Below are positions 1 to 64,000 of a stretch of DNA of 64,000 nucleotides, piece by piece (the first letter of the stretch is position 1; each line of letters opens with the position of its first letter). The notes below the pieces were generated by a model, which saw only the letters and a list, made by a program, of their open reading frames with translations, was not told the origin of the DNA and did no database searches. Source of the DNA: Epilithonimonas lactis (GTDB taxonomy: Bacteria > Bacteroidota > Bacteroidia > Flavobacteriales > Weeksellaceae); the NCBI RefSeq assembly GCF_900110605.1, contig NZ_FOFI01000001.1:806001-870000 (forward strand). The letters run 5' to 3'. A program made the position numbers and the translations under genes.

Positions 1-1095
1 GGTATTGCAGTTTCTTCTTTTTTAATTATTGACAATCTTAGGAAGCAGGAGATTCAGAAGATCAATCTGATTGGTACTGCTTTAAAAGCCTATACTGATG
101 ATGAGATTTCAGCAGATCCTAAGATTCAGGAGTTGTATCTTGCTGTAATGCAGGATAATACCAATCTTCCAATTGTTGTGACAGACAAACATAAAACACC
201 CATTTTCCAAGCCAACATTCCCGAACACATCGAACAAGATTCCCTCAAACTGAAAAATCTGATTCGAAAAATGGAAAATTCCTACGATCCTTTTGTTGTA
301 GAATTGCCGTCTGGACAAAATCAATTCATCTATTACGACAACTCCGATCTTCTCAATTATTTCAGGTTCTATCCGTACCTGATCGCTTTGTTCATCGGAG
401 CTTATCTGATATTTTCCTTTTGGTTCCTGAGAACTCTCAAGAAAACCGACGAAGGCTTTGTTTGGGCTGGTTTGGCTAAGGAAACAGCGCATCAGATCGG
501 AACGCCATTGTCATCAATGATTGGTTGGGTCGAAATTATGAAACTCGAAGATGAAAATGGATTAGGCGTAAAAGAACTCGAAAAAGATGTTGAAAGACTG
601 AAAACCATCTCCGAAAGATTCTCGAAGATCGGATCCATTCCTGCGCTTAATGATCTTGATATCAATGAAACCGTTCAGCAGAATTTCGATTATTTGAAAT
701 CCAGAATTTCTACCAAAGTTGATTTTACTTTAAGAAAAACCTACGAACCAGTTCTGATTCCACATAGTAAAATCCTAATGAGCTGGGTGATCGAAAACCT
801 GATCAAAAATGCTGTCGATGCGATGAAAGGTGAAGGGAAATTAGAACTTTCACTTTACAAGAAAAACAAGAGTGTCTATATCGACGTGACCGACTCTGGA
901 AGCGGAATGACAAAACAACAAGTGAGAAATGCCTTCAAACCGGGATTCTCCACCAAAAAACGTGGTTGGGGATTAGGACTTTCATTGACCAAAAGAGTCG
1001 TGACAGAATATCACAGAGGCGAAGTAAAAATTGCCCATTCTGAAGTGGGGAAAGGAACGACTTTTAGGATTGTTTTGAGGGAAGAGCAGAAATAG
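1..1095 (+). CDS. Sensor histidine kinase, N-terminus cut off by the window edge
   Basis: The reading frame is open from base 1, so the true start lies upstream; 364 residues are visible. The fragment begins in what looks like the end of a first membrane segment, continues with a roughly 100-residue extracytoplasmic sensor part, and has a second membrane segment at about residues 125-144. The kinase core follows: an H-box ETAHQIGTPLSS with the phospho-acceptor His near fragment residue 164, an N-box ENLIKNAVDAM near 265, DSGSGM near 298, and GWGLGLSL near 322. It should autophosphorylate and pass phosphate to a response regulator that is not in this window. The stimulus is unknown. Confidence 0.9.
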   Translation, partial: GIAVSSFLIIDNLRKQEIQKINLIGTALKAYTDDEISADPKIQELYLAVMQDNTNLPIVVTDKHKTPIFQANIPEHIEQDSLKLKNLIRKMENSYDPFVVELPSGQNQFIYYDNSDLLNYFRFYPYLIALFIGAYLIFSFWFLRTLKKTDEGFVWAGLAKETAHQIGTPLSSMIGWVEIMKLEDENGLGVKELEKDVERLKTISERFSKIGSIPALNDLDINETVQQNFDYLKSRISTKVDFTLRKTYEPVLIPHSKILMSWVIENLIKNAVDAMKGEGKLELSLYKKNKSVYIDVTDSGSGMTKQQVRNAFKPGFSTKKRGWGLGLSLTKRVVTEYHRGEVKIAHSEVGKGTTFRIVLREEQK

Positions 1096-1148
1096 GTTTT
1101 ACAATTGTCTCCAAAAATCAATAGTTTTCCTCTTGATTTCAAAATCCC

Positions 1149-1156
1149 TATCTTTG
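1149..1156 (+). promoter_or_regulatory. -7 promoter element (TATCTTTG) of the DEAD-box helicase gene
   Basis: TATCTTTG matches the Bacteroidota -7 consensus TAnnTTTG exactly. No convincing -33 TTTG is seen at the right distance. Transcription starting just downstream would leave about 85 untranslated bases before the helicase start at 1247, which is long for this genome. Confidence 0.45.
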
Positions 1157-1246
1157 CCGATTGAAACCAAAGAAAATATTGTATCAATTCGTTACAATTT
1201 TAATTTTCTATGTTATTCTTTACCACTTTAAAATAAATTTTCCCAG

Positions 1247-2596
1247 ATGAAAACCACTTTTGCAGACTTCGATTTACCGGAAAAGATTCTGGATGTTCTA
1301 GCCGATCTCAATCTTTTTGAACCAACACCTATTCAGGAAAAAAGTATCGGTCCGATACTTTCCGGACGCGATGTGATGGGAATTGCCCAAACAGGAACAG
1401 GTAAAACTTTGGCCTACACACTTCCAGTCCTCAAAACCTGGAAATACAACAAATCTGGAAATCCAACCGTTTTGGTTTTGGTTCCAACCAGAGAATTGGT
1501 GGTTCAGGTAACCGAAGTGATCACAAAAATGACAGAAAATCTGACCGCAAGAGTAATCGGAATCTACGGTGGAAAAAACATCAATACACAAAAATTATTG
1601 TTCAATGACGGTTGCGACATCTTGGTGGGAACGCCTGGTAGAGTAATGGATCTTGCTATTGACAATGCCATTTCTTTGAAGGAAGTAGGCAAATTGATCA
1701 TCGATGAATTTGATGAAATGTTGAACCTTGGTTTCCGTCCACAGCTCACGCACATCTTCGAAATGATGAAGGAGAAAAGACAAAATATCCTTTTTTCTGC
1801 AACGATGACAGATGCTGTAGATGCTTTGTTGAACGAATATTTCGCTGGCCCAATTGAGATTTCATTGGCAAGATCAGGAACGCCTTTGGAGAAGATTGCT
1901 CAATCTGCAGTTCCGGTGGAGAACTTTAATACCAAATTGAATTTATTAATTCATCTTCTTAAAACAGAAACAGACTTAGAAAAAATTCTGATTTTCGCTA
2001 ATAATAAAAAACACGCGGATCTGATCTTCGAAAAACTGAATGTTGAGTTTCCTGACCAATTTGGTGTAATTCACTCGAACAAATCTCAGAATTTCAGATT
2101 AAGAGTAATGCAGGAATTCACCAATGAAGAATTGCGAGGCGTGATTACGACGGATATTATGGCGAGAGGTCTGGATATTCCGGATATTTCGCACGTTTTC
2201 AACTTCGAAGTTCCTGAGGTTCCAGAGCAATACATTCACAGGATTGGTAGAACTGGTCGTGCGGACAAAGAAGGGATTTCCATCACGTTCTTCACAAAAA
2301 AAGAAGAAGCGCAACTTTTGGACATCGAACTTCTAATGGACAGAGAAATCAAGAAAACGGAATTCCCGGAAGCTGTGACAATTTCCAAAGTGAAGATCGC
2401 ATCGGAGCAGGAAGAAGTGAAGATGAAATTCTTGACCACAGCCAAACTCAACGAAGGCGAATCTGCTTTCCACGAGAAAAAAGCCAAGAACAAAAAAACC
2501 AATCTAGGCGGACCAAGCAAGCGAAAAGAACCAAAGAAATTCGGAGCGAACAGAGCTCAGCAAAAAGCAAAGTCTATTGCGAAGAGAAAGAAATAA
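1247..2596 (+). CDS. DEAD/DEAH-box ATP-dependent RNA helicase
   Basis: 449 residues. The Q-motif region carries PTPIQ near residues 27-30, Walker A is AQTGTGKT at 47-54, motif Ib region TPGR, motif III SAT, and motif VI HRIGRTGR. The C-terminal tail is Lys/Arg-rich, as in RNA-binding extensions of these helicases. The protein should unwind RNA duplexes in ribosome assembly or mRNA turnover. Motif II reads DEFD (residues 153-156) instead of DEAD; both acidic catalytic positions and the last Asp are kept. It stands alone, with its own upstream -7 element and a strong terminator. The exact subfamily (RhlE-, CsdA- or DbpA-like) cannot be fixed by eye. Confidence 0.93.
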   Translation: MKTTFADFDLPEKILDVLADLNLFEPTPIQEKSIGPILSGRDVMGIAQTGTGKTLAYTLPVLKTWKYNKSGNPTVLVLVPTRELVVQVTEVITKMTENLTARVIGIYGGKNINTQKLLFNDGCDILVGTPGRVMDLAIDNAISLKEVGKLIIDEFDEMLNLGFRPQLTHIFEMMKEKRQNILFSATMTDAVDALLNEYFAGPIEISLARSGTPLEKIAQSAVPVENFNTKLNLLIHLLKTETDLEKILIFANNKKHADLIFEKLNVEFPDQFGVIHSNKSQNFRLRVMQEFTNEELRGVITTDIMARGLDIPDISHVFNFEVPEVPEQYIHRIGRTGRADKEGISITFFTKKEEAQLLDIELLMDREIKKTEFPEAVTISKVKIASEQEEVKMKFLTTAKLNEGESAFHEKKAKNKKTNLGGPSKRKEPKKFGANRAQQKAKSIAKRKK

Positions 2597-2600
2597 TAAA

Positions 2601-2632
2601 AAGAGATTCCAAATTTGGAATCTCTTTTTTGT
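2601..2632. terminator. Bidirectional hairpin terminator between helicase and ABC permease genes
   Basis: AAGAGATTCCAAA (2601-2613) pairs perfectly with TTTGGAATCTCTT (2614-2626), followed by a T run. The A run on the other side gives a T run on the minus strand, so the hairpin can serve both converging genes. Confidence 0.85.
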
Positions 2633-2653
2633 TTATAATAAATTATGGAAAGA

Positions 2654-3964
2654 TCAACTCCTGATCCACTTCCAAATCTCTTTCAAAGTCGCCTTGTTCC
2701 CATACATCAAAATTCCAACTCTATAGATTTTCGACGCAATGAAAACCATTAATAGAGTAGAAGCAATCAACAAAAATATCGACAACAAAATCTCCCAAAG
2801 TGGAACCCCAAACGGAATCCTCGCAATCATCGCAACCGGCGAAGTAAACGGAATGATGGACAACCAAAAAGCCATCGGACCATCCGGATTATTCATAATC
2901 GTGAAACTTCCGTAAAGTCCCAACATCAGCGGAACAACAGCAAACAAAGTGAATTGTTGCGTCTCAGTTTCATTGTCAACCGCACTTCCAATCGCCGCGT
3001 ACATCGAACTGTAAAAGATATATCCGAACAAAAAGAAAAACACAAAAACGCCGATGATTCCAACATAATTCATATCCAAAAGAATGTGCGAAACTTCCGT
3101 CGCAATCTGCTGGATGTCCAGGTTTTTAAGAACGCCTTCTTCTCCAGCCGGAATGTTTTTCTGCATTGCCGAAAATCCTGTATTCAAGAAAATCGCCGCT
3201 GTCACGGTCATTGCAATCCAAACAATAAACTGTGTCAAAGCAACGAGAGTCACACCCAATATTTTCCCCATCATCAGTTCAAATGGTTTCACAGATGAGA
3301 TGATAATTTCCACTACGCGGTTATTTTTCTCTTCCAAAACACTTCGCATCACACGAACGCCGTAGATGATGATGAACATAAACACAACGTACATCAATCC
3401 CATACTCAGCGCGGTTTTGATGCCGAAAGCCAGGTCACTTTCCGGCTTGTCACTTTCCGTCACGTTTTGCGAAATCAATTTGAAATTCTTATCAAGATTC
3501 ACAATTCTGTCTTCCTTGATTCCAAGTTGTTTTATTTTTTCCTTTTTCAGAATATTGCTTAGGTCAGCCGAGACCAAATTTTTCGTATCCATCCCGACCT
3601 TCTTGTTGGTCAACAGTTTTGTCCCGCTTTCCAAAGCATCAAAATTGGTATCTTTCAGTTCCGGGATGATGAGTAAACCGTCGGATCCCTTCAAATCTTT
3701 CAGGTTTTTGACGAGTGCGTTTTCCGTATTTTCAGGCACAAAAGTGTAAGTGATTTCTTTCGTCGATTTCAATTGTCCCGCGAAAAGTCCGCTTTTGTCC
3801 ACCACATCAAAATGATATTCCGCTTCGTTCGCCTTGAACATAAAACCAATCAAAACCCCAAAACCAACCATCAAAAGTGGCGCAAGAATCGTCAGAATAA
3901 TAAAAGATTTCTTCTTGACCTGCGTCAAAAATTCCCTTTTGGTAATTAAATATATATTTTTCAT
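2654..3964 (-). CDS. ABC-2 type transporter permease, NatB-like
   Basis: 436 residues. It has one membrane segment near the N-terminus (about residues 22-45), a large extracytoplasmic domain of about 140 residues, then five or so membrane segments in the C-terminal half. The stretch LEEKNNRVVEIIISSVKP just after the second segment is typical of NatB-type permeases. It lies 82 bases downstream of the ATPase gene on the same strand and should form the membrane half of the exporter. NatAB exports sodium in Bacillus, but relatives move other substrates, so the cargo is open. Confidence 0.9.
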   Translation of the reverse strand: MKNIYLITKREFLTQVKKKSFIILTILAPLLMVGFGVLIGFMFKANEAEYHFDVVDKSGLFAGQLKSTKEITYTFVPENTENALVKNLKDLKGSDGLLIIPELKDTNFDALESGTKLLTNKKVGMDTKNLVSADLSNILKKEKIKQLGIKEDRIVNLDKNFKLISQNVTESDKPESDLAFGIKTALSMGLMYVVFMFIIIYGVRVMRSVLEEKNNRVVEIIISSVKPFELMMGKILGVTLVALTQFIVWIAMTVTAAIFLNTGFSAMQKNIPAGEEGVLKNLDIQQIATEVSHILLDMNYVGIIGVFVFFFLFGYIFYSSMYAAIGSAVDNETETQQFTLFAVVPLMLGLYGSFTIMNNPDGPMAFWLSIIPFTSPVAMIARIPFGVPLWEILLSIFLLIASTLLMVFIASKIYRVGILMYGNKATLKEIWKWIRS

Positions 3965-4020
3965 CTAAAATTTTATAGTATTTTGTTTATAGTATTTGGT
4001 ATTTAGTTCAGAAAAAATCT

Positions 4021-4048
4021 AAAAACTAAACACAAGAAACTAAAAACT
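4021..4048. repeat. Degenerate heptanucleotide tract (AAAAACT word), four units
   Basis: The units are AAAAACT, AAACACA, AGAAACT and AAAAACT. A 14-base repeat (TATAGTATTT words) lies just before it at about 3973-3998. The tract ends inside the last codons of the ABC ATPase gene and supplies its stop codon (CTA at 4047-4049, TAG on the minus strand). Confidence 0.6.
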
Positions 4049-4952
4049 AATTTTTAACCGCATTAATGAAAACCTCATTCATACTAGGAATCTTCTCATT
4101 GAAAGTCCGTATCGTTCCCGTTTTCACCAAATCCTGAAGCAAAATATTTTGATTCTCAGAATTCTTCAGTTCAAAATGAAACAAACCATTGTTAGTCGTC
4201 ATATTTTCAATCTGATATTTTCTCGTCAGTTCCTCCAGACTTTCAGCATTCGTGTCCGCCAAAACCACAGAGAAAACATTTTGTTTGAATTGCTCGCGAA
4301 CATCAAAAACTTTCCCGTCCAAAACCTTCTTAGAATTGTTAATCAAAGCCACAAAATCACACATTTCCTCCACACTTTCCATTCGGTGCGTCGATAGAAT
4401 AATGGTCGTTCCCTCATTTTTCAGACGGATGATTTGGTCTTTGATGAGGTTCGCATTCACAGGGTCAAATCCAGAAAAAGGCTCATCTAGAATCAACAAT
4501 TTCGGTCGGTGCAAAACCGTTACCACAAACTGGATTTTCTGTGCCATTCCTTTTGACAGTTCGCTCAGTTTTTTCTTCCACCATTGGTCGATATTCAGTT
4601 GTTCAAACCAAAATTTAGCTTGGGAAAGCGCTTCTGCACGTGACATTCCTTTCAATTCCCCAAAATACAAAAGCTGGTCGCCCACCGTCATATTCTTGTA
4701 AAGTCCGCGTTCTTCCGGCATATAACCGATGTTCCGGATGTGTTCCGGATTCAGTTCCTTGCCATCAATCCAAACCTTGCCTTCATCTGCCTGCGTAATC
4801 TGATTGATGATACGGATAAACGACGTTTTCCCCGCACCATTCGGACCCAAAAGCCCATAAATACTCGCCGTAGGCACATCGATAGAAAAATCCTGAAGCG
4901 CAATTTTCTTCCCCGCGTTGTATGTTTTTTTGATATTTTCAGCTTTCAGCAT
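4047..4952 (-). CDS. ABC transporter ATP-binding protein, NatA-like
   Basis: 301 residues from the ATG at 4952. The frame is open 25 codons further upstream, but that stretch (rich in Arg, Asn and Tyr) lacks family similarity and runs towards a repeat, so it is not taken as coding. Walker A is GPNGAGKT at residues 36-43, the ABC signature LSKGMAQ at 132-138, Walker B LLILDEP at 152-158, and the H-loop is STH near 184. The last 80 residues form the extra C-terminal domain seen in NatA-type ATPases. It should power the permease encoded directly downstream. Confidence 0.93.
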   Translation of the reverse strand: MLKAENIKKTYNAGKKIALQDFSIDVPTASIYGLLGPNGAGKTSFIRIINQITQADEGKVWIDGKELNPEHIRNIGYMPEERGLYKNMTVGDQLLYFGELKGMSRAEALSQAKFWFEQLNIDQWWKKKLSELSKGMAQKIQFVVTVLHRPKLLILDEPFSGFDPVNANLIKDQIIRLKNEGTTIILSTHRMESVEEMCDFVALINNSKKVLDGKVFDVREQFKQNVFSVVLADTNAESLEELTRKYQIENMTTNNGLFHFELKNSENQNILLQDLVKTGTIRTFNEKIPSMNEVFINAVKN

Positions 4953-5021
4953 TGATAATCTGTAATTAAAAATGAATAAATAATATTGAGGAGCAAGACG
5001 ATTTCCCCTTCGATTCACCTG

Positions 5022-5085
5022 TCCCACCCGCTTTCCGTTGCAATCTTTTTTTTCAAAAAAGGATTTCCACTACAATCGGGGCTAT
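5022..5085 (+). repeat. Dispersed repeat family A, degenerate copy A5
   Basis: It shares the family A order of CCGTT, CAATCTTTTTT, then AAAAAAGGATTTCCACT and a final TCGGGGCT. The loop between the T run and the A run is almost absent, and the left GCAGC end is lost, so this is the most decayed of the five copies. Other copies are at 14421, 30387, 36499 and 49286. Confidence 0.6.
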
Positions 5086-5251
5086 GTTGAGGTTTCGTCT
5101 TTCCATCGACGATTTTTAAAACCTCACAAAATTAGTTCATTAATCTCAAAAATGTTACAGAAAAACTTTGTAATTGAACTGTTCTTTGTCAGTCCAAAAA
5201 AGTTAATAATCGATACCTGTAATTATTAATAACTTAGTTTTCAACAGTTTG

Positions 5252-5345
5252 TTTGTCATTCCGTAGGAATCTCAACGCACTGAAGAGAAGACGGTTTAGA
5301 TTGACTTCGTCGAACCACTTCGTTAGGTTTCCTAAGGAATGACAA
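5252..5345 (+). repeat. Dispersed palindromic repeat family B, copy B1
   Basis: The left arm TTTGTCATTCCGTAGGAA is matched by a right arm TTCCTAAGGAATGACAA, giving a long hairpin with one mismatch pair. The interior, including TTGACTTCGTCGAACCACT, is nearly identical to copy B4 at 50965-51048. No coding capacity was found. The size (about 94 bp) and inverted ends recall REP or MITE-like elements. Confidence 0.75.
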
Positions 5346-5482
5346 TCACTGTCTATATTCGTTGTAACAACAGATTTGGATGATGCAGTTATCTTAGACT
5401 GTAAACTTTTCATTTATCCTTCAAAAATTCAAATCAAACACAATCCCAATTGCAGGAAATGCCGATGAATACGTGAAGACGC

Positions 5483-5629
5483 CTCAACTAAGTGAATCAA
5501 CGGCTCAACTAAATGAATCACCGCCTTAACTAAATGAATCAAAAGCTCAACTAAATGAATCAATGACCTAACGTAATGAATCACTGGTTCAAAGTAATGA
5601 ATCAACTACACAAAGAAATGATACAAAGA
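5483..5629 (+). repeat. 21-bp tandem repeat array, seven decaying copies
   Basis: There are seven consecutive 21-base units with the consensus CTCAACTAAATGAATCAANNN. The last three are more diverged. Read on the plus strand from CAA, each unit encodes a heptad close to QLNESTA. Two units carry TAA where others carry CAA, so that frame is broken. The same frame upstream (5398-5482) reads protein-like residues such as IPIAGNADEYVKTP but has no start codon. The minus strand is open through most of the array with LIHLVE heptads. It may be a dead repeat-protein gene or a non-coding satellite. Confidence 0.75.
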
Positions 5630-5670
5630 GATTTCGTAATTATTCGAAGGCTTGACGAAATGTGTTTTCA

Positions 5671-5756
5671 ATCTCTTTGCTGAGTTTACGTCTTTGCGGA
5701 CCTTAAAAATATTTTCAATAAGTCCAAAAAATCTTTGTGCACTTTGCGTTCAAAAT
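5671..5756 (+). repeat. Dispersed repeat family C, copy C1
   Basis: It is closely similar to 49525-49610. Both copies contain CGTCTTTGCG, then ACCTTAAA, TATTTTCAATAAG, AAAAAATCTT and a final GACTTTGCGTT-like end (CACTTTGCGTT here). Here the element ends 52 bases before the mvaD start. Confidence 0.7.
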
Positions 5757-5779
5757 TCCCATAAACAACTATTTTATTT

Positions 5780-5787
5780 TAAATTTG
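5780..5787 (+). promoter_or_regulatory. -7 promoter element (TAAATTTG) of mvaD
   Basis: TAAATTTG is an exact match to TAnnTTTG, 20 bases before the mvaD start codon. No TTTG was found at a spacing of about 19 upstream; that position falls at the end of repeat C1. Confidence 0.45.
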
Positions 5788-5807
5788 CCAAAGCCAAAAG
5801 CAACACT

Positions 5808-6878
5808 ATGACTCAAGAATTTTTGGGAAATTCCCAATTCAACATATCAAACCAAGCGGTTTCCGCAAGCTGTCCGTCCAATATCGCCCTCATCAAATAT
5901 TGGGGAAAATACGAAAACCAAATACCGGCAAATCCCAGCATCAGCTACACGCTGAACCATTGCAGAACCAACACCACAATGGAATTTATTGCTGGAGAAG
6001 AATTTTCCGTTCAAACCTTTCTTGCAGGAAATGAAGAACAAAAATTCGCTGAGAAAATCGAAAAATATTTCAAAAACATCGAGCAATATCTCCCTTGGAT
6101 TCTCAAAGGAAAATACATCATCAAAACGGAAAATACATTTCCTCACAGTTCAGGCATTGCAAGTTCAGCTTCAGGGTTCGGCGCGATTGCAAAATGCCTG
6201 ATGAATCTGGATGATATTTTCACTACTAAGGAAGAAGGCTTCGAGAGCCTCAGCCTGACAAAAACCAAAAAAGAAAGTTTCCTCGCAAGATTAGGAAGTG
6301 GAAGTGCATCCAGAAGTCTCTACGAAGGTTTGGTAGTCTGGGGGAAAACAAAAGAAGTCGAGGGGAGTTCAGATTTATTCGCTGTTCCGTATAACAACAA
6401 CGAAATCCATCCAATCTTCAAAAACTTCAATGATTGGGTGTTGCTCATTCACGAAGGTCAGAAATCCGTTTCATCCACCGTTGGGCACGGCTTGATGAAC
6501 ACCAATCCTTACGCCGAAAGACGATTCCAGGAAGCACACGAAAACTTCACAAAACTGAAAACCATCCTTGCAACAGGTGATATGGAAGGTTTCATCAAAC
6601 TCGTAGAGCACGAAGCGTTGACACTTCACGCAATGATGATGATGAGTGAGCCGGCTTTTATCCTGATGCAAACCGGAACCTTGCAGGTCATCAACAAAAT
6701 CTGGGAATTCAGAAAAATCACAGGTTTGGCTTTGTTCTTCACGTTGGACGCTGGCGCAAACGTTCACTTGCTCTTCCCGAATGATATTGATAATAAAAGA
6801 ATCACAGATTTCATAACGACAGAATTGATTCCGTTGACTCAGAAAGGAGGCGTTGTGAAGGATGTGATGAGATGGTAA
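5808..6878 (+). CDS. mvaD: Diphosphomevalonate decarboxylase
   Basis: 356 residues from the ATG at 5808. The frame is open further upstream, but that part is repeat C1 and promoter. The enzyme makes isopentenyl diphosphate from mevalonate diphosphate with ATP in the mevalonate pathway. Family signs are SCPSNIALIKYWGK near residues 21-34, the GHMP-type phosphate loop HSSGIASSASG at 113-123, and SGSASRSLYEG further on. It is a cytoplasmic enzyme. Its last seven bases overlap the start of the next gene, which suggests translational coupling with the two genes downstream. Confidence 0.95.
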   Translation: MTQEFLGNSQFNISNQAVSASCPSNIALIKYWGKYENQIPANPSISYTLNHCRTNTTMEFIAGEEFSVQTFLAGNEEQKFAEKIEKYFKNIEQYLPWILKGKYIIKTENTFPHSSGIASSASGFGAIAKCLMNLDDIFTTKEEGFESLSLTKTKKESFLARLGSGSASRSLYEGLVVWGKTKEVEGSSDLFAVPYNNNEIHPIFKNFNDWVLLIHEGQKSVSSTVGHGLMNTNPYAERRFQEAHENFTKLKTILATGDMEGFIKLVEHEALTLHAMMMMSEPAFILMQTGTLQVINKIWEFRKITGLALFFTLDAGANVHLLFPNDIDNKRITDFITTELIPLTQKGGVVKDVMRW

Positions 6879-7450
6879 GATTCCTTAAAAATAAGAGCAG
6901 ACATCGCTCAAGAAAGAATAGGTATTACTATCTGGATAATTTTGCGGATAAAATTGTTATTGAAAAAAGTAGTATTGTGTATGCCCAATATTTTATAATC
7001 CCAACAATATTCACTTTTGTAGGCTTTCAGTATTTTCGAGATAATAACTATGAGCCGAAGTTTTTAATCATAATTATTCTTGGTTATTTTTTCAGTTTTG
7101 TAGCCAATTATTTTATAGCAAAGCATTTAAGAAAAAATCCTGAGATTGTCATAAATAAAATTGGAATCACTTTTTCAAATACAAGAACGATTTTCTGGGA
7201 AGAAATTTCAAATTATAATCTACTTCAAAGAAATTCTTCGATAGGTATTTATATTATAACAGAAAGTGAAGAGTTTGTCTTAGAATTTAAACATTTACCA
7301 ATTTCAAAAACCAAATTAAAAGTTTTGATTAATTCGTTTTATAAAAAATATAATGGTCCAATTAAAAGAGATTACAATTTTTTAAGTCAAAACATCAACA
7401 AAATAGAAAATGTTAGTTTTGATAATTATTTGAATAATACAATTTTATGA
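6872..7450 (+). CDS. Small membrane protein of unknown function, possibly PH-like
   Basis: 192 residues. The N-terminus is rich in Arg, Lys and Tyr. Two membrane segments follow at about residues 38-55 and 66-84, then a cytoplasmic domain that begins INKIGITFSNTRTIFWEEIS, a pattern reminiscent of bacterial PH-like domains. I do not recognise a named family. It starts within the last codons of mvaD and its stop overlaps the start of the beta-lactamase gene. Its base composition is clearly more AT-rich than either neighbour, which may mean a later insertion into this gene string. Confidence 0.75.
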   Translation: MVRFLKNKSRHRSRKNRYYYLDNFADKIVIEKSSIVYAQYFIIPTIFTFVGFQYFRDNNYEPKFLIIIILGYFFSFVANYFIAKHLRKNPEIVINKIGITFSNTRTIFWEEISNYNLLQRNSSIGIYIITESEEFVLEFKHLPISKTKLKVLINSFYKKYNGPIKRDYNFLSQNINKIENVSFDNYLNNTIL

Positions 7451-8322
7451 TGAAAAAACTTACCCTAATACTTCTGCTAATCATCTCCTTTACCGGAAAT
7501 GCACAAACCGTAACAGAGCCAAAAAACAACCCGAAAGAATGGTCGCAACCTTACGAACCTTTCAGAATTGTGGGGAATTTGTATTACGTTGGAACTTACG
7601 ATTTGGCGTCGTATCTCATCGTGACGAACAAAGGGAATATCCTTATCAACACTGGTTTGGCGGATTCTTATCCTCAAATCAAAGCGAATATCGAGAAGCT
7701 CGGATTCAAATATAAGGACACGAAAATCCTGACTTTGACCCAGGCACATTTCGACCATATGGGCGCAATGGCCGATATCAGAAAAGAAACTGGCGCCAAA
7801 CTTTATGTGGACGAAGCTGATGTTGCCGAACTGAAATCTGGTGGAAAATCGGATTACGAATTGGGAAAATATGGCGTGACCTTCAAACCGTTATCGCCTG
7901 ATTTCCTTTTGAAAAATAATGACAAAATCAAACTGGGAAACACGACTTTGACTTTGCTTCATCATCCAGGTCACACAAAAGGCTCGTGCAGTTTTATCTT
8001 CGAAACGAAAGATAAAAATGGAAAATACAAAGTCTTGATTGCGAATATGCCTTCCATCATCATCGACCACAAATTTTCTGATGTGAAAGCGTATCCAACC
8101 ATCCAAAAAGATTATGCTTACACACTTGATGCAATGAAAAAACTGGATTTCGATGTTTGGGTGGCTTCTCACGCAAGCCAATTCGACCTTCACAAAAAAC
8201 GAAAAGAAGGCGATGCCTACAATCCGAAATTGTTTATGGATAAGGAAAATTATTTCAAAAGACTGAAGGGTTTGGAAGATGATTACCTGGAAAAAGTGAA
8301 AGAGGAATCTCAAACAAAATAA
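7447..8322 (+). CDS. bla: Subclass B3 metallo-beta-lactamase, GOB-like with Gln in the zinc motif
   Basis: 291 residues. The start is the first of two adjacent ATGs (7447 or 7450). A signal peptide ends at about GNA-Q (residues 17-20), so the enzyme is periplasmic. It hydrolyses beta-lactams with zinc. The zinc-1 motif reads QAHFDH at residues 99-104 instead of HxHxDH. Gln at standard position 116 is the hallmark of GOB enzymes of Elizabethkingia, and long stretches such as EPFRIVGNLYYVGTYDLAS and LLHHPGHTKGSCSF match my memory of GOB proteins. Further ligands are probably H176 and H242. It overlaps the preceding gene by four bases. The exact allele group (GOB, ESP or other) cannot be decided here. 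Confidence 0.92.
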   Translation: MMKKLTLILLLIISFTGNAQTVTEPKNNPKEWSQPYEPFRIVGNLYYVGTYDLASYLIVTNKGNILINTGLADSYPQIKANIEKLGFKYKDTKILTLTQAHFDHMGAMADIRKETGAKLYVDEADVAELKSGGKSDYELGKYGVTFKPLSPDFLLKNNDKIKLGNTTLTLLHHPGHTKGSCSFIFETKDKNGKYKVLIANMPSIIIDHKFSDVKAYPTIQKDYAYTLDAMKKLDFDVWVASHASQFDLHKKRKEGDAYNPKLFMDKENYFKRLKGLEDDYLEKVKEESQTK

Positions 8323-8362
8323 ATTACTTTATACTTTTTTACATCATACGTAATACAATAAA

Positions 8363-8740
8363 ATGAAAATCCATCACATTGCCATCATCTGCTCCGATTA
8401 CGAAGTTTCCAAAAAATTCTACACCGAAGTTTTAGGTTTGAATATCATTCGTGAAGTTTATCGTGAAGCAAGACAATCTTACAAGTTAGATTTGGCCATC
8501 GGAGAACATTATGTCATCGAATTGTTTTCATTTCCAAATCCGCCAGAACGACCTTCCAGACCAGAAAGTTGTGGCCTTCGTCATTTGGCTTTTTCTGTTG
8601 ATAATGTTGAAAAAAAGAGAAATGAATTAATGGAAAAAGGTTTGGGTTGTGAAGACATCAGAATCGATGAGTTTACGGAGAAGAAATTCTTTTTTACAAC
8701 CGACCCAGACAATTTGCCTTTGGAGTTTTACGAAAATTAG
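8363..8740 (+). CDS. VOC-family metalloprotein, YaeR/SMU1112c-like (glyoxalase I fold)
   Basis: 125 residues, one vicinal-oxygen-chelate domain of the usual length. The metal ligand positions are visible: an N-terminal His in KIHHIAI, Glu in YVIELF, His in LRHLAFSV, and Glu in LPLEFYE near the C-terminus. The PERPSRPESCGLRHLAF stretch is typical of the YaeR group. Substrate unknown; a lactoylglutathione lyase-like role is often assigned but not shown. It starts 41 bases after the beta-lactamase on the same strand and could be co-transcribed. Confidence 0.88.
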   Translation: MKIHHIAIICSDYEVSKKFYTEVLGLNIIREVYREARQSYKLDLAIGEHYVIELFSFPNPPERPSRPESCGLRHLAFSVDNVEKKRNELMEKGLGCEDIRIDEFTEKKFFFTTDPDNLPLEFYEN

Positions 8741-8789
8741 ACTTAGAGATAATAGACGGATAGATTATAGACTAAATTGATAGATTAAA

Positions 8790-8817
8790 ATCAATTATCA
8801 TTCATCAATTATCATTT
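8790..8817. repeat. Degenerate heptanucleotide tract (ATCAAYY word), four units
   Basis: The units ATCAATT, ATCATTC, ATCAATT and ATCATTT follow without a break. They are preceded by ATAGATT/ATAGACT words at 8760-8788 with the same approximate period. The tract lies between two converging genes. Confidence 0.7.
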
Positions 8818-8821
8818 ATAT

Positions 8822-9208
8822 TTAATGTGCGTAACCTGTCAGAAAACTCACAGTCATAATCGCCAATACAATCATTGAAATGGCAACGTAAACGTAATCT
8901 TTCTCCTTAAGATAACCGATTAGGGCAAAAATAATTCTTACTAACGGCGTTAAAATCAGGAACAAAATTCCTAGCTGGATGATTGCCATTCCTTCGCCTT
9001 TCATCAGCGAATTCCAAAATTGACCCCACACTTTTTCTGAGGTCGTTCCCATATCCAAAAGCTTGTACTTCTTCGGCATCACAAAACCTTCCATAAAAAG
9101 TTTGATAAATCCAACCAAAGAAGTCACGACGGAAAGTAGCACACCCAATCTCAGGAGATTCCCAACGGAACGATTCAGGTCAACGTCTGTAAATGGTTTT
9201 GTTCTCAT
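8822..9208 (-). CDS. DUF1634 membrane protein
   Basis: 128 residues with three predicted membrane segments (about residues 15-36, 74-93 and 100-122). DUF1634 proteins are regularly encoded next to TauE/SafE transporters. Here the start codon overlaps the stop of the upstream TauE/SafE gene by one base (TAATG), so the two are probably co-translated. The likely role is as a partner or regulator of that transporter; no enzymatic motif is visible. Confidence 0.85.
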   Translation of the reverse strand: MRTKPFTDVDLNRSVGNLLRLGVLLSVVTSLVGFIKLFMEGFVMPKKYKLLDMGTTSEKVWGQFWNSLMKGEGMAIIQLGILFLILTPLVRIIFALIGYLKEKDYVYVAISMIVLAIMTVSFLTGYAH

Positions 9209-10038
9209 TAATGAAAATTTTTGGTTACACCGTTGTACATCATATAAATTGAAAGAATCGTGATTACGATTGCGAAAAATACTTTCAGTTTCTTGGTTTT
9301 AGAGATCATCAAAGTTTTCGAACCGATGAAACTTCCAACCACCACACCAATCAAAACCGGCGCAGCAATCACTGGAATTATCTGTCCTCTTTGAAAATAG
9401 ATCAACGCGCCTGCAACAGCCGTAACGCCAATCATAAAGTTACTCGTTGTCGTAGAAACTTTGAAAGGCAATTTCATCATATTGTCCATTGCCAAAACCT
9501 TCAAAGCGCCGGAACCGATGCCCAAAAGTCCAGACATTGCGCCAGCAAAGATCATCATCAGAAATCCTGGAATAGTGTTTCTGGAAGCATAATGTTTGAT
9601 GCCATCTTTGTCTGGAAAAGTCCCGTAGAGTTTCAGTTTGTCGGCAAGACTTCCCTTGATTAGAGTTTCCTGATGGTCTGGTTTTCCTTTTAAATTCAAT
9701 AAAACCGTTAAGATCAAGATACTCGCGAAGATGATCCCGATTGTATTCGGATTCAGAAATCCTGAGACCAATGCGCCAGAAACTGCACCAGCTGTGGTCG
9801 CAATCTCCAGGAACATTCCGATCCGCATATTGGTGAAACCTTCTTTCACAAAAGCCACTGCTGCTCCGGAAGAGGTTCCTATCACCGAAATAAGAGAAGC
9901 GCCAATCGCGTAATGCATTGGAACGCCAAAACCGAGTGTGAGTAGAGGAATAATAATGACGCCGCCGCCCAGTCCGGTAAGAGATCCCATCAATCCAGCT
10001 GCGATAGCTCCAACAAATAGAATTATGATTTCTGACAT
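9208..10038 (-). CDS. TauE/SafE-family sulfite/sulfur-anion exporter
   Basis: 276 residues from the ATG at 10038; an upstream in-frame extension of 28 codons reaches into the promoter of the divergent gene and is rejected. There are about eight membrane segments. GLMGSLTGLGGGVIIIPLL near the N-terminus and the related GAMSGLLGIGSGALKVLAM in the second half are the two pseudo-repeats of this family. Members export sulfite, sulfoacetate or related anions through the inner membrane. Substrate cannot be read from sequence. It is followed at once by a DUF1634 gene. Confidence 0.92.
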   Translation of the reverse strand: MSEIIILFVGAIAAGLMGSLTGLGGGVIIIPLLTLGFGVPMHYAIGASLISVIGTSSGAAVAFVKEGFTNMRIGMFLEIATTAGAVSGALVSGFLNPNTIGIIFASILILTVLLNLKGKPDHQETLIKGSLADKLKLYGTFPDKDGIKHYASRNTIPGFLMMIFAGAMSGLLGIGSGALKVLAMDNMMKLPFKVSTTTSNFMIGVTAVAGALIYFQRGQIIPVIAAPVLIGVVVGSFIGSKTLMISKTKKLKVFFAIVITILSIYMMYNGVTKNFH

Positions 10039-10075
10039 CCCACAAATATAAAAGGATTGATTTGGGTACACAAAC

Positions 10076-10105
10076 TTTGAAAAAGATAATTTTGATGTAT
10101 TTTTG
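10076..10105 (+). promoter_or_regulatory. Bacteroidota-type promoter for the DUF1543 gene
   Basis: TTTG at 10076-10079, an 18-base spacer and TATTTTTG at 10098-10105 fit the -33/-7 consensus well. The start codon is 18 bases downstream of the -7 box, giving a very short 5' UTR. Confidence 0.65.
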
Positions 10106-10123
10106 TGTAACAATTTTTCCAAA

Positions 10124-10660
10124 ATGAAATTATTCTACATCATCCTGGGAGCAGAGCCAGCAGAACGAAATATCGAACAACACGATGTTTTCTTTGGTAT
10201 CGCCGAACGAGTTGAAGATCTGTACCCGGAGATCAAACAATTTTGGAAAGGTGTCAAGCTACATATGGATTGTTATCAGGAAGTGAAATTCGTTGATGGT
10301 TATGAGGTAAAGATTATTGAGAAATCTTCTGCAGCTAATGATGATCAGCTGTTTTTTATCAATCTTGGCGGCTACAAATTGGGACATTTCGAAGAGTTTC
10401 ACGAGCAGCATCTGATGGTCGGGACGTCTATGGCAGAAGTCATCAAACGTGTGAAGAAAACTAAGTTTTACAAGACGATGGGTTTTAAAAATGCACCCAG
10501 CCATATTGATGACAAACTTGGAGTTGACATAGATGATCTTTACACGGTCAACGATCTGCTGTCTCAAATTACAAAGGACAAATATTCGCTTATTCTTGAA
10601 AAATCAAAAGTTGAACATCAAGAAAATCCGATGGAGATCGGTTATTTTAAAATCAAATAA
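10124..10660 (+). CDS. DUF1543 domain protein
   Basis: 178 residues from the ATG at 10124; seven further upstream codons are open but overlap the -7 promoter box. It contains two related segments: an N-terminal ILGAEPAERNIEQHDVFFG with YPEIKQFW, and a second one beginning LFFINLGGYKLGHFEEFHEQH. This duplicated NIELHDV-type pattern is the mark of DUF1543. Function unknown; it has no signal peptide or membrane segment, so it is cytoplasmic. It starts from its own promoter and is followed after two bases by a secreted SnoaL-like protein gene. Confidence 0.85.
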   Translation: MKLFYIILGAEPAERNIEQHDVFFGIAERVEDLYPEIKQFWKGVKLHMDCYQEVKFVDGYEVKIIEKSSAANDDQLFFINLGGYKLGHFEEFHEQHLMVGTSMAEVIKRVKKTKFYKTMGFKNAPSHIDDKLGVDIDDLYTVNDLLSQITKDKYSLILEKSKVEHQENPMEIGYFKIK

Positions 10661-10662
10661 TT

Positions 10663-11103
10663 ATGAAAACATTCTCATTGTTTTTTTTGTTGATATCAAC
10701 CTTCGCGTTTTCTCAAAGTTCAGATGAGCTACAGATCAAAGCCTCTATCAATAGTTTGTTTGATGGTATGAAAACTTCGGATTCTACCAAAATTACAAAC
10801 GCTTTTTCAAAAACTGCTGTACTGCAGACCATCGCAAAAAATGGTGAGGTGAAAAATGAAAATATCAAAGATTTTGCGGTGAGTATTTCCAAAGCTGTGA
10901 AGGGAAGCTTGGACGAGAGAATCACTTTTTCTAATATTTTGATTGATGGAAATCTCGCTTCTGTATGGACACCTTATGAGTTTTATTATCAAGGAAAGTT
11001 TTCGCATTGTGGTGTCAATTCTTTTCAATTGGTTAAGACTAATAACGAATGGAAGATCCAATACATCATTGATACAAGGCGAAATGACAATTGTAAGAAG
11101 TAA
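10663..11103 (+). CDS. Secreted NTF2/SnoaL-like protein
   Basis: 146 residues. A signal peptide ends at about FAFSQ (residue 18). The rest fits an NTF2-like fold: an N-terminal helix with INSLFDGMKTSDSTKI, and a final beta part with VWTPYEFYYQGKFSHCG and FQLVKTNNEWKIQYI. Many such proteins are annotated as nuclear transport factor 2 family. No catalytic residues are evident, and the ligand is unknown. The gene follows the DUF1543 gene after two bases and precedes purK by 31. Confidence 0.8.
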   Translation: MKTFSLFFLLISTFAFSQSSDELQIKASINSLFDGMKTSDSTKITNAFSKTAVLQTIAKNGEVKNENIKDFAVSISKAVKGSLDERITFSNILIDGNLASVWTPYEFYYQGKFSHCGVNSFQLVKTNNEWKIQYIIDTRRNDNCKK

Positions 11104-11134
11104 ATAAATCTAATAGTAAAAAGAAAAGTATAAA

Positions 11135-12244
11135 ATGAAAATCGGAATTTTAGGAGGCGGACAACTCGGAAGAATGTTCATTCAGGAAGCACTGAAATAT
11201 GATGATGAATTCTATGTTCTAGACCCAAATCCAGAATGTTCTTGCGCCAATATTTCACATTACGTGAGAGGGAATTTCAATGATTATGATGATGTTCTGG
11301 AATTTGGAAGAGACAAGGATGTCGTAACGATTGAAATCGAACATGTGAATGTTGAAGCTTTGGAAGAGCTTGAAAATCTTGGTGTGAAGGTTGTTCCAAA
11401 TTCAAATATTATCAAAATCATTCAACAAAAAATCCTTCAGAAAAAATTCTACGAAGAAAATCGTATTCTGTCACCGGATTTTGAAATTATGGATGGAAGT
11501 GAGGAAGAGATCAAGATCCAATTGCCATTCGTTCAAAAGCTCAATACTGGCGGATACGACGGAAAGGGCGTACAATTGATCCGTACAACACAAGATTGGA
11601 GAAACCTTTGGACGCAGGAATCTGTCTTGGAAGATCTGGTTGATATTGATAAAGAATTATCTTTGATCATTGCCAAAAATGAGAATGGCGAAACCAAAAC
11701 TTTTCCCGTAACCGAAATGGTTGCCGACCCGAAACTGAATCTTTTGGATTTTAATATTTGCCCGGCCGACATTTCAAAAGATGTCCAAGATCAAATTGAT
11801 AGAATCGGTAAGCAATTCATCTCAAGTGCCGATTCTCCAGGCCTTTTTGCCATCGAATTGTTCCTTGATAAAAACGGAAAAGTTTGGGTCAACGAGACCG
11901 CACCGAGACTTCATAATTCTGGACATCAATCTCAAGAGGGAAATTCAAATTCCCAGTTCGAGCAATTTTACAGAGTAGTGACAAACTCACCTTTGGCCGA
12001 TACGGATGCTTGCGGATTTTCTGGAATGTTGAATTTGATAGGAGAAGAAAACCATTCTGGAAAAGTAAAATATCAAGGTTTGGAGGAAGTTCTCAAATTG
12101 CCAAAAACCTACGTTCATCTCTACGGAAAAACCGAAACAAAACCGGGACGAAAAATGGGACACATCAATGTTCTCGCAGATTCCAGAGAAGAATTGATGG
12201 AAAAGTTGATCCACATCAAATCGCTTGTAAAAGTGATCGCCTAA
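11135..12244 (+). CDS. purK: 5-(carboxyamino)imidazole ribonucleotide synthase
   Basis: 369 residues. It uses ATP and bicarbonate to convert AIR to N5-CAIR in purine synthesis. It begins with the dinucleotide-like GILGGGQLGRMF loop, has the ATP-grasp glycine loop NTGGYDGKGVQLI near residues 136-148, and a metal-binding NETAPRLHNSGH stretch near 253-264. The product is used by PurE, encoded 1.6 kb downstream on the same strand but separated by two opposite-strand genes. A strong terminator follows. Confidence 0.96.
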   Translation: MKIGILGGGQLGRMFIQEALKYDDEFYVLDPNPECSCANISHYVRGNFNDYDDVLEFGRDKDVVTIEIEHVNVEALEELENLGVKVVPNSNIIKIIQQKILQKKFYEENRILSPDFEIMDGSEEEIKIQLPFVQKLNTGGYDGKGVQLIRTTQDWRNLWTQESVLEDLVDIDKELSLIIAKNENGETKTFPVTEMVADPKLNLLDFNICPADISKDVQDQIDRIGKQFISSADSPGLFAIELFLDKNGKVWVNETAPRLHNSGHQSQEGNSNSQFEQFYRVVTNSPLADTDACGFSGMLNLIGEENHSGKVKYQGLEEVLKLPKTYVHLYGKTETKPGRKMGHINVLADSREELMEKLIHIKSLVKVIA

Positions 12245-12247
12245 CAA

Positions 12248-12282
12248 AAAAGCAAGGCCTAAAACCTTGCTTTTCTTTTTTA
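12248..12282. terminator. Hairpin terminator after purK
   Basis: AAAAGCAAGG (12248-12257) pairs with CCTTGCTTTT (12265-12274) around a seven-base loop, followed by more T. The A run upstream also allows use by the convergent lipoprotein gene. Confidence 0.8.
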
Positions 12283-12296
12283 TATAAAATTGAAAA

Positions 12297-12797
12297 CTAT
12301 TTTGCTTTCAATTTGTCAAGTGTATTGTTGTAAGCTTCTTTGGTGTCTTCAGTTGCTTTTCTGGTCGCATCTTTGGCGTCTTTTCCGGCTTTGTTGATGG
12401 CTTCCTTGGTGTCTTGGGCAGTTTCTTTCATGTCCTGCTTCGCATTTTCAGTTGCAACTTTTGCTTTGTCCACCGTGTTGTCTACGCCTTCCTTCACATC
12501 TTGAGCGGCGTTGTTGACTACATTTTTGGTCTTCTCCCAGGCTACGTTGGCATCAGCAAGAGCTTTTCTCGCAGCTTCTTCTGCTTTCTTATCGCCATTT
12601 TTTATGGCAGCATCCAGGTCAGCTTGTGCTTTATCAACTTTTGCTTTGGCTTCATCGTTGGCCAAGGTTGTAGTTTCAGTTGTTTTTACAACGCTCAATG
12701 TGTCAGAGCCGTCCGTTGTGATCACGGTTTCGTTTTTCTTACAAGATGTTGCGAATAGTAAAATAGCTGTAGAAGCTAGTATCAAGGTTTTTTTCAT
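12297..12797 (-). CDS. Lipoprotein with Ala/Lys/Asp-rich helical repeats (LEA/apolipoprotein-like)
   Basis: 166 residues. A lipoprotein signal ends at FATSC, with Cys19 as the lipidated residue followed by Lys-Lys. The mature part is almost entirely helical by composition, with repeating KVDKAQADLDAA, DVKEGVDNTVDKAK and DTKEAINKAGKDAKDA segments of roughly 11 residues. Such amphipathic repeats are found in LEA-like and YtxH-like stress proteins and in apolipoprotein-like envelope proteins. A role at the inner or outer membrane is likely; nothing more specific can be said. Confidence 0.78.
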   Translation of the reverse strand: MKKTLILASTAILLFATSCKKNETVITTDGSDTLSVVKTTETTTLANDEAKAKVDKAQADLDAAIKNGDKKAEEAARKALADANVAWEKTKNVVNNAAQDVKEGVDNTVDKAKVATENAKQDMKETAQDTKEAINKAGKDAKDATRKATEDTKEAYNNTLDKLKAK

Positions 12798-12869
12798 TGT
12801 TTGAGAATTAATTTATTAAAGTGTTTTTATTAATTTTAAAATTAAAAAATATATTGATACGACAATCAA

Positions 12870-13826
12870 CTATGACTGTTTTGTTCTGAATTTTAACATT
12901 CCTGGTTTATAATTAATGACAAAAACACCACAAATAATGAAGGCCGTTGCCAGAATGAATTTTGCGGAGATCGTCTCGCCCAAGATCAGCCAACTTAGGA
13001 AAATACTGATGATCGTATTCACATAAGAAAGAATGGAAACCTGTGTCGGAAGTAATGTTTTCAATAAATAATGATAAGCGAAAAAGGCAGTCACAGAACC
13101 GAAAACTGCAAGATAAACGATTGCCGAGATACTTTGCGCAGACCATTTTGCCACATTGATCTCCTCAGAAAAGGTGAAGGCGAAGATCAGCTGTACAACG
13201 CCTGCAAAGGCAAATTGATAGAAGAGATTCAGAAACAGATTGTTGTTTTCCGAGTGTAATTTTTTGGTGTAGATCGTTCCGCCGCCCCAACACAAGATGG
13301 CCAGGAGCAAGATCAACAATCCATTTCGATAATCCGGATTTGCAAGGTCGTTGATCCCATCCCAAAATATAAAAACCACACCAAACAATCCCATCAAAAG
13401 CCCGATCAAAGTCCGAAAAGTGAACTTCTCCATCCCAATGATCATACTTCCGATGAATATGAAAACTGGCGAAAGTGCGCTGATTAACGACGTCAAACTA
13501 CTCGTCAGGTCTTTCTCTGCAACGGTGGTCAATCCATTCGCGCCGATCAACATCAAGGTAGAAAGTGTCATTTGAATAGAAAGTTTTTTCCAGCCGATCC
13601 ATTTCAGTTCTTTTTTGAAAAGTAAAATTGGAAAAAGGATGATTGCTGCCAAAAACTGACGCAATCCTGCAACAAACCAAGGCGGAACAGTTTCCACACC
13701 GATCTTGATGCCCAAAAAAGTCGTTCCCCAAACGATGGCAACGATAAAAATACAAATGATGGTTTTGGAAGTCAAATGGAAAGAATTAAAAACAAAGATA
13801 TTCCAAAAATCCCGAGTTTTACTCAT
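12870..13826 (-). CDS. EamA/DMT-family transporter
   Basis: 318 residues with ten expected membrane segments in two EamA domains. The first begins IVAIVWGTTFLGIKIG, the second LLILLLAILCWGGGTIYTKK. The end has the usual ILGETISAKFILATAFIICGVF pattern. DMT transporters export amino acids, drugs or metabolites across the inner membrane. Substrate unknown. Its start codon is 39 bases from that of purE on the other strand, so the two promoters share a short region. Confidence 0.92.
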   Translation of the reverse strand: MSKTRDFWNIFVFNSFHLTSKTIICIFIVAIVWGTTFLGIKIGVETVPPWFVAGLRQFLAAIILFPILLFKKELKWIGWKKLSIQMTLSTLMLIGANGLTTVAEKDLTSSLTSLISALSPVFIFIGSMIIGMEKFTFRTLIGLLMGLFGVVFIFWDGINDLANPDYRNGLLILLLAILCWGGGTIYTKKLHSENNNLFLNLFYQFAFAGVVQLIFAFTFSEEINVAKWSAQSISAIVYLAVFGSVTAFFAYHYLLKTLLPTQVSILSYVNTIISIFLSWLILGETISAKFILATAFIICGVFVINYKPGMLKFRTKQS

Positions 13827-13833
13827 AAATCTT

Positions 13834-13841
13834 TATCTTTG
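13834..13841 (+). promoter_or_regulatory. -7 promoter element (TATCTTTG) of purE
   Basis: An exact TAnnTTTG match, 23 bases before the purE start. A T-rich TTTT at 13816-13819 could act as a weak -33 element. The box lies just upstream of the divergent EamA start codon. Confidence 0.5.
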
Positions 13842-13864
13842 AGCATCTAATAAAACTTGAAAAA

Positions 13865-14368
13865 ATGGTCGGAATAATAATGGGCAGCCAAAGCGATCTC
13901 CCAATCATGCAACAAGCAGCAGATTTTTTGAAATCTCTGGAAATCCCGTACGAACTCACCGTGGTTTCCGCGCACAGAACGCCCGAAAGAATGTTCGATT
14001 ACGCAAAAACAGCAAAAGAAAGAGGCCTGAAGGTCATCATCGCAGGAGCAGGCGGCGCAGCTCATTTGCCAGGAATGGTCGCCAGCTGTACCAGTTTGCC
14101 CGTGATCGGTGTTCCGATTTTATCCTCAAATTCCATCGACGGTTGGGATTCGGTGCTGTCCATTTTGCAAATGCCATCCGGAATTCCCGTTGCAACAGTT
14201 GCGCTAAATGGTGCGACAAATGCAGGAATTCTCGCTGCAAAGATCATTGGCACTTCAGATTCAGAAGTTTCTCAAAAATTAGAGATGTACCAAAACTCAT
14301 TGAAGGATAAAGTGCTTGGAACTGTGGATGACATCAAGAAATTGCATCCGAATCAGTTTGATCAATAG
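13865..14368 (+). CDS. purE: 5-(carboxyamino)imidazole ribonucleotide mutase
   Basis: 167 residues, the usual length for a class I PurE. It rearranges N5-CAIR to CAIR. Conserved parts are MGSQSDLP near the N-terminus, the active-site SAHRTPER near residues 40-47, and the GGAAHLPGM loop near 64-72. It forms the functional pair with purK upstream. No terminator follows; instead the downstream spacer holds repeats A1 and B2. Confidence 0.97.
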   Translation: MVGIIMGSQSDLPIMQQAADFLKSLEIPYELTVVSAHRTPERMFDYAKTAKERGLKVIIAGAGGAAHLPGMVASCTSLPVIGVPILSSNSIDGWDSVLSILQMPSGIPVATVALNGATNAGILAAKIIGTSDSEVSQKLEMYQNSLKDKVLGTVDDIKKLHPNQFDQ

Positions 14369-14420
14369 AAGTATTTGGGCAGCTATTTGACTACGTTGAA
14401 AGCTATTTATTATTTTTTTA

Positions 14421-14505
14421 TGGCAGCTTTTCCGTCTTCCGTTCCCAATCTTTTTTGCCTACGCTTTCCAGCCACAAAAAAGGATTTCCACTCAAGCCGG
14501 GCTGC
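14421..14505 (+). repeat. Dispersed repeat family A, copy A1 (short-loop type)
   Basis: It begins GGCAGCTTTTCCGTCTTCC, continues with CCCAATCTTTTTTGC, and after a short loop has AAAAAAGGATTTCCACTC and ends CCGGGCTGC. The outer GCAGC/GCTGC and inner T-run/A-run arms can pair. A second TTGGGCAGCTATTT start lies at 14375, so the left end seems duplicated or interrupted by about 45 bases. Confidence 0.75.
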
Positions 14506-14526
14506 GGATTCCAGATAAAACAACAT

Positions 14527-14551
14527 TTTGTCATTCCGTAGGAATCTCAAC
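14527..14551 (+). repeat. Dispersed repeat family B, left half only (B2)
   Basis: Only the left arm TTTGTCATTCCGTAGGAA plus TCTCAAC is present; the right arm is missing. It lies 21 bases after repeat A1 and just downstream of the converging gene at 14565. Confidence 0.7.
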
Positions 14552-14564
14552 AATTATCTACTAA

Positions 14565-14921
14565 TTAATCAAAATCTGGAGCACATTTTAAATTGTCATT
14601 ATAAGGTGCTATAAATTTCCAAAATGATTTGCCAGCACTTGTAAGATAATTCATAGAATAATTCGTTTGTGTATTGGAACCTACTTGATAGATGTATTCT
14701 TTATAGAAATTACTGCTAAACTTGACTACTGCAAAATAATAAGTTTTATAATCAATATTTACGTTGTAGAAAGTGACTTGAGATATAGCCTCACTAGATG
14801 GGCTGAAAAAAGTAGATCCGTAACCTTTTGATTTTACGATTTCTATAATTTCGTTACAAGATGATTGTGCATTTATCCAACTAAAAATAAACGTAAGAAG
14901 AATTAAAAATATTTTTTTCAT
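14565..14921 (-). CDS. Small secreted protein of unknown function
   Basis: 118 residues. A clear signal peptide (MKKIFLILLTFIFSWINAQ) is followed by about 98 residues with two Cys (in SSCNEII and LKCAPDF) that could form a disulfide. The region YKTYYFAVVKFSSNFYKEYIY suggests beta strands. No family is recognised. It stands alone between repeats A1/B2 and tyrA, and is AT-rich compared with its neighbours. Confidence 0.7.
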   Translation of the reverse strand: MKKIFLILLTFIFSWINAQSSCNEIIEIVKSKGYGSTFFSPSSEAISQVTFYNVNIDYKTYYFAVVKFSSNFYKEYIYQVGSNTQTNYSMNYLTSAGKSFWKFIAPYNDNLKCAPDFD

Positions 14922-15014
14922 TAATTAGTTTTTAAAAATTATTTGTAAAACTAAAACATAGAATTATAACTTGTTTACGGGAATCCGTAAAACTGAAATT
15001 ATTTCAATAGAAAA

Positions 15015-15860
15015 TTACTTATCCAAAATCCCCCGAATCTTATTCGCATTCGTAATCAATTCTTCCAAATAATCAAAATTCTCCTTTTCCAACGCAGATT
15101 TGAATTTTCTTAGTTGCGTGATATGTTCATTCAAAACGTCCAACACATTTTCTTTGTTCTGACGGAAAATAGGAACCCACATTTCCGGATGTGATTTTGC
15201 CAAACGAACCGTACTGGAAAAACCGGAACTCGCCAGCTGAAAAATCGTGTCCTCCTCGCGTTCTTTTTCCAGAACCGTATTCGCCAAAGCGTAAGAGGTG
15301 ATGTGGGAAATGTGCGAGATGTAAGCGGTGTGAACATCGTGTGCATCGGCATTCATATAGATAGGATGCATTTCCAGATTCTCAATCATTTTTTCAACGA
15401 TTGCCAAAGCATCAGCATCGGAATCTTCTCGGTTGCAGATCACGGCTGCTTTTCCCGCGAAACTTTCTTTGGTCGCAGATTTCGGACCAGAGTTTTCCGT
15501 TCCCCACATTGGGTGAAATGCCACGAATCTTTTTCTGTTCGTATGATCTTTGATAGAATCTACAATTCCAGATTTTGTGGAACCAACGTCCATCACCGTT
15601 TGATTTTCATTGATGAGATCCAAAACCGAAGGCAATATTTTTCTCGCAGAATCTACCGGAATGGCAATGATGATCAAGTCGGAATTCTTCAGGCCGCTTT
15701 CCAGATCTGCTTTTTCATCAATGATCTTTAATTCCAATGCATTGTTGAGATGAGTCTCGTCCTGATCGATTCCGTAAACGAAATCTGTGAATTTTTTATC
15801 TCTCAATTTCAATGCGATGGATCCACCGATCAATCCAGTTCCTATAATGCTAATTTTCAT
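15015..15860 (-). CDS. tyrA: Prephenate dehydrogenase
   Basis: 281 residues, a monofunctional TyrA. It oxidises prephenate to 4-hydroxyphenylpyruvate with NAD(P) in tyrosine synthesis. The nucleotide-binding loop is GTGLIGGSIALKL near residues 7-19. VMDVGSTKSGIVDSI, FHPMWGTENSGP and the helical HISHITSYALA stretch are family signatures. There is no chorismate mutase or ACT domain. The upstream region on the minus strand holds a promoter, a Tyr-rich leader peptide and a terminator hairpin, so expression is probably controlled by tyrosyl-tRNA charging through attenuation. Confidence 0.95.
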   Translation of the reverse strand: MKISIIGTGLIGGSIALKLRDKKFTDFVYGIDQDETHLNNALELKIIDEKADLESGLKNSDLIIIAIPVDSARKILPSVLDLINENQTVMDVGSTKSGIVDSIKDHTNRKRFVAFHPMWGTENSGPKSATKESFAGKAAVICNREDSDADALAIVEKMIENLEMHPIYMNADAHDVHTAYISHISHITSYALANTVLEKEREEDTIFQLASSGFSSTVRLAKSHPEMWVPIFRQNKENVLDVLNEHITQLRKFKSALEKENFDYLEELITNANKIRGILDK

Positions 15861-15880
15861 AATAATTTAATTTTTAAAAC

Positions 15881-15909
15881 AAAAAACCCCGTCACTAGGA
15901 CGAGGTTTT
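15881..15909 (-). terminator. Attenuator hairpin of the tyrA leader
   Basis: On the minus strand AACCTCGTC pairs with GACGGGGTT (one G-U pair) around a five-base loop and is followed by a T run. It lies between the leader peptide stop (15930) and the tyrA start (15860), the position expected of an amino-acid attenuator. Confidence 0.8.
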
Positions 15910-15929
15910 GATATGGGTACATACGAATC

Positions 15930-15977
15930 CTAATCCTTCTTAAGGGCCAAAATTGCGTAATAATATGTCGTGTTCAT
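15930..15977 (-). CDS. Tyr-rich leader peptide controlling tyrA
   Basis: A 15-codon frame reads MNTTYYYAILALKKD and stops at TAG. Codons 5-7 are three consecutive tyrosine codons (TAT TAT TAC). It lies downstream of a good promoter and about 20 bases upstream of a terminator-like hairpin that precedes the tyrosine-pathway gene tyrA. When charged tRNA-Tyr is scarce, ribosomes should stall on these codons and allow an alternative RNA fold. The antiterminator pairing was not worked out in full. The reading frame and hairpin are seen directly; regulation is inferred. Confidence 0.82.
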   Translation of the reverse strand: MNTTYYYAILALKKD

Positions 15978-15990
15978 TGTTTTCACAGAA

Positions 15991-16021
15991 CGAAGATAGA
16001 CATTAATTCTGAAATTTCAAA
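15991..16021 (-). promoter_or_regulatory. Promoter of the tyr leader-tyrA unit
   Basis: On the minus strand TTTG (16018-16021), a 19-base spacer and TATCTTCG (15991-15998) match the Bacteroidota promoter with one change in the -7 box. It begins just after the antiporter stop codon and 14 bases before the leader peptide start. Confidence 0.65.
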
Positions 16022-16025
16022 TAAA

Positions 16026-18305
16026 TTATGGATTCGAAATAATCAATGTCGATGGAATGTCCGACAGCCAAAGACTTTTGGAATCGATGAGGTTTCTCCA
16101 GCTCTTGCTGCTGATCAACATCAGATCTTGACTTTGCAGGAAATCTTTTTCAATCGTTTTCTCATTGTAAAGCGTAATGTGGTTCGGCGCAATATGTTCG
16201 ATGTTTCTGATCAATTCGCGGATCTCCGTGTTCTTTCTAATTTGTCCAGCAGCATCCAAAATAATCACTTGAGAATCATTGTTATTGATCAGTCGTTTCG
16301 CATATTCAACCAAGAAGAAATCATTTAGTTCAAAAATCGGGATGAAGATCTTGTCTGCACTTTCAAATTTTTTATTCACCATCACACCTACAGGAATATT
16401 CGTTTTGTCAAGAATACTCAGTGTGAAATCGTCAAAAGGCGATGCATTGAAGATATAAGATTTTCCTTTTACAGTGTTCAAAAGTTTCTCAGGATTGATG
16501 ATCTTGGTCGTGAATCCGAGAAGCTTTCCGAGCAAACTTCCTTCGTAGATGGATTTCCCCAGCATCACAAGAAGAAGGTCATAATTGCCTTTGTTTGTAA
16601 TGTTGATGAGGTCGTTTTCGATATCTGTAGAAGCTTTGAAAAGGGTAGTGACTTCCAGTTTCAGTTCATTTGAAGTTTCAATCACGTCTTCAAAGAGTTC
16701 TTTTTCGTAATTTTCAATATCATAGGCGTGAAGCTCATCTACAGGTGCAATGTTCATTGCGGTGATGCTCTTGTTGCCATTCATCTTGTTTGTCAGATTG
16801 TCCGCAAATTTCAATAATGCGCGTCCGGCATTGGGTGTTTCAAAAGATAGAAGGACCTTGTACTTTTCGTCATTCACGTCTTGGTCTTCTTCCAACATTG
16901 ATTTTTTTCCTTTGAAAAGATAATTGATTAAATCCAAAGATGGTCCGGTCATAAATGTTGTGAAAAGTGCCATTATCACCATCATTGCAAACAATTCAGG
17001 TCCCATTACGCCGAGGTCATAACCGATATTAAGAACAATTAATTCAGTAAGTCCTCTTGTGTTCATCAAAGCACCGATGGTGAGACTGTCTTTCCAACTG
17101 ATTCGCAGGAATTTTGCGGTCAACGCACTTCCTATGAATTTTCCGATGACAGCGGTCAGAATGATCAATCCACCGATCTTCCACAGGTGTGGGTCATTAA
17201 GCAAACCAATCTGAGTTCGAAGTCCCGTGAATACGAAGAAAAGTGGAAGCAATAAGACCAAAGCCACATCCTCAACTTTCTCTATAAAGAGATTTCGGAA
17301 TTTCACATTTTCCGGCATGATCGCGCCTGCCATGAATGCACCGAATAATGCGTGAATCCCAATCACTTCCGTTGCGTAAGAGGAGATAATTAACACTAAA
17401 AAGAATACGGCAACCAAAGCTTTGTTGATGAAACCTTTTCCTTTTTGAGATTCGGCAATTCTGGTTAAAAATGGTTTTACCAATTTGATCATTAGAAAAA
17501 CATAGAGAACTGCCATCAAAATCACAAACACAGATCCTGAGAAAGATCCTGCTTTTACAATCGCGATCACGGCCGCCAAAATACACCAAGCCGTGATGTC
17601 ATCTGCTGCAGCACAAGTGATCACGATGGTTCCGATCTTGGTCTTATGAAGGTTCCGCTCTTGTACAATTCTAGCCAAAACCGGAAATGCGGTGATACTC
17701 ATCGCAATTGCAATAAACAAGGCGAATGAACTAAACTGAATGCCTTCCGGCGCAAATTCTTTATAAATGAAATACGAAAGTCCGATTCCCAAAGCAAAAG
17801 GGAAAATGATACTTGCGTGGCTGATGACTACAGCATCATGTGCTTTTTTTCTAAGAACGCTAAGATCCAGTTCCATCCCGACAATGTACATGAAGAGGAT
17901 CAATCCGATCTGACTGAGGAATTGAAGGTTTGGAAGCGATTCTTTCGGGAACATAAACGCAGAAAACTCCGGGAAGTAAAGTCCGACCAACGATGGTCCG
18001 AGCACGATCCCGGCAATCATTTCACCAATAACGGATGGCTGTTTTAGCTTGACACAAATCCACCCAAAAAGTTTGGCCACCATAATGATGGTCACAATCT
18101 GTGCTAACAAAAGCGCCAAAGGATGGTGCAGATTTGTCAGAAAAGAATCGGTGAAGTTTTCCCACATCGTTGCGCCGGTTGCTTTGCTTGGAGCGATGTT
18201 TTCGCCAACTTCCAAAGTTTTTCCTTCGATGAAAAACCAATACATCAAACAGGAAAAGAAGGCAATGGTAAGAACGTAAAAAATAATATTCCTGTACTTT
18301 TTCAT
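16026..18305 (-). CDS. Cation:proton antiporter (CPA2 family) with C-terminal USP-like region
   Basis: 759 residues. An N-terminal segment (residues 5-25) leads into about 12 membrane segments of the Na+/H+ exchanger domain (residues about 60-450). AWCILAAV after CAAADDIT carries the Asp-Asp ion-binding type motif. MNTRGLTELIVLNIG is typical of bacterial CPA2 exchangers. The last 280 residues are soluble and resemble universal stress protein halves, a likely nucleotide- or ligand-binding regulator. It should exchange Na+ or K+ for protons at the inner membrane. A small hairpin lies in its 5' leader. Confidence 0.92.
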   Translation of the reverse strand: MKKYRNIIFYVLTIAFFSCLMYWFFIEGKTLEVGENIAPSKATGATMWENFTDSFLTNLHHPLALLLAQIVTIIMVAKLFGWICVKLKQPSVIGEMIAGIVLGPSLVGLYFPEFSAFMFPKESLPNLQFLSQIGLILFMYIVGMELDLSVLRKKAHDAVVISHASIIFPFALGIGLSYFIYKEFAPEGIQFSSFALFIAIAMSITAFPVLARIVQERNLHKTKIGTIVITCAAADDITAWCILAAVIAIVKAGSFSGSVFVILMAVLYVFLMIKLVKPFLTRIAESQKGKGFINKALVAVFFLVLIISSYATEVIGIHALFGAFMAGAIMPENVKFRNLFIEKVEDVALVLLLPLFFVFTGLRTQIGLLNDPHLWKIGGLIILTAVIGKFIGSALTAKFLRISWKDSLTIGALMNTRGLTELIVLNIGYDLGVMGPELFAMMVIMALFTTFMTGPSLDLINYLFKGKKSMLEEDQDVNDEKYKVLLSFETPNAGRALLKFADNLTNKMNGNKSITAMNIAPVDELHAYDIENYEKELFEDVIETSNELKLEVTTLFKASTDIENDLINITNKGNYDLLLVMLGKSIYEGSLLGKLLGFTTKIINPEKLLNTVKGKSYIFNASPFDDFTLSILDKTNIPVGVMVNKKFESADKIFIPIFELNDFFLVEYAKRLINNNDSQVIILDAAGQIRKNTEIRELIRNIEHIAPNHITLYNEKTIEKDFLQSQDLMLISSKSWRNLIDSKSLWLSDIPSTLIISNP

Positions 18306-18333
18306 AAGTAGATTTTATTTAAAGATCATATGC

Positions 18334-18349
18334 GATCGATTGCTCGATC
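18334..18349 (-). other. Perfect 6-bp hairpin with GCAA loop in the antiporter 5' leader
   Basis: On the minus strand GATCGA and TCGATC enclose the tetraloop GCAA, which belongs to the stable GNRA class. It sits about 29 bases upstream of the antiporter start codon. It may be chance or a stabilising or regulatory mRNA element. Confidence 0.35.
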
Positions 18350-18465
18350 TCATCATCATTAATTTGTATTTGACTTGAATTAAGACGCTAATTTGAGAAC
18401 TTTTGGGCAATATCAAACCCATCTTTTTTTATTATGTAATGAAATTTGTAAATAATGTAATCAAA

Positions 18466-18855
18466 TTACTTGAAGCGGTAACCAACGCCGATCCCGACTT
18501 TCCATTTCCCGTCATCAATGGATGTTTTGGCATTGTAGTACAGTGGAACTTGCAAAGCCAATTTTTTGTAAGCTATTGTGATTCCCATTCCGAGATTTGG
18601 TGTGATGATGCTATTTTTGGTAGAATTTGAGTTGTCTTCTTTGATCCTGATGGAAGGTAACATTCCGAACATCACTTTGGTCTGATTTTGAACGAAACTC
18701 ACACTTGGCCCTGTGAAATTCACGAACGCGCCATGGTCAACGTAGCCAGCGACGGCAATTCCTTCAAAGAATGAAAGTTTGACCTTTGACACATTGTCCT
18801 GCGCAAAATATAATATTGGAATAAATAATAAGGTGGAACCGATAAGCTTTTTCAT
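18466..18855 (-). CDS. Small secreted, probably outer-membrane-associated beta protein
   Basis: 129 residues from the ATG at 18855 (a second ATG lies three codons upstream). A signal peptide ends at about LYFAQ. The mature protein has alternating polar and apolar stretches (AVAGYVDHGAFVNFTG, LALQVPLYYNAK) and ends KVGIGVGYRFK. A terminal aromatic residue in a GVGYRF-type strand is common in outer membrane beta-barrels, so a small barrel or a fragment of one is possible. No family recognised. It is transcribed alone. Confidence 0.7.
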   Translation of the reverse strand: MKKLIGSTLLFIPILYFAQDNVSKVKLSFFEGIAVAGYVDHGAFVNFTGPSVSFVQNQTKVMFGMLPSIRIKEDNSNSTKNSIITPNLGMGITIAYKKLALQVPLYYNAKTSIDDGKWKVGIGVGYRFK

Positions 18856-18953
18856 TGTGATCATCTTTTAAAATTCTCGGCAAATGTAATAGTACAAATG
18901 ACTCGAAATAAGATCTTGTAATGAAAAGGCTTTAAAATGTAATTAAACAGGAT

Positions 18954-19652
18954 TTAGAATTTATCCATCAAAGAATTTCTGTAAACTTCACTCACGTTGA
19001 GCTTCAGCGGATTTCCATCGTTCGAATTCATATCCAGAATGATCTCTGATGATGAAAAAACCTTGATGTGTTTGGTGTTCACCATTTCCTTTTTGTTGAT
19101 CTGTACAAAATATTTCTGTGGCAAGAGTTCTGATAAATGTTTGAAGCTTAAATTTTTAAGAATCAATTCTGAGTCGTTTTTGAGAAAGATGTCTTTGTCT
19201 CGGCTATCAATTTCTGAGGTTTTGATGTAAACGATCTCATTGGTAAAGATGACGGTTTTCCCAAGATTCGTGTTCCACTCGAAGAAGTTGTTCTTTTCTT
19301 TTTCTGTGATGAGTTTTTCTGCCTTTTCAAAGGCCTGTTGCAAACGTTCTTTTTTGATGGGTTTTCGGACGTAATCTACCACATCCAGATCAAACGCTTC
19401 CGCAGCATATTCTTTATAGGCGGTCGTGAAAATGATGTGTTTCCCTTTGATCAATTCCGCTACCTGAAGGCCGTTCATTCCCGGCATTTCGATGTCGAGG
19501 ATGCAAAGGTCGCAATCGATATTGTTGATCTCCTGAAGAAAAACCTTTGGGTTGTTGAAGGCCTTTATGACTTCGACATTCAACTCATCACAAAGCAGTT
19601 TCAGGTAGCTGATCGCCAGCAATTCATCATCCAGTATAACGCATTTTATCAT
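18954..19652 (-). CDS. LytTR-family response regulator
   Basis: 232 residues. The receiver domain (about 1-120) has acidic pocket residues DDE near the N-terminus, the phospho-acceptor Asp in CILDIEMPGMNG, Thr in IFTTAYKEYA and Lys in YVRKPIKKERL. The C-terminal half is a LytTR DNA-binding domain with LIKNLSFKHLSELLP-like and YFVQINKKEMVN stretches (first reads LILKNLSFKHL). Its start overlaps the end of the sensor kinase gene by 26 bases. It should regulate genes in response to that kinase; targets are not evident. Confidence 0.93.
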   Translation of the reverse strand: MIKCVILDDELLAISYLKLLCDELNVEVIKAFNNPKVFLQEINNIDCDLCILDIEMPGMNGLQVAELIKGKHIIFTTAYKEYAAEAFDLDVVDYVRKPIKKERLQQAFEKAEKLITEKEKNNFFEWNTNLGKTVIFTNEIVYIKTSEIDSRDKDIFLKNDSELILKNLSFKHLSELLPQKYFVQINKKEMVNTKHIKVFSSSEIILDMNSNDGNPLKLNVSEVYRNSLMDKF

Positions 19653-20400
19653 AGAATTCTCCCAGATTTATTTTTAAATGTGCAGTGTAGATATCGTTGT
19701 TGATGCTTTTCGTTAGTTTGTAATGGTTTTTGTAAATCATCTTTAGCCGTTGATCAAATGAGCCACTTCCGAAACCGCTGTTTTCCTTTTGTAGTGGTGT
19801 TTTTTCTGAAATTTTGTTGCTGACCTTCATTTCAAACTGTCGGTTTTCCAGACTCAAATTAATGGAAATAAAAGAATCCTGCGCCAGAAAATCAGTGTGT
19901 TTGAAGGCATTTTCTATCAGATCAACTGAGATCAATGGTGCAAATATCTTCTCCGAATAGATGGAATCTTCTTTGTCGATCTTGGTTTTGATCCGAAGGT
20001 CGAAGAGAGGATTGATCTTGATCTTATTGATGTCGATCAAACTCATGGCAAACTCCAGCTCAGCTTTTGCGCTCACGTACTTGTTGCTGCTTTCGTAGAG
20101 AATGTAATCCAGAATATTCGCTAGTTTATCAAGAGAAATGTAAGTCTGATAAGCGTGTGACTGTACAGAATTGAGGATATTTTTGAAAAGATGTGGATTC
20201 AGTTTGGTCTCGATGTGATCCAAGCGAACGTTGTCCAATTTCTTTTCGATGACCTTGTAATTGTCCTCCAGGATCTTGTTTTTGGTTTTTGCAGACCTGT
20301 ATTTTCCGTAGAGAAAAAATGACAGAACGATCAGGAGAAAGATGGCGAAAATTCCTCCGAAAAGAAAATAGTCCGGGAGTAATAGATTTCTGCCATTCAT
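19627..20400 (-). CDS. LytS/YehU-type sensor histidine kinase
   Basis: 257 residues. One membrane segment (about residues 8-30) is followed by the His_kinase domain: the H-box reads LNPHLFKNILNSVQSH (family usual NPHFLFN), and the N-box LIENAFKH begins near residue 160. The G-box FGSGSFDQRLKMIY is a divergent form of the usual GLxNVRERL. There is no large sensor domain, so the input may come through the membrane segment or a partner. It is the cognate kinase of the overlapping LytTR regulator. Confidence 0.9.
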   Translation of the reverse strand: MNGRNLLLPDYFLFGGIFAIFLLIVLSFFLYGKYRSAKTKNKILEDNYKVIEKKLDNVRLDHIETKLNPHLFKNILNSVQSHAYQTYISLDKLANILDYILYESSNKYVSAKAELEFAMSLIDINKIKINPLFDLRIKTKIDKEDSIYSEKIFAPLISVDLIENAFKHTDFLAQDSFISINLSLENRQFEMKVSNKISEKTPLQKENSGFGSGSFDQRLKMIYKNHYKLTKSINNDIYTAHLKINLGEFYDKMRYTG

Positions 20401-20409
20401 AGCGTGCTT

Positions 20410-20437
20410 TTAGAAGTTAGGTTTTAGAAATTAGATC
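20410..20437. repeat. Degenerate heptanucleotide tract (TTAGAAR word), four units
   Basis: The units TTAGAAG, TTAGGTT, TTAGAAA and TTAGATC follow without a break, 10 bases upstream of the histidine kinase start codon (minus strand). The same word is used at 62188-62215. Confidence 0.65.
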
Positions 20438-20456
20438 TACAATTAAATCAATAGAT

Positions 20457-20828
20457 CTATTTTATTTTTTTCAATCCTGTAAATTCTGCTGACTCTTTAC
20501 ATTTGGAATAGCTGACTTCGAATCTTGGATTGTCTTTAGGATAAAGTAGAAGATATTGCGGACAAGGTTTTGCTTGCGCCTTGCTTCTGTCAAAATCGAT
20601 TTTTCCGGCTGCAATCATGCTATCTTTCAAGAATTTTTCTGAGATCTTGTTGGATTCCATTTCAGTTTTGAAGGCTGGAGCATATTTGAAATCTTTGGTC
20701 AAAGTTTCAGCAATCACTCTGTCATTCGGGAAATAAGAGCAAGTCGTTCCTTTTTGATTAAGGATAAAAAAGACGATCAATAATCCAGGAATAAGACCTA
20801 TTGCGTAGAATTTAAGTTTTTTGAGCAT
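20457..20828 (-). CDS. Small membrane-anchored protein, DUF4258-like
   Basis: 123 residues with one N-terminal membrane anchor (residues 7-24) and a soluble domain outside. GTTCSYFPNDRVIAETLTKDF and the two later Cys (KPCPQYLL, SKCKESAEF) resemble flavobacterial proteins annotated with DUF4258; this link is from memory and moderate. Function unknown. It begins 15 bases after the alanine dehydrogenase stop, so it is likely the second gene of an ald operon. Confidence 0.72.
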   Translation of the reverse strand: MLKKLKFYAIGLIPGLLIVFFILNQKGTTCSYFPNDRVIAETLTKDFKYAPAFKTEMESNKISEKFLKDSMIAAGKIDFDRSKAQAKPCPQYLLLYPKDNPRFEVSYSKCKESAEFTGLKKIK

Positions 20829-20843
20829 TGTTGAGTCTAAGTC

Positions 20844-22040
20844 TTAGAAAATCAATAGATTAATATCGTGATAAGGAAGGTCAAACCTATTGCAGATCAG
20901 CTGCTTTGTGTGTCTTCCTTTGTACATGTATAGTGATTGTTTGATCTCGGCTTTATGGATTAGCATATTTTCGAAGCCGCCTTCTTCGTCGTAGCCTAAA
21001 AGATAACTTAGGAAGAAATTGCTGACCGCTTTCGTAGTCGTTCTCGGCATTTTTGAAGTCAGATTCGGAAGTCCGCAATGGATCACACCATGTTTAACCA
21101 CGAAAGGATTTTCGGTTGTTGTCAATTCAGAAGTCTCGATCACTTTTCCGTTATCGATTGTAATATCAATGATGACGCTTCCTTTTTTCATTTTCATCAC
21201 CATGTCTTCAGTAACGATTGGTGGCAAGTTGAGTCTTGGTAAAGCGCCGATGACAACGTCGGCCCTTCTCAATGATTTGGTCAATTCTTTTGGGTCGATG
21301 ATGGATGTCGGAACACGACTGTCTACCAAAGTATGAAGTCTTCGAAGCTTCGAAAGAGAATTATCAAAAACCTTAACGCTCGCACCAAGTCCGATTGCCG
21401 CCTTCGTAGCAAATTCGCCAACGATCCCTGCGCCTAGGATCACAACTTCTGTGGGACGAACACCAGTGATTCCACCAAGCATCAATCCGTTCGACATGGC
21501 TAAAAGTTCAGATGCATATAAAATAGAAACACTTCCTGCAATTTCACCAATCAATCTGACCAATGACAACTGCTTGTACTCATCCATAATGAATTCGAAA
21601 GCGATCGCATTGACTTTTTTACAAGCTAGTTTCAAGAAATAATCTTTGTCCCGAAGGTTGATCTGCAAAGCCGAAATGAGGTAGGTCATCGGTCTTAGAT
21701 ATTCGATCTCCTCTTCTGTAGGTGGATTTATCTTTAAAACGAGGTCTTGAGCAAATGCCACTTTTGGGTCGTCGGTGATCTCTGCGCCAGCCTCAGAATA
21801 GAGTAGGTCGGAGTAATGCGAGCCCAATCCTGTTCCAGCTTCGATGATTACCTTATGACCATTGTTTACCAAGATCTGAACAGCATCTGGGATGATACAG
21901 GTTCTTTTTTCGTTCAGACAGGTCTCTTTCGGGATCCCGATACTGAATGCTTTTCCTTTTTTTACAACTTCGAGTTTCTCTTCCTTAGGAATCAGATCTT
22001 CCTCGGTAAAAGGCGTAAATATGGTAGATGTACTGCTCAT
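20844..22040 (-). CDS. ald: Alanine dehydrogenase
   Basis: 398 residues. It interconverts alanine with pyruvate and ammonia using NAD. The N-terminal domain has GIPKETCLNEKRTCIIPDA and the Glu-rich IIEAGTGLGSHYSD; the NAD loop is VVILGAGIVGEFATKAA near residue 195; GVIHCGLPNLTSKMPRT near the end is typical. The N-terminus carries about 25 extra residues (MSSTSTIFTPFTEEDLIPKE) compared with the bacterial enzyme, as commonly seen in Bacteroidota. It is a cytoplasmic enzyme. tsaE lies just upstream. Confidence 0.93.
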   Translation of the reverse strand: MSSTSTIFTPFTEEDLIPKEEKLEVVKKGKAFSIGIPKETCLNEKRTCIIPDAVQILVNNGHKVIIEAGTGLGSHYSDLLYSEAGAEITDDPKVAFAQDLVLKINPPTEEEIEYLRPMTYLISALQINLRDKDYFLKLACKKVNAIAFEFIMDEYKQLSLVRLIGEIAGSVSILYASELLAMSNGLMLGGITGVRPTEVVILGAGIVGEFATKAAIGLGASVKVFDNSLSKLRRLHTLVDSRVPTSIIDPKELTKSLRRADVVIGALPRLNLPPIVTEDMVMKMKKGSVIIDITIDNGKVIETSELTTTENPFVVKHGVIHCGLPNLTSKMPRTTTKAVSNFFLSYLLGYDEEGGFENMLIHKAEIKQSLYMYKGRHTKQLICNRFDLPYHDINLLIF

Positions 22041-22097
22041 GAAAATGAATCGTTAATCAAAAATAAAGAACAAAGATAAAACAATTTTATGGTACGG

Positions 22098-22505
22098 TTA
22101 ATTAAATTCGATTTCGCGTCCGGATTCTGTATTCGTAATGCTCATTTCGTGAAAATCGTAAGCTTCCAGCTCATCCATGTAGATCTCTGGCCACTCGATA
22201 ATTGATAGATAGCAATTGTCCAGATACTCCTCGATCCCAAAATCGTACGCTTCCTCCACAGATCTCAATCGATAAAGGTCAAAGTGGAAGACCTTCCCTT
22301 TTGGCGTATCATATTCGTTAACAATAGAGTAGGTTGGCGAGGATATTTCGTCTTGGCTTCCTAGTTCTCGAAGTAGGAACTGAGAAAAGGTCGTTTTGCC
22401 GGCACCAAGATTTCCTTTCAATAGTAAAATCGGATGTTTGATCTCGGGAATGATCTGTTCTACCACAGTTTTCCATTCTGCTAGCGTTTTGATTTGGAAG
22501 TTCAT
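22098..22505 (-). CDS. tsaE: tRNA threonylcarbamoyladenosine biosynthesis ATPase TsaE
   Basis: 135 residues, the full family length. Walker A is GNLGAGKTTF near residues 31-40. SSPTYSIVNEY and VFHFDLYRL follow in the family's order, then a Walker-B-like LSIIEWPE. It acts with TsaB and TsaD to place t6A at position 37 of ANN-decoding tRNAs. It lies 57 bases upstream of ald on the same strand. Confidence 0.94.
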   Translation of the reverse strand: MNFQIKTLAEWKTVVEQIIPEIKHPILLLKGNLGAGKTTFSQFLLRELGSQDEISSPTYSIVNEYDTPKGKVFHFDLYRLRSVEEAYDFGIEEYLDNCYLSIIEWPEIYMDELEAYDFHEMSITNTESGREIEFN

Positions 22506-22691
22506 GTCGATTGGTTTGTGCTAAGTTAAAAACTATCTGTAAAAATATATTTTTTTGACTAATATCTTTAAAGTATTTAATGCATATTATTTAATGATAA
22601 ATATTTACTGCAATGATTAATTTTATATATAGATATTATTTTTAATTATTTTTTAAAAATATTAGAATTTTTTAATTAATATTGCATTGCT

Positions 22692-23285
22692 ATGAAATCC
22701 CGTAACCCTCTTTGTATTCAAATGAAGATTTATATCGAATTTTTTACAAAATGTCGTCATGTATTTCTTTTGGGTTTTATCACTTTTCAAGTTTGTTTTT
22801 CCCAACTCAGCTCAGATGCTGATATTCAATTCGATTCGGAATCTTTTGCAGCAATTTATTTAAAAAACGGCTATTTCGATATTGACAACCGCAAATATTC
22901 GAAGTTCCAAAATCCAGTTCAAATTTCTGGAAATGCAAACTGGAAATCAAATGTTGAAGAGAAGGAAAATTTACTGTTAAGTAAAACAGAGATCTTTTCT
23001 TACAAAGATGATTATGGGACTTCTGAAACAAAGCTAGTGCACAAAGTTCTTTTCAATAAGTTTGGCATTGCTCAATTTACAAAGGACAAGGAGATGGCTG
23101 ACAATTTTTACGCTTCGCCAGAGACCATTTTCTTTTCAACAAATTCTATTTTCTATATTTCAAAGACTATGATTTTCGCATCAGATGATTTCCAGTCGAA
23201 TTTATTTTCCAGTAATGTCCACATTTTGAAAATAAGCAATTTTATAGCTTATATATCGGTTAGGCCTCCGCCAATTTTCATTTGA
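22692..23285 (+). CDS. Secreted protein of unknown function
   Basis: 197 residues from the first ATG; a second ATG at 22722 would give a more standard signal peptide ending at VCFSQ. The mature part (about 160 residues) has no recognised domain; segments such as IYLKNGYFDIDNRKYSKFQNP suggest a beta-rich fold. The preceding 186 bases are extremely AT-rich with no clear feature. It begins a run of four secreted-protein genes ending at 27503, 72 bases before the Gly-rich protein, and may belong to the same unit. Confidence 0.7.
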   Translation: MKSRNPLCIQMKIYIEFFTKCRHVFLLGFITFQVCFSQLSSDADIQFDSESFAAIYLKNGYFDIDNRKYSKFQNPVQISGNANWKSNVEEKENLLLSKTEIFSYKDDYGTSETKLVHKVLFNKFGIAQFTKDKEMADNFYASPETIFFSTNSIFYISKTMIFASDDFQSNLFSSNVHILKISNFIAYISVRPPPIFI

Positions 23286-23357
23286 TTTCGTTTTTGCACG
23301 ATCACGTTCTGTGGTTGTGGTCATTTTTAGGGTCAACTTATTATTAACAATTATTTT

Positions 23358-24542
23358 ATGAAAAAATTAAATCTACTCTTTACAGTAGCATTGTTTCTTG
23401 TGGGAAATCGAATGTTTTTTTCTCAGACAGCTGGTTCACAAATCTTTAATTATACCACGGGCGTTTCTCAAACCTTCACTGTGCCAGTTGGCGTCAACTC
23501 TATAACTGTAGAAGTCTGGGGTGCAGGCGGCGGCGGTGCAGGCGGAAGTACAGGTAACGCACGTGCAGGTGGTGGCGGTGGAGCTTACACCAGATTGGTG
23601 ATAGCGACAACTTCGGGAACATCCTACAGTGTAAATGTAGGTCAAGGTGGTTCTGGGACTAGTAATCCTGGTGGTACTGGCGGCGCAAGTAGCTTTTTGT
23701 CTGGAAGTACAGTGCTTGTGCAAGCTGCGGGCGGTACGGGCGGTAATAGTGGTACAGCAGGAGCCGGTGGTGTATTGGCTTCTGGCCTGCCTGCTACTGG
23801 TGCCACAAGATTTAGTGGTGGCGCTGGCGGTGTACCGATTGCATCTGGTTCTGGCGGCGGCGGTGGTGGTTCTGCAGGAGCTGGCGGCGGAGGCGGTGCT
23901 GGTGGAAATGGTACAGCAGACATTGGTTCAGGAGGTGCTGGAGGAGCTGCTGGTATTACGGCTACAGGATTCAATCCCGGAGCTGTGGGAGGAATCGGTG
24001 GAACAAGAGGCAATGCAGCCGGAAATGCTGCTGGAACAGGTAATGTGCCTGGTAGTGGCGGCGGTGGTAGAGGTTCAAACTCTTCTGCGGTGTCAAAAGC
24101 TGGTGGTAATGGAGGCAATGGAAGAGTGGTGGTCAATTACACAGTCAACAGTATTGACCTTAGTGTGACAAATGCAATCTCTAATGCAAATCCATTTGTG
24201 AATGACCTGGTTACCTTCACGGTAGTTGCAAGAAATAATAATTCCACACTCGCTGTTTCTGAAGTGTTTCTAACGGATCTACTGCCTACAGGCTACACTT
24301 TTATCTCTTCGAATCAATCAGGTTACAATCATACGTCTGGTGTTTGGAATATTGGAAATATGGCAGCTAATGCTTCAACGACGCTTACGATAGCAGCGCT
24401 TGTAAATGAAACAGGAGTTTATAATAACACCGCATCGATAAGTTCAGCAACGATTCCGGATAATGTCCCAGCAAACAATACGGCAACTGTGAACGTGACA
24501 GTTTGCAAAGGCGGAACAACAGCACCACAAGTAAAGCAATAA
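23358..24542 (+). CDS. Secreted glycine-rich protein with C-terminal DUF11 domain
   Basis: 394 residues. After a signal peptide (ends about RMFFSQ) comes a short beta start, FTVPVGVNSITVEVWGAGGG, typical of the glycine-rich domain found in bacterial surface proteins. A Gly/Ala/Ser-rich stretch of about 190 residues follows (about 58-248), with runs such as GGGGGGSAGAGGGGGAGG. A DUF11-type Ig-like domain (SIDLSVTNAISNANPFVNDLV to NNTATVNVTV) ends the protein. There is no T9SS sorting domain. The locally high GC and the Pro-rich antisense frame are by-products of Gly codons. It is probably surface-exposed or secreted; role unknown. Confidence 0.85.
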   Translation: MKKLNLLFTVALFLVGNRMFFSQTAGSQIFNYTTGVSQTFTVPVGVNSITVEVWGAGGGGAGGSTGNARAGGGGGAYTRLVIATTSGTSYSVNVGQGGSGTSNPGGTGGASSFLSGSTVLVQAAGGTGGNSGTAGAGGVLASGLPATGATRFSGGAGGVPIASGSGGGGGGSAGAGGGGGAGGNGTADIGSGGAGGAAGITATGFNPGAVGGIGGTRGNAAGNAAGTGNVPGSGGGGRGSNSSAVSKAGGNGGNGRVVVNYTVNSIDLSVTNAISNANPFVNDLVTFTVVARNNNSTLAVSEVFLTDLLPTGYTFISSNQSGYNHTSGVWNIGNMAANASTTLTIAALVNETGVYNNTASISSATIPDNVPANNTATVNVTVCKGGTTAPQVKQ

Positions 24543-24547
24543 TTAAA

Positions 24548-26980
24548 ATGAGAAGAAATATACTAATTTTCAATCGATGGGTATTAGGTTTGGTCCTTGT
24601 ATTTCCATTGTTATTTTCTGCGCAGGAAGGAACAAAACAAGTGTCACCTACTGCTACAGCTTTATCTGGACTACTATATAGTCCAAGTTCAAATTACGGA
24701 TCCTATTTAAATGCGCCTGATGATAATAATATTAATTTTGTCATCTCAGATTACACAACAGAAAGATTTTATTTTGGATTCAGTTGGACTGCTTATAGTA
24801 ACAGCTCTACTACAACTAATACATCGCTCAATTATTCGACCCAAAACGAGTTTATGTATTACAGGATTGTTGATTCTGGTGGAAATGTTATGGTTGGTCC
24901 GACGCTTCTGCCGCGTACGCAAGGTTCGGCAGGTCAAATTACGACTTATAACCAAGCTATTGCAGGTCCGCGCATTGGAAATTTGAACTCTGCAGGTTAT
25001 CTTCCGATACAGTTCGTTCCTACAAAGAACGATACTTATATTATCCAATATTGGAGAGGAACATCAGAAACCAGTTCTACAATGGTTACAACAACTGCCT
25101 TATCTCCTTTGTTTGATTTTACTGTGGCTTCGCCATCACCTGTAACTACGCCGACAAGTTATACGTTTAAGCCAGGAAGGGTTTTTGCAACCAAATGGGG
25201 ATTGGTGACGACGACTGCCAACGCTTCTTCTCAATATTATACAGATATCAATTCTGTGGGTTCGCCTGGTTTTTTCATCTATACCGATACAAACAATATA
25301 TTGAAGTTAAGTCTTCCCAATATTCAACCTTTGGGTTATACCATTGGGGTTAATAATTATGGTATCACCAATACGAATAACTTCTTCAACGACAGAAAAT
25401 CCGTTAACAGCACTGGAAGTGCTCCGGAATTGCCAGGCGGTTTTAGTGTATTTCTCAATGCCCCTGACCCTGCGGTCTTTGCGTATGGTGTAGTAAAAGG
25501 TGCTCCGCCGTCATTTGCTACATCGATTATTACACCTGTCAGTAATTGTGATACAGCGCCGTACAATATTAATTTTGTAACTCAGGAATATGGAGATTAC
25601 AGGGTGATTGTGAAAGGGTCAGGTTACACAGACCGTGTATTGTACTTCTATAATTTGTCACCGGGCACCTACGCCATGCAATGGGATGGTAGAGATGGTG
25701 CTAATAATGTTATAACGCCAAGTACAATTCTAACTTTCGAATTGACGGCGTTCGCAGACCGTTTCAACGTTCCCATCTTTGATGCAGAAAAAAATGCAGG
25801 AGGATTGCAGGTTACCACGATTGCACCAGTAGGTGTGCAGGTCTCAAATTTATTCTGGGATGATAGTGCCTTGACTTCTGTTGGGACCACTGGTACCAAT
25901 GATAATAATACTGGACCAGGAACCGATAATTCAATAGTGGGAACAGCTTCTCCAGCACATATCTGGACAGTAGGTACGGGGACAAATTACTATACTTATT
26001 TTGGTAATGCACGTACGATAAATACGTGGGGATATTTGTACTTTAGAACGATTTCGGGAACGTCTAGCCTTTTGTGTACAGACCTTTCTATTACAAAAAC
26101 AGTTAATAATGCGACGCCAGCAATCGGCAGCAATGTCAATTTTACAATCACCGCTACCAACAATGTAGCTGGAACCACCGCCACATCAGTTGTTGTGAAT
26201 GACGTTCTTCCTTCTGGTTTCTCTTTCGTGTCTGCAACACCGCCATCGGGAACTTCGTTTTCCTATCCAAACTGGAACATTGGAAATTTGGTCAATGGTA
26301 CTCCTCAGACCATTACCATTGTTGCAAAAGTAGAGGCAAGTACCAATTATACAAATGTCGCAACTGTAAAAGCGGTCAATTTCGAAACCAATTATAACAA
26401 CAATACCGCTTACGTAAAAGTAACGCCTCCAGCTTTGAGTGAAATCACGGTGACTAATATTTGTCCTACAGCCGATATTGACATTCCTTCTCCAAACGGA
26501 GTTCAGCTCAATAGTCTGCATTATGGTACTGTACCGCCCGGATCTACTTTGGTATGGTTCAATAATGCGGCTCATACAGGCTCCGCAGTTTCAAACACTT
26601 TTATAAGGACATCAGGTAGTTACTATGCATTTTACTATGATTCTGTAGCGAACTGTTATAGTCCTGCTTCGGCAAAGGTCAATATTTTGATTCAAAATTG
26701 TAAATGCAGAAAATCTCCCAATGTCAGTACGCCAGATAGTTTTACCAAAGTAGGTATCACAACACATCAAACCAAGTCGTCCACATGGCCAGAAAGTATT
26801 CCTAATGGATTTATTGCCTTGGAATCTGCCAACAAAGGTTTTGTCATCACTAGAACTACGCAAGCAAACATTGCAACGCCAGTCACAGGAATGTTGATCT
26901 ACGATACTGGTACAGACAACTGTTTGAAGGTTTACAACGGAACTACTTGGCATTGTTTGGTTCAATCTTGTAACGATTAA
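24548..26980 (+). CDS. Large secreted DUF11-containing protein
   Basis: 810 residues from the ATG at 24548 (an upstream in-frame start lies inside the previous gene). The signal peptide ends at about LLFSAQ. About 480 residues of Ser/Thr/Asn-rich beta sequence follow, then a DUF11 domain beginning DLSITKTVNNATPAIGSNV (about residues 517-630). After a Cys-containing linker comes a terminal module, FIALESANKGFVITRTT through GMLIYDTGTDNCLKVYNG. That last module is related to the end of the next protein. It starts five bases after the previous stop, so the genes are co-transcribed. Confidence 0.85.
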   Translation: MRRNILIFNRWVLGLVLVFPLLFSAQEGTKQVSPTATALSGLLYSPSSNYGSYLNAPDDNNINFVISDYTTERFYFGFSWTAYSNSSTTTNTSLNYSTQNEFMYYRIVDSGGNVMVGPTLLPRTQGSAGQITTYNQAIAGPRIGNLNSAGYLPIQFVPTKNDTYIIQYWRGTSETSSTMVTTTALSPLFDFTVASPSPVTTPTSYTFKPGRVFATKWGLVTTTANASSQYYTDINSVGSPGFFIYTDTNNILKLSLPNIQPLGYTIGVNNYGITNTNNFFNDRKSVNSTGSAPELPGGFSVFLNAPDPAVFAYGVVKGAPPSFATSIITPVSNCDTAPYNINFVTQEYGDYRVIVKGSGYTDRVLYFYNLSPGTYAMQWDGRDGANNVITPSTILTFELTAFADRFNVPIFDAEKNAGGLQVTTIAPVGVQVSNLFWDDSALTSVGTTGTNDNNTGPGTDNSIVGTASPAHIWTVGTGTNYYTYFGNARTINTWGYLYFRTISGTSSLLCTDLSITKTVNNATPAIGSNVNFTITATNNVAGTTATSVVVNDVLPSGFSFVSATPPSGTSFSYPNWNIGNLVNGTPQTITIVAKVEASTNYTNVATVKAVNFETNYNNNTAYVKVTPPALSEITVTNICPTADIDIPSPNGVQLNSLHYGTVPPGSTLVWFNNAAHTGSAVSNTFIRTSGSYYAFYYDSVANCYSPASAKVNILIQNCKCRKSPNVSTPDSFTKVGITTHQTKSSTWPESIPNGFIALESANKGFVITRTTQANIATPVTGMLIYDTGTDNCLKVYNGTTWHCLVQSCND

Positions 26981-26993
26981 AATTTTATCAATT

Positions 26994-27503
26994 ATGAAAA
27001 ATTTAATAAAAATAATAGCACAACTTTCGCTAATAATGATTGCAGGTGTTTTTCAGGCCCAAGTTTCCATCGGCAAACCATCGGTAGAAGGTTCTTCAAT
27101 TTTGGATTTTGCTGCTAGCACCACGCAAGGTATTATTTTGCCTGCAACCACAGGATTTCCCGCGAGTCCTACAAATGGAACTTTTATTTTCAATAGGTCC
27201 GATGCCAAAATTTATACTTACGAAAAAAGTGCTTGGCTGGCACTTACAGAAGGCAATGGTAATGCATCATCCATCATTAATAATCCAAGTGCCGATGTTG
27301 GAAACGGTGTTATCATGGGCGCTGCAACATCCTCTGCAACGGGAGTTCTCGTTTTGGAATCGTCCAATCTGGCGCTTACTTTGCCAAAGGTGTTTCAGCC
27401 ACATCTTAATGTGAAGAGTCCATATCCTGGCATGATGTGCTACGATACAGACAGCAATACGGTCGCATTCTATGACGGCGCTTACTGGAATTATTGGAAA
27501 TAA
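26994..27503 (+). CDS. Secreted protein sharing the terminal module of its upstream neighbour
   Basis: 169 residues. The signal peptide ends at VFQAQ. Two related halves are visible: one beginning ILDFAASTTQGIILPATTGF with FNRSDAKIYTYEKSAWL, and one beginning LVLESSNLALTLPKV with GMMCYDTDSNTVAFYDGAYW. The motif of a value list, then GMLIYDT or GMMCYDT, then YNG or YDG plus Trp matches the end of the 810-residue protein upstream. Similar modules are common at the ends of flavobacterial cell-surface proteins. Function unknown. It is the last gene of this unit; a terminator follows. Confidence 0.82.
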   Translation: MKNLIKIIAQLSLIMIAGVFQAQVSIGKPSVEGSSILDFAASTTQGIILPATTGFPASPTNGTFIFNRSDAKIYTYEKSAWLALTEGNGNASSIINNPSADVGNGVIMGAATSSATGVLVLESSNLALTLPKVFQPHLNVKSPYPGMMCYDTDSNTVAFYDGAYWNYWK

Positions 27504-27529
27504 AATTTGCGAACAAGATATTTCACAAG

Positions 27530-27553
27530 ATCCCCATTACGGGGATTTTTTTT
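27530..27553 (+). terminator. Hairpin terminator of the secreted-protein unit
   Basis: ATCCCC (27530-27535) pairs with GGGGAT (27541-27546) around ATTAC and is followed by a run of eight T. Confidence 0.85.
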
Positions 27554-27586
27554 GTTTACAGATTTAAAATATTCTAAATTTACATC

Positions 27587-29512
27587 GTGATTACAAAAGA
27601 GACCATAGACCAGATTTTTTCGACCATCAGAGTTGAGGAGATCATCGGCGAATACGTCCAACTGAAAAGAGCAGGCTCCAACTTCAAGGGTTTGAGTCCA
27701 TTTCACGAGGAAAAATCACCTAGTTTTGTCGTTTCTCCAAGCAAGCAGATCTGGAAGGATTTCTCTACAGGAAAGGGTGGAACCGCCATTTCTTTCTTGA
27801 TGGAAATCGAGAATTTTACTTATCCAGAAGCACTTCGCCACGCGGCGAAAAAGTACGGGATTGAGATCAAAGAAGATGTAAAAGAATATTCCGAAGAACA
27901 GATCCAAGCGCAGACCGAGCGAGATATTCTGTACAAGATCCACGAGATCGCCAACGATTTTTTCCAAACACAGCTTTGGGGATCTGAGGAAGGTCAAATG
28001 ATCGCCTATTCTTACTTTAAAGAAAGAGAACTTCGGGATGATATCATTAAGAAATTCCAACTCGGCTATTCTCCAGAGAAGAAAAATGCTTTCACCGAAT
28101 TTGCGCTCGATAAAGCCTATTCCAAAGAAATATTAGAAAAATCAGGACTTTCAATTTTTCCAGAAAATACACCTTCTGGAATTGATAGATTCCGTGATCG
28201 CGTGGTTTTTCCAATCCACAGTTTCTCAGGTCGGGTTCTAGGTTTTGGCGCGAGGATTCTCAAGAATAATGTCAAAACGGCAAAATATCTCAATTCGCCA
28301 GAAACCGAGATTTACCACAAGTCAAACGTTCTTTATGGACTGAATCAAGGTAAGCAAGCGATTTCCAGAAAGAATCTCTGTCTTTTGGTGGAAGGTTATA
28401 TGGATGTGGTTTCCCTTCATCAAAGTGGAATTGAAAATGTGGTCGCAAGTTCCGGAACGTCTTTGACAACGGAGCAAATTAAACTAATAAAACGTCTCAC
28501 CGAAAACGTCACGATTCTTTTCGATGGCGACAATGCCGGAATCAAAGCGAGTTTCCGAAGCATCGATATGTTGCTTTCGGAAGGAATGAACATTCGTGTT
28601 TTGCTTTTTCCAGACGGCGATGATCCGGATTCTTTCGCAAGAAAACATCCGCATGATTACGTTGAGAATTTCATCGACAAAGAAGCGAAAGATTTCATCG
28701 ATTTTAAGGCTGAGATCCTTCTCAAGGAAGCCAACGATGATCCTATCAAAAAAGCAGAAGCCATTCGTGACATCGTAAAGTCGGTAGCTTTTGTAAAAAA
28801 TGATTTGAAGCGTGAGGTTTATTTGAAGGAAGTTTCAAATAAATTTGGCCTCAGCGAGCAGAGTTTGTTCAATGAACTTCAAATCCATAAAAATTCAGCG
28901 GAGCAGGAGAGAAAACCTTCATCGTTTCAGGAAAAACAAGCGCCTCAGAAATTAGAAGTCGTTCAGGAAGTTTCAGAAACCATCAATCCGCTTTTGATGC
29001 TCGAGGAGAAGTTGGTAGATTTGATGTTGAAATATGGCGACCTTGTTCTCAACAGAAAAGACCACGAAGGCAACGAATACCAGATCACGGTTATCGAGGA
29101 AATTCTCAATCATCTCGAGGAAGACGAATGTGAAATTCAGCTCAACATCAATCAAAAGATAATCTCTGAGATCAAAGAAGGAATCGAAAAAAAGGAGTTG
29201 CGTTCTGGCAAGTTCTTCTTCAATTTTATGGACGAGGAAGTTTCCGGCAAATTGGCCAATGCGCTCATCGATAATTATCAGACCAGCAATTGGAATCAAT
29301 ACAATATCTATTTCAGTTCCGAGGAAGAAGTTCTTCCAAAAATGGTTTCTGACATTGTTTTGAGACACAAAAGAGAATATGTGGTGAAGATCATCAATGA
29401 CCTCAAACATTCGCTTAATACAGAGGAAGATGGAACGCCAATCTACCAGCAAATAATCCTTCTTACACAACTGAAGAACAACTTAGACAAAGAATTATTT
29501 CGTATTTTGTGA
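27587..29512 (+). CDS. dnaG: DNA primase without zinc-finger cysteines
   Basis: 641 residues, starting at GTG; a near-consensus -7 box (TAAATTTA, 27575-27582) lies only five bases ahead. The primase makes RNA primers at the replication fork. The N-terminal zinc-binding domain keeps its fold signature (FKGLSPFHEEKSPSFVVSP) but the ligands are changed: Ser37 for Cys, His40 kept, and DFSTG (58-62) where CFGCG is expected. The catalytic TOPRIM core has LVEGYMDVVSLHQ and DGDNAGIKA. The C-terminal helicase-binding part is present. Loss of the Cys ligands occurs in other Flavobacteriia as I recall. clpP follows after 75 bases. Confidence 0.95.
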   Translation: MITKETIDQIFSTIRVEEIIGEYVQLKRAGSNFKGLSPFHEEKSPSFVVSPSKQIWKDFSTGKGGTAISFLMEIENFTYPEALRHAAKKYGIEIKEDVKEYSEEQIQAQTERDILYKIHEIANDFFQTQLWGSEEGQMIAYSYFKERELRDDIIKKFQLGYSPEKKNAFTEFALDKAYSKEILEKSGLSIFPENTPSGIDRFRDRVVFPIHSFSGRVLGFGARILKNNVKTAKYLNSPETEIYHKSNVLYGLNQGKQAISRKNLCLLVEGYMDVVSLHQSGIENVVASSGTSLTTEQIKLIKRLTENVTILFDGDNAGIKASFRSIDMLLSEGMNIRVLLFPDGDDPDSFARKHPHDYVENFIDKEAKDFIDFKAEILLKEANDDPIKKAEAIRDIVKSVAFVKNDLKREVYLKEVSNKFGLSEQSLFNELQIHKNSAEQERKPSSFQEKQAPQKLEVVQEVSETINPLLMLEEKLVDLMLKYGDLVLNRKDHEGNEYQITVIEEILNHLEEDECEIQLNINQKIISEIKEGIEKKELRSGKFFFNFMDEEVSGKLANALIDNYQTSNWNQYNIYFSSEEEVLPKMVSDIVLRHKREYVVKIINDLKHSLNTEEDGTPIYQQIILLTQLKNNLDKELFRIL

Positions 29513-29587
29513 CAGAAAGTCCTACTTTAGCAAAGGAATAGAAATTGCAAACTCAATAAAAGATTATTAAAAACAACCACAGATAAT

Positions 29588-30265
29588 ATGGACATTAAAA
29601 AAGAATTCAGAGATTTCTCAGTAAAACATTTGGGAAACAACGGTCTGGTAACCGATCAATATATGGGAATGTTTAATCCGACCAACCTCACGCCTTACAT
29701 TATGGAGGAGCGTAGAATGAACGTTGCACAGATGGACGTTTTCTCCCGATTGATGATGGACAGGATCATTTTCCTAGGGACAGGCATCGATGACCAAGTG
29801 GCGAATATCGTGACAGCACAGTTGCTTTTCTTGGAAAGTTCTGACTCGGCGAAAGACATTCAGATCTACATCAATTCCCCTGGTGGAAGCGTTTACGCAG
29901 GATTGGGAATCTATGACACGATGCAGATCATCAAGCCAAACGTAGCAACCATCTGTACAGGGATCGCAGCATCCATGGGCGCAGTCCTTTTGGTAGCAGG
30001 TGAAAAAGGAAAACGTTCTGCCTTGAAACACTCAAGAGTGATGATCCACCAGCCAAGCGGCGGCGCACAAGGTGTAGCTTCCGATATGGAGATCAACCTG
30101 AGAGAGATGTTGAAGTTGAAAAAAGAACTTTATGACATCATTTCCGACCACTCCGGACAAACTTACGAATGGGTGGAAAAAGCTTCAGACAGAGATTACT
30201 GGATGACCTCTACCGAAGCCAAAGAATACGGCATGGTAGACGAAGTTCTAGAAAGAAAACCTTAA
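29588..30265 (+). CDS. clpP: ATP-dependent Clp protease proteolytic subunit
   Basis: 225 residues. ClpP forms a double-heptamer chamber that degrades proteins delivered by ClpX or ClpA. The catalytic Ser lies in GIAASMGAVLL near residue 125, His in HSRVMIHQPSGG near 150, and the Asp is expected near DRDYWM. INSPGGSVYAG is the oxyanion-type loop. The N-terminus (about 25 residues) may be partly removed as a propeptide. A terminator follows. Confidence 0.97.
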   Translation: MDIKKEFRDFSVKHLGNNGLVTDQYMGMFNPTNLTPYIMEERRMNVAQMDVFSRLMMDRIIFLGTGIDDQVANIVTAQLLFLESSDSAKDIQIYINSPGGSVYAGLGIYDTMQIIKPNVATICTGIAASMGAVLLVAGEKGKRSALKHSRVMIHQPSGGAQGVASDMEINLREMLKLKKELYDIISDHSGQTYEWVEKASDRDYWMTSTEAKEYGMVDEVLERKP

Positions 30266-30286
30266 TATATTATATATTAAAACCAC

Positions 30287-30317
30287 AAAACCTGATTCAA
30301 TCGAGTCAGGTTTTTTT
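30287..30317 (+). terminator. Hairpin terminator after clpP
   Basis: AAAACCTGA (30287-30295) pairs with TCAGGTTTT (30306-30314), followed by further T. Confidence 0.85.
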
Positions 30318-30327
30318 ATTTATAGTA

Positions 30328-30367
30328 CCAACTCTCCAACTCACCAACTCTCAAACCCTCTAACTAA
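30328..30367. repeat. Degenerate octanucleotide tract (CCAACTCT word), five units
   Basis: The units CCAACTCT, CCAACTCA, CCAACTCT, CAAACCCT and CTAACTAA have a clear eight-base period. The complement (AGAGTTGG, AGGGTTTG words) reappears on the plus strand at 60691-60722. Confidence 0.65.
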
Positions 30368-30386
30368 TTCAAGTCACCTGATCAAT

Positions 30387-30474
30387 TTGGGCGCCTTCAT
30401 CCGCCCTCCGTTCCCGCTTTTTTTGCCCTCGCTTTTCCTGCCACAAAAAAAGAGCTCCACTCAGGTCGGGGCGC
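30387..30474 (+). repeat. Dispersed repeat family A, copy A2 (short loop, changed outer arms)
   Basis: Start GGGCGCC and end GGGGCGC replace the usual GGGCAGC and GGGCTGC, and the changed bases still pair (GCGCC with GGCGC). The centre has CCGTTCCCG, a T run with GC, a short CTCGCTTTTCCTGCCA loop, an A run and CCACTCAGGTCGG. Apart from the octamer tract, this copy and a promoter, the 375-base gap between clpP and the lipoprotein gene is empty. Confidence 0.75.
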
Positions 30475-30590
30475 GCTTCGCAAAGTACAAACATTCCTTC
30501 TCCGATTTTCATATTTCCATCAAAATCGAGCGGAATTAATTAGACTTATTACATAATACATTATACAGCGCACATTTTACAAAAAAACAT

Positions 30591-30621
30591 TTTGCAGAAA
30601 ATCTCAATTTCACTACTTTTG
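30591..30621 (+). promoter_or_regulatory. Bacteroidota-type promoter of the small lipoprotein gene
   Basis: TTTG (30591-30594), a 19-base spacer and TACTTTTG (30614-30621) match the consensus fully. The start codon is 19 bases downstream of the -7 box. Confidence 0.7.
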
Positions 30622-30640
30622 ATGCATTAAAATTATCAGA

Positions 30641-30901
30641 ATGAAAAAATCAGTGATATTGTTGGCTTCCGCTATTCTAGTTGTTTCTTGTGATCTTCCT
30701 GCTGGAGGAAACAAAGGACGTATTGTAAAAACAGATGAGGTCGTAAGATACGATGATGCAAATGCAGCTCACGGAACTTACAAACCAGCTTCAGATACTG
30801 CAAAAGCTGAGCACAAGATTGCTGACACAGCAAAAGCAGCATCTATGGAATCCAAAGCAACGGCTCCAACTACGACCGAAGCACCAAAAGCTGAACACTA
30901 A
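30641..30901 (+). CDS. Small lipoprotein, Ala/Lys/Thr-rich
   Basis: 86 residues. A lipoprotein signal ends at LVVSC with the lipidated Cys at residue 17. The mature part is short, hydrophilic and of low complexity (DTAKAEHKIADTAKAASM, TAPTTTEAPKAEH), with no domain. It has its own strong promoter and terminator, which suggests abundant monocistronic expression, as for structural envelope lipoproteins. No family recognised. Confidence 0.8.
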   Translation: MKKSVILLASAILVVSCDLPAGGNKGRIVKTDEVVRYDDANAAHGTYKPASDTAKAEHKIADTAKAASMESKATAPTTTEAPKAEH

Positions 30902-30930
30902 TAGGAATTTTATAAAAATATTATAATAAA

Positions 30931-30964
30931 AAATGTCTTGCGTTTGCAGGACATTTTTTATTTT
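30931..30964 (+). terminator. Hairpin terminator after the small lipoprotein gene
   Basis: AAATGTCTTGC (30931-30941) pairs with GCAGGACATTT (30946-30956, one G-U pair) around GTTT, followed by T-rich sequence. Confidence 0.85.
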
Positions 30965-31013
30965 TACGAACCTACTTTGTCAAAGTTTCAAAATCCTTGA
31001 CAAAGTTTTTTTA

Positions 31014-31041
31014 ATCATTTATCAACCATCATTTATCATTA
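31014..31041. repeat. Degenerate heptanucleotide tract (ATCAAYY word), four units
   Basis: The units ATCATTT, ATCAACC, ATCATTT and ATCATTA end seven bases (one further period) before the dipeptidase start codon. Confidence 0.7.
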
Positions 31042-31047
31042 ATAAAA

Positions 31048-32427
31048 ATGAGCACAACCCAAACATACATCAACGAGAACAAACAACGTTTTCTGGACGA
31101 ACTTTTCGACATTCTCAGAATCGCTTCCATCAGCGCAGATCCAGCCTACAAATCAGAAGTTCTGAAATGTGCAGACGAAGTGGCAAGACATCTGAAAGTG
31201 GCCGGCGCAGACAACGTGGAGATTCTAGAAACCAAAGGTTATCCCATCGTTTTCGGAGAGAAGATCATCGATACTAATCTACCAACAGTTTTGGTCTACG
31301 GACATTATGACGTTCAGCCAGCTGATCCGTTAGAGTTATGGACAAGCGATCCATTCGAACCAGTTGTGAAAACGACAGAACTTCATCCGGAAGGCGCAAT
31401 TTTCGCAAGAGGTTCTGCTGATGACAAAGGTCAATTCTTTATGCATGTCAAAGCGTTTGAAGCGATGATGAAGACAGATTCTCTACCTTGCAATGTCAAG
31501 TTTTTGATAGAAGGTGAGGAGGAAGTTGGTTCTGCAAGTTTGGGTGATTTCCTTGAAGATAATAAGGAGAAATTAAGCTGCGATGTGATTCTGATTTCCG
31601 ACACGCATATCTATTCTAATGAGCAACCAACGGTTACAACAGGTTTAAGAGGTCTAAGTTATGTGGAAGTTGAGGTAGAAGGTCCAAACCGCGACTTGCA
31701 TTCCGGACTTTATGGTGGTGCGGTTCCAAATCCAATCAATGTCCTGTCAAAAATGATTGGCGAATTGATCGATGACAAAGGACACATCACAATCGATGGT
31801 TTTTATGACAATGTCTTGATCGTTTCGGATGAAGACAGAGCAGAAATGAATAAATTAAGAGATGATCAGGAAGGTTACAAAAAATCGATTGGCCTTAATG
31901 ATATTCAGGGAGAGGAAGGTTACACGACCTTGGAAAGAGCTTCTATTAGACCAACTTTAGATGTCAACGGAATTTGGGGTGGTTACACTGGAGAAGGCGC
32001 AAAAACTGTGATTGCTTCCAAAGCTTTTGCTAAAATCTCAATGCGATTGGTTCCAAACCAAACACCGGAAGAGATAACGGAAAAGTTCACAAAATACTTC
32101 GAAAAGATTGCACCAAAAAGTGTGAAAGTAAAAGTAACGCCTCACCACGGCGGAATGCCTTACGTTTTGGAGAGCGATACCAAAGAATTCCAAGCCGCTA
32201 AAAAAGCGATGGAAAAAGCGTTTGGTAAAGAAGTGTTGCCATATAGAAGTGGTGGAAGTATTCCAATAACTTCGTTGTTCGAAAAAGTACTCGGCGCAAA
32301 ATCAGTATTGATGGGATTCGGTTTGGATTCTGATGCGATCCACTCACCAAACGAACATTATGGGCTTTATAACTATTACAAAGGAATAGAAAGTATACCA
32401 TACTTTTTTGAATTTTATGCAGGATAA
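31048..32427 (+). CDS. M20-family metallodipeptidase (CNDP-like)
   Basis: 459 residues, no signal peptide, so cytoplasmic. It should hydrolyse dipeptides with two metal ions. Family marks: VLVYGHYDVQPADP with the first metal His and the catalytic Asp, GSADDKGQ with the bridging Asp, EGEEEVGS with the catalytic and metal-binding Glu pair, and DTHIYS. A dimerisation domain follows (about residues 210-360) with RDLHSGLYGGAVPNP. RSGGSIPIT and the final HSPNEHYGL hold the last metal His. The terminator downstream is strong. The exact peptide specificity is unknown. Confidence 0.92.
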   Translation: MSTTQTYINENKQRFLDELFDILRIASISADPAYKSEVLKCADEVARHLKVAGADNVEILETKGYPIVFGEKIIDTNLPTVLVYGHYDVQPADPLELWTSDPFEPVVKTTELHPEGAIFARGSADDKGQFFMHVKAFEAMMKTDSLPCNVKFLIEGEEEVGSASLGDFLEDNKEKLSCDVILISDTHIYSNEQPTVTTGLRGLSYVEVEVEGPNRDLHSGLYGGAVPNPINVLSKMIGELIDDKGHITIDGFYDNVLIVSDEDRAEMNKLRDDQEGYKKSIGLNDIQGEEGYTTLERASIRPTLDVNGIWGGYTGEGAKTVIASKAFAKISMRLVPNQTPEEITEKFTKYFEKIAPKSVKVKVTPHHGGMPYVLESDTKEFQAAKKAMEKAFGKEVLPYRSGGSIPITSLFEKVLGAKSVLMGFGLDSDAIHSPNEHYGLYNYYKGIESIPYFFEFYAG

Positions 32428-32464
32428 TTACATTATCTTTGGTTTTATTAAAAAAATAATAAGA

Positions 32465-32500
32465 AAAAATGATTAACATTAGGTTAATCATTTTTATTTT
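32465..32500 (+). terminator. Hairpin terminator after the dipeptidase gene
   Basis: A perfect 13-bp stem, AAAAATGATTAAC with GTTAATCATTTTT, around ATTAG, then T-rich sequence. Confidence 0.88.
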
Positions 32501-32538
32501 TAATACATTCGTGCCAGAATTATAACAAAAAAATTTAC

Positions 32539-33552
32539 ATGAAAAAAATCTATCTATTATGTGCAATTGCACTTTCAACAAGTTTCTTATCTGCACAATT
32601 ATTAGAGTCAGATAACTTTAATGCCTTAACTAATGGGGATGTGGGTACAAGTACAACATTTGGTGCGCCAGGACAAGGTGGACTTTATACGAATGGCGGT
32701 GCCAATTCCGATTATCAGATTGTAGATATCGATCCTGCACACGGCAAATCGATTCAAATCTCTTCTGGTAATACTGCAGTTGCAACTTCTAATAGACAAG
32801 TTGTTAAACCAGGTCTTGCAACAGCGTGGACTGCTAGAACTGCAGGAAATGATATTTTACAAGGGAAATATGAGATTTACACTGGTACTGCCGTTGGTGC
32901 AACTAGAGTGGGAGGTTTCGTACAAAGTTCGACCGCTGGAATTGTGGGAATCCATTATAATTCTGCAACGAAAACGCTAAATGGTAATGCTAATCTAACA
33001 CCTTCTGCTGGTGGAGCATCTGGCTTTTTCACAATTTCAGGACTTACGCCAAATACGTACCCTGCGAATACTTGGATCTCAGTAGAATTTACCTATGATC
33101 CTGTTAATGGAGTGATTACTTACACAATAGATGGTGTTAAAAGTACTTTAAGTATTAATAATTACACTATTACGAAAAATTTGGTACCAAGTCAGCATAA
33201 TCTTATCAACCAGGTTATTGCTACACCTGCAAATACAATGATCAATACTGGCGCATTAGATAACTATTCATTGACTGCTGTAAATGCAGCAACTCTAGGA
33301 GTGGCAACTGTTGGTCAAATCGAGAAAACTGCGAATGTTACAATTTATCCTAATCCAACTGCAGATTACATCAATATCAAATCTACTTCAAGAGTAATTA
33401 GTGTAAACGTCATTGATCTTTCTGGTAAAACTGTAGCTTCTAAAAAATCTGCTGACAACCAGGTTGATGTAAGAAATCTTACCAAAGGAACTTATATCAT
33501 CAATGTTGAAACTGAAAACGGTACTGAAACCAAAAAATTCATTAAGAAGTAA
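32539..33552 (+). CDS. T9SS-secreted protein with type A sorting domain
   Basis: 337 residues. The signal peptide ends at SFLSAQ. The body (about residues 20-250) is beta-rich with a lectin-like or LamG-like pattern (VSVEFTYDPVNGVITYTIDG-like; the sequence has ISVEFTYDPVNG). The last 75 residues form a type IX sorting domain: VTIYPNPTADYINIK, VNVIDLSGKTV, DVRNLTKGTYIINVE and a terminal KKFIKK. It should be exported by Sec, then moved across the outer membrane by T9SS and attached or released. Ligand unknown. It is monocistronic, flanked by two terminators. Confidence 0.92.
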   Translation: MKKIYLLCAIALSTSFLSAQLLESDNFNALTNGDVGTSTTFGAPGQGGLYTNGGANSDYQIVDIDPAHGKSIQISSGNTAVATSNRQVVKPGLATAWTARTAGNDILQGKYEIYTGTAVGATRVGGFVQSSTAGIVGIHYNSATKTLNGNANLTPSAGGASGFFTISGLTPNTYPANTWISVEFTYDPVNGVITYTIDGVKSTLSINNYTITKNLVPSQHNLINQVIATPANTMINTGALDNYSLTAVNAATLGVATVGQIEKTANVTIYPNPTADYINIKSTSRVISVNVIDLSGKTVASKKSADNQVDVRNLTKGTYIINVETENGTETKKFIKK

Positions 33553-33577
33553 TAATATCTTCTTAAAGTCATAAAAG

Positions 33578-33604
33578 AACGCTCTCATAAGGAGCGTTTT
33601 TTTT
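33578..33604 (+). terminator. Hairpin terminator after the T9SS cargo gene
   Basis: AACGCTC (33578-33584) pairs with GAGCGTT (33592-33598) and is followed by a T run. Confidence 0.85.
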
Positions 33605-33629
33605 ATTTTAGTGATCTAAATAAAAAATT

Positions 33630-34331
33630 ATGTCAAAAGTAATATACATCACAGGCGGAACCAAAGGAATCGGTTTCGGAATCGCAGAAGTTTTATTGAA
33701 AAACGGTCACAAAGTTGCCATCAGCGGAAGAAAGCAGGAAGATGTTGATAAAGCTGTTTCTGAACTTAAAGTCATTTCAGAAAGTATCTTCGGCGTAAGT
33801 TCAGACGTGAGGAATTTTGCAGATGAAGAGAATGCGGTTTCCAAGATCACCGAGAGATTCGGAAGTCTGGATGTCGTGGTTGCCAATGCAGGTTTGGGTG
33901 TTTTCAAACCGGTCGATGAACTGAGTGTCGAAGATTGGAACGCGATGCAGGAAACAAATTTGACAGGCTGTTTCTATTCATTAAAAGCTTCCGTAGAAGA
34001 ATTGAAAAAATCAGAAGGCTACTACATCACCATCGCCAGTCTTGCCGGAACCAACTTCTTCGAAAATGGCGCTGGCTACAACGCTTCGAAGTTTGGAGTG
34101 GTTGGTTTCACTCAAGCGGCCATGATCGACCTTAGAAAATATAATATTAAAGTTTCGACCATCATGCCTGGTTCTGTTGCAACTTATTTCAACGGAAATG
34201 TGCCTTCCGAAAAAGACGAATGGAAGATTCAGCCGGAAGATATGGGAAATCTTATCCTCGATATGTTGAACATGAATCCAAGAGTGTTGCCTAGTAAAAT
34301 AGAGTTCCGAGCAAGTCAGGTCAAAAAATAA
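33630..34331 (+). CDS. Short-chain dehydrogenase/reductase
   Basis: 233 residues. The cofactor loop is TGGTKGIGFGIA near residues 8-19. NAGLG near 87-91, the catalytic Ser in TIASLAG and Tyr/Lys in YNASKFG are all present, so it is a complete classical SDR. SGRKQEDVDK after strand 2 has Arg, consistent with NADP preference. Substrate is unknown; 3-oxoacyl-ACP reductase is a possible but unproven name. Confidence 0.93.
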   Translation: MSKVIYITGGTKGIGFGIAEVLLKNGHKVAISGRKQEDVDKAVSELKVISESIFGVSSDVRNFADEENAVSKITERFGSLDVVVANAGLGVFKPVDELSVEDWNAMQETNLTGCFYSLKASVEELKKSEGYYITIASLAGTNFFENGAGYNASKFGVVGFTQAAMIDLRKYNIKVSTIMPGSVATYFNGNVPSEKDEWKIQPEDMGNLILDMLNMNPRVLPSKIEFRASQVKK

Positions 34332-34637
34332 TTGGATTCAAAAAGGGTTTTTTGCACATTAAGTTATCAAAAATGTGACTGGTTTTTTAACCAAATAGTC
34401 AATGTTCATCGGTCTTATTATTTATAAATGTTCTAAATACTCGATTAATAAAGGCTTAGAGAATCTTATTTAATAAATAACAATAAATTATGCATGCATA
34501 GCATTTTTTATATAAATTAGCGAAGTTCATATAACAAAGTATATCACATTAAAATGAAATCGCCGCAATTCAAAAACGAATATTTGTTTATAATTAAGCG
34601 ATAACATATGGCAAATAAAAAACAATAAAAATTACAT
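34332..34637. other. AT-rich gene-free spacer before etfB
   Basis: 306 bases with no coding frame of note. A weak hairpin TGGTT-TTTT-AACCA lies near 34379-34392 without a following T run. A palindrome ATGCATGCAT lies at 34490-34499. Neither is convincing as a terminator or promoter, though etfB must be transcribed from somewhere here. Confidence 0.5.
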
Positions 34638-35384
34638 ATGAAAATATTAGTTTGTATCAGTAGTGTACCAGACACTACAAGTAAAATTAACTTTACCGCA
34701 GACAAATCTGCATTCGACAAAAACGGAATCCAGTGGGTGATCAATCCTTTGGACGAGTTTGCTTTGACAAAAGCTATAAAATTACAAGAATCCCAAGGCG
34801 CAACCGTAACCGTTGTGAATGTTGGTGACGCAGGAACAGAAGCGGTGATCAGAAAAGCTTTGGCAATCGGAGCAAACGACGCGATCAGAGTGAACACTGA
34901 AGCCAAAGATAGTTTCTCTGTAGCGAAAGAAATCGCGAGAGTTGCCCAAGATGGCGGCTACGAATTGGTTTTGATGGGAAAAGAATCCATCGATTACAAT
35001 GGTGGCGCAGTTCCAGGAATGGTAGCGCAATTGCTTAATTTCCCATTCGTAAATGCGGCTGTTGGACTTGATGTTAATGGTTCAGAAGCAACTGCGGTAA
35101 GAGAGATTGAAGGTGGAAAAGAAACGATCTCTGTAAAATTACCAGCAGTGGTAGCAGGACAAAAAGGTTTGGTAGACGAGAAAGATCTGATCATCCCAAA
35201 TATGAGAGGTATTATGTCTGCAAGAACCAAAGCACTTCAAGTCGTAGAACCTTCTAACACGGAGGTAAAAGTAGAAGCGGTTTCTTTCGACAGCGTTGCA
35301 CCAAGAGCAGCTGTGAAATTGGTTTCTGCAGGTAACCTGGACGAATTGGTAAGATTACTTCACGAAGAAGCAAAAGTTATTTAA
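34638..35384 (+). CDS. etfB: Electron transfer flavoprotein subunit beta
   Basis: 248 residues. It binds AMP and forms a heterodimer with EtfA that carries electrons from acyl-CoA and other dehydrogenases to the quinone pool. VCISSVPDTTSKINFT at the N-terminus, WVINPLDEFALTKA, and the later LVLMGKESIDYNGGAVPGM with KLPAVVAGQKGLVDEKDLIIPN are characteristic. etfA follows after 77 bases in the same operon. The C-terminal third is somewhat shorter than in mammalian EtfB. Confidence 0.95.
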   Translation: MKILVCISSVPDTTSKINFTADKSAFDKNGIQWVINPLDEFALTKAIKLQESQGATVTVVNVGDAGTEAVIRKALAIGANDAIRVNTEAKDSFSVAKEIARVAQDGGYELVLMGKESIDYNGGAVPGMVAQLLNFPFVNAAVGLDVNGSEATAVREIEGGKETISVKLPAVVAGQKGLVDEKDLIIPNMRGIMSARTKALQVVEPSNTEVKVEAVSFDSVAPRAAVKLVSAGNLDELVRLLHEEAKVI

Positions 35385-35387
35385 TCA

Positions 35388-35415
35388 TTCAAAATTTCAA
35401 GTTCAAGATTCACAG
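35388..35415. repeat. Degenerate heptanucleotide tract (TTCAARA word), four units
   Basis: The units TTCAAAA, TTTCAAG, TTCAAGA and TTCACAG begin three bases after the etfB stop codon. The following TCAGACTTGAATTTTGGATT is partly complementary to it. The same words occur at 45233-45267. Confidence 0.6.
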
Positions 35416-35461
35416 TTTCTCAGACTTGAATTTTGGATTTTAAACCTTAAATTTAGAAATT

Positions 35462-36412
35462 ATGGCAGTATTCGTATACGCAGAAAATATAAACGGAATT
35501 TATAAAAAAGCAGCATTTGAAGCCGTTTCTTATGCAAAGGCAATCGCCGCAAAAACTGGAGATTCAGTGACTGCGATTTCCATCAATCCTACAGATTCTT
35601 CAGACCTTCTTTACAAATATGGCGCGGATAAGGTCATTAATGTAAAAGATGAAGGCCTTAAGAATTTCAGTTCAAAAGCTTATGCACAAGCAGTGAATGA
35701 GGTTTTCGACGGTAACGTGATTGTTTTTCCTCACACAACAGATGCCTCTTCAGTAGCGCCGATGTTGGCCATTCAGAAGAATTATTCTTTGATCACCAAT
35801 GCCATCGACGTTCCAGAAAGTACTTCGCCTTTCCAAGTGAAAAGAAGAGCATTCTCCGGAAAAGGTTTCATGCACGCAAAGGCTGATGCAGCGGGCGTTA
35901 TCGTGACGGTTTCTCAAAATGCTTATGGCGTGAAAGAAAATGCAGCGTCTGGTTCGGAAGAAGTGAAGGAATTGAGCATCACCAACGAAGATACAAAAGT
36001 GATCAACCACGAGCAGTCTTCCGGAAAGCTTGACCTGAAAGAAGCTGAAGTTGTAGTTTCCGCTGGTAGAGGTATGAAAGGACCTGAAAACTGGGGAATG
36101 ATCGAAGATCTGGCAAACGTTCTAGGTGCAGCAACAGCTTGTTCCAAGCCAGTTTCAGATATTGGATGGAGACCTCACACAGAGCACGTTGGGCAGACTG
36201 GAAAAGCTATTTCTCCAAATCTATATGTAGCGGTTGGGATTTCAGGTGCAATTCAGCATTTGGCGGGTGTCAACAGTTCCAAGACCATCGTGGTCATCAA
36301 CAATGATGCGGAAGCACCTTTCTTCAAATCTGCAGATTACGGCGTGGTAGGCGATGCTTTCCAGATCATTCCTGCATTGACAGAGAAGATCAAAGCTTTG
36401 AAAGGCGCATAA
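35462..36412 (+). CDS. etfA: Electron transfer flavoprotein subunit alpha
   Basis: 316 residues. The N-terminal domain pairs with EtfB; the C-terminal FAD domain has VVVSAGRGMKGPENWGMIE, ATACSKPVSDIGW, and the closing HVGQTGKAISPNLYVAVG and GISGAIQHLAG. These are the family's FAD-binding signatures. A terminator follows, so the operon is etfB-etfA. Confidence 0.96.
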   Translation: MAVFVYAENINGIYKKAAFEAVSYAKAIAAKTGDSVTAISINPTDSSDLLYKYGADKVINVKDEGLKNFSSKAYAQAVNEVFDGNVIVFPHTTDASSVAPMLAIQKNYSLITNAIDVPESTSPFQVKRRAFSGKGFMHAKADAAGVIVTVSQNAYGVKENAASGSEEVKELSITNEDTKVINHEQSSGKLDLKEAEVVVSAGRGMKGPENWGMIEDLANVLGAATACSKPVSDIGWRPHTEHVGQTGKAISPNLYVAVGISGAIQHLAGVNSSKTIVVINNDAEAPFFKSADYGVVGDAFQIIPALTEKIKALKGA

Positions 36413-36431
36413 AATTCCTTACAATAAAATC

Positions 36432-36461
36432 AAAACCTGGGTCATTGGCTCAGGTTTTTTT
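36432..36461 (+). terminator. Hairpin terminator after etfA
   Basis: AAAACCTGGG (36432-36441) pairs with CTCAGGTTTT (36449-36458, one G-U pair), followed by T. Confidence 0.82.
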
Positions 36462-36498
36462 ATACGTTTTACTTTTACAATATACATTTTACAATTAT

Positions 36499-36606
36499 TT
36501 GGGCAGCTTTATCCGTCCTCCGTTCTCAATCTTTTTTGCAGATGATTTCCAGTTCAATAGAAATCGAATTCTTCGCAAAAAAGGATTTTCACTCAGGCAG
36601 GGCTGC
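36499..36606 (+). repeat. Dispersed repeat family A, copy A3 (long-loop type)
   Basis: TTGGGCAGC opens and GGGCTGC closes the element. CAATCTTTTTTGC and GCAAAAAAGGATTTTC form the inner arms. The loop, about 40 bases with GATGATTTCC and AGAAATCGAATTCTTC, is longer than in A1 and A2. Part of this element reads as an open frame, but that frame is not a gene. With the terminator and a -7 box it accounts for most of the 354-base gap. Confidence 0.8.
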
Positions 36607-36754
36607 AAACATTTCCTGTTTAAAATCAATGTATTACATTTTATTATTGTTTAACATTTTTAAATAAATACTTTTTACATTTTACTTTCTGCATAAATAC
36701 GATTCAAACCACGTAAAAATCAACAATTTCTAAAAGAAAATTCCTAAAAAATTT

Positions 36755-36762
36755 TATATTTG
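36755..36762 (+). promoter_or_regulatory. -7 promoter element (TATATTTG) of the bifunctional nuclease gene
   Basis: An exact TAnnTTTG match that ends only four bases before the start codon at 36767. Transcription would start at or next to the ATG, which predicts a leaderless or nearly leaderless mRNA. Confidence 0.45.
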
Positions 36763-36766
36763 CTAA

Positions 36767-37372
36767 ATGGATTATAAAAAATTAATCATACGGGGAATAT
36801 CCTACAGCCAAACCCAGTCGGGAGCGTACGCGCTGTTGTTGGAACATGAAGAAACATCGGTCAAACTGCCTGTTGTTATCGGGAATTTTGAAGCACAATC
36901 CATTTCTTTGGGATTAGAAAAAGACATCAATCCACCTCGTCCTTTGACGCACGACCTGTTCACCCAGTTTGTTAAAAATACAAACTTCAAGATAGAATCT
37001 GTCATCATCTACCAAATTAAAGATGGTGTTTTCTTCTCAAATATCAATTTCAAAAATCCATTGTCAGACGAAGAATTGATCTTGGACGCCAGAACTTCCG
37101 ACGCTGTAGCAATGGCTGTGCGGTTCGACGCGCCGATCTTCACGACTTCTGATGTCCTGAATGAAGCAGGAATCCTTCTAGAACTGGACGAAACGCCAAA
37201 AGTAGGAGACGAGGAAACAGAATCCGATGACGTCTCAGATTTCAACGATCTGTCTGGCATCTCTGCAGAAGAGCTGAACCAGTTGCTGGCAGATGCCGTG
37301 AAGGAGGAAGATTTTGACACTGCACTCAGACTTCAGGAAGAGATCAAAAGAAGAAACAAAAAAATTGATTAA
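36767..37372 (+). CDS. Bifunctional nuclease (DUF151) domain protein with UVR motif
   Basis: 201 residues. The N-terminal DUF151/BFN domain (about 1-135) has LPVVIGNFEAQSISLGLE, RPLTHDLF and LDARTSDAVAMAVRFDAPIF, all typical. An acidic linker follows (EETESDDVSDFND), then a UvrB/UvrC-type helical motif LNQLLADAVKEEDFDTALRL near the end. The combination is standard for Bacteroidota. BFN proteins are reported to have RNase/DNase activity; the cellular role is not settled. A transporter gene follows after 25 bases. Confidence 0.92.
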   Translation: MDYKKLIIRGISYSQTQSGAYALLLEHEETSVKLPVVIGNFEAQSISLGLEKDINPPRPLTHDLFTQFVKNTNFKIESVIIYQIKDGVFFSNINFKNPLSDEELILDARTSDAVAMAVRFDAPIFTTSDVLNEAGILLELDETPKVGDEETESDDVSDFNDLSGISAEELNQLLADAVKEEDFDTALRLQEEIKRRNKKID

Positions 37373-37397
37373 CCAATAATAATATCATTTTACGATA

Positions 37398-38777
37398 ATG
37401 AGTCTAAAATTACGATTGACTATACTTAGCTTTCTGCAATTCTTTGTCTGGGGAGCTTGGCTGATAACGATGGCAAACTTCTGGTTTGGAACCAAACATT
37501 GGGATGGAACGCAGTTTGGCGCTGTTTTCGGAACCATGGGAATCGCCTCGATCTTTATGCCAACCATTACGGGCATCATCGCAGACCGTTGGGTCAATGC
37601 AGAGAGGATCTATTCTGTTTTGCAGATCTTTTATGGTATTGTGCTTTTCATTCTGCCGCATTCGGAGACGCCGGATTCATTTTTTTACATCATGCTTTTG
37701 GCCATGTGTTTCTACATGCCGACCATCGCTTTGACCAATTCAATTTCATATACAATTCTGAAAAACAGCCATTTGGATGTTGTTAAGGATTTTCCACCCA
37801 TCAGAGTGTGGGGAACGATTGGCTTCATCGTAGCCATGTGGATCACAAACCTTACAGGAAACAAAGCGACAGAAGGACAGTTTTACATCGGTGGTGCAGC
37901 TGCGATTCTTTTAGGGATCTATGCACTCACGCTTCCAAAATGTCCACCTCAAAAATTGATCGATAAAGATGCGCCACTTTCTGAGCAATTGGGACTGAAT
38001 GCTTTCAAGCTATTTGGCAACTTCAAAATGGCCTTGTTCTTCTTATTCTCGATGCTTTTGGGTGCCGCATTACAATTGACAAATGCTTACGGAGACGTTT
38101 TCCTAAGTGAATTTGCTAATTTTCCAAAATACGCGAACTCCATCGTGGTTGAAAAATCAACGATCATTATGTCGATCTCTCAGATTTCTGAGACCTTATT
38201 CATTTTGGCAATTCCATTTTTCTTGAGAAAGTTCGGAATCAAAAAAGTGATGCTCATCAGTATGTTTGCTTGGGTTTTGCGTTTCGGATTGTTCGCTTTC
38301 GGAGATCCTGTGAATGGACTTTGGATGATCATCATGTCTTGTGTGGTCTATGGAATGGCTTTCGATTTTTTCAATATCTCGGGTTCCCTTTTTGTAGAAA
38401 CGACAACGGACAAAAAGATAAGATCGTCGGCTCAGGGATTATTTATGATGATGACCAATGGTTTTGGTGCGGTCATCGGAAGTTATATTGCTGGTTGGGC
38501 GATTGATAAATTTTTTACCATCAAATTCACGACAGCTTCTGAATTGTCTAATTATCTGCAAACGACCCCGGAGAATTCCACATTTTTGGGAATTTTGAAG
38601 AATTCTTTTAATTCGGCGGTCAATCCAGATGGGACTTTGTCCAATATTGTGTTTGTAAAAGACTGGAATCAGATCTGGCTTTACTTTGCGGCTTATTCCT
38701 TAGTGATCGCGATTTTGTTCGGTCTATTTTTCCGTCACAAACATTCTATCGCAGACGTAGAAAAAGTGACTCATTAA
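37398..38777 (+). CDS. Nucleoside:H+ symporter-family MFS permease (NupG-like)
   Basis: 459 residues and about 12 membrane segments. FLQFFVWGAWLITMANFWF and GTMGIASIFMPTITGIIADRW near the N-terminus, with FPPIRVWGTIGFI in the middle, are typical of the NupG/XapB nucleoside symporters. It should import nucleosides across the inner membrane with protons. It lies 25 bases after the BFN gene and is probably in the same operon. Confidence 0.9.
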   Translation: MSLKLRLTILSFLQFFVWGAWLITMANFWFGTKHWDGTQFGAVFGTMGIASIFMPTITGIIADRWVNAERIYSVLQIFYGIVLFILPHSETPDSFFYIMLLAMCFYMPTIALTNSISYTILKNSHLDVVKDFPPIRVWGTIGFIVAMWITNLTGNKATEGQFYIGGAAAILLGIYALTLPKCPPQKLIDKDAPLSEQLGLNAFKLFGNFKMALFFLFSMLLGAALQLTNAYGDVFLSEFANFPKYANSIVVEKSTIIMSISQISETLFILAIPFFLRKFGIKKVMLISMFAWVLRFGLFAFGDPVNGLWMIIMSCVVYGMAFDFFNISGSLFVETTTDKKIRSSAQGLFMMMTNGFGAVIGSYIAGWAIDKFFTIKFTTASELSNYLQTTPENSTFLGILKNSFNSAVNPDGTLSNIVFVKDWNQIWLYFAAYSLVIAILFGLFFRHKHSIADVEKVTH

Positions 38778-38832
38778 AATTATAAATGCTTTTGGCATAT
38801 TTTTATATACACATTCAGAAAAATAAAGTTTT

Positions 38833-39399
38833 ATGAAAAAAATAATCACGAGTGTCGTTTTAGTTTCTTCTTTTCTGATGATAGGAAATATTACAACAAG
38901 CTGTAGTAAAGTTGAAGATATCATTGACGATATTTCTGTGCCTGTTCCTTTTACGATTCCGCTAAATTTTGATACGGAATTTCCTTTCGCAACTGTTAAC
39001 ACCACAGATTTTGTGACTTATCCGGAAGTTCCCGTTAATATAGATGTAGATGCAAAGATTAAGGAGCAATATTCATCATTGTCTATTAACAATTTGAAGG
39101 CAGCGAGATTGGAGAAGTTTACAATTGTAGCTAAAGACGGAAACGCAGTTCCATTGGACGCGATCCAAGATGCAGAAGTATATTTTAAAACACCAGAGTT
39201 AGGAAATGTTTTGGTTGCGACAGTCACAGGTAACACCAATCCAACGACTATAACTTTTACTCCCACAAATGAAGATCTAATCAATCATTTGAAGTCGAAG
39301 CAAAATTCTTTTATTCTTAGGATCAAAGGTTCAAAAATCACTGCTGGACAGATGAAAATTACGGTTAATACAGGCTTCAAAATTGAAGTTGGATTGTAA
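38833..39399 (+). CDS. Lipoprotein of unknown function
   Basis: 188 residues. The signal ends at NITTSC with the lipidated Cys near residue 24. The mature part has two beta-rich portions: FTIPLNFDTEFPFATVN, and a later EKFTIVAKDGNAVPLDAIQD with ITFTPTNEDLINHL. The pattern suggests an Ig-like or beta-sandwich fold. No family recognised. It follows the permease after 55 bases and ends at a bidirectional terminator. Confidence 0.75.
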   Translation: MKKIITSVVLVSSFLMIGNITTSCSKVEDIIDDISVPVPFTIPLNFDTEFPFATVNTTDFVTYPEVPVNIDVDAKIKEQYSSLSINNLKAARLEKFTIVAKDGNAVPLDAIQDAEVYFKTPELGNVLVATVTGNTNPTTITFTPTNEDLINHLKSKQNSFILRIKGSKITAGQMKITVNTGFKIEVGL

Positions 39400-39424
39400 A
39401 AAAATCAAACAAATATTATAAATT

Positions 39425-39454
39425 AAAAGATGACTCAGCGGTCATCTTTTTTTA
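39425..39454. terminator. Bidirectional hairpin terminator
   Basis: AAAAGATGAC pairs perfectly with GTCATCTTTT around a six-base loop. The loop contains the stop codon of the converging membrane-protein gene (39435-39437), so that gene ends inside the hairpin. Confidence 0.85.
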
Positions 39455-39758
39455 TTTGGTCATCATAAGGATTGTCTTCTGCGAAAAGGATATTAAGGAT
39501 AAGGCCAATGATAACAATGGTATTGATGATAAGCCACAAAAAATTGGGAAATGGAAATTGGATGAATGGATTGTAAAGTACAGCCAATATGGCAAAGATC
39601 TTTACGTCCCATTGGTCTTGTCTTTGGAATGCATCGTAGGCGAGCCATCCGAATCCTGCAAACAAAATATAGCCGGAAAACCTATAGAACAAAAAAGACA
39701 TTTTGAAAAAACAAAGAATCAAAATACCTGTCAAAATTAATTTTAGAAGCTGATTCAT
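39435..39758 (-). CDS. Small membrane protein, DUF6804-like
   Basis: 107 residues, three to four membrane segments: one at about 6-26, one covering FSGYILFAGFGWLAYDAF, one covering VKIFAILAVLYNPFIQ, and the last around IINTIVIIGLILNILF. The YNPFIQFPF turn followed by a long last helix resembles DUF6804 proteins; the link is from memory. It ends with a charged tail, DDQIKKDDR. Function unknown. Confidence 0.72.
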   Translation of the reverse strand: MNQLLKLILTGILILCFFKMSFLFYRFSGYILFAGFGWLAYDAFQRQDQWDVKIFAILAVLYNPFIQFPFPNFLWLIINTIVIIGLILNILFAEDNPYDDQIKKDDR

Positions 39759-39881
39759 ATTTGTCAGTTTCCTGTAAAATTAATAAAATAATGTTTATTA
39801 TGATTCGCTTTGTTTAAATCTGTGCTTATTAAGCAATTATTTTAAATTATATTGATCTAATCGCAAATCATGATCAAGCTT

Positions 39882-40859
39882 TTATTCGAAAACCAAATTG
39901 TTTTGAATTGCTAAAGATTTCAGTTCGGTTTCTTCCCATTCTTTATGAACATCGCTTTTCAAAGTGATGCCGCCACCAACAAACAGGAAAGCGTAGTTTT
40001 TGAAAAAGCTTGCACATCTTAGATTCACGAAGTAATAGATAAAATCCGCCGTCTCAACTTTGATATAGCCTGCGTAGAATTCACGGTTGAAATGCTCGAT
40101 ACTTTTGATTCCCTGAGCGCAGAGTTCCTTTGGAAAACCGCAAACTGCAGGCGTTGGATGCAATTCTGAAATAATCTTATCCAAACTTTCTGGACTGATC
40201 TCTGCCGTAAAATCAGTTTTCAGATGTTTGATATTTCCAGAGATCAAATCTTTTGTAGATGATACTTTTAGATTTGACGAGAATTTTCTAATGATCGATT
40301 GAATATAATCCGTAACTGCCTTTTGCTCCTCAATTTCCTTATCTGTCCAGCTTTCATCGAGTGGGAGAGTTCCGGCAACGCTCATGGTTTCAAATGCGTT
40401 GGTCTTTTTATCAAATTTTCCCAGGATCTCAGAAAATCCGCCCATCCATATCTCATTGTTCTTTTCAAATAGATAACAAAAAGCGGAAGGATAGCTGTCA
40501 CAGAATTTAAGGAAGCTTTTCGTTAATGATAATTTTTTCTCCGAATCTACATCCAGATACATCAAAAGTTTCCTTCTGGAGAGGACCAGTTTTTTCAGTT
40601 CATTTTTCTCGATGAAATCTTTAGCATGAGAAATTTTGACCGCGTAGGATTCCTGTGTTTCTTTCCCAATTTCGATTAGTGAACTTTTGTTTTTCGGAGA
40701 AACAATTTGATTTTCAATGTCTTCTTTTGTAATGTCTACAATAGAACCTTTAAAATCCAAAACGGTTTTAGAATCAAAACTGACGAACGAAACCTGTTTT
40801 TCCTGTGAGTTTTCCAAAGTGTGAAAAACCTCTGAGTCTGGCAATCTGAAAATTAGCAT
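39882..40859 (-). CDS. menF: Isochorismate synthase
   Basis: 325 residues, a chorismate-binding enzyme of MenF/EntC type. It converts chorismate to isochorismate, the first step of menaquinone synthesis. Marks are LSRRKLL near residue 90, ISELHPTPAVCGFPKE, REFYAGYI, VNLRCASFF, and the C-terminal FVGGGITLKSD with EWEETELKS. The sequence is shorter at the N-terminus than E. coli MenF, as in other flavobacteria. The thioesterase gene 16 bases upstream points to menaquinone rather than siderophore use. Confidence 0.88.
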   Translation of the reverse strand: MLIFRLPDSEVFHTLENSQEKQVSFVSFDSKTVLDFKGSIVDITKEDIENQIVSPKNKSSLIEIGKETQESYAVKISHAKDFIEKNELKKLVLSRRKLLMYLDVDSEKKLSLTKSFLKFCDSYPSAFCYLFEKNNEIWMGGFSEILGKFDKKTNAFETMSVAGTLPLDESWTDKEIEEQKAVTDYIQSIIRKFSSNLKVSSTKDLISGNIKHLKTDFTAEISPESLDKIISELHPTPAVCGFPKELCAQGIKSIEHFNREFYAGYIKVETADFIYYFVNLRCASFFKNYAFLFVGGGITLKSDVHKEWEETELKSLAIQNNLVFE

Positions 40860-40875
40860 ATAAAATAAGACGATT

Positions 40876-41307
40876 TTAAACTTTGCCGACTGGAACGATG
40901 TTGTTCGTCATGGTCGTGTGATTGATCAGGTTGCCTTTCTCATCGCGGATCTCGATCTGGGAAACGTGCATCGTGTTTCCTTTTCGGATGAAGGTCGCAG
41001 TTCCGGTCACCATTCCCTCTCGGATTGCCCGCAAATGATTGCTGTTGATGTTCGTACCAACAGGAACAGATTTGGAAAGGTCAAGATTGATTAGTGAAAG
41101 ACAAGATCCCAAAGTTTCCGCCAACACACAACTCGCGCCACCATGCATGATGCCGTAAGGTTGATGAACCTTCGGTGTTACTGGCATTGTTGCAGTGAGA
41201 TGATCATCGGACACATCGGTGTAAACAATGTCTAGCGTTTCGCCCAAAGTGTTCTTGCTGGCTTGGTTTAAGCGGTCCAGTGTTTCTATTTTTTTTGCTT
41301 CGTCCAT
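40876..41307 (-). CDS. Hotdog-fold thioesterase, probably DHNA-CoA thioesterase
   Basis: 143 residues from the ATG at 41307. One hotdog domain: VHQPYGIMHGGASCVLAETLGS holds the catalytic motif with the acid Glu near residue 69, VGTNINSNHLRAIREG follows, and the domain ends with a strand QIEIRDEKGNLI. This resembles the PaaI/YdiI group. The directly adjacent isochorismate synthase gene suggests the menaquinone thioesterase step (MenI), but this is inference from context. Confidence 0.85.
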   Translation of the reverse strand: MDEAKKIETLDRLNQASKNTLGETLDIVYTDVSDDHLTATMPVTPKVHQPYGIMHGGASCVLAETLGSCLSLINLDLSKSVPVGTNINSNHLRAIREGMVTGTATFIRKGNTMHVSQIEIRDEKGNLINHTTMTNNIVPVGKV

Positions 41308-41343
41308 CGAATACAATTAAAGGATTAAAAAATTAATTTTACT

Positions 41344-41371
41344 ATCAACTATCAACTATCAACTATCACTA
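41344..41371. repeat. Heptanucleotide tract (ATCAACT word), four units
   Basis: Three perfect ATCAACT units are followed by ATCACTA. This is the least degenerate tract in the window. Its last unit supplies the stop codon (CTA at 41369-41371, TAG on the minus strand) of the acyltransferase gene. Confidence 0.75.
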
Positions 41372-41941
41372 ATAGATCTGTGGATTCCAATTCTCAGGAT
41401 GTTTTGGCGTGATGTCGTATTTCACATAGAAATCCTGAATTTCCTGCATGATCTCTTCAAAAGTATGCGTTTCTAATTTGTCGTACGGAATGATGTAGCC
41501 TAGATTGACGGTTTTACGTTTGTAATCACCACCAGCTAAAACGATAGGAACCTTTGCTGCCAAAGCCATATTGTAAAAGCCTTTTCTCCATTTTGGGACC
41601 CAACTTCTTGTGCCTTCCGGCGTGATCACCAAACTGAAATCATCCTTCTTGAATTCGTCTGCTACGAATTTCACAAGGTCATTTTTCTGAGAACGGTCGA
41701 TCCCGATTCCGCCTAGACCTTTTACGATGCTGCCGTAGAAAGCTTTGGTATGAGCATCCTTGATGATGATCTTTAGTTTTTTACCCAATGCCCAGTAAGC
41801 AAGGTTTCCGAGAATGTACTCGCTGTTGTCGGTGTGTGGCGCAACCACGAGGATGCATCTGTCGAGATTGTTGACATCGCCTTGAAGTGCGATTTTCCAG
41901 CCTACCAACTTGAGGATGGCTTTTCCTAAGAATTTTTTCAT
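41369..41941 (-). CDS. 1-acylglycerol-3-phosphate acyltransferase-like protein (PlsC family)
   Basis: 190 residues from the ATG at 41941. The motif I position reads APHTDNSEY, that is HxxxxE rather than the usual HxxxxD. Motif II is GIGIDRS, motif III ITPEGTRS and motif IV VPIVLAGG. The protein is short and lacks a clear membrane segment, like the compact glycerol acyltransferases of Bacteroidota. It should transfer acyl groups to a lysophospholipid or related lipid; the substrate is not certain. It ends inside an ATCAACT heptamer tract. Confidence 0.85.
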   Translation of the reverse strand: MKKFLGKAILKLVGWKIALQGDVNNLDRCILVVAPHTDNSEYILGNLAYWALGKKLKIIIKDAHTKAFYGSIVKGLGGIGIDRSQKNDLVKFVADEFKKDDFSLVITPEGTRSWVPKWRKGFYNMALAAKVPIVLAGGDYKRKTVNLGYIIPYDKLETHTFEEIMQEIQDFYVKYDITPKHPENWNPQIY

Positions 41942-42196
41942 AGACAAAAAAATAAAGTACAGCGACAAAGCTATACTTTACAAATTTACAAAATATGTTT
42001 ATTTTCTAAGAAATATCTAGATATTCTTTACGTGTCAAAAAAGGCTTGAGAAAAAATCGACCAACTTGATGGCGATCGTAATTACCAATTGTATCATTTT
42101 GTTGTAGTTTTTTAGTTAGAAATTGATTTTCTGAAACAAATTTAAGAAATTAAATAATGGGATTAATAAAAATTTGGTTAATATTTTATTAAATTT

Positions 42197-43027
42197 TTAA
42201 TTCACCGTCGGATAAGTTACGGCGTTTGTAAGATCCAAAGGATTGTAGCTCTTCAAAATATGCTCCTGCATTACCTTTGCCATTTCCTTGAATTGGTCTT
42301 TGCTCGTGATCTTCTTTCCGCCCACTTGGAAAGTTCCTGGTGGTACATCATCGAACTTCTCTCGTAGATCTTTCATCGGATCGTTGTAGAACTTCAGCAT
42401 TTGCTTGTGCATATCTTCGATCTTGACATTCAGAGGTTTCTTGCCTGCGAAAGCTTCTAAGAAATCTGAGGTGTCGTAGGTCTTTTCTATTTTCTGACTT
42501 TTGATCAATTTAAATATAAAGTTATCCTTACTGTCATTCATTTCAAAGATCAAACCTGGCAAACCTCGGAATTTGTAAGGTCCTTCTGAGATGTTGACAT
42601 CTTTGGCAAACCAAGCGGTCCATTCTCTACCTCCGAAATTGGTCGTTGCTTTTTGCAAAGTGTACTGTCCAGAAGTCTTGGTCTCGTTTTCCAGTTTCCA
42701 ATCCATTTTGTCGGTGGTTTGGTAGGAGAAATAGTCCATCATCATTTCGTAATTGGTATTCTGATAAGAGTTTTTCTTCCTGGTGATGACAGGCGCGCCG
42801 GTCCAATTGTAATTGCGACCTCCTTTTTTATTAATGGAATCATTCAAAACACTTTCGTAATCGTAGAACTTGACATCAGTTGGATTGATGTCCAAAGCCA
42901 TATTGGTCTTTCTGTATTCTGTGGATTCGGAATTGGGCTTGAATTGATATTCGTAAATGAATCGGTGTGTTTGAGCTTTTGATAATGTGGTGAAAAATAC
43001 CAAAAGAAAAAAAGTATAGATTTTCAT
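42197..43027 (-). CDS. GLPGLI-family secreted protein
   Basis: 276 residues. The signal peptide ends at about LSKAQ. The defining GLPGLIFEMND box lies at about residues 155-165, preceded by WTAWFAKDVNISEGPYKF. The family is abundant in Bacteroidota, exported and often in many paralogs; its role is unknown, and links to oligopeptide handling have been suggested only loosely. It is transcribed alone. The 255-base spacer upstream of 42197 holds nothing recognisable. Confidence 0.92.
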   Translation of the reverse strand: MKIYTFFLLVFFTTLSKAQTHRFIYEYQFKPNSESTEYRKTNMALDINPTDVKFYDYESVLNDSINKKGGRNYNWTGAPVITRKKNSYQNTNYEMMMDYFSYQTTDKMDWKLENETKTSGQYTLQKATTNFGGREWTAWFAKDVNISEGPYKFRGLPGLIFEMNDSKDNFIFKLIKSQKIEKTYDTSDFLEAFAGKKPLNVKIEDMHKQMLKFYNDPMKDLREKFDDVPPGTFQVGGKKITSKDQFKEMAKVMQEHILKSYNPLDLTNAVTYPTVN

Positions 43028-43042
43028 AGTTTATGATTATTT

Positions 43043-43070
43043 ATCATTTGACAATTATCATTTATAAATC
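43043..43070. repeat. Degenerate heptanucleotide tract (ATCAAYY word), four units
   Basis: The units ATCATTT, GACAATT, ATCATTT and ATAAATC lie 15 bases upstream of the minus-strand GLPGLI gene. Confidence 0.55.
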
Positions 43071-43084
43071 TTGGAAGAACTAGA

Positions 43085-43123
43085 GGAAAAGCGGAAACTC
43101 TTTACAGTTTTTGACCCGCTTTT
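43085..43123 (-). terminator. Probable hairpin terminator after the PspC gene
   Basis: GAAAAGCGG (43085-43093) pairs with CCGCTTTTC (43115-43123), and an inner AAACT/AGTTT can extend it. It lies 21 bases past the PspC stop codon. The following T run is short, so confidence is moderate. Confidence 0.5.
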
Positions 43124-43144
43124 CGACTAATCCACTCTCAATTT

Positions 43145-44869
43145 TTATTTAGTTTTGATATTGATCTCTTTCTTGCCATCTTTGATGTTGATGTTAAGGT
43201 CTTCAATCGATTTCTTAACTTTCTCATCAATTTTTAGTCTTTCCAAAACCACGTCTGCAGAATCTTTGGAGTAATATTTTCCATTGATCTTCACACTGTC
43301 ATTCTCATCAGAATTGTACTCAATTGTAGTTCCGTTGATGTTGATCTTGTTTTTCTCAACGGTGATTCCGCTGTTGTTATGATTGTCAGAATCGTTGTCA
43401 TCATCGTCGTTATCATCGCTGACATTGACCTGATATTCTTTTTCATTGATGACTTTCGTATTTCTAGGAACTACAAGTTCATAATCCAATCTGTAATTTC
43501 TGAAACGGTATTCGTAAGGATACTCGAAGTAGTTTGGAAGGATGATTCTGTTTCCAACGATTTCTACAGGCACTCTCATTTTCAGAGGCTGGTTGTAACC
43601 ATCAGCTTCTCTTTTTACGATCAGATATGGCGTTTTGATGTCATCTTTTCTCGTGATCTCTACGTGAGGATAATCCTTTTTATAGATCTTTGATTTGTCA
43701 GAATAGATATTATTGAAGTACGTTTTGAAGTTCTCAGGAATGTCCACCTTTTTGCTATCGATGTAGATCGTGTCAATTGCATTTGGAGCGCTGATTGAGA
43801 TGTTCTCATAATCTTCATTTTCTCCACTGTAAGCAAAGTTGAACCTTGAAGCATTCGCCGCTAATACGCCAACCAAAACTAACCAGATGATCCCCAATGT
43901 TCCCAAAACAGGTCCTACATAGTTGAATTTCGTCTTCGGAGAGAATAATTTGATCGATAATAATAAGAACGCAACACCGAAGATAATCGTTGGTAAAGCT
44001 GCGATCGCTAAGATCAAATAGCCCATATTGTTTTCCTCAAGATAGAATCCAAGGTTGTTGTCTATCCCGAATTTTCCAGATCCATAAGCAAAAGTCATTG
44101 CGAAAAGTCCGATGAAGCAACCTGCAGCCATCAATGCCAACCAAACGGCAAGACAATATTTAAGGATTTTCAGGATCGTGTCACCAGCTGAACCAATCTT
44201 TGGTTTGTTCTCTGTGTAGATCTCGCCTGCTCTGGTCGTAGTTTCATTAGCAAACTGAACGATTTTTCCAGATTCTTCCTTTAGATTGTCGAAGTTCAAA
44301 GGTTTTCCTTTCATTTTCAAAAAATCTGAAGCTGATTCTGCTTTTGGCAAAACCGCCCAAAGGATAAAGTACAAGATCACCACTAGGAAAGAAGATCCTG
44401 GCGCTACCCAAAGGAAAAGAAATGCACCGATCCAGATCAATCTCATCCAGCTGATCTCCATTCCGAAATAAGCCGCCAAACCTGCACAAACACCTGCTAT
44501 CTTTTGTTTCTCGGGATCACGGAACAATTGCTTTTGAGAATTGCTGCTGTAAGAGAATGTTCCAGAAGTTTTAGATTGTTTCTGTTTGCCTTCTGAGAAG
44601 TAAGCTTCCTCTTGTTCGTCAATTTGTTCAGGCGTTCCAATTTGAGCAATCACTCTCTCAACATCAGAATCATTGATCACCTCTCTCTTTCCAAGTGTTT
44701 CTTTGAAGATCTCCACCATTCTGATCTCGATGTCGTTCATCACTTCATCTGCTTCAGCGGCGTCTAGAGAATTTCTAAGAGCATTCAGATAATCGCTTAA
44801 TTTTATGTAAGCCAGCTCGTCTATCGTAAAGGAAAAACCAGCGAGTGCTATAGATAATGTCTTGTTCAT
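43145..44869 (-). CDS. PspC-domain membrane protein with Asp-rich C-terminal region
   Basis: 574 residues from the ATG at 44869. The N-terminal 90 residues are a helical HAAS/DUF1700-like part (DELAYIKLSDYLNALRNSLD, DSDVERVIAQIG). The PspC domain follows at about 114-175 with DPEKQKIAGVCAGLAAYFG. Then come three or four membrane segments up to about residue 360 and a soluble domain. It contains an Asp/Asn-rich linker (DDNDDDDNDSDNHNN) and repeats of a KINGKYYSKDS-like type. It is likely an envelope stress or membrane-shaping protein. The PadR repressor gene ends five bases upstream, a common pairing. Confidence 0.9.
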   Translation of the reverse strand: MNKTLSIALAGFSFTIDELAYIKLSDYLNALRNSLDAAEADEVMNDIEIRMVEIFKETLGKREVINDSDVERVIAQIGTPEQIDEQEEAYFSEGKQKQSKTSGTFSYSSNSQKQLFRDPEKQKIAGVCAGLAAYFGMEISWMRLIWIGAFLFLWVAPGSSFLVVILYFILWAVLPKAESASDFLKMKGKPLNFDNLKEESGKIVQFANETTTRAGEIYTENKPKIGSAGDTILKILKYCLAVWLALMAAGCFIGLFAMTFAYGSGKFGIDNNLGFYLEENNMGYLILAIAALPTIIFGVAFLLLSIKLFSPKTKFNYVGPVLGTLGIIWLVLVGVLAANASRFNFAYSGENEDYENISISAPNAIDTIYIDSKKVDIPENFKTYFNNIYSDKSKIYKKDYPHVEITRKDDIKTPYLIVKREADGYNQPLKMRVPVEIVGNRIILPNYFEYPYEYRFRNYRLDYELVVPRNTKVINEKEYQVNVSDDNDDDDNDSDNHNNSGITVEKNKININGTTIEYNSDENDSVKINGKYYSKDSADVVLERLKIDEKVKKSIEDLNINIKDGKKEINIKTK

Positions 44870-44874
44870 AATAA

Positions 44875-45210
44875 TTAGTTTTGAGAGTTTGAGATAATTT
44901 GGTTGACAGAATCTGTCAGTTCTTGCCAAGTGGTTTGCAGTTCAGCGAGGAAGAGGCTTCCTTTTTCCGTGATCTGGTAGTACTTTCTTGGCGGTCCGCT
45001 TGTGGATTCTTCCCATCTGTAAGCGAGGAATTCGCCATTTTTCAATCTTGTAAGGAGCGGATAAAGCGTTCCTTCCACTACATCCAGTCTTCCTTTTTTG
45101 AGAGATTCTATCAGGTCGGAAACGTACATTTCACGTTGTTGAATAAGACTCAAAATACAGAATTCCAGAATTCCTTTGCGCATCTGCGCCTTTGTGTTCT
45201 CGGTATTCAT
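44875..45210 (-). CDS. PadR-family transcriptional regulator
   Basis: 111 residues, a winged helix with a short C-terminal helix. Family marks are KGILEFCILSLIQQREMYVSDLI and DVVEGTLYPLLTRLKNGEFL, then RKYYQITEKGSLFL. It should bind DNA as a dimer and probably controls its own operon with the PspC gene. A palindrome overlaps its likely promoter at 45345-45358. Its inducer is unknown. Confidence 0.94.
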   Translation of the reverse strand: MNTENTKAQMRKGILEFCILSLIQQREMYVSDLIESLKKGRLDVVEGTLYPLLTRLKNGEFLAYRWEESTSGPPRKYYQITEKGSLFLAELQTTWQELTDSVNQIISNSQN

Positions 45211-45232
45211 ATTAATTGTTTGGTTTTTTTAA

Positions 45233-45267
45233 TTCAAAATTTAAAGTTCAAGATTCAATATTTAACT
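45233..45267. repeat. Degenerate heptanucleotide tract (TTCAARA word), five units
   Basis: The units TTCAAAA, TTTAAAG, TTCAAGA, TTCAATA and TTTAACT lie in the likely 5' leader of the PadR gene. They are followed by TCTTCAGACTT, as in the tract at 35388. Confidence 0.6.
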
Positions 45268-45323
45268 TCTTCAGACTTCCGTCTTTCAAGCTCAAAAAAA
45301 AGTCTTTCTTTAACTTTACATTG

Positions 45324-45358
45324 CAAAGATATGTAAACTAAAAGGTATTGTGCAATAC
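45324..45358 (-). promoter_or_regulatory. PadR operon promoter and candidate operator
   Basis: On the minus strand the -7 box TATCTTTG is at 45324-45331. Upstream of it lies the perfect palindrome GTATTGTGCAATAC (45345-45358), which covers the -33 region and includes TTG about 21 bases from the -7 box. A dimeric PadR bound here would block polymerase. The palindrome is seen; its use as the operator is inferred. Confidence 0.5.
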
Positions 45359-45609
45359 AAAGTACCAAATATTTTTAAAATTAATATTTAAAGTATTGAT
45401 AATCAATTGTAAAATTTCATTATTGGATTTTGAGTAATTTTTAATTGAGCAATAATTCAAGCTTTTGTTGATACTTGAAGCTTAAAAACTGATAGAGTTT
45501 TGAAATTTATATCTTAAAAAAAATACCTTTTTCTGAAAATTAATTTTTAATGAAACTTCAAGAATTTGATTGATTTATAAAATAAAATAATTATTTAACC
45601 CGAAATTAC

Positions 45610-45639
45610 TTGCATATTAAAAACACTTTTCTATTTTTG
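45610..45639 (+). promoter_or_regulatory. Promoter of the thr leader-thrA unit
   Basis: TTG (45610-45612), a 19-base spacer and TATTTTTG (45632-45639) fit the Bacteroidota promoter. The leader peptide starts 22 bases downstream. Confidence 0.75.
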
Positions 45640-45661
45640 TAACAGAATTAAGAATAAAGAA

Positions 45662-45733
45662 ATGAATTTAACAATCACAACAACGATTTCTACAACGACT
45701 ACAACAGTATGTCGCGGAAAGGTCTGTATGTGA
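45662..45733 (+). CDS. thrL: Thr-rich leader peptide controlling thrA
   Basis: A 23-codon frame ends at TGA. Nine residues are Thr and two are Ile, concentrated in TITTTISTTTTTV. It is too small for ordinary gene finding. It sits between a consensus promoter and a strong terminator hairpin just before the aspartokinase-homoserine dehydrogenase gene, the same layout as the enterobacterial thr leader. Ribosome stalling at Thr or Ile codons should relieve termination. The peptide and hairpin are seen directly; the regulation is inferred by analogy. Confidence 0.88.
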   Translation: MNLTITTTISTTTTTVCRGKVCM

Positions 45734-45760
45734 AATTGAAAAATAATAACAATATAAAAA

Positions 45761-45794
45761 AGCCTTTCTGAATTTTCCAGAAAGGCTTTTTTTA
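45761..45794 (+). terminator. Attenuator hairpin of the thr leader
   Basis: A perfect 10-bp stem, AGCCTTTCTG (45761-45770) with CAGAAAGGCT (45778-45787), followed by seven T. It lies 22 bases before the thrA start and must be bypassed for thrA expression. Confidence 0.88.
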
Positions 45795-45815
45795 TTTAAA
45801 ATAACTACAATACAA

Positions 45816-48260
45816 ATGAAAGTATTAAAATTTGGAGGAACTTCAGTCGGAAGTTTGGAAGCATTGAAGAATGTAAAATCAATCGTTGAAAAAGAATTCA
45901 ATGAAAATGAACCTTTGATTGTGGTTTGTTCCGCGTTTTCAGGAATTACAAACTCGCTTTTGTTGTCCGCGGAAGAGGCGTTGCTACAAAATGATTTCTC
46001 AGAGATATTGAAAGTCGCAGAAGAAAAACATTATCAAATCATCTCAGGGTTGTTGCCAAGAACTTCTCAGAATCCTTTGTTGATGATGGTCAAAGTGAGT
46101 TTTAATGAGATTGAAGATATTCTTTTCAGTGTCAAAAACTTGGGCGAATTATCAGGCAGAATCAAAGATAGATTGTTGGCTTACGGCGAACAAATGTCCA
46201 GTAAAATCATCGCAACATATCTTCAATCAGAGAATTTCCCTGCGAACTACAAAGACTCGAGAGAACTGATTGTCACAGATTCGAACTTCGGAAATGCGTC
46301 CGTCGATTTCATCAAAACCAATGAAAATCTAAAGAATTGGAATCCTGAAAATCAAATTTATGTAGTAACAGGTTTCATTTCGCAAGATAAAAATCAAGAT
46401 ACGACAACACTTGGAAGAGGCGGTTCGGATTATACTTCAGCGATTTTAGGCTCAGGTTTGAGAGCTAAAGAAATCCAGATTTGGACAGACGTTGATGGTT
46501 TTATGACAGCTGACCCAAGATTGGTAAAGAATGCTTTTTCTCAACCGGAACTCAGTTATCAGGAAGCGATGGAAATGTCTTATTTCGGCGCAAAAGTCAT
46601 CTATCCGCCAACGATGATTCCGGCTATCGAAAGTCAAATTCCGATTTATATCAAGAATACTTTCAACCCGGAAAATCCAGGAACTTTGATTCAACAAAAA
46701 TCCGAAGTTTCAAAAGGTCTAATCAAGGGAATTGTCTCCATTGAGAAAACTTGTCTCGTCAATATCACCGGAAACGGAATGATTGGAATGAAAGGTTTCA
46801 GCGGAAGATTGTTCAATGCTTTGGCAAAATATGACGTCAATGTCATCTTGATTACGCAGGCGAGTTCGGAACACAGCATTTCTTTTGTGGTCAATTTTAA
46901 TGATGAGAAAAAAGCCGAAAAAGCCATCCGGGAAGAATTTGAATTTGAAATCAATGCTAACAAAATCGATGAACCGCAATTCGATAATGAGCTCAGTATT
47001 CTCTCAGTTGTCGGCGAGAATATGAAAAAAACGAGAGGCATCAGCGGTAAATTTTTTAGTGCTTTAGGCAAAAATGGAATTAATATTATCGCCATTGCAC
47101 AAGGTTCTTCCGAGCTCAATATTTCTGCTGTCATTGAAAGAAATGAACTCTCAAAAGCTTTGAATGTTGTCCACGATTCGCTGTTACTTTCGCCAGTTAA
47201 AACCTTCAATGTGATGTTCGCTGGAACAGGAAATATTGGTAAAGAACTCTTCAAACAACTGAAAAGAGAAGAAGAAAATCTGGAGAAAAATCACCAAATC
47301 AAAATCAATGTTATAGGCGTAACCAACAGCCGACAAATGATTATTTCAGAAAATGAAACTTTGAATTTTGACTTAAATGAAATTTTAGATAAAAATTTAG
47401 AAAATTCTAATTTAAAATATTTTATAAATTCTATTTCAAGTAAAAATTTACCTAATTTGGTTTTCGTAGATAATACTTCGAGTGAAGATGTGGTGAGCTA
47501 TTATCCACAGTTTTTTGAGAATAATATTTCAATTGTGACTTGCAACAAAAAAGGAAATTCTTCGGCTTACGAGCAGTACAGCAAGTTCAAAAGATTGGCA
47601 AAAAAAAACAACGTCAGTTTCCTATATGAAACAAATGTTGGCGCCGGACTTCCAATAATCAAAACGTTGAACGACCTTTGGATTTCTGGAGACGAAATTC
47701 TAAAAATCGAAGCCATTTTATCAGGAACCATTTCTTACATTTTCAATAATTATGTTGGCGATAAGACCTTTGCAGAGGTCGTAAGAACAGCGCAAGAATT
47801 AGGTTACACAGAACCCGACCCAAGAGACGATTTGAACGGAATGGATTTCTCCAGAAAGATGCTGATTCTTGGAAGAGAAATTGGCTTACCTTTGGAAATG
47901 TCCGATGTCAACATCAAAGATTTTCTTCCGGAAGCTTGCCTCAAAGCAGATTCGATTCCGAGTTTTTATGCAGAGTTGGAAAAGAACGAACCTTACTTTT
48001 CATCATTCAAAAATGAAGCAGAAAGTTCTGGTCAAAAACTTAGACTAATCGGAATTTTGGAAGACGGAAAAATCAACATCGAAGTCAAAATGGTTGATGC
48101 CAATCACGCATTCTACGGACTTTCAGGAAGCGATAATATCATTTCATTCACCACTTCAAGGTACAAAAACACGCCATTGGTGGTCAAAGGTCCAGGCGCC
48201 GGCGCAGAAGTTACCGCCGCAGGTGTTTTCGCAGATTTGGTAAGAGTTACGGCTCAATAA
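45816..48260 (+). CDS. thrA: Bifunctional aspartokinase / homoserine dehydrogenase
   Basis: 814 residues. The N-terminal kinase (about 1-300) starts KVLKFGGTSVGS and has TTLGRGGSDYTSAILG. Two ACT-type regulatory parts (about 315-455) follow, with GMIGMKGFSGRLFNALAKY and MKKTRGISGKFFSAL. The dehydrogenase domain starts with the NAD(P) loop VMFAGTGNIGKELF near 470; its signature GTISYIFNN and DPRDDLNGMDFSRKMLILG are complete. The protein makes aspartyl phosphate and later homoserine. The ACT parts suggest feedback control by threonine. The operon continues with thrB and thrC. Confidence 0.97.
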   Translation: MKVLKFGGTSVGSLEALKNVKSIVEKEFNENEPLIVVCSAFSGITNSLLLSAEEALLQNDFSEILKVAEEKHYQIISGLLPRTSQNPLLMMVKVSFNEIEDILFSVKNLGELSGRIKDRLLAYGEQMSSKIIATYLQSENFPANYKDSRELIVTDSNFGNASVDFIKTNENLKNWNPENQIYVVTGFISQDKNQDTTTLGRGGSDYTSAILGSGLRAKEIQIWTDVDGFMTADPRLVKNAFSQPELSYQEAMEMSYFGAKVIYPPTMIPAIESQIPIYIKNTFNPENPGTLIQQKSEVSKGLIKGIVSIEKTCLVNITGNGMIGMKGFSGRLFNALAKYDVNVILITQASSEHSISFVVNFNDEKKAEKAIREEFEFEINANKIDEPQFDNELSILSVVGENMKKTRGISGKFFSALGKNGINIIAIAQGSSELNISAVIERNELSKALNVVHDSLLLSPVKTFNVMFAGTGNIGKELFKQLKREEENLEKNHQIKINVIGVTNSRQMIISENETLNFDLNEILDKNLENSNLKYFINSISSKNLPNLVFVDNTSSEDVVSYYPQFFENNISIVTCNKKGNSSAYEQYSKFKRLAKKNNVSFLYETNVGAGLPIIKTLNDLWISGDEILKIEAILSGTISYIFNNYVGDKTFAEVVRTAQELGYTEPDPRDDLNGMDFSRKMLILGREIGLPLEMSDVNIKDFLPEACLKADSIPSFYAELEKNEPYFSSFKNEAESSGQKLRLIGILEDGKINIEVKMVDANHAFYGLSGSDNIISFTTSRYKNTPLVVKGPGAGAEVTAAGVFADLVRVTAQ

Positions 48261-48315
48261 TCATAAAAGATAAACGATAATTGTTAGTTGATTTCAATTC
48301 ATCGTTTTAATAAAT

Positions 48316-48343
48316 ATCATTTATCACTCATCATTTATCAATT
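48316..48343. repeat. Degenerate heptanucleotide tract (ATCAAYY word), four units
   Basis: The units ATCATTT, ATCACTC, ATCATTT and ATCAATT end six bases before the thrB start codon. Confidence 0.7.
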
Positions 48344-48349
48344 ATAAAA

Positions 48350-49279
48350 ATGGATTCTATAAAAGTTTTCGCTCCCGCAACAGTCGCCAACGTCGTTTGT
48401 GGCTACGATATTCTCGGTTTCGCCATCGATGAACCAGGCGACGAAATCATCCTGACAAAAAACGATTTCAACAAAATCACCATCACAAAAATCGAAGGCG
48501 ACGGCGGAAAACTCCCCAAAAACCCAGAGAAAAATGTAGTTTCCCACGTCATCCGATTGTTCTTGGAAAAGGTAAATTCAACCCAAGGAATCGATATCGA
48601 GCTGTACAAAAAAATGCCACTCAACAGCGGAATGGGTTCCAGCGCAGCGAGCAGCGTAGCGGCTTTGGTCGCCATTAATGAATTGATGGGAAAGCCTTTT
48701 TCTCGTCAAGAATTGTTGCCACTCGCAATGGAAGGAGAACGAATCGCCTGCGGAAATGCCCACGCAGACAACGTTGCGCCGGCACTTTTGGGCGGAATGG
48801 TTTTGGTCAGAAGTTATGAACCTTTAGATGCTTTTAAATTGCCTTATCCAAAGGGTTTGTCGGTAGTTTCCGTTCATCCGCACGTAGACGTTCCGACAGG
48901 CGAAGCGAGAAAAATCATCAAGGAAAGAATCAGCCTGAAATCTGCCGTTCAGCAATGGGGAAATATCGCAGGATTGGTCGCCGGATTTTGCACCAACGAC
49001 CTTGGTTTGGTCAGCCGAAGTCTCGAGGACGTCATCATAGAGCCCGTTCGCGCGATGTTGATTCCATATTTTTACGAGATGAAACAACTCGCTTTGGACA
49101 ATGGCGCGATTGGTTTTGGGATTTCCGGTTCCGGTCCGTCGGTGTTTGCTTTGTGTGAAAAGAAAGATATTGCAGAAGTTATTTCATACAAAATCAAAGA
49201 ATTACTCAACCAAAAAAATATAGAAAGCGAATCATTCGTCACAAAAATCAACGACGAAGGCGCACGAGTGATTAATTAA
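48350..49279 (+). CDS. thrB: Homoserine kinase
   Basis: 309 residues, a GHMP kinase. It phosphorylates homoserine with ATP. It begins KVFAPATVANVVCGYDILG, the phosphate loop is PLNSGMGSSAASSVAAL near residues 90-106, and GFGISGSGPSVFALCE is the third GHMP motif. It lies 89 bases after thrA, separated by an ATCAAYY heptamer tract. Confidence 0.96.
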   Translation: MDSIKVFAPATVANVVCGYDILGFAIDEPGDEIILTKNDFNKITITKIEGDGGKLPKNPEKNVVSHVIRLFLEKVNSTQGIDIELYKKMPLNSGMGSSAASSVAALVAINELMGKPFSRQELLPLAMEGERIACGNAHADNVAPALLGGMVLVRSYEPLDAFKLPYPKGLSVVSVHPHVDVPTGEARKIIKERISLKSAVQQWGNIAGLVAGFCTNDLGLVSRSLEDVIIEPVRAMLIPYFYEMKQLALDNGAIGFGISGSGPSVFALCEKKDIAEVISYKIKELLNQKNIESESFVTKINDEGARVIN

Positions 49280-49285
49280 AATTAT

Positions 49286-49392
49286 TTGGGCAGCTATTTC
49301 CGCCTTCCGTTCCCAATCTTTTTTGCCGACGATTTCCCTTTCAAAAGAAATTTAGTCAAAGCAAAAAAGGATTTCCACTCAAGTCGGGCTGC
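49286..49392 (+). repeat. Dispersed repeat family A, copy A4 (long-loop type)
   Basis: Opens TTGGGCAGC and closes TCGGGCTGC. The arms are CAATCTTTTTTGC and GCAAAAAAGGATTTCC, and the loop of about 40 bases has GATTTCCCTTTCAAAAG. It begins six bases after the thrB stop codon. Confidence 0.82.
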
Positions 49393-49432
49393 AGATTCGT
49401 CGTTAAATCAAGATTTGTCCTGAAAACCAATA

Positions 49433-49508
49433 TTGTTATTCCGTAGGAAATCAATGTAGTAGTTTGACGAGGTCAATCTCAAAGGTCTAGATTCCTAAGG
49501 AATGACAA
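49433..49508 (+). repeat. Dispersed repeat family B, copy B3
   Basis: Left arm TTGTTATTCCGTAGGAA and right arm TTCCTAAGGAATGACAAA still pair with few mismatches. The interior differs from B1 and B4 except for short words. Confidence 0.7.
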
Positions 49509-49524
49509 AGGCTTTAAAGTTTTA

Positions 49525-49610
49525 TTCTTTGATGAGCGTAAGCGTCTTTGCGAACCTTAAATATTTTCAATAAGAATCAAAAAAATCTTAGCGGACTTTG
49601 CGTTAAAACC
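49525..49610 (+). repeat. Dispersed repeat family C, copy C2
   Basis: Contains GCGTCTTTGCGAACCTTAAA, TATTTTCAATAAG, AAAAAATCTTAGCGG and ACTTTGCGTT in the same order as copy C1. It ends 40 bases before the thrC start, much as C1 ends 51 before mvaD. Confidence 0.7.
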
Positions 49611-49618
49611 TTAAATCT

Positions 49619-49646
49619 ATCAACCAACAACCATTAACTATCAACC
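49619..49646. repeat. Degenerate heptanucleotide tract (ATCAACC word), four units
   Basis: The units ATCAACC, AACAACC, ATTAACT and ATCAACC end four bases before the thrC start codon. Confidence 0.68.
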
Positions 49647-49650
49647 AAAA

Positions 49651-50946
49651 ATGAAATACATATCAACAAGAAAACACGAAGAAACCAACATCAAAAAAGC
49701 CATTTTAAAAGGTTTGGCAGATGACGGCGGACTTTTTATGCCCGAATATATTCCGCAACTTGATGCTGGGTTTTTTGAAAATCTACCGAATCTTAGCTTG
49801 CAAGAAATCGGTTTCCAAGTAGCAAAAGAATTTCTCGGCGAATCCATTTCCGATGACAATTTGAAAGAAATCATCGATGAAGTTTTGAACTTCGAAATTC
49901 CGGATGTGAAAATCACGGAGAATATTTATTCCCTGGAATTGTTCCACGGTCCGACGATGGCTTTCAAAGATGTTGGCGCTCGATTTATGGCGAGAATGAT
50001 GGCTTATTTCTCAGAAGGAAAACCGATGAAGGTTGTTGTTGCGACTTCTGGCGACACGGGAAGTGCGGTTGCGTCTGGATTTTTCGATGTTGCGGGAATT
50101 GAGGTTTATATTCTTTATCCAAAAGGAAAAGTGAGTCCGTTGCAGGAAAAACAGCTGACAACTTGGGGCGGAAATATCAAAGCGTTGGAAATCGATGGCA
50201 CTTTTGACGATTGTCAGGCTTTGGCAAAACAAATTCTGTCCGACGAAGAATTGAATCAGAAATTCACTTTGACGTCAGCAAACAGTATTAATATTGCGAG
50301 ATTGATTCCGCAATCATTCTATTATTTTTGGGCATTTGCTCAATTAGAAAAATTAGGAAAACCAATCGTGTTTTCTGTTCCGAGCGGGAATTTTGGAAAC
50401 TTAACCGCTGGACTTTTTGCCAAGAAAATGGGATTGCCGATTTATCAATTCATTGCTTCAACCAATGCAAATGATGTGGTTCCAAATTATCTTGAAACCG
50501 GAAATTACGAAACAAAACCTTCAAAACAAACCATCAGCAACGCAATGGACGTCGGAAATCCAAGCAATTTTGAAAGAATGAAAAGTCTTTTCAATGATGA
50601 TGTTTCGGAATTCAAAAAAGAAATCGAGTCGTATTCTTTTTCGGATGAAGCAACAAAAGAGACGATGATAAAAGTGAAGAACGATTTCGGTTATACTTTG
50701 GACCCGCACGGCGCGGTGGCTTATTTGGGATTGGAAAAGTATTCAGAAAAATCAAGTGCAGATTTTGTTGGTGTTCTATTGGAAACCGCTCATCCTGCAA
50801 AGTTTGTGGAAGTTGTGGAAGATGTTTTAAAAACGAAAATCGAAATCCCTGAAAAACTGGAAGCTTTCAACAAAAAGGAAAAACAATCGTTGGAATTTCC
50901 AGAGGATTTTGAAGTGGTGAAACAATTTTTGATGGAGGAGAAGTAA
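49651..50946 (+). CDS. thrC: Threonine synthase
   Basis: 431 residues, PLP-dependent. It converts phosphohomoserine to threonine. The PLP lysine lies in FHGPTMAFKDVGARF near residue 112. ATSGDTGSAVASGF is the phosphate-binding turn, and FSVPSGNFGNLTAG follows later. The N-terminus YISTRKHEETNIKKA and GLADDGGLFMPE are as in ThrC of the E. coli type. It lies 371 bases after thrB, with repeats A4, B3, C2 and a heptamer tract in the gap, so it may be read from a separate promoter or by read-through. Confidence 0.96.
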   Translation: MKYISTRKHEETNIKKAILKGLADDGGLFMPEYIPQLDAGFFENLPNLSLQEIGFQVAKEFLGESISDDNLKEIIDEVLNFEIPDVKITENIYSLELFHGPTMAFKDVGARFMARMMAYFSEGKPMKVVVATSGDTGSAVASGFFDVAGIEVYILYPKGKVSPLQEKQLTTWGGNIKALEIDGTFDDCQALAKQILSDEELNQKFTLTSANSINIARLIPQSFYYFWAFAQLEKLGKPIVFSVPSGNFGNLTAGLFAKKMGLPIYQFIASTNANDVVPNYLETGNYETKPSKQTISNAMDVGNPSNFERMKSLFNDDVSEFKKEIESYSFSDEATKETMIKVKNDFGYTLDPHGAVAYLGLEKYSEKSSADFVGVLLETAHPAKFVEVVEDVLKTKIEIPEKLEAFNKKEKQSLEFPEDFEVVKQFLMEEK

Positions 50947-50964
50947 GAGTATTTATTCAGTAAG

Positions 50965-51048
50965 TTTGTCATTCCGTAGGAATCTCAACTTAGCTGTCTA
51001 GATTGACTTCGTCGAACCACTACGTTAGGTTTCCTACGGAATGACAAA
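50965..51048 (+). repeat. Dispersed palindromic repeat family B, copy B4 (best preserved)
   Basis: The arms TTTGTCATTCCGTAGGAA (50965-50982) and TTCCTACGGAATGACAAA (51031-51048) pair perfectly over 18 bases. The interior has TTGACTTCGTCGAACCACT as in B1. It lies between thrC and rpsO and as an RNA hairpin could end transcription or block decay. Confidence 0.82.
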
Positions 51049-51123
51049 AATGTGTTTTATTGAATAGAATTTATTCCAATAAAAATAGTTTTGATTTTAA
51101 GTTTTTAATCTAAAATAAAATCC

Positions 51124-51131
51124 TATCTTTG
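51124..51131 (+). promoter_or_regulatory. -7 promoter element (TATCTTTG) of rpsO
   Basis: An exact TAnnTTTG match, 38 bases before the rpsO start. T-rich sequence at about 51100-51106 may act as the -33 region. Confidence 0.5.
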
Positions 51132-51169
51132 CACCCGAATTACATAATAATCATTTAAATAATATTGGA

Positions 51170-51439
51170 ATGTATCTAACAACAGAAAAAAAGTCAGAAA
51201 TTTTCGCAAAGCACGGAAAATCTGCAAATGACACAGGAAGCGCTGAAGGACAGATTGCTCTATTCACTTTTAGAATCAACCACCTTTCTCAGCACTTGAA
51301 AGCTAACCGTCACGATTTTGCTACTGAGAGGTCTCTAGTGAAATTGGTAGGTAAGAGAAAATCTCTTCTTGATTACTTGAAGAAGAAAGAAATCTCTAGA
51401 TACAGAGCTATCATCGCTGAATTGGGAATCAGAAAATAA
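51170..51439 (+). CDS. rpsO: 30S ribosomal protein S15
   Basis: 89 residues, the exact family length. GSAEGQIALFTFRINHLSQH, DFATERSLVKLVGKRKSLL and YLKKKEISRYRAIIAELGIR are universal S15 signatures. It binds 16S rRNA early in 30S assembly. In other bacteria S15 represses its own mRNA; no such structure was worked out here. It has its own promoter and a terminator. Confidence 0.98.
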   Translation: MYLTTEKKSEIFAKHGKSANDTGSAEGQIALFTFRINHLSQHLKANRHDFATERSLVKLVGKRKSLLDYLKKKEISRYRAIIAELGIRK

Positions 51440-51462
51440 TTTCCGCTTTCAAGCAAAAAATT

Positions 51463-51492
51463 AAAGCAACTCAATTTGGGTTGCTTTTTTGT
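51463..51492. terminator. Hairpin terminator after rpsO
   Basis: AAAGCAAC (51463-51470) pairs with GTTGCTTT (51480-51487), followed by T. The converging gene ends within the hairpin (stop at 51471). Confidence 0.8.
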
Positions 51493-52178
51493 TTATATAA
51501 GATTCTATTTTTTCTGCATTTAAAAACAATTGCCGTTGTTAAAGAATCAAATGTTTGCTGTTTCTTATAATTAAAATCATCAACATTGTTTCGATTCACA
51601 TTAAAATCTGAATACTTTATGTTATCCTTATCATCATTGGAATTAACTCCAATTTTCACTTCTCCATTACTCATTATGCCTGCTCCTTGAATTGACACAT
51701 TAGGAAATTTTAAGTTTTGTCCATCAATATTTGCTTGAGGAATCTGCTTTTTGTTTCCGGCTTTGTCAATGAAAAAATATTTGTGATTTATTCCTCCATC
51801 AAATTCAGAGGATAAAATAATAATTCCATTTTTTGGAAATTTAAATACTTCACTTCCGTTTTCTTTAAAAAGTTTTTGACCACATTCTTCTTCATAGATG
51901 ATTCGAAGAGGGCCAGCATAATTTTCTGGAATTAGAAATTCTTTTGGATTTGTATAATTGTAAAGACTTAAAAAAAGAAAAGTTGCAGGAAAGTATACAA
52001 TCAACGGAATTAAAATACTTAAAACTTTTAAAATAATTTTTTCTTTTGATTTTATGATACAAATACAACCAATTAGAAAAACTGGAATAGTAAAAATTAA
52101 GAGATAAAAACTAATCACACTTGCGATAAAACTTAGTATGATTAATAATATTCCGATATTAAATTTTTCTAATTTCAA
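51471..52178 (-). CDS. Membrane protein of unknown function, TTG start
   Basis: 235 residues. The only workable start in frame is TTG at 52178; a stop lies a dozen codons upstream. Two or three membrane segments fill residues 8-75, then a soluble domain of about 160 residues begins PENYAGPLRIIYEEECG with NGIIILSSEFDGGINHKYFF. That domain resembles the small DUF6843-type domains of flavobacteria, but this link is weak. The gene is very AT-rich (many Ile, Lys, Asn). It lies 34 bases downstream of the YfhO gene. Confidence 0.65.
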   Translation of the reverse strand: MKLEKFNIGILLIILSFIASVISFYLLIFTIPVFLIGCICIIKSKEKIILKVLSILIPLIVYFPATFLFLSLYNYTNPKEFLIPENYAGPLRIIYEEECGQKLFKENGSEVFKFPKNGIIILSSEFDGGINHKYFFIDKAGNKKQIPQANIDGQNLKFPNVSIQGAGIMSNGEVKIGVNSNDDKDNIKYSDFNVNRNNVDDFNYKKQQTFDSLTTAIVFKCRKNRILYKQKSNPN

Positions 52179-52212
52179 TTGGTTGTTTGTGATTATTGAA
52201 TTAAAAATTTAA

Positions 52213-54750
52213 TTAAGCTTTCGCAATCTCAGACTTCCGAGAATCCTTAAACAGAAAATAAATCCCAATCAAACTCAACAAAACAAACAATCCAAAACTT
52301 ATCAAAGAAAATAATTTCCCAGTTTCGATAACGGCTGGTTCAAATTTCATTTCAATTTTATGCTTTCCTGCTGGGACGTAAAGCGCTCTCAAAAGGTAAT
52401 TTGCTTTGATGTAATCCACTTTGTTTCCGTCCAAGTAAACATTCCAGCCGTGAGGGTAATAAACCTCGGAAAACACCGCCAATTGAGATGTTTTGGAAGA
52501 TGAATCAAAAGACAATTCATTCGGCTGGTAAGATTTCAAAGCCAAAAACGCGGTTGAATCTTTTACCAGATTTTTCCCGTTGAAATAAGCTTTGTCATCT
52601 TTAGAAATCACAGCGATTTTTTTTGTGTCAAGATTTCCTGTTTCATTCAGTTCTTCGTTTGGGTTATTTACGAATTTGATGTCAGAAACAAACCACGCAT
52701 TGCCGTTGGCTTCAGGGTTTGGCGAGATTTCTGGTTTTTGCTGGTCGCCAACCAAGAAATATTTGGTGTTCAGCATATTCAGTATTCGGATGGTTTTTAC
52801 CTGGTCTGTGGTCGAGAAATATTTATTGATTAAATCATCATAACGTCTCAGTTTAACCGCGTGATAACCGCCGATTGAAGATTTGAAGTAAGAAGTATTT
52901 GTCTCGCTGAAAGTCCCCAAAACATTGTTGAAAATCCTGTAATGGTCTTTGTCTTTTTCAGCGATGGTTTGTAAGGCCTTGTTCACTTCGGTCTGTTGAA
53001 GAAGGCTTTGAACAAAAGAATTGTCGCCTGCTTTGCTCATCAGATATTCCGAATTTTCCGTTTGGAAAGGATAATCGGCGAAGGTTTTATCAACATAATT
53101 ATCATCGTTCAGATAACGTCTGTTCACTGTCCAAAGGTCAAACAAACTCACGAATCCGATAATTAATAAAACGATGTTGACGTTCAGTTTTTTCTTTAAT
53201 CCAAAAAATAAAACGCCAGCTGTAATCAAAACATAAATAATCGCCTTTAAAGCATCGGTTTGGAACATCGACGCTCTTTCATCAATCAAATAATCCAACA
53301 CATACGGCGGAAGATAAGTTTTCTCATTCGCAGTATAGAAACCTAAAATTCCTTTTCCGAAAACCATCAAAATCAATGTGATTCCTAGAACACTTCCTGA
53401 AACGTAAAGCAAGATTTTCTTTTTGTACTCTTCGGTCAGATTTTCATCCGTAAAGAATTTATATAGACCAAGAATTGCAATCAGAGGAAACAAGAATTCC
53501 ACAACCACCAAGATAGAAGACGGCGCACGGAACTTGTTGTACAACGGCACATAATCGATGAAGAAATCTGTCAGCGCAGAGAAATTGCTTCCCCAAGCCA
53601 AGAAAATCGTCAAAATCGAAGCACCCAAAATCCAATATCTGTACTTTCTTCCGGCAAAGAAAAATCCTAAGACCGCAAGGAAACAAACGACTGCACCTTG
53701 ATAAGCCGGACCCGAAGTGCTCGGCTGGTCGCCCCAATAAGTCGGACTTCCGAAACCTCTGAGAAACATATCGTATTCTTGTTGGGATTTGATGTTGTCC
53801 TGAGCCAAAACTTGGATTTGCTCCATTATTTTGTCGGAACCTTCTTCCTGACTTGCGCCTCCCATTAATCTAGGAATGAATAAGTTAAGCGTTTCCAGTT
53901 TTCCGTAGCTCCACATCGTGATGCTTTCTTTGTCCATTCCGGATTTTCCGGCGGTGTGATTTTTATCGTTCAGGATTTGTTTTCCACGAACGGTTTCTTT
54001 CACGTATTCGGCATTTGCCATTATTCTTTGCGAGTTCATTCCAACGCCGATGATTCCAGCCACTGCAACGATTCCTGTCGAAATAAGAAAATGTCTCCAT
54101 TCGATTTTTCCTTTGATGGCTCTTATTAATTCAGAGAGGAACAAAAATCCTAATCCGAGAAATAGATAATAAGTCATCTGTGGGTGATTCGCACAAATCT
54201 GAAGTCCCATAAATAGGGTAGTGGTGATGAATCCGAGAATATATTTTTTCCTAAAATAGACCAATAAAATCCCAGCTACCAATGGCGCAAAGTAGGCAAT
54301 AGTATGAACTTTTCCGTTGTGTCCAGCCGAAATAATAATGTAAAAATAAGTTGACAATCCGAAGAATGTCGCTCCGAGCAAAGCATATTTCCAATTTCTA
54401 ACAGCCACCATTCCCAAAAAGAAAAATCCGGCAAATAGCAAGAACAAATAATTCGCAGGCTTTGGAAGGAACAAAAACAAATCATCAATTTTCTTGATGA
54501 CATCGCCACGGAATTGCGCGCCAGTTTGGTAAGTCGGCATTCCGCCAAACATTGCGTCGCTCCAATAGGTTTCATTTTCGTTGTTCGCACGGTATTGTAA
54601 AAGTTCTTCCGCGCCACCTTTGTAGAAAACGATATCGTGTTGCATCAGACGTTTCCCCGAAATGACAGGATTGGCGTAAACTATCGCCAGCAAAATGAAA
54701 ACGACCAAACTTGCAAGGATGAAAATGAGATTTTTCTTGTTTTTGAACAT
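52213..54750 (-). CDS. YfhO-family membrane protein (GT-C type)
   Basis: 845 residues. About 11-13 membrane segments in the first 520 residues are interspersed with loops such as MFGGMPTYQTGAQF and NSQRIMANAEYVKETVRGKQ. A 280-residue extracytoplasmic C-terminal domain follows (SYFKSSIGGYHAVKLRRYDDL), then YYPHGWNVYLDGNKV and VPAGKHKIEMKFEP, and one last membrane segment near the end. This is the plan of the bacterial YfhO family. These are thought to be glycosyltransferases of envelope polymers; the exact reaction is unknown. Confidence 0.9.
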   Translation of the reverse strand: MFKNKKNLIFILASLVVFILLAIVYANPVISGKRLMQHDIVFYKGGAEELLQYRANNENETYWSDAMFGGMPTYQTGAQFRGDVIKKIDDLFLFLPKPANYLFLLFAGFFFLGMVAVRNWKYALLGATFFGLSTYFYIIISAGHNGKVHTIAYFAPLVAGILLVYFRKKYILGFITTTLFMGLQICANHPQMTYYLFLGLGFLFLSELIRAIKGKIEWRHFLISTGIVAVAGIIGVGMNSQRIMANAEYVKETVRGKQILNDKNHTAGKSGMDKESITMWSYGKLETLNLFIPRLMGGASQEEGSDKIMEQIQVLAQDNIKSQQEYDMFLRGFGSPTYWGDQPSTSGPAYQGAVVCFLAVLGFFFAGRKYRYWILGASILTIFLAWGSNFSALTDFFIDYVPLYNKFRAPSSILVVVEFLFPLIAILGLYKFFTDENLTEEYKKKILLYVSGSVLGITLILMVFGKGILGFYTANEKTYLPPYVLDYLIDERASMFQTDALKAIIYVLITAGVLFFGLKKKLNVNIVLLIIGFVSLFDLWTVNRRYLNDDNYVDKTFADYPFQTENSEYLMSKAGDNSFVQSLLQQTEVNKALQTIAEKDKDHYRIFNNVLGTFSETNTSYFKSSIGGYHAVKLRRYDDLINKYFSTTDQVKTIRILNMLNTKYFLVGDQQKPEISPNPEANGNAWFVSDIKFVNNPNEELNETGNLDTKKIAVISKDDKAYFNGKNLVKDSTAFLALKSYQPNELSFDSSSKTSQLAVFSEVYYPHGWNVYLDGNKVDYIKANYLLRALYVPAGKHKIEMKFEPAVIETGKLFSLISFGLFVLLSLIGIYFLFKDSRKSEIAKA

Positions 54751-54858
54751 AGATGTTAGATATTAAGCTTTTGATATTAGATTTGAAATCAGCGTTTTAA
54801 CAATTGATATCAATTATCAAATGACTTTAAAATTTCAAATTCCAAATTTAATATTAAA

Positions 54859-54890
54859 AAACCTTTCAGACTTAATAATCTGAAAGGTTT
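54859..54890 (-). terminator. Hairpin terminator after the DUF4834 gene
   Basis: AAACCTTTCAGA (54859-54870) pairs perfectly with TCTGAAAGGTTT (54879-54890). On the minus strand the stem is followed by a T run. Confidence 0.85.
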
Positions 54891-54916
54891 TATGTTTATT
54901 TTATGTCAGAATCTGA

Positions 54917-55144
54917 CTATTGCTTTTTCTCCTCTTTTATTTCCTCAAAATCCACCGTTTCCGCATCCCATTTAACTTTTTGTTCGGGCATTTTTTTCGA
55001 ACTGGTTTGCTGGTTTTGTTGTTGATTTTTTGGATTTAAGGTCGGAAAGTTTTTATAAAACGCATTGAAAAAGATTCTCTTCAAGATATTCCAAACGAAG
55101 AATATGATGATGGTTGCGATGATAAATTCGAAAATGTACTTCAT
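54917..55144 (-). CDS. DUF4834 small membrane protein
   Basis: 75 residues with one N-terminal membrane segment (residues 4-22, FEFIIATIIIFFVWNIL), then a basic stretch and a Gln/Lys-rich tail ending with an acidic VDFEEIKEEKK. DUF4834 proteins are small flavobacterial proteins of this kind; function unknown. It follows the DUF6263 gene by 28 bases and is likely in the same operon. Confidence 0.82.
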   Translation of the reverse strand: MKYIFEFIIATIIIFFVWNILKRIFFNAFYKNFPTLNPKNQQQNQQTSSKKMPEQKVKWDAETVDFEEIKEEKKQ

Positions 55145-55172
55145 TTCCTTATTTTTTAATTAATTCTAAAAT

Positions 55173-56213
55173 CTATTTGTACGAAGGATTGATAATGATA
55201 GACGTCGTCGAGTTTTTGCTCATACTCTGCGTCTGTTTTCCGTCAGAAACACTTTCCTTCTGATTGGTCTTGATGCTCAGGTTTTGGTTTAGAAGCCAGC
55301 CTGTGTTTTCATCGATGATGATTTTCCCGCTCTCTGTTCCGCCAACGCTCATCGTGTGCGTCATTCCGTTTTGAGTTTGCTTGTCGGATTTTGAAGGAAT
55401 CACGCCAGTCACACTGATTTCCGCTTTTCCATCTTCAACTTTTGTCAGGGTGAAAGTCAAGGTTTGTTTTACTTTGCCTGGAACGATATCTTCAGAATCG
55501 GTCCATTTGTCACCGATTTTTGCTCCTTTTGCTGGAAGAAGTTTTAGATTTTTGCCTAATTGTTCTTTCATCATTGCCTCGTTGAAGCCAGTTTTGAAAC
55601 TTTCAATAAAAGCATTCTGCTGTTTTGTGTCCTTCACGGTTCCAGCGATTGCCTTTTTAAGATTGTTGTAAACGACATCAAATCCAGTTACAGACTTGAT
55701 ATTGCCGTAAGCATCCATCTTCACATTCAGTTTATTTCCTGCCAGACCTTTGCTTACAAGATAATCCATTTTAAGCGCTTCTTCTTTTGGAGCGGCTTGT
55801 TTCGTATCGATGGAAACCGTTTTTCCATTTGAAGTATTGGACATTCTTTTGCCTACCATATTCAAGGTCAAATCGTAGATGTTATCTTTGAAATCGTTGA
55901 CTGTTACAGACATTTCGTCCGTTGTTTCTGTAGTTGCAGACATTGTTTTGCCATCTGGTGTGTTCAACGATTGGATTTCTCTTTGATAAGAAACCAACGG
56001 GTAAGTCACGCCTTTGTCCAGAATGAATTTTTGTTTGAAAACGCCACTGCTGTCAGCTATTGCTTTTGGTTTTGAAGCTTCTTCTTCGGAAACTTCCACG
56101 GTTACGGTTTCGGTTTTTCCGGTTTTCGGGTCAACTCTTGTAACGGTTTTTGTTTCCTTTTTACAAGCGACCAATGCTATTGCAATTAGCGCAAGCGCTG
56201 TTATTTTTTTCAT
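55173..56213 (-). CDS. DUF6263-family lipoprotein
   Basis: 346 residues. The lipoprotein signal ends at ALVAC with Cys17 and Lys-Lys after it. A repetitive Thr/Val/Glu stretch (TVTRVDPKTGKTETVTVEV) is a linker. The body starts VFKQKFILDKGVTYPL and contains MGKNLKLLPAKGAKIGDKW-like (EQLGKNLKLLPAKGAKIG) and GKIIIDENTGWLLNQNLSIK. These match DUF6263 proteins of flavobacteria. Located in the envelope; role unknown. Confidence 0.85.
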   Translation of the reverse strand: MKKITALALIAIALVACKKETKTVTRVDPKTGKTETVTVEVSEEEASKPKAIADSSGVFKQKFILDKGVTYPLVSYQREIQSLNTPDGKTMSATTETTDEMSVTVNDFKDNIYDLTLNMVGKRMSNTSNGKTVSIDTKQAAPKEEALKMDYLVSKGLAGNKLNVKMDAYGNIKSVTGFDVVYNNLKKAIAGTVKDTKQQNAFIESFKTGFNEAMMKEQLGKNLKLLPAKGAKIGDKWTDSEDIVPGKVKQTLTFTLTKVEDGKAEISVTGVIPSKSDKQTQNGMTHTMSVGGTESGKIIIDENTGWLLNQNLSIKTNQKESVSDGKQTQSMSKNSTTSIIINPSYK

Positions 56214-56271
56214 AATTGATGTTTAATAATAAATTATAATTGATGTTTTGATAATTATCAAGTTGATTTCT

Positions 56272-56299
56272 ATCAACCAAAAACTATCAACCAGCAACA
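56272..56299. repeat. Degenerate heptanucleotide tract (ATCAACC word), four units
   Basis: The units ATCAACC, AAAAACT, ATCAACC and AGCAACA run into the 3' end of rlmB and contribute its stop codon and the last three to four codons. Confidence 0.6.
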
Positions 56300-57042
56300 A
56301 CTATCTTCTGTCTCACGGCTTCATAAAGAATCGCACCACACGCTACAGAGACGTTCAGGGATTGGGTTTTACCTTCGATTGGCAATTTTATTTTTTCATC
56401 GGAGTGGTGAAGCACCTCTTTTGAGATTCCTGTTTCCTCATTTCCCATCACGATTGCGCACGGTTCTGTGAAGTCCACGTCGTATATCAATTTCTGCGCC
56501 TTTTCCGTGGCAGAGAATACTTTGATGCCACTTTGCTGAAGGAAATCTACCGAGTGCGCAAGATTTTTTTCTTTACAGATTTTAATATTATAAATCGCTC
56601 CAGCCGAAGTTTTAATCGCATCAGAATTAATTGGTGCGCCACCTTTTTCAGGAATCAAAATCGCGTCAACGCCCACACATTCTGCGGTTCTACAGATAGC
56701 TCCGAAGTTTCGAACATCGGTCAATCTATCTAAAATCAAGATAAATGGCGTCTTTCCTTCTTCAAAAAGCTGAGGCAAAACATCCTCGATTTTGTGGAAT
56801 GGAACGTCTGAAATAAAGGCCACCACACCTTGGTGGTTTTTTCTTGTAAAACGGTTGAGTTTTTCTACGGGAACGTAGTTTGGGCGGAGATTATGCTTGG
56901 CCAAAAGTTGCTTCAGCTCGAAGTAAATTTCGCCCGTCAAAGCGTTTTGTAAAAATATTTTATCTACGGTTTTTCCGGCTTCTAGGGCTTCCATCACTGG
57001 TCTTAAACCGAATATGAAATCGTCTTTTTTCTCTGGATTCAT
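56287..57042 (-). CDS. rlmB: 23S rRNA (guanosine-2'-O-)-methyltransferase RlmB-like
   Basis: 251 residues from the ATG at 57042; a TTG seven codons upstream is less likely. It belongs to the SpoU/TrmH family. An N-terminal substrate-binding domain begins FIFGLRPVMEALEAG. The knotted catalytic domain has ILDRLTDVRNFGAICRTAE, AIVMGNEETGIS and IEGKTQSLNVSVACGAILYE, the three SpoU motifs. The likely target is G2251 of 23S rRNA, based on the N-terminal domain; other TrmH-type targets are possible. Its 3' end is formed by a heptamer tract. Confidence 0.9.
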   Translation of the reverse strand: MNPEKKDDFIFGLRPVMEALEAGKTVDKIFLQNALTGEIYFELKQLLAKHNLRPNYVPVEKLNRFTRKNHQGVVAFISDVPFHKIEDVLPQLFEEGKTPFILILDRLTDVRNFGAICRTAECVGVDAILIPEKGGAPINSDAIKTSAGAIYNIKICKEKNLAHSVDFLQQSGIKVFSATEKAQKLIYDVDFTEPCAIVMGNEETGISKEVLHHSDEKIKLPIEGKTQSLNVSVACGAILYEAVRQKIVVAG

Positions 57043-57141
57043 TAATGAGATTTTGTTTTGCAAAAGTAAGGTTTTTGATTTTAGTTCTTTAATATATTAC
57101 AATATTTACGATTAATTTATAATTTCGCGTAAAATTAAACT

Positions 57142-58503
57142 ATGAGAAAAATATTTCTACTTTTTTATTCTGTATTTCATCTCCTTTTATCTGCTCAGGA
57201 TGGTGTTTTAGATTCAAACTTCAATACAGGTGCAGGTTCAAATGGCTATAGTATTATGGCTATGGGTTTGCAAAAAGATGGTAAAATCATTGTTGCTGGT
57301 GATTTTACTACCTTCGATGGTATTGCGAGAAAAGGTATTGCAAGGTTAAATAATGACGGAAGCATTGATCAAAACTTTGATATAGGAGCAGGTTTAGAAG
57401 GTAGAGTTCTAAATATTATTGTACAGGAAGATGGGAAAATTATAATAACGGGAGATTTTACAAAATTTAATAATATAGAAAAGAGATATGTAACACGACT
57501 AAATGCAGATGGAAGTTTAGATGATACTTTTAATGCTGGTGGTTCTGGTGCTAACACCAGTATCTACTCTGTAGTTCAACAAACAGATGGTAAGATTCTC
57601 ATTGCTGGTGATTTTGATTACTACAATGGAGTGCGGAGAGGTAAGGTTGCGCGTTTGAATACAGATGGGAGTTTAGATGGTACTTTTGATTCGTCAGTTG
57701 GATCTAATAATAATCTTAATTCTGTTATTTTACAATCTGATGGAAAGATATTGATTGGCGGTTATATAAGTACTTATGACAATATTGCCAAAAGAACTAT
57801 TGCCAGATTGAATAGTAATGGCAGTCTGGATACGAGCTTCAACGCAATTGGTTCGGGTAGTAATCTTCCAATTTATACTATGGCAGTACAGCCAGACGGG
57901 AAGATAATAATTTGCGGAGGTTTTTCTTCTTTTAATAATGTAGAGACCGGAGGAATTGCACGTCTTAATATCAACGGGAGTTTGGATACTACATTTGTAA
58001 AAAATAATTCAGCCAGCGCCCATTCAGCGATTGTTCTGCCTAACGGAAAAATATTAACTAACGGAAATTTTTTTTCAACCAGCAAATTTCATCGTCTGAA
58101 GTCAGATGGAAGTGCAGATAAATTATTTGACACCGGAGGAGAGGTTCGACGGATGATTTTACAACCAGATGGTAAAATATTGGTTTGTGGATATTTCACT
58201 TCATTTAATGGAGTTAATAAAAAACAAATTGTAAGAATAAATGGTGAGGAGATACTTTCAGTTTCAGAAAATATAAAAGAAAGTCTTCAAATCTTTCCAA
58301 ACCCAGTAAAAGATACTTTAAATATTAAAAATTATGTTTCAATTTTTGATTACGAGATCTATTCTCTAGAAGGAAAGAAAATCAGAAATGGAAAAAAAAT
58401 AAACGACTCTAAAATAGATGTTTCTACTTTACAAAAAGGAAATTATCTTTTGAAAGTGAAAACAGAATTAGGAGAACAAACTTCTAAGTTTATTAAAAAA
58501 TAA
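57142..58503 (+). CDS. T9SS-secreted delta-60-repeat protein
   Basis: 453 residues. The signal peptide ends at LLSAQ. Residues about 20-370 are a run of delta-60 repeats with the pattern QxDGKIIxAGDFTxF, xGIARLNxDGSxDxxF, repeated seven or eight times; these should fold as a beta-propeller. The last 75 residues are a type IX sorting domain: LQIFPNPVKDTLNIK, DYEIYSLEGKKI, LQKGNYLLKVK and a final KFIKK. It should be exported to the cell surface or medium. A near-consensus -7 box TAATTTCG lies at about 57119-57126. Role unknown. Confidence 0.93.
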   Translation: MRKIFLLFYSVFHLLLSAQDGVLDSNFNTGAGSNGYSIMAMGLQKDGKIIVAGDFTTFDGIARKGIARLNNDGSIDQNFDIGAGLEGRVLNIIVQEDGKIIITGDFTKFNNIEKRYVTRLNADGSLDDTFNAGGSGANTSIYSVVQQTDGKILIAGDFDYYNGVRRGKVARLNTDGSLDGTFDSSVGSNNNLNSVILQSDGKILIGGYISTYDNIAKRTIARLNSNGSLDTSFNAIGSGSNLPIYTMAVQPDGKIIICGGFSSFNNVETGGIARLNINGSLDTTFVKNNSASAHSAIVLPNGKILTNGNFFSTSKFHRLKSDGSADKLFDTGGEVRRMILQPDGKILVCGYFTSFNGVNKKQIVRINGEEILSVSENIKESLQIFPNPVKDTLNIKNYVSIFDYEIYSLEGKKIRNGKKINDSKIDVSTLQKGNYLLKVKTELGEQTSKFIKK

Positions 58504-58508
58504 AATTC

Positions 58509-58540
58509 AAACGCTTCTCAAATCTGGGAAGCGTTTTTTT
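58509..58540. terminator. Hairpin terminator after the delta-60-repeat gene
   Basis: AAACGCTTC (58509-58517) pairs with GAAGCGTTT (58528-58536), followed by T. Confidence 0.85.
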
Positions 58541-58544
58541 ATAA

Positions 58545-58979
58545 TTAATCCAACACAAAAACCAAAAACTCACCATTCTCAGTTTTGAATTTCAAATCAC
58601 CGGTTTTTCTGTAATCTTCGAAAAGTGGCGTTGGAAACGTATCGTCGAATTGTTTGGTCTTGAAGAATTTTCCTTTTATTTTTAAAGGGATTTTCTTGAT
58701 GAGTTTATCCGTCGTCACCGGAATTTTGAATTTCCTTTTCTCTGGGTCTTTGGAATCGACGTAGAAACAATGCGCAAAGAGTTCAGCCTTATCAACGTAT
58801 TTTTTGTAATCCGAAACTTTCACGAAATTCGGAAGCGTTGAGTCATCCCAAGTCAAATACAGAACTTCGATTTCCTGAGTTTTGCTGATAGGTTGGTAAT
58901 ATTTGAATCGCTCATTATCGGATTTCGAAAATGATAAAATTCCCAAGAGGAAAACTGGAAAAAGGAATCTGAATTTCAT
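58545..58979 (-). CDS. Small secreted protein of unknown function
   Basis: 144 residues. The signal peptide covers about residues 1-18 (FLFPVFLLGILSFSKS). The mature part is rich in Lys, Phe and Tyr, with IEVLYLTWDDSTLPNFVKV and a late GKFFKTKQFDDTFPTPLF. One Cys. No family recognised. It starts three bases after the DinB stop codon on the same strand and so is probably expressed with DinB. Confidence 0.72.
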   Translation of the reverse strand: MKFRFLFPVFLLGILSFSKSDNERFKYYQPISKTQEIEVLYLTWDDSTLPNFVKVSDYKKYVDKAELFAHCFYVDSKDPEKRKFKIPVTTDKLIKKIPLKIKGKFFKTKQFDDTFPTPLFEDYRKTGDLKFKTENGEFLVFVLD

Positions 58980-58982
58980 TAA

Positions 58983-59459
58983 TTATAAACTTAATCCTTC
59001 CGCAATCAAAGCTCTTTTCTGAGCCAAAATATAACCGTAATGAATGCTTTCGTGCATATTATTAAAGATGATGGCGTCTTGCACATTTTTCAAATCAATC
59101 CCAAAACTCGTGGAATAGGGCGTGTAATCTGAGAAGAAGTCATCATCGTAATCTTTCATCAGGATTTTTGAAGTTTCAATTAATAGATAAGCCAAATCCT
59201 CCATTTCGGATTGTTTCACATCCACGTTGGCGAACGTTCCTTTTTTGTAGGTTTCCACCCAATATTTGTCGATGCGGAACTGGTTTCCGCTGAGATAATA
59301 GCAAAGCAACTGTTGCTGAGCCACGCAATGCGCGATGTTCCAATAGATGTTGTTGTTGAAGCCGTCCGGGATTGTCAGAAGGTCTTTTTCTGAGGTCGTT
59401 TGTAGAATATTTAAAAGGTTTTTTCGAACCTGTCTATGATTGGCAAAATGATAATTCAT
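58983..59459 (-). CDS. DinB-family protein
   Basis: 158 residues, a four-helix bundle. The usual metal-binding His residues are visible in NIAHCVAQQQLLCYYLSG, in NNMHESIHYGYILAQKR and, less surely, near the N-terminus (NYHFANHRQVRKNLL). DinB proteins include thiol transferases and proteins of unknown role. Cytoplasmic, no signal peptide. First gene of a two-gene unit. Confidence 0.88.
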   Translation of the reverse strand: MNYHFANHRQVRKNLLNILQTTSEKDLLTIPDGFNNNIYWNIAHCVAQQQLLCYYLSGNQFRIDKYWVETYKKGTFANVDVKQSEMEDLAYLLIETSKILMKDYDDDFFSDYTPYSTSFGIDLKNVQDAIIFNNMHESIHYGYILAQKRALIAEGLSL

Positions 59460-59558
59460 TTTCGGAGAGAAATTTATTTAGTTCAAAGTTATATTAATTA
59501 TAAATAAACGACAAATTATTGAGATTTATTAGCAAAAAGTAAATCACTTTGCCTAAAA

Positions 59559-59593
59559 CTTCCATCATCTGGCTTCCAACTTCCATCTCTTTA
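59559..59593. repeat. Degenerate heptanucleotide tract (CTTCCAT word), five units
   Basis: The units CTTCCAT, CATCTGG, CTTCCAA, CTTCCAT and CTCTTTA lie in the spacer upstream of the MoxR gene. Confidence 0.6.
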
Positions 59594-59680
59594 ACAAATA
59601 TTTAACGGAAGTTTGGCAATTGTTATGTTTGCTGTTGCTGGATTTTATGTGAAATTTACCAATTATTTTTATTAATTGAT

Positions 59681-60685
59681 ATGTCAGAATTGAATCAAGC
59701 AGAAGATATCAGACAACTTACCGAAAAAGTTAAAGAACAAAATTACTTTTTCTCCATCTTAAAACAGGAAATCAACCGCGCCATCATCGGGCAGGAATAT
59801 ATGATAGACCGTTTGCTCATCGGACTTCTTGGCAACGGACACGTTCTCTTGGAAGGTGTTCCAGGATTGGCAAAAACCTTGGCCATCAAAACCTTGTCGG
59901 AAGCTGTTGACGGACAATTTTCCAGAATCCAGTTTACGCCGGATTTGTTGCCCGCAGATGTTGTAGGAACGATGATTTACAGCGTGAAAGACAACGATTT
60001 CAGTATCAAAAAAGGACCTGTTTTTGCGAATTTTGTTTTGGCAGATGAGATCAACCGTGCGCCGGCGAAAGTTCAGTCTGCACTTCTCGAGGTGATGCAG
60101 GAAAAACAAGTGACGATTGGCGATGAAACAATGCCTTTACCAAAACCTTTTCTCGTATTAGCGACTCAAAATCCAATTGACCAAGAGGGAACTTATCTTT
60201 TGCCAGAAGCGCAAACCGACCGTTTTATGTTAAAATGTAAAATCGATTATCCCGAATTCGAGGATGAGAGAAAGGTGATGCGAATGATTTCGACGCAGGA
60301 TATTCCGCAAATCAGAAAAGTGGTGGATTTGAACCAAATTGTTGAAGCCAAGAAACTCATCAACCAAATTTACCTTGACGAAAAAATTGAAAAATATATT
60401 CTGGATATGGTTTTCGCAACCCGTTTTCCAGAGCGATACGGCTTGTCCGAAATCAAAAATTACATCAGTTTTGGTGCTTCACCGAGAGCAAGTATCAACC
60501 TGGCCATTGCTTCCAGAGCTTATGCGTTCATCAAAGGAAGAGCATTCGTTATCCCGGAAGATGTGAAAGAAATTGCGAAAGATGTTTTGAGACACAGAAT
60601 TGGTTTAAGTTTCGAAGCGGAGGCCGAGGAAGTAACTCAAGACGATATTGTGAATAAAATTCTGGCAAAGATACAAGCGCCGTAA
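59681..60685 (+). CDS. MoxR-family AAA ATPase
   Basis: 334 residues. Walker A is EGVPGLAKTLAIK near residues 59-71, Walker B VLADEINRAPAKVQSALLE, sensor 1 LATQNPIDQEGTYLLPEAQ, and arginine-finger-type DRFMLKC. The C-terminal lid (ASPRASINLAIASRAYAFI) is complete. MoxR ATPases act as chaperones with VWA-domain partners; here the partners are the DUF58 and BatA-type genes downstream. It is the first gene of that set. Confidence 0.95.
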   Translation: MSELNQAEDIRQLTEKVKEQNYFFSILKQEINRAIIGQEYMIDRLLIGLLGNGHVLLEGVPGLAKTLAIKTLSEAVDGQFSRIQFTPDLLPADVVGTMIYSVKDNDFSIKKGPVFANFVLADEINRAPAKVQSALLEVMQEKQVTIGDETMPLPKPFLVLATQNPIDQEGTYLLPEAQTDRFMLKCKIDYPEFEDERKVMRMISTQDIPQIRKVVDLNQIVEAKKLINQIYLDEKIEKYILDMVFATRFPERYGLSEIKNYISFGASPRASINLAIASRAYAFIKGRAFVIPEDVKEIAKDVLRHRIGLSFEAEAEEVTQDDIVNKILAKIQAP

Positions 60686-60690
60686 ATGAG

Positions 60691-60722
60691 TTGGAGGGTT
60701 TGAGAGTTTTTGAGTTTGAGAA
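60691..60722. repeat. Degenerate octanucleotide tract (TTTGAGAG word), four units
   Basis: The units TTGGAGGG, TTTGAGAG, TTTTTGAG and TTTGAGAA begin five bases after the MoxR stop codon. They are the complement of the words at 30328-30367. Confidence 0.6.
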
Positions 60723-60888
60723 AATATTAAGAATATTCAGGACAAATATTGTTCTAAAATTTGGTTAATCTGTTGATAGTGGTCAGTCGTCCTATTGTTT
60801 TTGAAAAAACTAAGAGGTCTGAAAACTATCAACCGATGACCGCCAAAACTACAATGTTCAATGTCTAAAGTTTATAATTTTCAAGGTT

Positions 60889-61278
60889 ATGGCAACGGTT
60901 AAAAAGTTTGAAGATTTAGAAATTTGGCAATTATCAAGAATACTTTGTAAAGAAGTTTATCAAGTTATAGAAGAAAGTAATCTTAAAAACAATTATAGGC
61001 TTTGTAATCAAATTGATGGTTCTTCTGGTTCAGTAATGGACAACATTGCTGAGGGTTTTGAAAGAAACGGTAATAAAGAATTTATCCAATTTCTTTCAAT
61101 TGCTAAAGCATCCTGTGGAGAAACACGGTCACAATTGTATAGGGTTTTTGATAGGAATTTTATTTCAAAAGAGAAATTTGAAATATTGATTGAACAAACC
61201 GAAACATTAAGTAAAAGGATTGGAGCGTTTATTAATTATTTAAAAAATAGTGAACTGAAAGGTTCAAAATATAAATAG
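60889..61278 (+). CDS. Four-helix-bundle protein (S23/23S-IVP type)
   Basis: 129 residues. [20 protein letters not shown], [23 protein letters not shown] ([18 protein letters not shown]) and [16 protein letters not shown] are hallmarks of the S23 family, first found in 23S rRNA intervening sequences and widely present as solitary genes. Function unknown. It separates moxR from its usual partner DUF58 and is AT-richer than both. The 204 bases upstream hold an octamer tract and no clear promoter. No rRNA or reverse transcriptase is nearby. Confidence 0.9.
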
Positions 61279-61324
61279 TATTAAAGTTGAATTGTAAAAA
61301 CTTTAAACTAAAAATTAAAGAACT

Positions 61325-62185
61325 TTGAAAATACAGGACATTGTCAAAAAAGTAAAGCAGATAGAAATCCGGACTCGTAAGAAGACGGAAGCATCGCTTA
61401 TGGGGCAATATCACAGTGCATTCAAAGGTCAGGGAATGACTTTTTCTGAGGTTCGCCAATACCAATTTGGTGATGACACCCGAAGAATGGACTGGAACAA
61501 AACCGCACGTTTCCGCGAGCCGTTCGTAAAAGTAATGGAAGAGGAACGCGAGCTCACAATGATGCTTGTCGTGGACGTTTCCGCCTCGATGGATTATGGA
61601 ACGAGAACTCAGTTGAAAAGAGAATTTGTTGCAGAAATCTGCGCTTCTCTTGGATTTTCGGCCGCTGGAAACAATGACAAAATCGGATTGATTCTCTACG
61701 CCGACAAAGTTCTGAAAGTGGTTCCGCCACAGAAAGGTAGAAAACACGTTTTGTCCATCATCAGCAACATTTTGTCGGCAGATTATGTTCCTACAAAATC
61801 CAATCTGGATTTGGCTTTCAATTATATGATGAGCGTTTTCAAAAGAAAATCTTTGGTGTTTTTGTTTTCGGATTTCGAAGATGAATTTGACCAAAAAATC
61901 CTAAATGTGACTGCCAGAAAACATCAAGTTTTGGGACTTCGTGTTTTTGACGAAAAAGATATGGAGATCCCAGACATTGGTTATGCATTTTTTCGTGATG
62001 CGGAAACTGGTCAGCAAGTTTGGGCAAACACTTCCAGCGCTAGATGGCGATACGATTTTGCCGAACAACAAAAACGAAAAATGCGCCAGACAAAAGAAGA
62101 ATTCGAGAATTCATCGGCTCATTTTTTAGATATTAAAACATCAGATGATTACAGCAAGTTTTTGTATCAATATTTTAAGAAATAG
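61325..62185 (+). CDS. DUF58-domain protein, TTG start
   Basis: 286 residues, starting at TTG (61325); no ATG lies near. The DUF58 signature is GDDTRRMDWNKTARFREPF near residues 51-69. A VWA-like fold follows with MLVVDVSASMDYGT (a partly conserved metal site) and LVFLFSDFED. It forms the usual set with MoxR upstream and the BatD and BatA proteins downstream, thought to help cells resist oxygen or envelope stress. The four-helix-bundle gene lies 46 bases upstream. Confidence 0.92.
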   Translation: MKIQDIVKKVKQIEIRTRKKTEASLMGQYHSAFKGQGMTFSEVRQYQFGDDTRRMDWNKTARFREPFVKVMEEERELTMMLVVDVSASMDYGTRTQLKREFVAEICASLGFSAAGNNDKIGLILYADKVLKVVPPQKGRKHVLSIISNILSADYVPTKSNLDLAFNYMMSVFKRKSLVFLFSDFEDEFDQKILNVTARKHQVLGLRVFDEKDMEIPDIGYAFFRDAETGQQVWANTSSARWRYDFAEQQKRKMRQTKEEFENSSAHFLDIKTSDDYSKFLYQYFKK

Positions 62186-62187
62186 AT

Positions 62188-62215
62188 TTAGAAATTAGTT
62201 ATTAGAAGTTAGAAA
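62188..62215. repeat. Degenerate heptanucleotide tract (TTAGAAR word), four units
   Basis: The units TTAGAAA, TTAGTTA, TTAGAAG and TTAGAAA begin two bases after the DUF58 stop codon and end six bases before the next start codon, filling nearly the whole spacer. Confidence 0.68.
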
Positions 62216-62221
62216 TTGCAA

Positions 62222-63169
62222 ATGCAAAGATTCAAAACATATAGATTATATTTTTTCTTTTTTATCCTCACATCATTTTTAGGATTTTCGCAAACCTTAT
62301 CATCCAATCTTGATAAGACGACTTTGGCGTTGGGAGAAGTGGCGATTTTCAAGATCCAGATCTTGGATCTGAATGGCAAAGATGTGCAGATCGCGGCGAG
62401 AAATGAGTTGTTGCCTTTTCATTTTGAAATGGTGAATGACAGTATTGCGGTACAAAAAGATATTTATCTAAGGTCGGTGAAATTTGCGGTTTTCCAGGAA
62501 GGCAAATTTACGATTCCAGAAATTGAGGTCAAAGTCGGAGACAAGATCCTGAAGACCATTCCTTACGAAGTGGAGGTCATCAACACAGCCAAAAAAGGTG
62601 ATCAGATCAATGACATTATGAAGAACAAGGAAGTTCGTTTGGATGTCAAAGATTATTGGGAACTTTATAAATTCTACATTCTTCTGGCTTTGTTGTTCAT
62701 TGCCATCATCGTTTTGATCATTGGAATTGTAAAATATGGACGAAAGCGCAAAAGCAGCCCAGCCGTTACAACCAATCAAACCTTGAAGGATCTGGAGAAA
62801 TTGAAAAAGAAAAATTACATCGAGAATGAAAATTTCCGTGCTTTTTATGTAGAGTTAATCGAGATTTCCAGAGCATTCATTACAAAACAATATCAGATTC
62901 CTGCAGATGTTCTGTTGACGGATGATCTCATCACATATATGAAATCGACCAACGCCATTTCTGAGGAAAACGAGAAAATTGTGGAAGATATCTTCTTGCG
63001 TGGCGACCTCGTGAAGTTTGCGAAAACAATTCCAAATCAGGAGATCATGTCCAAGGATTTTGCAGACATCAGAGATTTTGTGAAACGTTCGACCAAAGAT
63101 GTTGAGGCAGAAAATCTAAGAACTTTGAACAGCGGAGAGCAAGAAAACTTTAGAAATAAAAACACGTAA
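62222..63169 (+). CDS. BatD-like membrane protein of the MoxR/Bat operon
   Basis: 315 residues from the ATG at 62222 (a TTG two codons earlier is open). A signal peptide ends at about LGFSQ. An Ig-like extracytoplasmic domain (about 20-125) starts LSSNLDKTTLALGEVAIF, like BatD N-terminal domains. One membrane segment (KFYILLALLFIAIIVLIIGI) is followed by a cytoplasmic helical region with FRAFYVELIEISRAFITKQY. It is expected to assemble with the VWA proteins at the inner membrane. Shorter than full BatD, so the name is by context and pattern. Confidence 0.78.
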   Translation: MQRFKTYRLYFFFFILTSFLGFSQTLSSNLDKTTLALGEVAIFKIQILDLNGKDVQIAARNELLPFHFEMVNDSIAVQKDIYLRSVKFAVFQEGKFTIPEIEVKVGDKILKTIPYEVEVINTAKKGDQINDIMKNKEVRLDVKDYWELYKFYILLALLFIAIIVLIIGIVKYGRKRKSSPAVTTNQTLKDLEKLKKKNYIENENFRAFYVELIEISRAFITKQYQIPADVLLTDDLITYMKSTNAISEENEKIVEDIFLRGDLVKFAKTIPNQEIMSKDFADIRDFVKRSTKDVEAENLRTLNSGEQENFRNKNT

Positions 63170-63180
63170 AGTTTCATTCA

Positions 63181-63208
63181 ATCAATTATCAACCATCATT
63201 TATCAATT
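63181..63208. repeat. Degenerate heptanucleotide tract (ATCAAYY word), four units
   Basis: The units ATCAATT, ATCAACC, ATCATTT and ATCAATT lie 11 bases before the GTG start of the BatA-type gene and 11 after the previous stop. Confidence 0.72.
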
Positions 63209-63219
63209 ATAATCAACCC

Positions 63220-64000
63220 GTGAATTTCGAATTTTACAGTCCCTGGTTTTTATTGCTTTTTATTTTGTTCATTCCATTGTTCATCTTGGATGCGGGCAAA
63301 AAGAAAAGTCGGGGAATTGCTGTTCCTTCGGTTCAGAATATGCGGCCAAGCGGAAACATCTCTCTGGTAATGACCTTTCTGAAGGTTTCGAAATATTTTA
63401 TTCTCACAGCGCTTATCATCGCTTTGGCACGACCAAGAACTTACACCATTTCCCAGGACCGCGATGAATCCAAGGGAATTGACATTATGCTTTCTGTGGA
63501 TGTTTCACTCAGTATGTTGGCAAAAGATCTAGATCCGGACCGTTTGGAAGCGTTGAAAAAGATTGCTGTCGATTTCGTCAACAAAAGGGAAAATGACAGA
63601 ATTGGTTTGGTGGCCTACTCAGGAGAAGCCTACACGAAAGTTCCTTTGACGACCGACCATCAAGTGGTTGTAGATGAACTCAATCAATTAAATCCTTTGG
63701 AACTGCAACCTGGAACTGCGATTGGAGAAGGATTATCGGTTGCGGTGAATCACCTTAAGAACAGCAAAGCAAAAAGCAAGATCATCATTCTAATGACGGA
63801 TGGCGTGAATACCATTATCAACGCGATGCCTCCGCAGATCGCTGCCGAATTGGCGAAGAACAACGGCATCAAAGTTTACACGGTCGGAATTGGAAGCAAC
63901 GGATTTGCAGCGTTCCCTACAGGGACCAATATATTTGGCGACATCGTTTTCACAGAACAAAAAACAGAAATTGATGAAAATACCTTGATGGACATTTCAC
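63220..64000 (+). CDS. VWA-domain protein BatA-like, C-terminus cut off by the window edge
   Basis: The frame starts at GTG (63220) and is open to the window end; 260 residues are visible. An N-terminal aerotolerance-regulator type segment (FEFYSPWFLLLFILFIPLF) is followed by a second membrane helix (FLKVSKYFILTALIIALA). The VWA domain then has a complete metal-ion site: DVSLSM near residue 93, Thr in GTAIGEGL, and Asp in IILMTDGVN. It is the BatA-type member of the MoxR/DUF58/BatD set. The rest of the operon lies beyond the window. Confidence 0.9.
   Translation, partial: MNFEFYSPWFLLLFILFIPLFILDAGKKKSRGIAVPSVQNMRPSGNISLVMTFLKVSKYFILTALIIALARPRTYTISQDRDESKGIDIMLSVDVSLSMLAKDLDPDRLEALKKIAVDFVNKRENDRIGLVAYSGEAYTKVPLTTDHQVVVDELNQLNPLELQPGTAIGEGLSVAVNHLKNSKAKSKIIILMTDGVNTIINAMPPQIAAELAKNNGIKVYTVGIGSNGFAAFPTGTNIFGDIVFTEQKTEIDENTLMDIS

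Follow-up and report, generated by a model that had tools for sequence, protein, structure and literature searches.

A tyrosine-codon leader before tyrA in Epilithonimonas lactis and related genera, probably a ribosome-mediated transcription attenuator

The single prephenate dehydrogenase gene (tyrA) of Epilithonimonas lactis is preceded by a compact element made of a promoter box, a short frame with three consecutive tyrosine codons and an intrinsic terminator with its alternative helices, and this element is very probably a tyrosine-specific, ribosome-mediated transcription attenuator of the trp type. It lies in the stretch of 64,000 nucleotides that we analysed and refer to as the window (assembly GCF_900110605.1, contig NZ_FOFI01000001.1, positions 806,001 to 870,000). 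A previous sequence-only reading of this DNA had proposed a tyrosine leader-peptide attenuator, and the comparison with relatives supports that proposal: 79 of the 80 loci read in four genera have conserved the frame with its Tyr run as well as the hairpin, two of the RNA helices covary and a third one has conserved pairing. Stalling of the ribosome and a response to tyrosine are what such an anatomy would predict. The coordinates of the features are collected in Table 1. Loci are designated by our own numbers (L008 and the like) and literature cited by PMC number is drawn on as extracts.

Table 1. Features of the tyrA leader and of the threonine genes, in coordinates of the window.
Feature	Position	Strand	Basis
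-33 element TTTG, 19 nt from the -7 box	16018..16021	-	read from sequence
-7 box TATCTTCG (TAnnTTNG)	15991..15998	-	read from sequence
Leader ORF, most likely 18 codons from GTG (VKTMNTTYYYAILALKKD, then stop)	15930..15986	-	comparison of relatives
Three Tyr codons, TAT TAT TAC	15957..15965	-	YYY in 74/75 unique leaders
Region 1: covers the third Tyr codon and those after it; partner of region 2	15947..15959	-	fold, covariation
Region 2: spans the stop codon of the leader; can pair either with region 1 (via 15933-15922) or with region 3 (as AGGATTAGG, 15937-15929)	15922..15937	-	fold, covariation, pairing count
Region 3 CCTCGTCCT: serves as 3' strand of the antiterminator and contributes to the 5' arm of the terminator	15897..15905	-	fold, pairing count
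Intrinsic terminator stem-loop (regions 3:4), 11-bp stem, then T run	15883..15909	-	terminator scan, covariation
tyrA, prephenate dehydrogenase, putative controlled gene	15015..15860	-	profile matches
thrA	45816..48260	+	downstream of Thr/Ile leader
thrB	48350..49279	+	downstream of Thr/Ile leader
thrC	49651..50946	+	downstream of Thr/Ile leader

The identity of the downstream gene, already named in the sequence-only reading, was confirmed by a score of 369.1 bits against NF006307 (cut-off 295) together with matches to Pfam PDH_N and PDH_C, and it is the single match across the 4.09 Mb genome. The terminator hairpin that had been seen on the tyrA strand is also there, with its T run ending 22 nt short of the tyrA start codon; the segment 15400-16400 contains three terminator-like sites, compared with 0.4 in shuffles. 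On the other side of the element, and on the same strand, lies a gene (16026-18305) with a Na_H_Exchanger match that codes for a cation/proton antiporter. The promoter described before as consensus-like stood as a box, and its type had to be changed. Scored as a plain sigma-70 promoter, 16021-15991 reaches 9 out of 12, but the segment 15400-16400 holds four such sites versus 2.7 in shuffles and this candidate was discarded. TTTG, which we take to be the -33 element of Bacteroidota, forms with the box the arrangement TTTG-N19-TATCTTCG, and the promoter of the leader fits the Bacteroidota type. The -7 box of the phylum has been given as TAnnTTTG (PMC9723704).

The Tyr run proposed for the leader was found to be correct, and the start of its supposed 15-codon frame was moved upstream. 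Relatives provided 78 leaders, 75 after removal of three duplicates (L061 was excluded by hand, its Tyr triplet being within another gene), and in these 75 unique leaders the position equivalent to 15986 is occupied by GTG or ATG, with frames of 13, 15, 17 or 18 codons. Of the 61 that have 18 codons, 56 begin with GTG and five with ATG, whereas at the fourth codon, which is ATG 15977 here, only 5 of the 61 have ATG. Because codon 1 is conserved as GTG or ATG across the relatives and the ATG at codon 4 is not, GTG 15986 is the most likely start of the frame, and ATG 15977, which lies 9 nt downstream of it, was rejected. The distance from the -7 box to the start codon is 4 nt in 73 of the 75 and 5 nt in the other two, a spacing that is partly built in because the script picking the starts favoured in-frame candidates 2-6 nt past a box. 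In Flavobacterium psychrophilum the box occupies positions -12 to -5 (PMC9723704), which would make the opening purine of the start codon the predicted +1. Given this spacing, the leader transcript is probably leaderless. As a reference, leaderless messengers are 5.5% of the mRNAs examined in F. psychrophilum (PMC9723704), and in four other leaders inspected by eye (those before hisG in L213 and L214 and the aromatic ones of L180 and L187) the box is 18-29 nt from the ATG.

Outside Thr7-Tyr-Tyr-Tyr and Ile12 the peptide is highly variable. Codons 2-6 change from leader to leader whereas the Tyr run is kept in all unique leaders except that of L008, where it is Tyr-Tyr-Asp (YYD), and the differences fall about equally on the three codon positions (6719, 9882 and 9329), i.e., there is no third-position excess. 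This variability, with lengths going from 13 to 18 codons, argues against a leader that mainly yields a functional peptide or a small RNA acting elsewhere, as described for the trp leader of Sinorhizobium meliloti, with attenuation being secondary; we consider this very unlikely, even if a terminated leader RNA that starts with its own start codon is the situation described for rnTrpL (PMC7298713). By itself a Tyr triplet is nothing unusual: TAYTAYTAY occurs eight times in the window (2.1 expected). When the 64 kb were scanned for a -7 box, a frame of 8-35 codons with three identical consecutive residues and a terminator, criteria that were chosen after seeing the Tyr element, two matches came out, this element and a Thr leader before thrA; the same scan on 40 dinucleotide shuffles of the 64 kb found one match in total (mean 0.025).

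The structural evidence comes from a covariance model for which 66 of the 75 unique leaders were used and with which 76 loci were realigned (10 weak opposite-strand matches are excluded from the covariation counts). On this alignment, which favours the structure because it is fitted to it, helices 1:2 and 3:4 were paired in 86.4% of the cells (at most 58.8% when slid), both sides had changed in 98 cells (30.1 in shuffles and 7-36 slid) and the covariation score was 0.232 (0.145 shuffled, at most 0.118 slid), while the number of further pair types (35) was not exceptional, being reached by 54 of 500 shuffles. Taken separately, the terminator 3:4 is paired in 99.9% of the cells of the 76 aligned relatives, with both-side changes at three of its nine pairs, and helix 1:2 in 78.6%, with both-side changes at 8 of 16 pairs and the two lowest pairs rarely formed (6/76 and 6/63). 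Compared with dinucleotide shuffles, the 1:2 region had a mean z of -2.24 and was below -1 in 69 of the 75 leaders.

The sequence-only reading had suggested folding the leader in search of an antiterminator, and one is present at the leader stop codon, with eight of its nine pairs formed in 57 leaders and seven in the remaining 18. The mean of 7.76 pairs contrasts with 5.77 (sd 0.08) when the leader region is shuffled, and the first pair is seen as A-U, G-U, G-C and C-G. The stop codon lies wholly within the helix in 67 of the 75; in the other eight the helix begins 1-6 nt past the first base of the stop codon. RNAalifold on the MAFFT alignment detected the terminator only, because the regions 2 of the different genera are out of register there, and helix 2:3 was therefore counted gap-free by script and on the model-fitted alignment. 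In the latter, 85.8% of the cells are paired (at most 54.1% slid), although the sixth pair does not form in 69 of 76. Covariation in 2:3 is weak because region 3 hardly varies: five both-side changes were found versus 4.4 in shuffles, with a score reached by one of 500. The nascent 2:3 segment folds slightly better than its shuffles (mean z -0.94, 38 of 75 below -1).

A conserved RNA structure next to a tyrosine gene would also suit an RNA that senses tyrosine or uncharged tRNA directly, as a riboswitch or T-box, the frame being incidental. However, no Rfam family reaches its gathering score at the element, T-box included (the T-box covariance model has no match at gathering score within the window), and the start, stop and Tyr codons hold a single frame while the sequence of helix 1:2 has changed in the lineages L101, L109 and L118. 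We find direct sensing extremely improbable, and T-boxes and other Rfam elements were set aside as candidates. Elsewhere in the window there are matches to the Flavo-1 RNA (Rfam RF01705) at 5020-5087 (-) and 49293-49394 (-), the latter just past thrB, and to the S15-Flavobacteria ribosomal protein leader (RF03161) at 51124-51172 (+).

From the anatomy, conservation, covariation and placement of the element we infer the following course of events for the attenuator. The polymerase would start at or beside the first base of the GTG, and a ribosome would load on the 5' end of the RNA and follow it. With ample charged tRNA-Tyr, the ribosome would clear the three Tyr codons and cover the stop codon in region 2, leaving regions 3 and 4 to pair and transcription to terminate after about 105 nt. 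With scarce tyrosyl-tRNA it would stall at the Tyr codons, covering region 1, so that regions 2 and 3 would pair before region 4 emerges, no terminator would form and tyrA would be transcribed. In the absence of translation the 1:2 hairpin would form, making termination the default. The minimum-energy folds of the 75 unique leaders were obtained for four states. The terminator is present in 73 of the 75 folds in the untranslated state and in all 75 with the ribosome at the stop codon. When the ribosome is at the second Tyr codon and the RNA extends up to region 3, this region is paired upstream in 75 of 75, and with the full RNA the terminator is found in 46, including the leader of the window, and region 3 is paired upstream in 29. 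For the leader of the window the energies were -10.4 kcal/mol for the 1:2 stretch, -10.8 for the nascent antiterminator state and -14.0 for the terminator. As the terminator is still favoured in the 46 folds with full RNA, the switch would need co-transcriptional timing, the choice being made before region 4 is. The classical attenuation scheme likewise decides before region 4 is transcribed.

As to the distribution, 163 of 197 genomes of the family had a tyrA match, and the DNA before tyrA was inspected in 150 of these 163 with a single locus for each genome (23 from the same genus, seven more from the search and 120 fetched). The element was found before tyrA at 23/23 loci of Epilithonimonas (g1), 49/50 of Chryseobacterium (g20), 5/5 of g23 and 2/2 of Soonwooa (g32). 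The total includes L023, added by hand since its broken T run was missed by the script but a model match was present, and L024, a weak second match of the tyrA search, was left uncounted. The only exception in Chryseobacterium, L102, carries a decayed copy at 93-208 (-) of 66.7 bits, in which the start codon is GTA and the Tyr run has been lost, and it keeps tyrA and a terminator-like hairpin. At none of the 70 loci of 13 other Weeksellaceae genera was the element found, and the model search had nothing with E < 1 in the approximately 0.7 kb upstream, a range from which a leader placed further up an operon would escape. Thus, the placement before a single tyrA, highlighted previously as notable for a flavobacterium, holds for four genera and is not a trait of flavobacteria at large.

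Scanning 84,980 species genomes with a sequence pattern yielded 114 matches, 112 of them with tyrA at most 330 nt downstream, counts that are partly built in and from which variants are missing because the pattern requires the Tyr codons and the terminator core. All were in Chryseobacterium, Epilithonimonas, Soonwooa or records named Flavobacteriaceae or Weeksellaceae bacterium (two share one bin), and YYY in a frame starting near a -7 box was present in 112, the other two being too close to the edge of the locus. As to the pair of matches without tyrA, L260 runs off the locus and in L347 none was found in the 8 kb locus. In L347 (Chryseobacterium oranimense) the element is at 3447-3529 of the reverse complement, and past the terminator lie opposite-strand frames that by eye resemble integrase and restriction enzyme genes, as might result from the insertion of an island. 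Searching 395 genomes from across the phylum with the model under strict filters gave matches in eight, one each, all g1 or g20. The E. lactis genome itself has one strong match (108.4 bits); the second best (L223, 34.5 bits, E 0.04) is without a Tyr frame.

The surroundings of these loci also bear on whether the hairpin merely terminates the upstream antiporter gene, the Tyr frame being a coincidence. The antiporter is on the same strand, it ends 116 nt before the hairpin and Tyr triplets are, as said above, common enough in the window. However, the promoter box sits between the antiporter gene and the hairpin, the frame, the Tyr codons and helix 1:2 are conserved, and the upstream gene varies among the 79 loci, with a piece of the antiporter at 34, another small gene at 10, both at one and neither at 34 (many of the loci cover just about 0.6 kb upstream). 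It is tyrA, and not the upstream gene, that the element accompanies, and we dropped the antiporter terminator as an explanation that is hardly credible.

The tyrosine attenuator has company in the same genome and order. In the window, a -7 box, a Thr/Ile-rich leader frame MNLTITTTISTTTTTVCRGKVCM and a long terminator are found at 45662-45815 (+) before thrA, in what looks like a threonine attenuator, and this architecture of the Tyr element is shared as well by a His leader before hisG of the E. lactis genome (L213). A His-run leader followed by a terminator was located before hisG by script at six of nine loci, and by eye in L213 and L217; in L221 the His run is interrupted. The His-run leader peptides before hisG (L213, L214-L220), such as MSIQLMHHHHHFHVQAGR, come with terminators, and an identical hairpin GATGAACGATTTTATCGTTCATT with a T tail appears in L213, L214 and L217 before a gene upstream of hisG. 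Not every aromatic unit has a leader, since pheA in 23 loci of the same genus has no terminator-like site outside genes and hence no leader by the criteria used. Outside the family, we took 20 hand-picked genomes of the order (18 f3, presumably Flavobacteriaceae, one f4 and one f12) and inspected the region before tyrA over as much as about 5 kb. A Phe/Tyr-rich leader (15 detected by script and four by eye) and a terminator precede a block ending in tyrA in 19 of them (L170-L174 and L176-L189), the exception being L175 (f12), and 12 of the 19 leaders contain Trp too. In L180 and L187 the two genes that lie between leader and tyrA code for a prephenate dehydratase and for a class I/II aminotransferase; in the other 17 loci the genes of the block were assigned from protein starts and order. 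With leaders for aromatic, Thr/Ile and His units, attenuation is therefore commonly used here, with the Tyr element as the member for tyrosine. We lean, with some reserve, towards a wider picture: a strictly leaderless and mostly GUG-initiated attenuator for tyrosine only, with the ribosome loading on the nascent 5' end without Shine-Dalgarno, inside a Flavobacteriales attenuation network whose leader codons would follow the content of the transcription unit, i.e., Phe and Tyr (often Trp) before pheA-aminotransferase-tyrA, Tyr alone before a lone tyrA, Thr/Ile before thrABC and His before hisG.

The control known for tyrosine genes is mainly that by a repressor (TyrR) or by T-boxes. In a survey of 2005, tyrosine was assigned T-boxes, whereas the attenuators named were those of histidine, threonine and phenylalanine (PMC1262725). 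With an attenuator based on Tyr codons in Bacteroidota, leader-peptide control would extend to another amino acid. The phylum is described as having an unusual primary sigma factor and a translation initiation unlike that by Shine-Dalgarno (PMC9723704), and leaderless GUG initiation, if confirmed, would offer a compact test of how ribosomes load and keep pace with RNA polymerase. The covariance model can also serve to annotate the element in about a hundred species.

The mechanism is of a known kind, and its tyrosine version in flavobacteria appears not to have been described: in the extracts of the open-licence PMC literature we came across no account of a tyrosine leader preceding tyrA in this group. 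In the classical trpL, pheL and hisL systems, a short leader in which the regulated amino acid occurs as a run, alternative helices 1:2, 2:3 and 3:4 and a terminator stand before the biosynthetic gene. The Tyr element resembles these proteobacterial leaders in the run, in the three alternative helices and in the intrinsic terminator before the gene, and differs from them in the amino acid, the Bacteroidota host, the -7 box promoter and the mostly GTG start at the predicted +1. Attenuation by Tyr-tRNA has also been put forward for aroF in enterobacteria and Shewanella, where the gene is tabulated as an "attenuator sensing tyr-tRNA" with reference to the E. coli aroF-tyrA work (PMC2659441); however, for E. 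coli it is termed hypothesised (PMC8632094), the phylum is another one and no Tyr-run leader peptide is given in the extracts of these sources. The aroR leader of Corynebacterium glutamicum (Phe-Tyr-Phe) likewise has aromatic codons before an aromatic-pathway gene, aroF, but is reviewed as responding to Phe and not to Tyr (PMC11802643), unlike the Tyr element, whose run is Tyr only and whose gene is tyrA. The uORFC-13-1 motif before aroF in Acholeplasma, a candidate leader frame with a terminator (PMC8632094), differs in its Phe-coding U run, its phylum and a gene that is not tyrA. Leaderless attenuators do have precedents, as the transcript begins at the leader start codon in LeuL, TrpL1 and IlvL of Streptomyces lividans (PMC8079986), where GTG starts 32.2% of the leaderless transcripts, and in trpL of S. 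meliloti (PMC7298713), although these belong to other phyla and other amino acids and their peptides are listed with M in the extracts. Among the near cases there is also another flavobacterium, F. psychrophilum, for which "strong clues" to leader-peptide attenuation, the same mechanism as suggested here, have been reported before amino-acid operons (PMC9723704).
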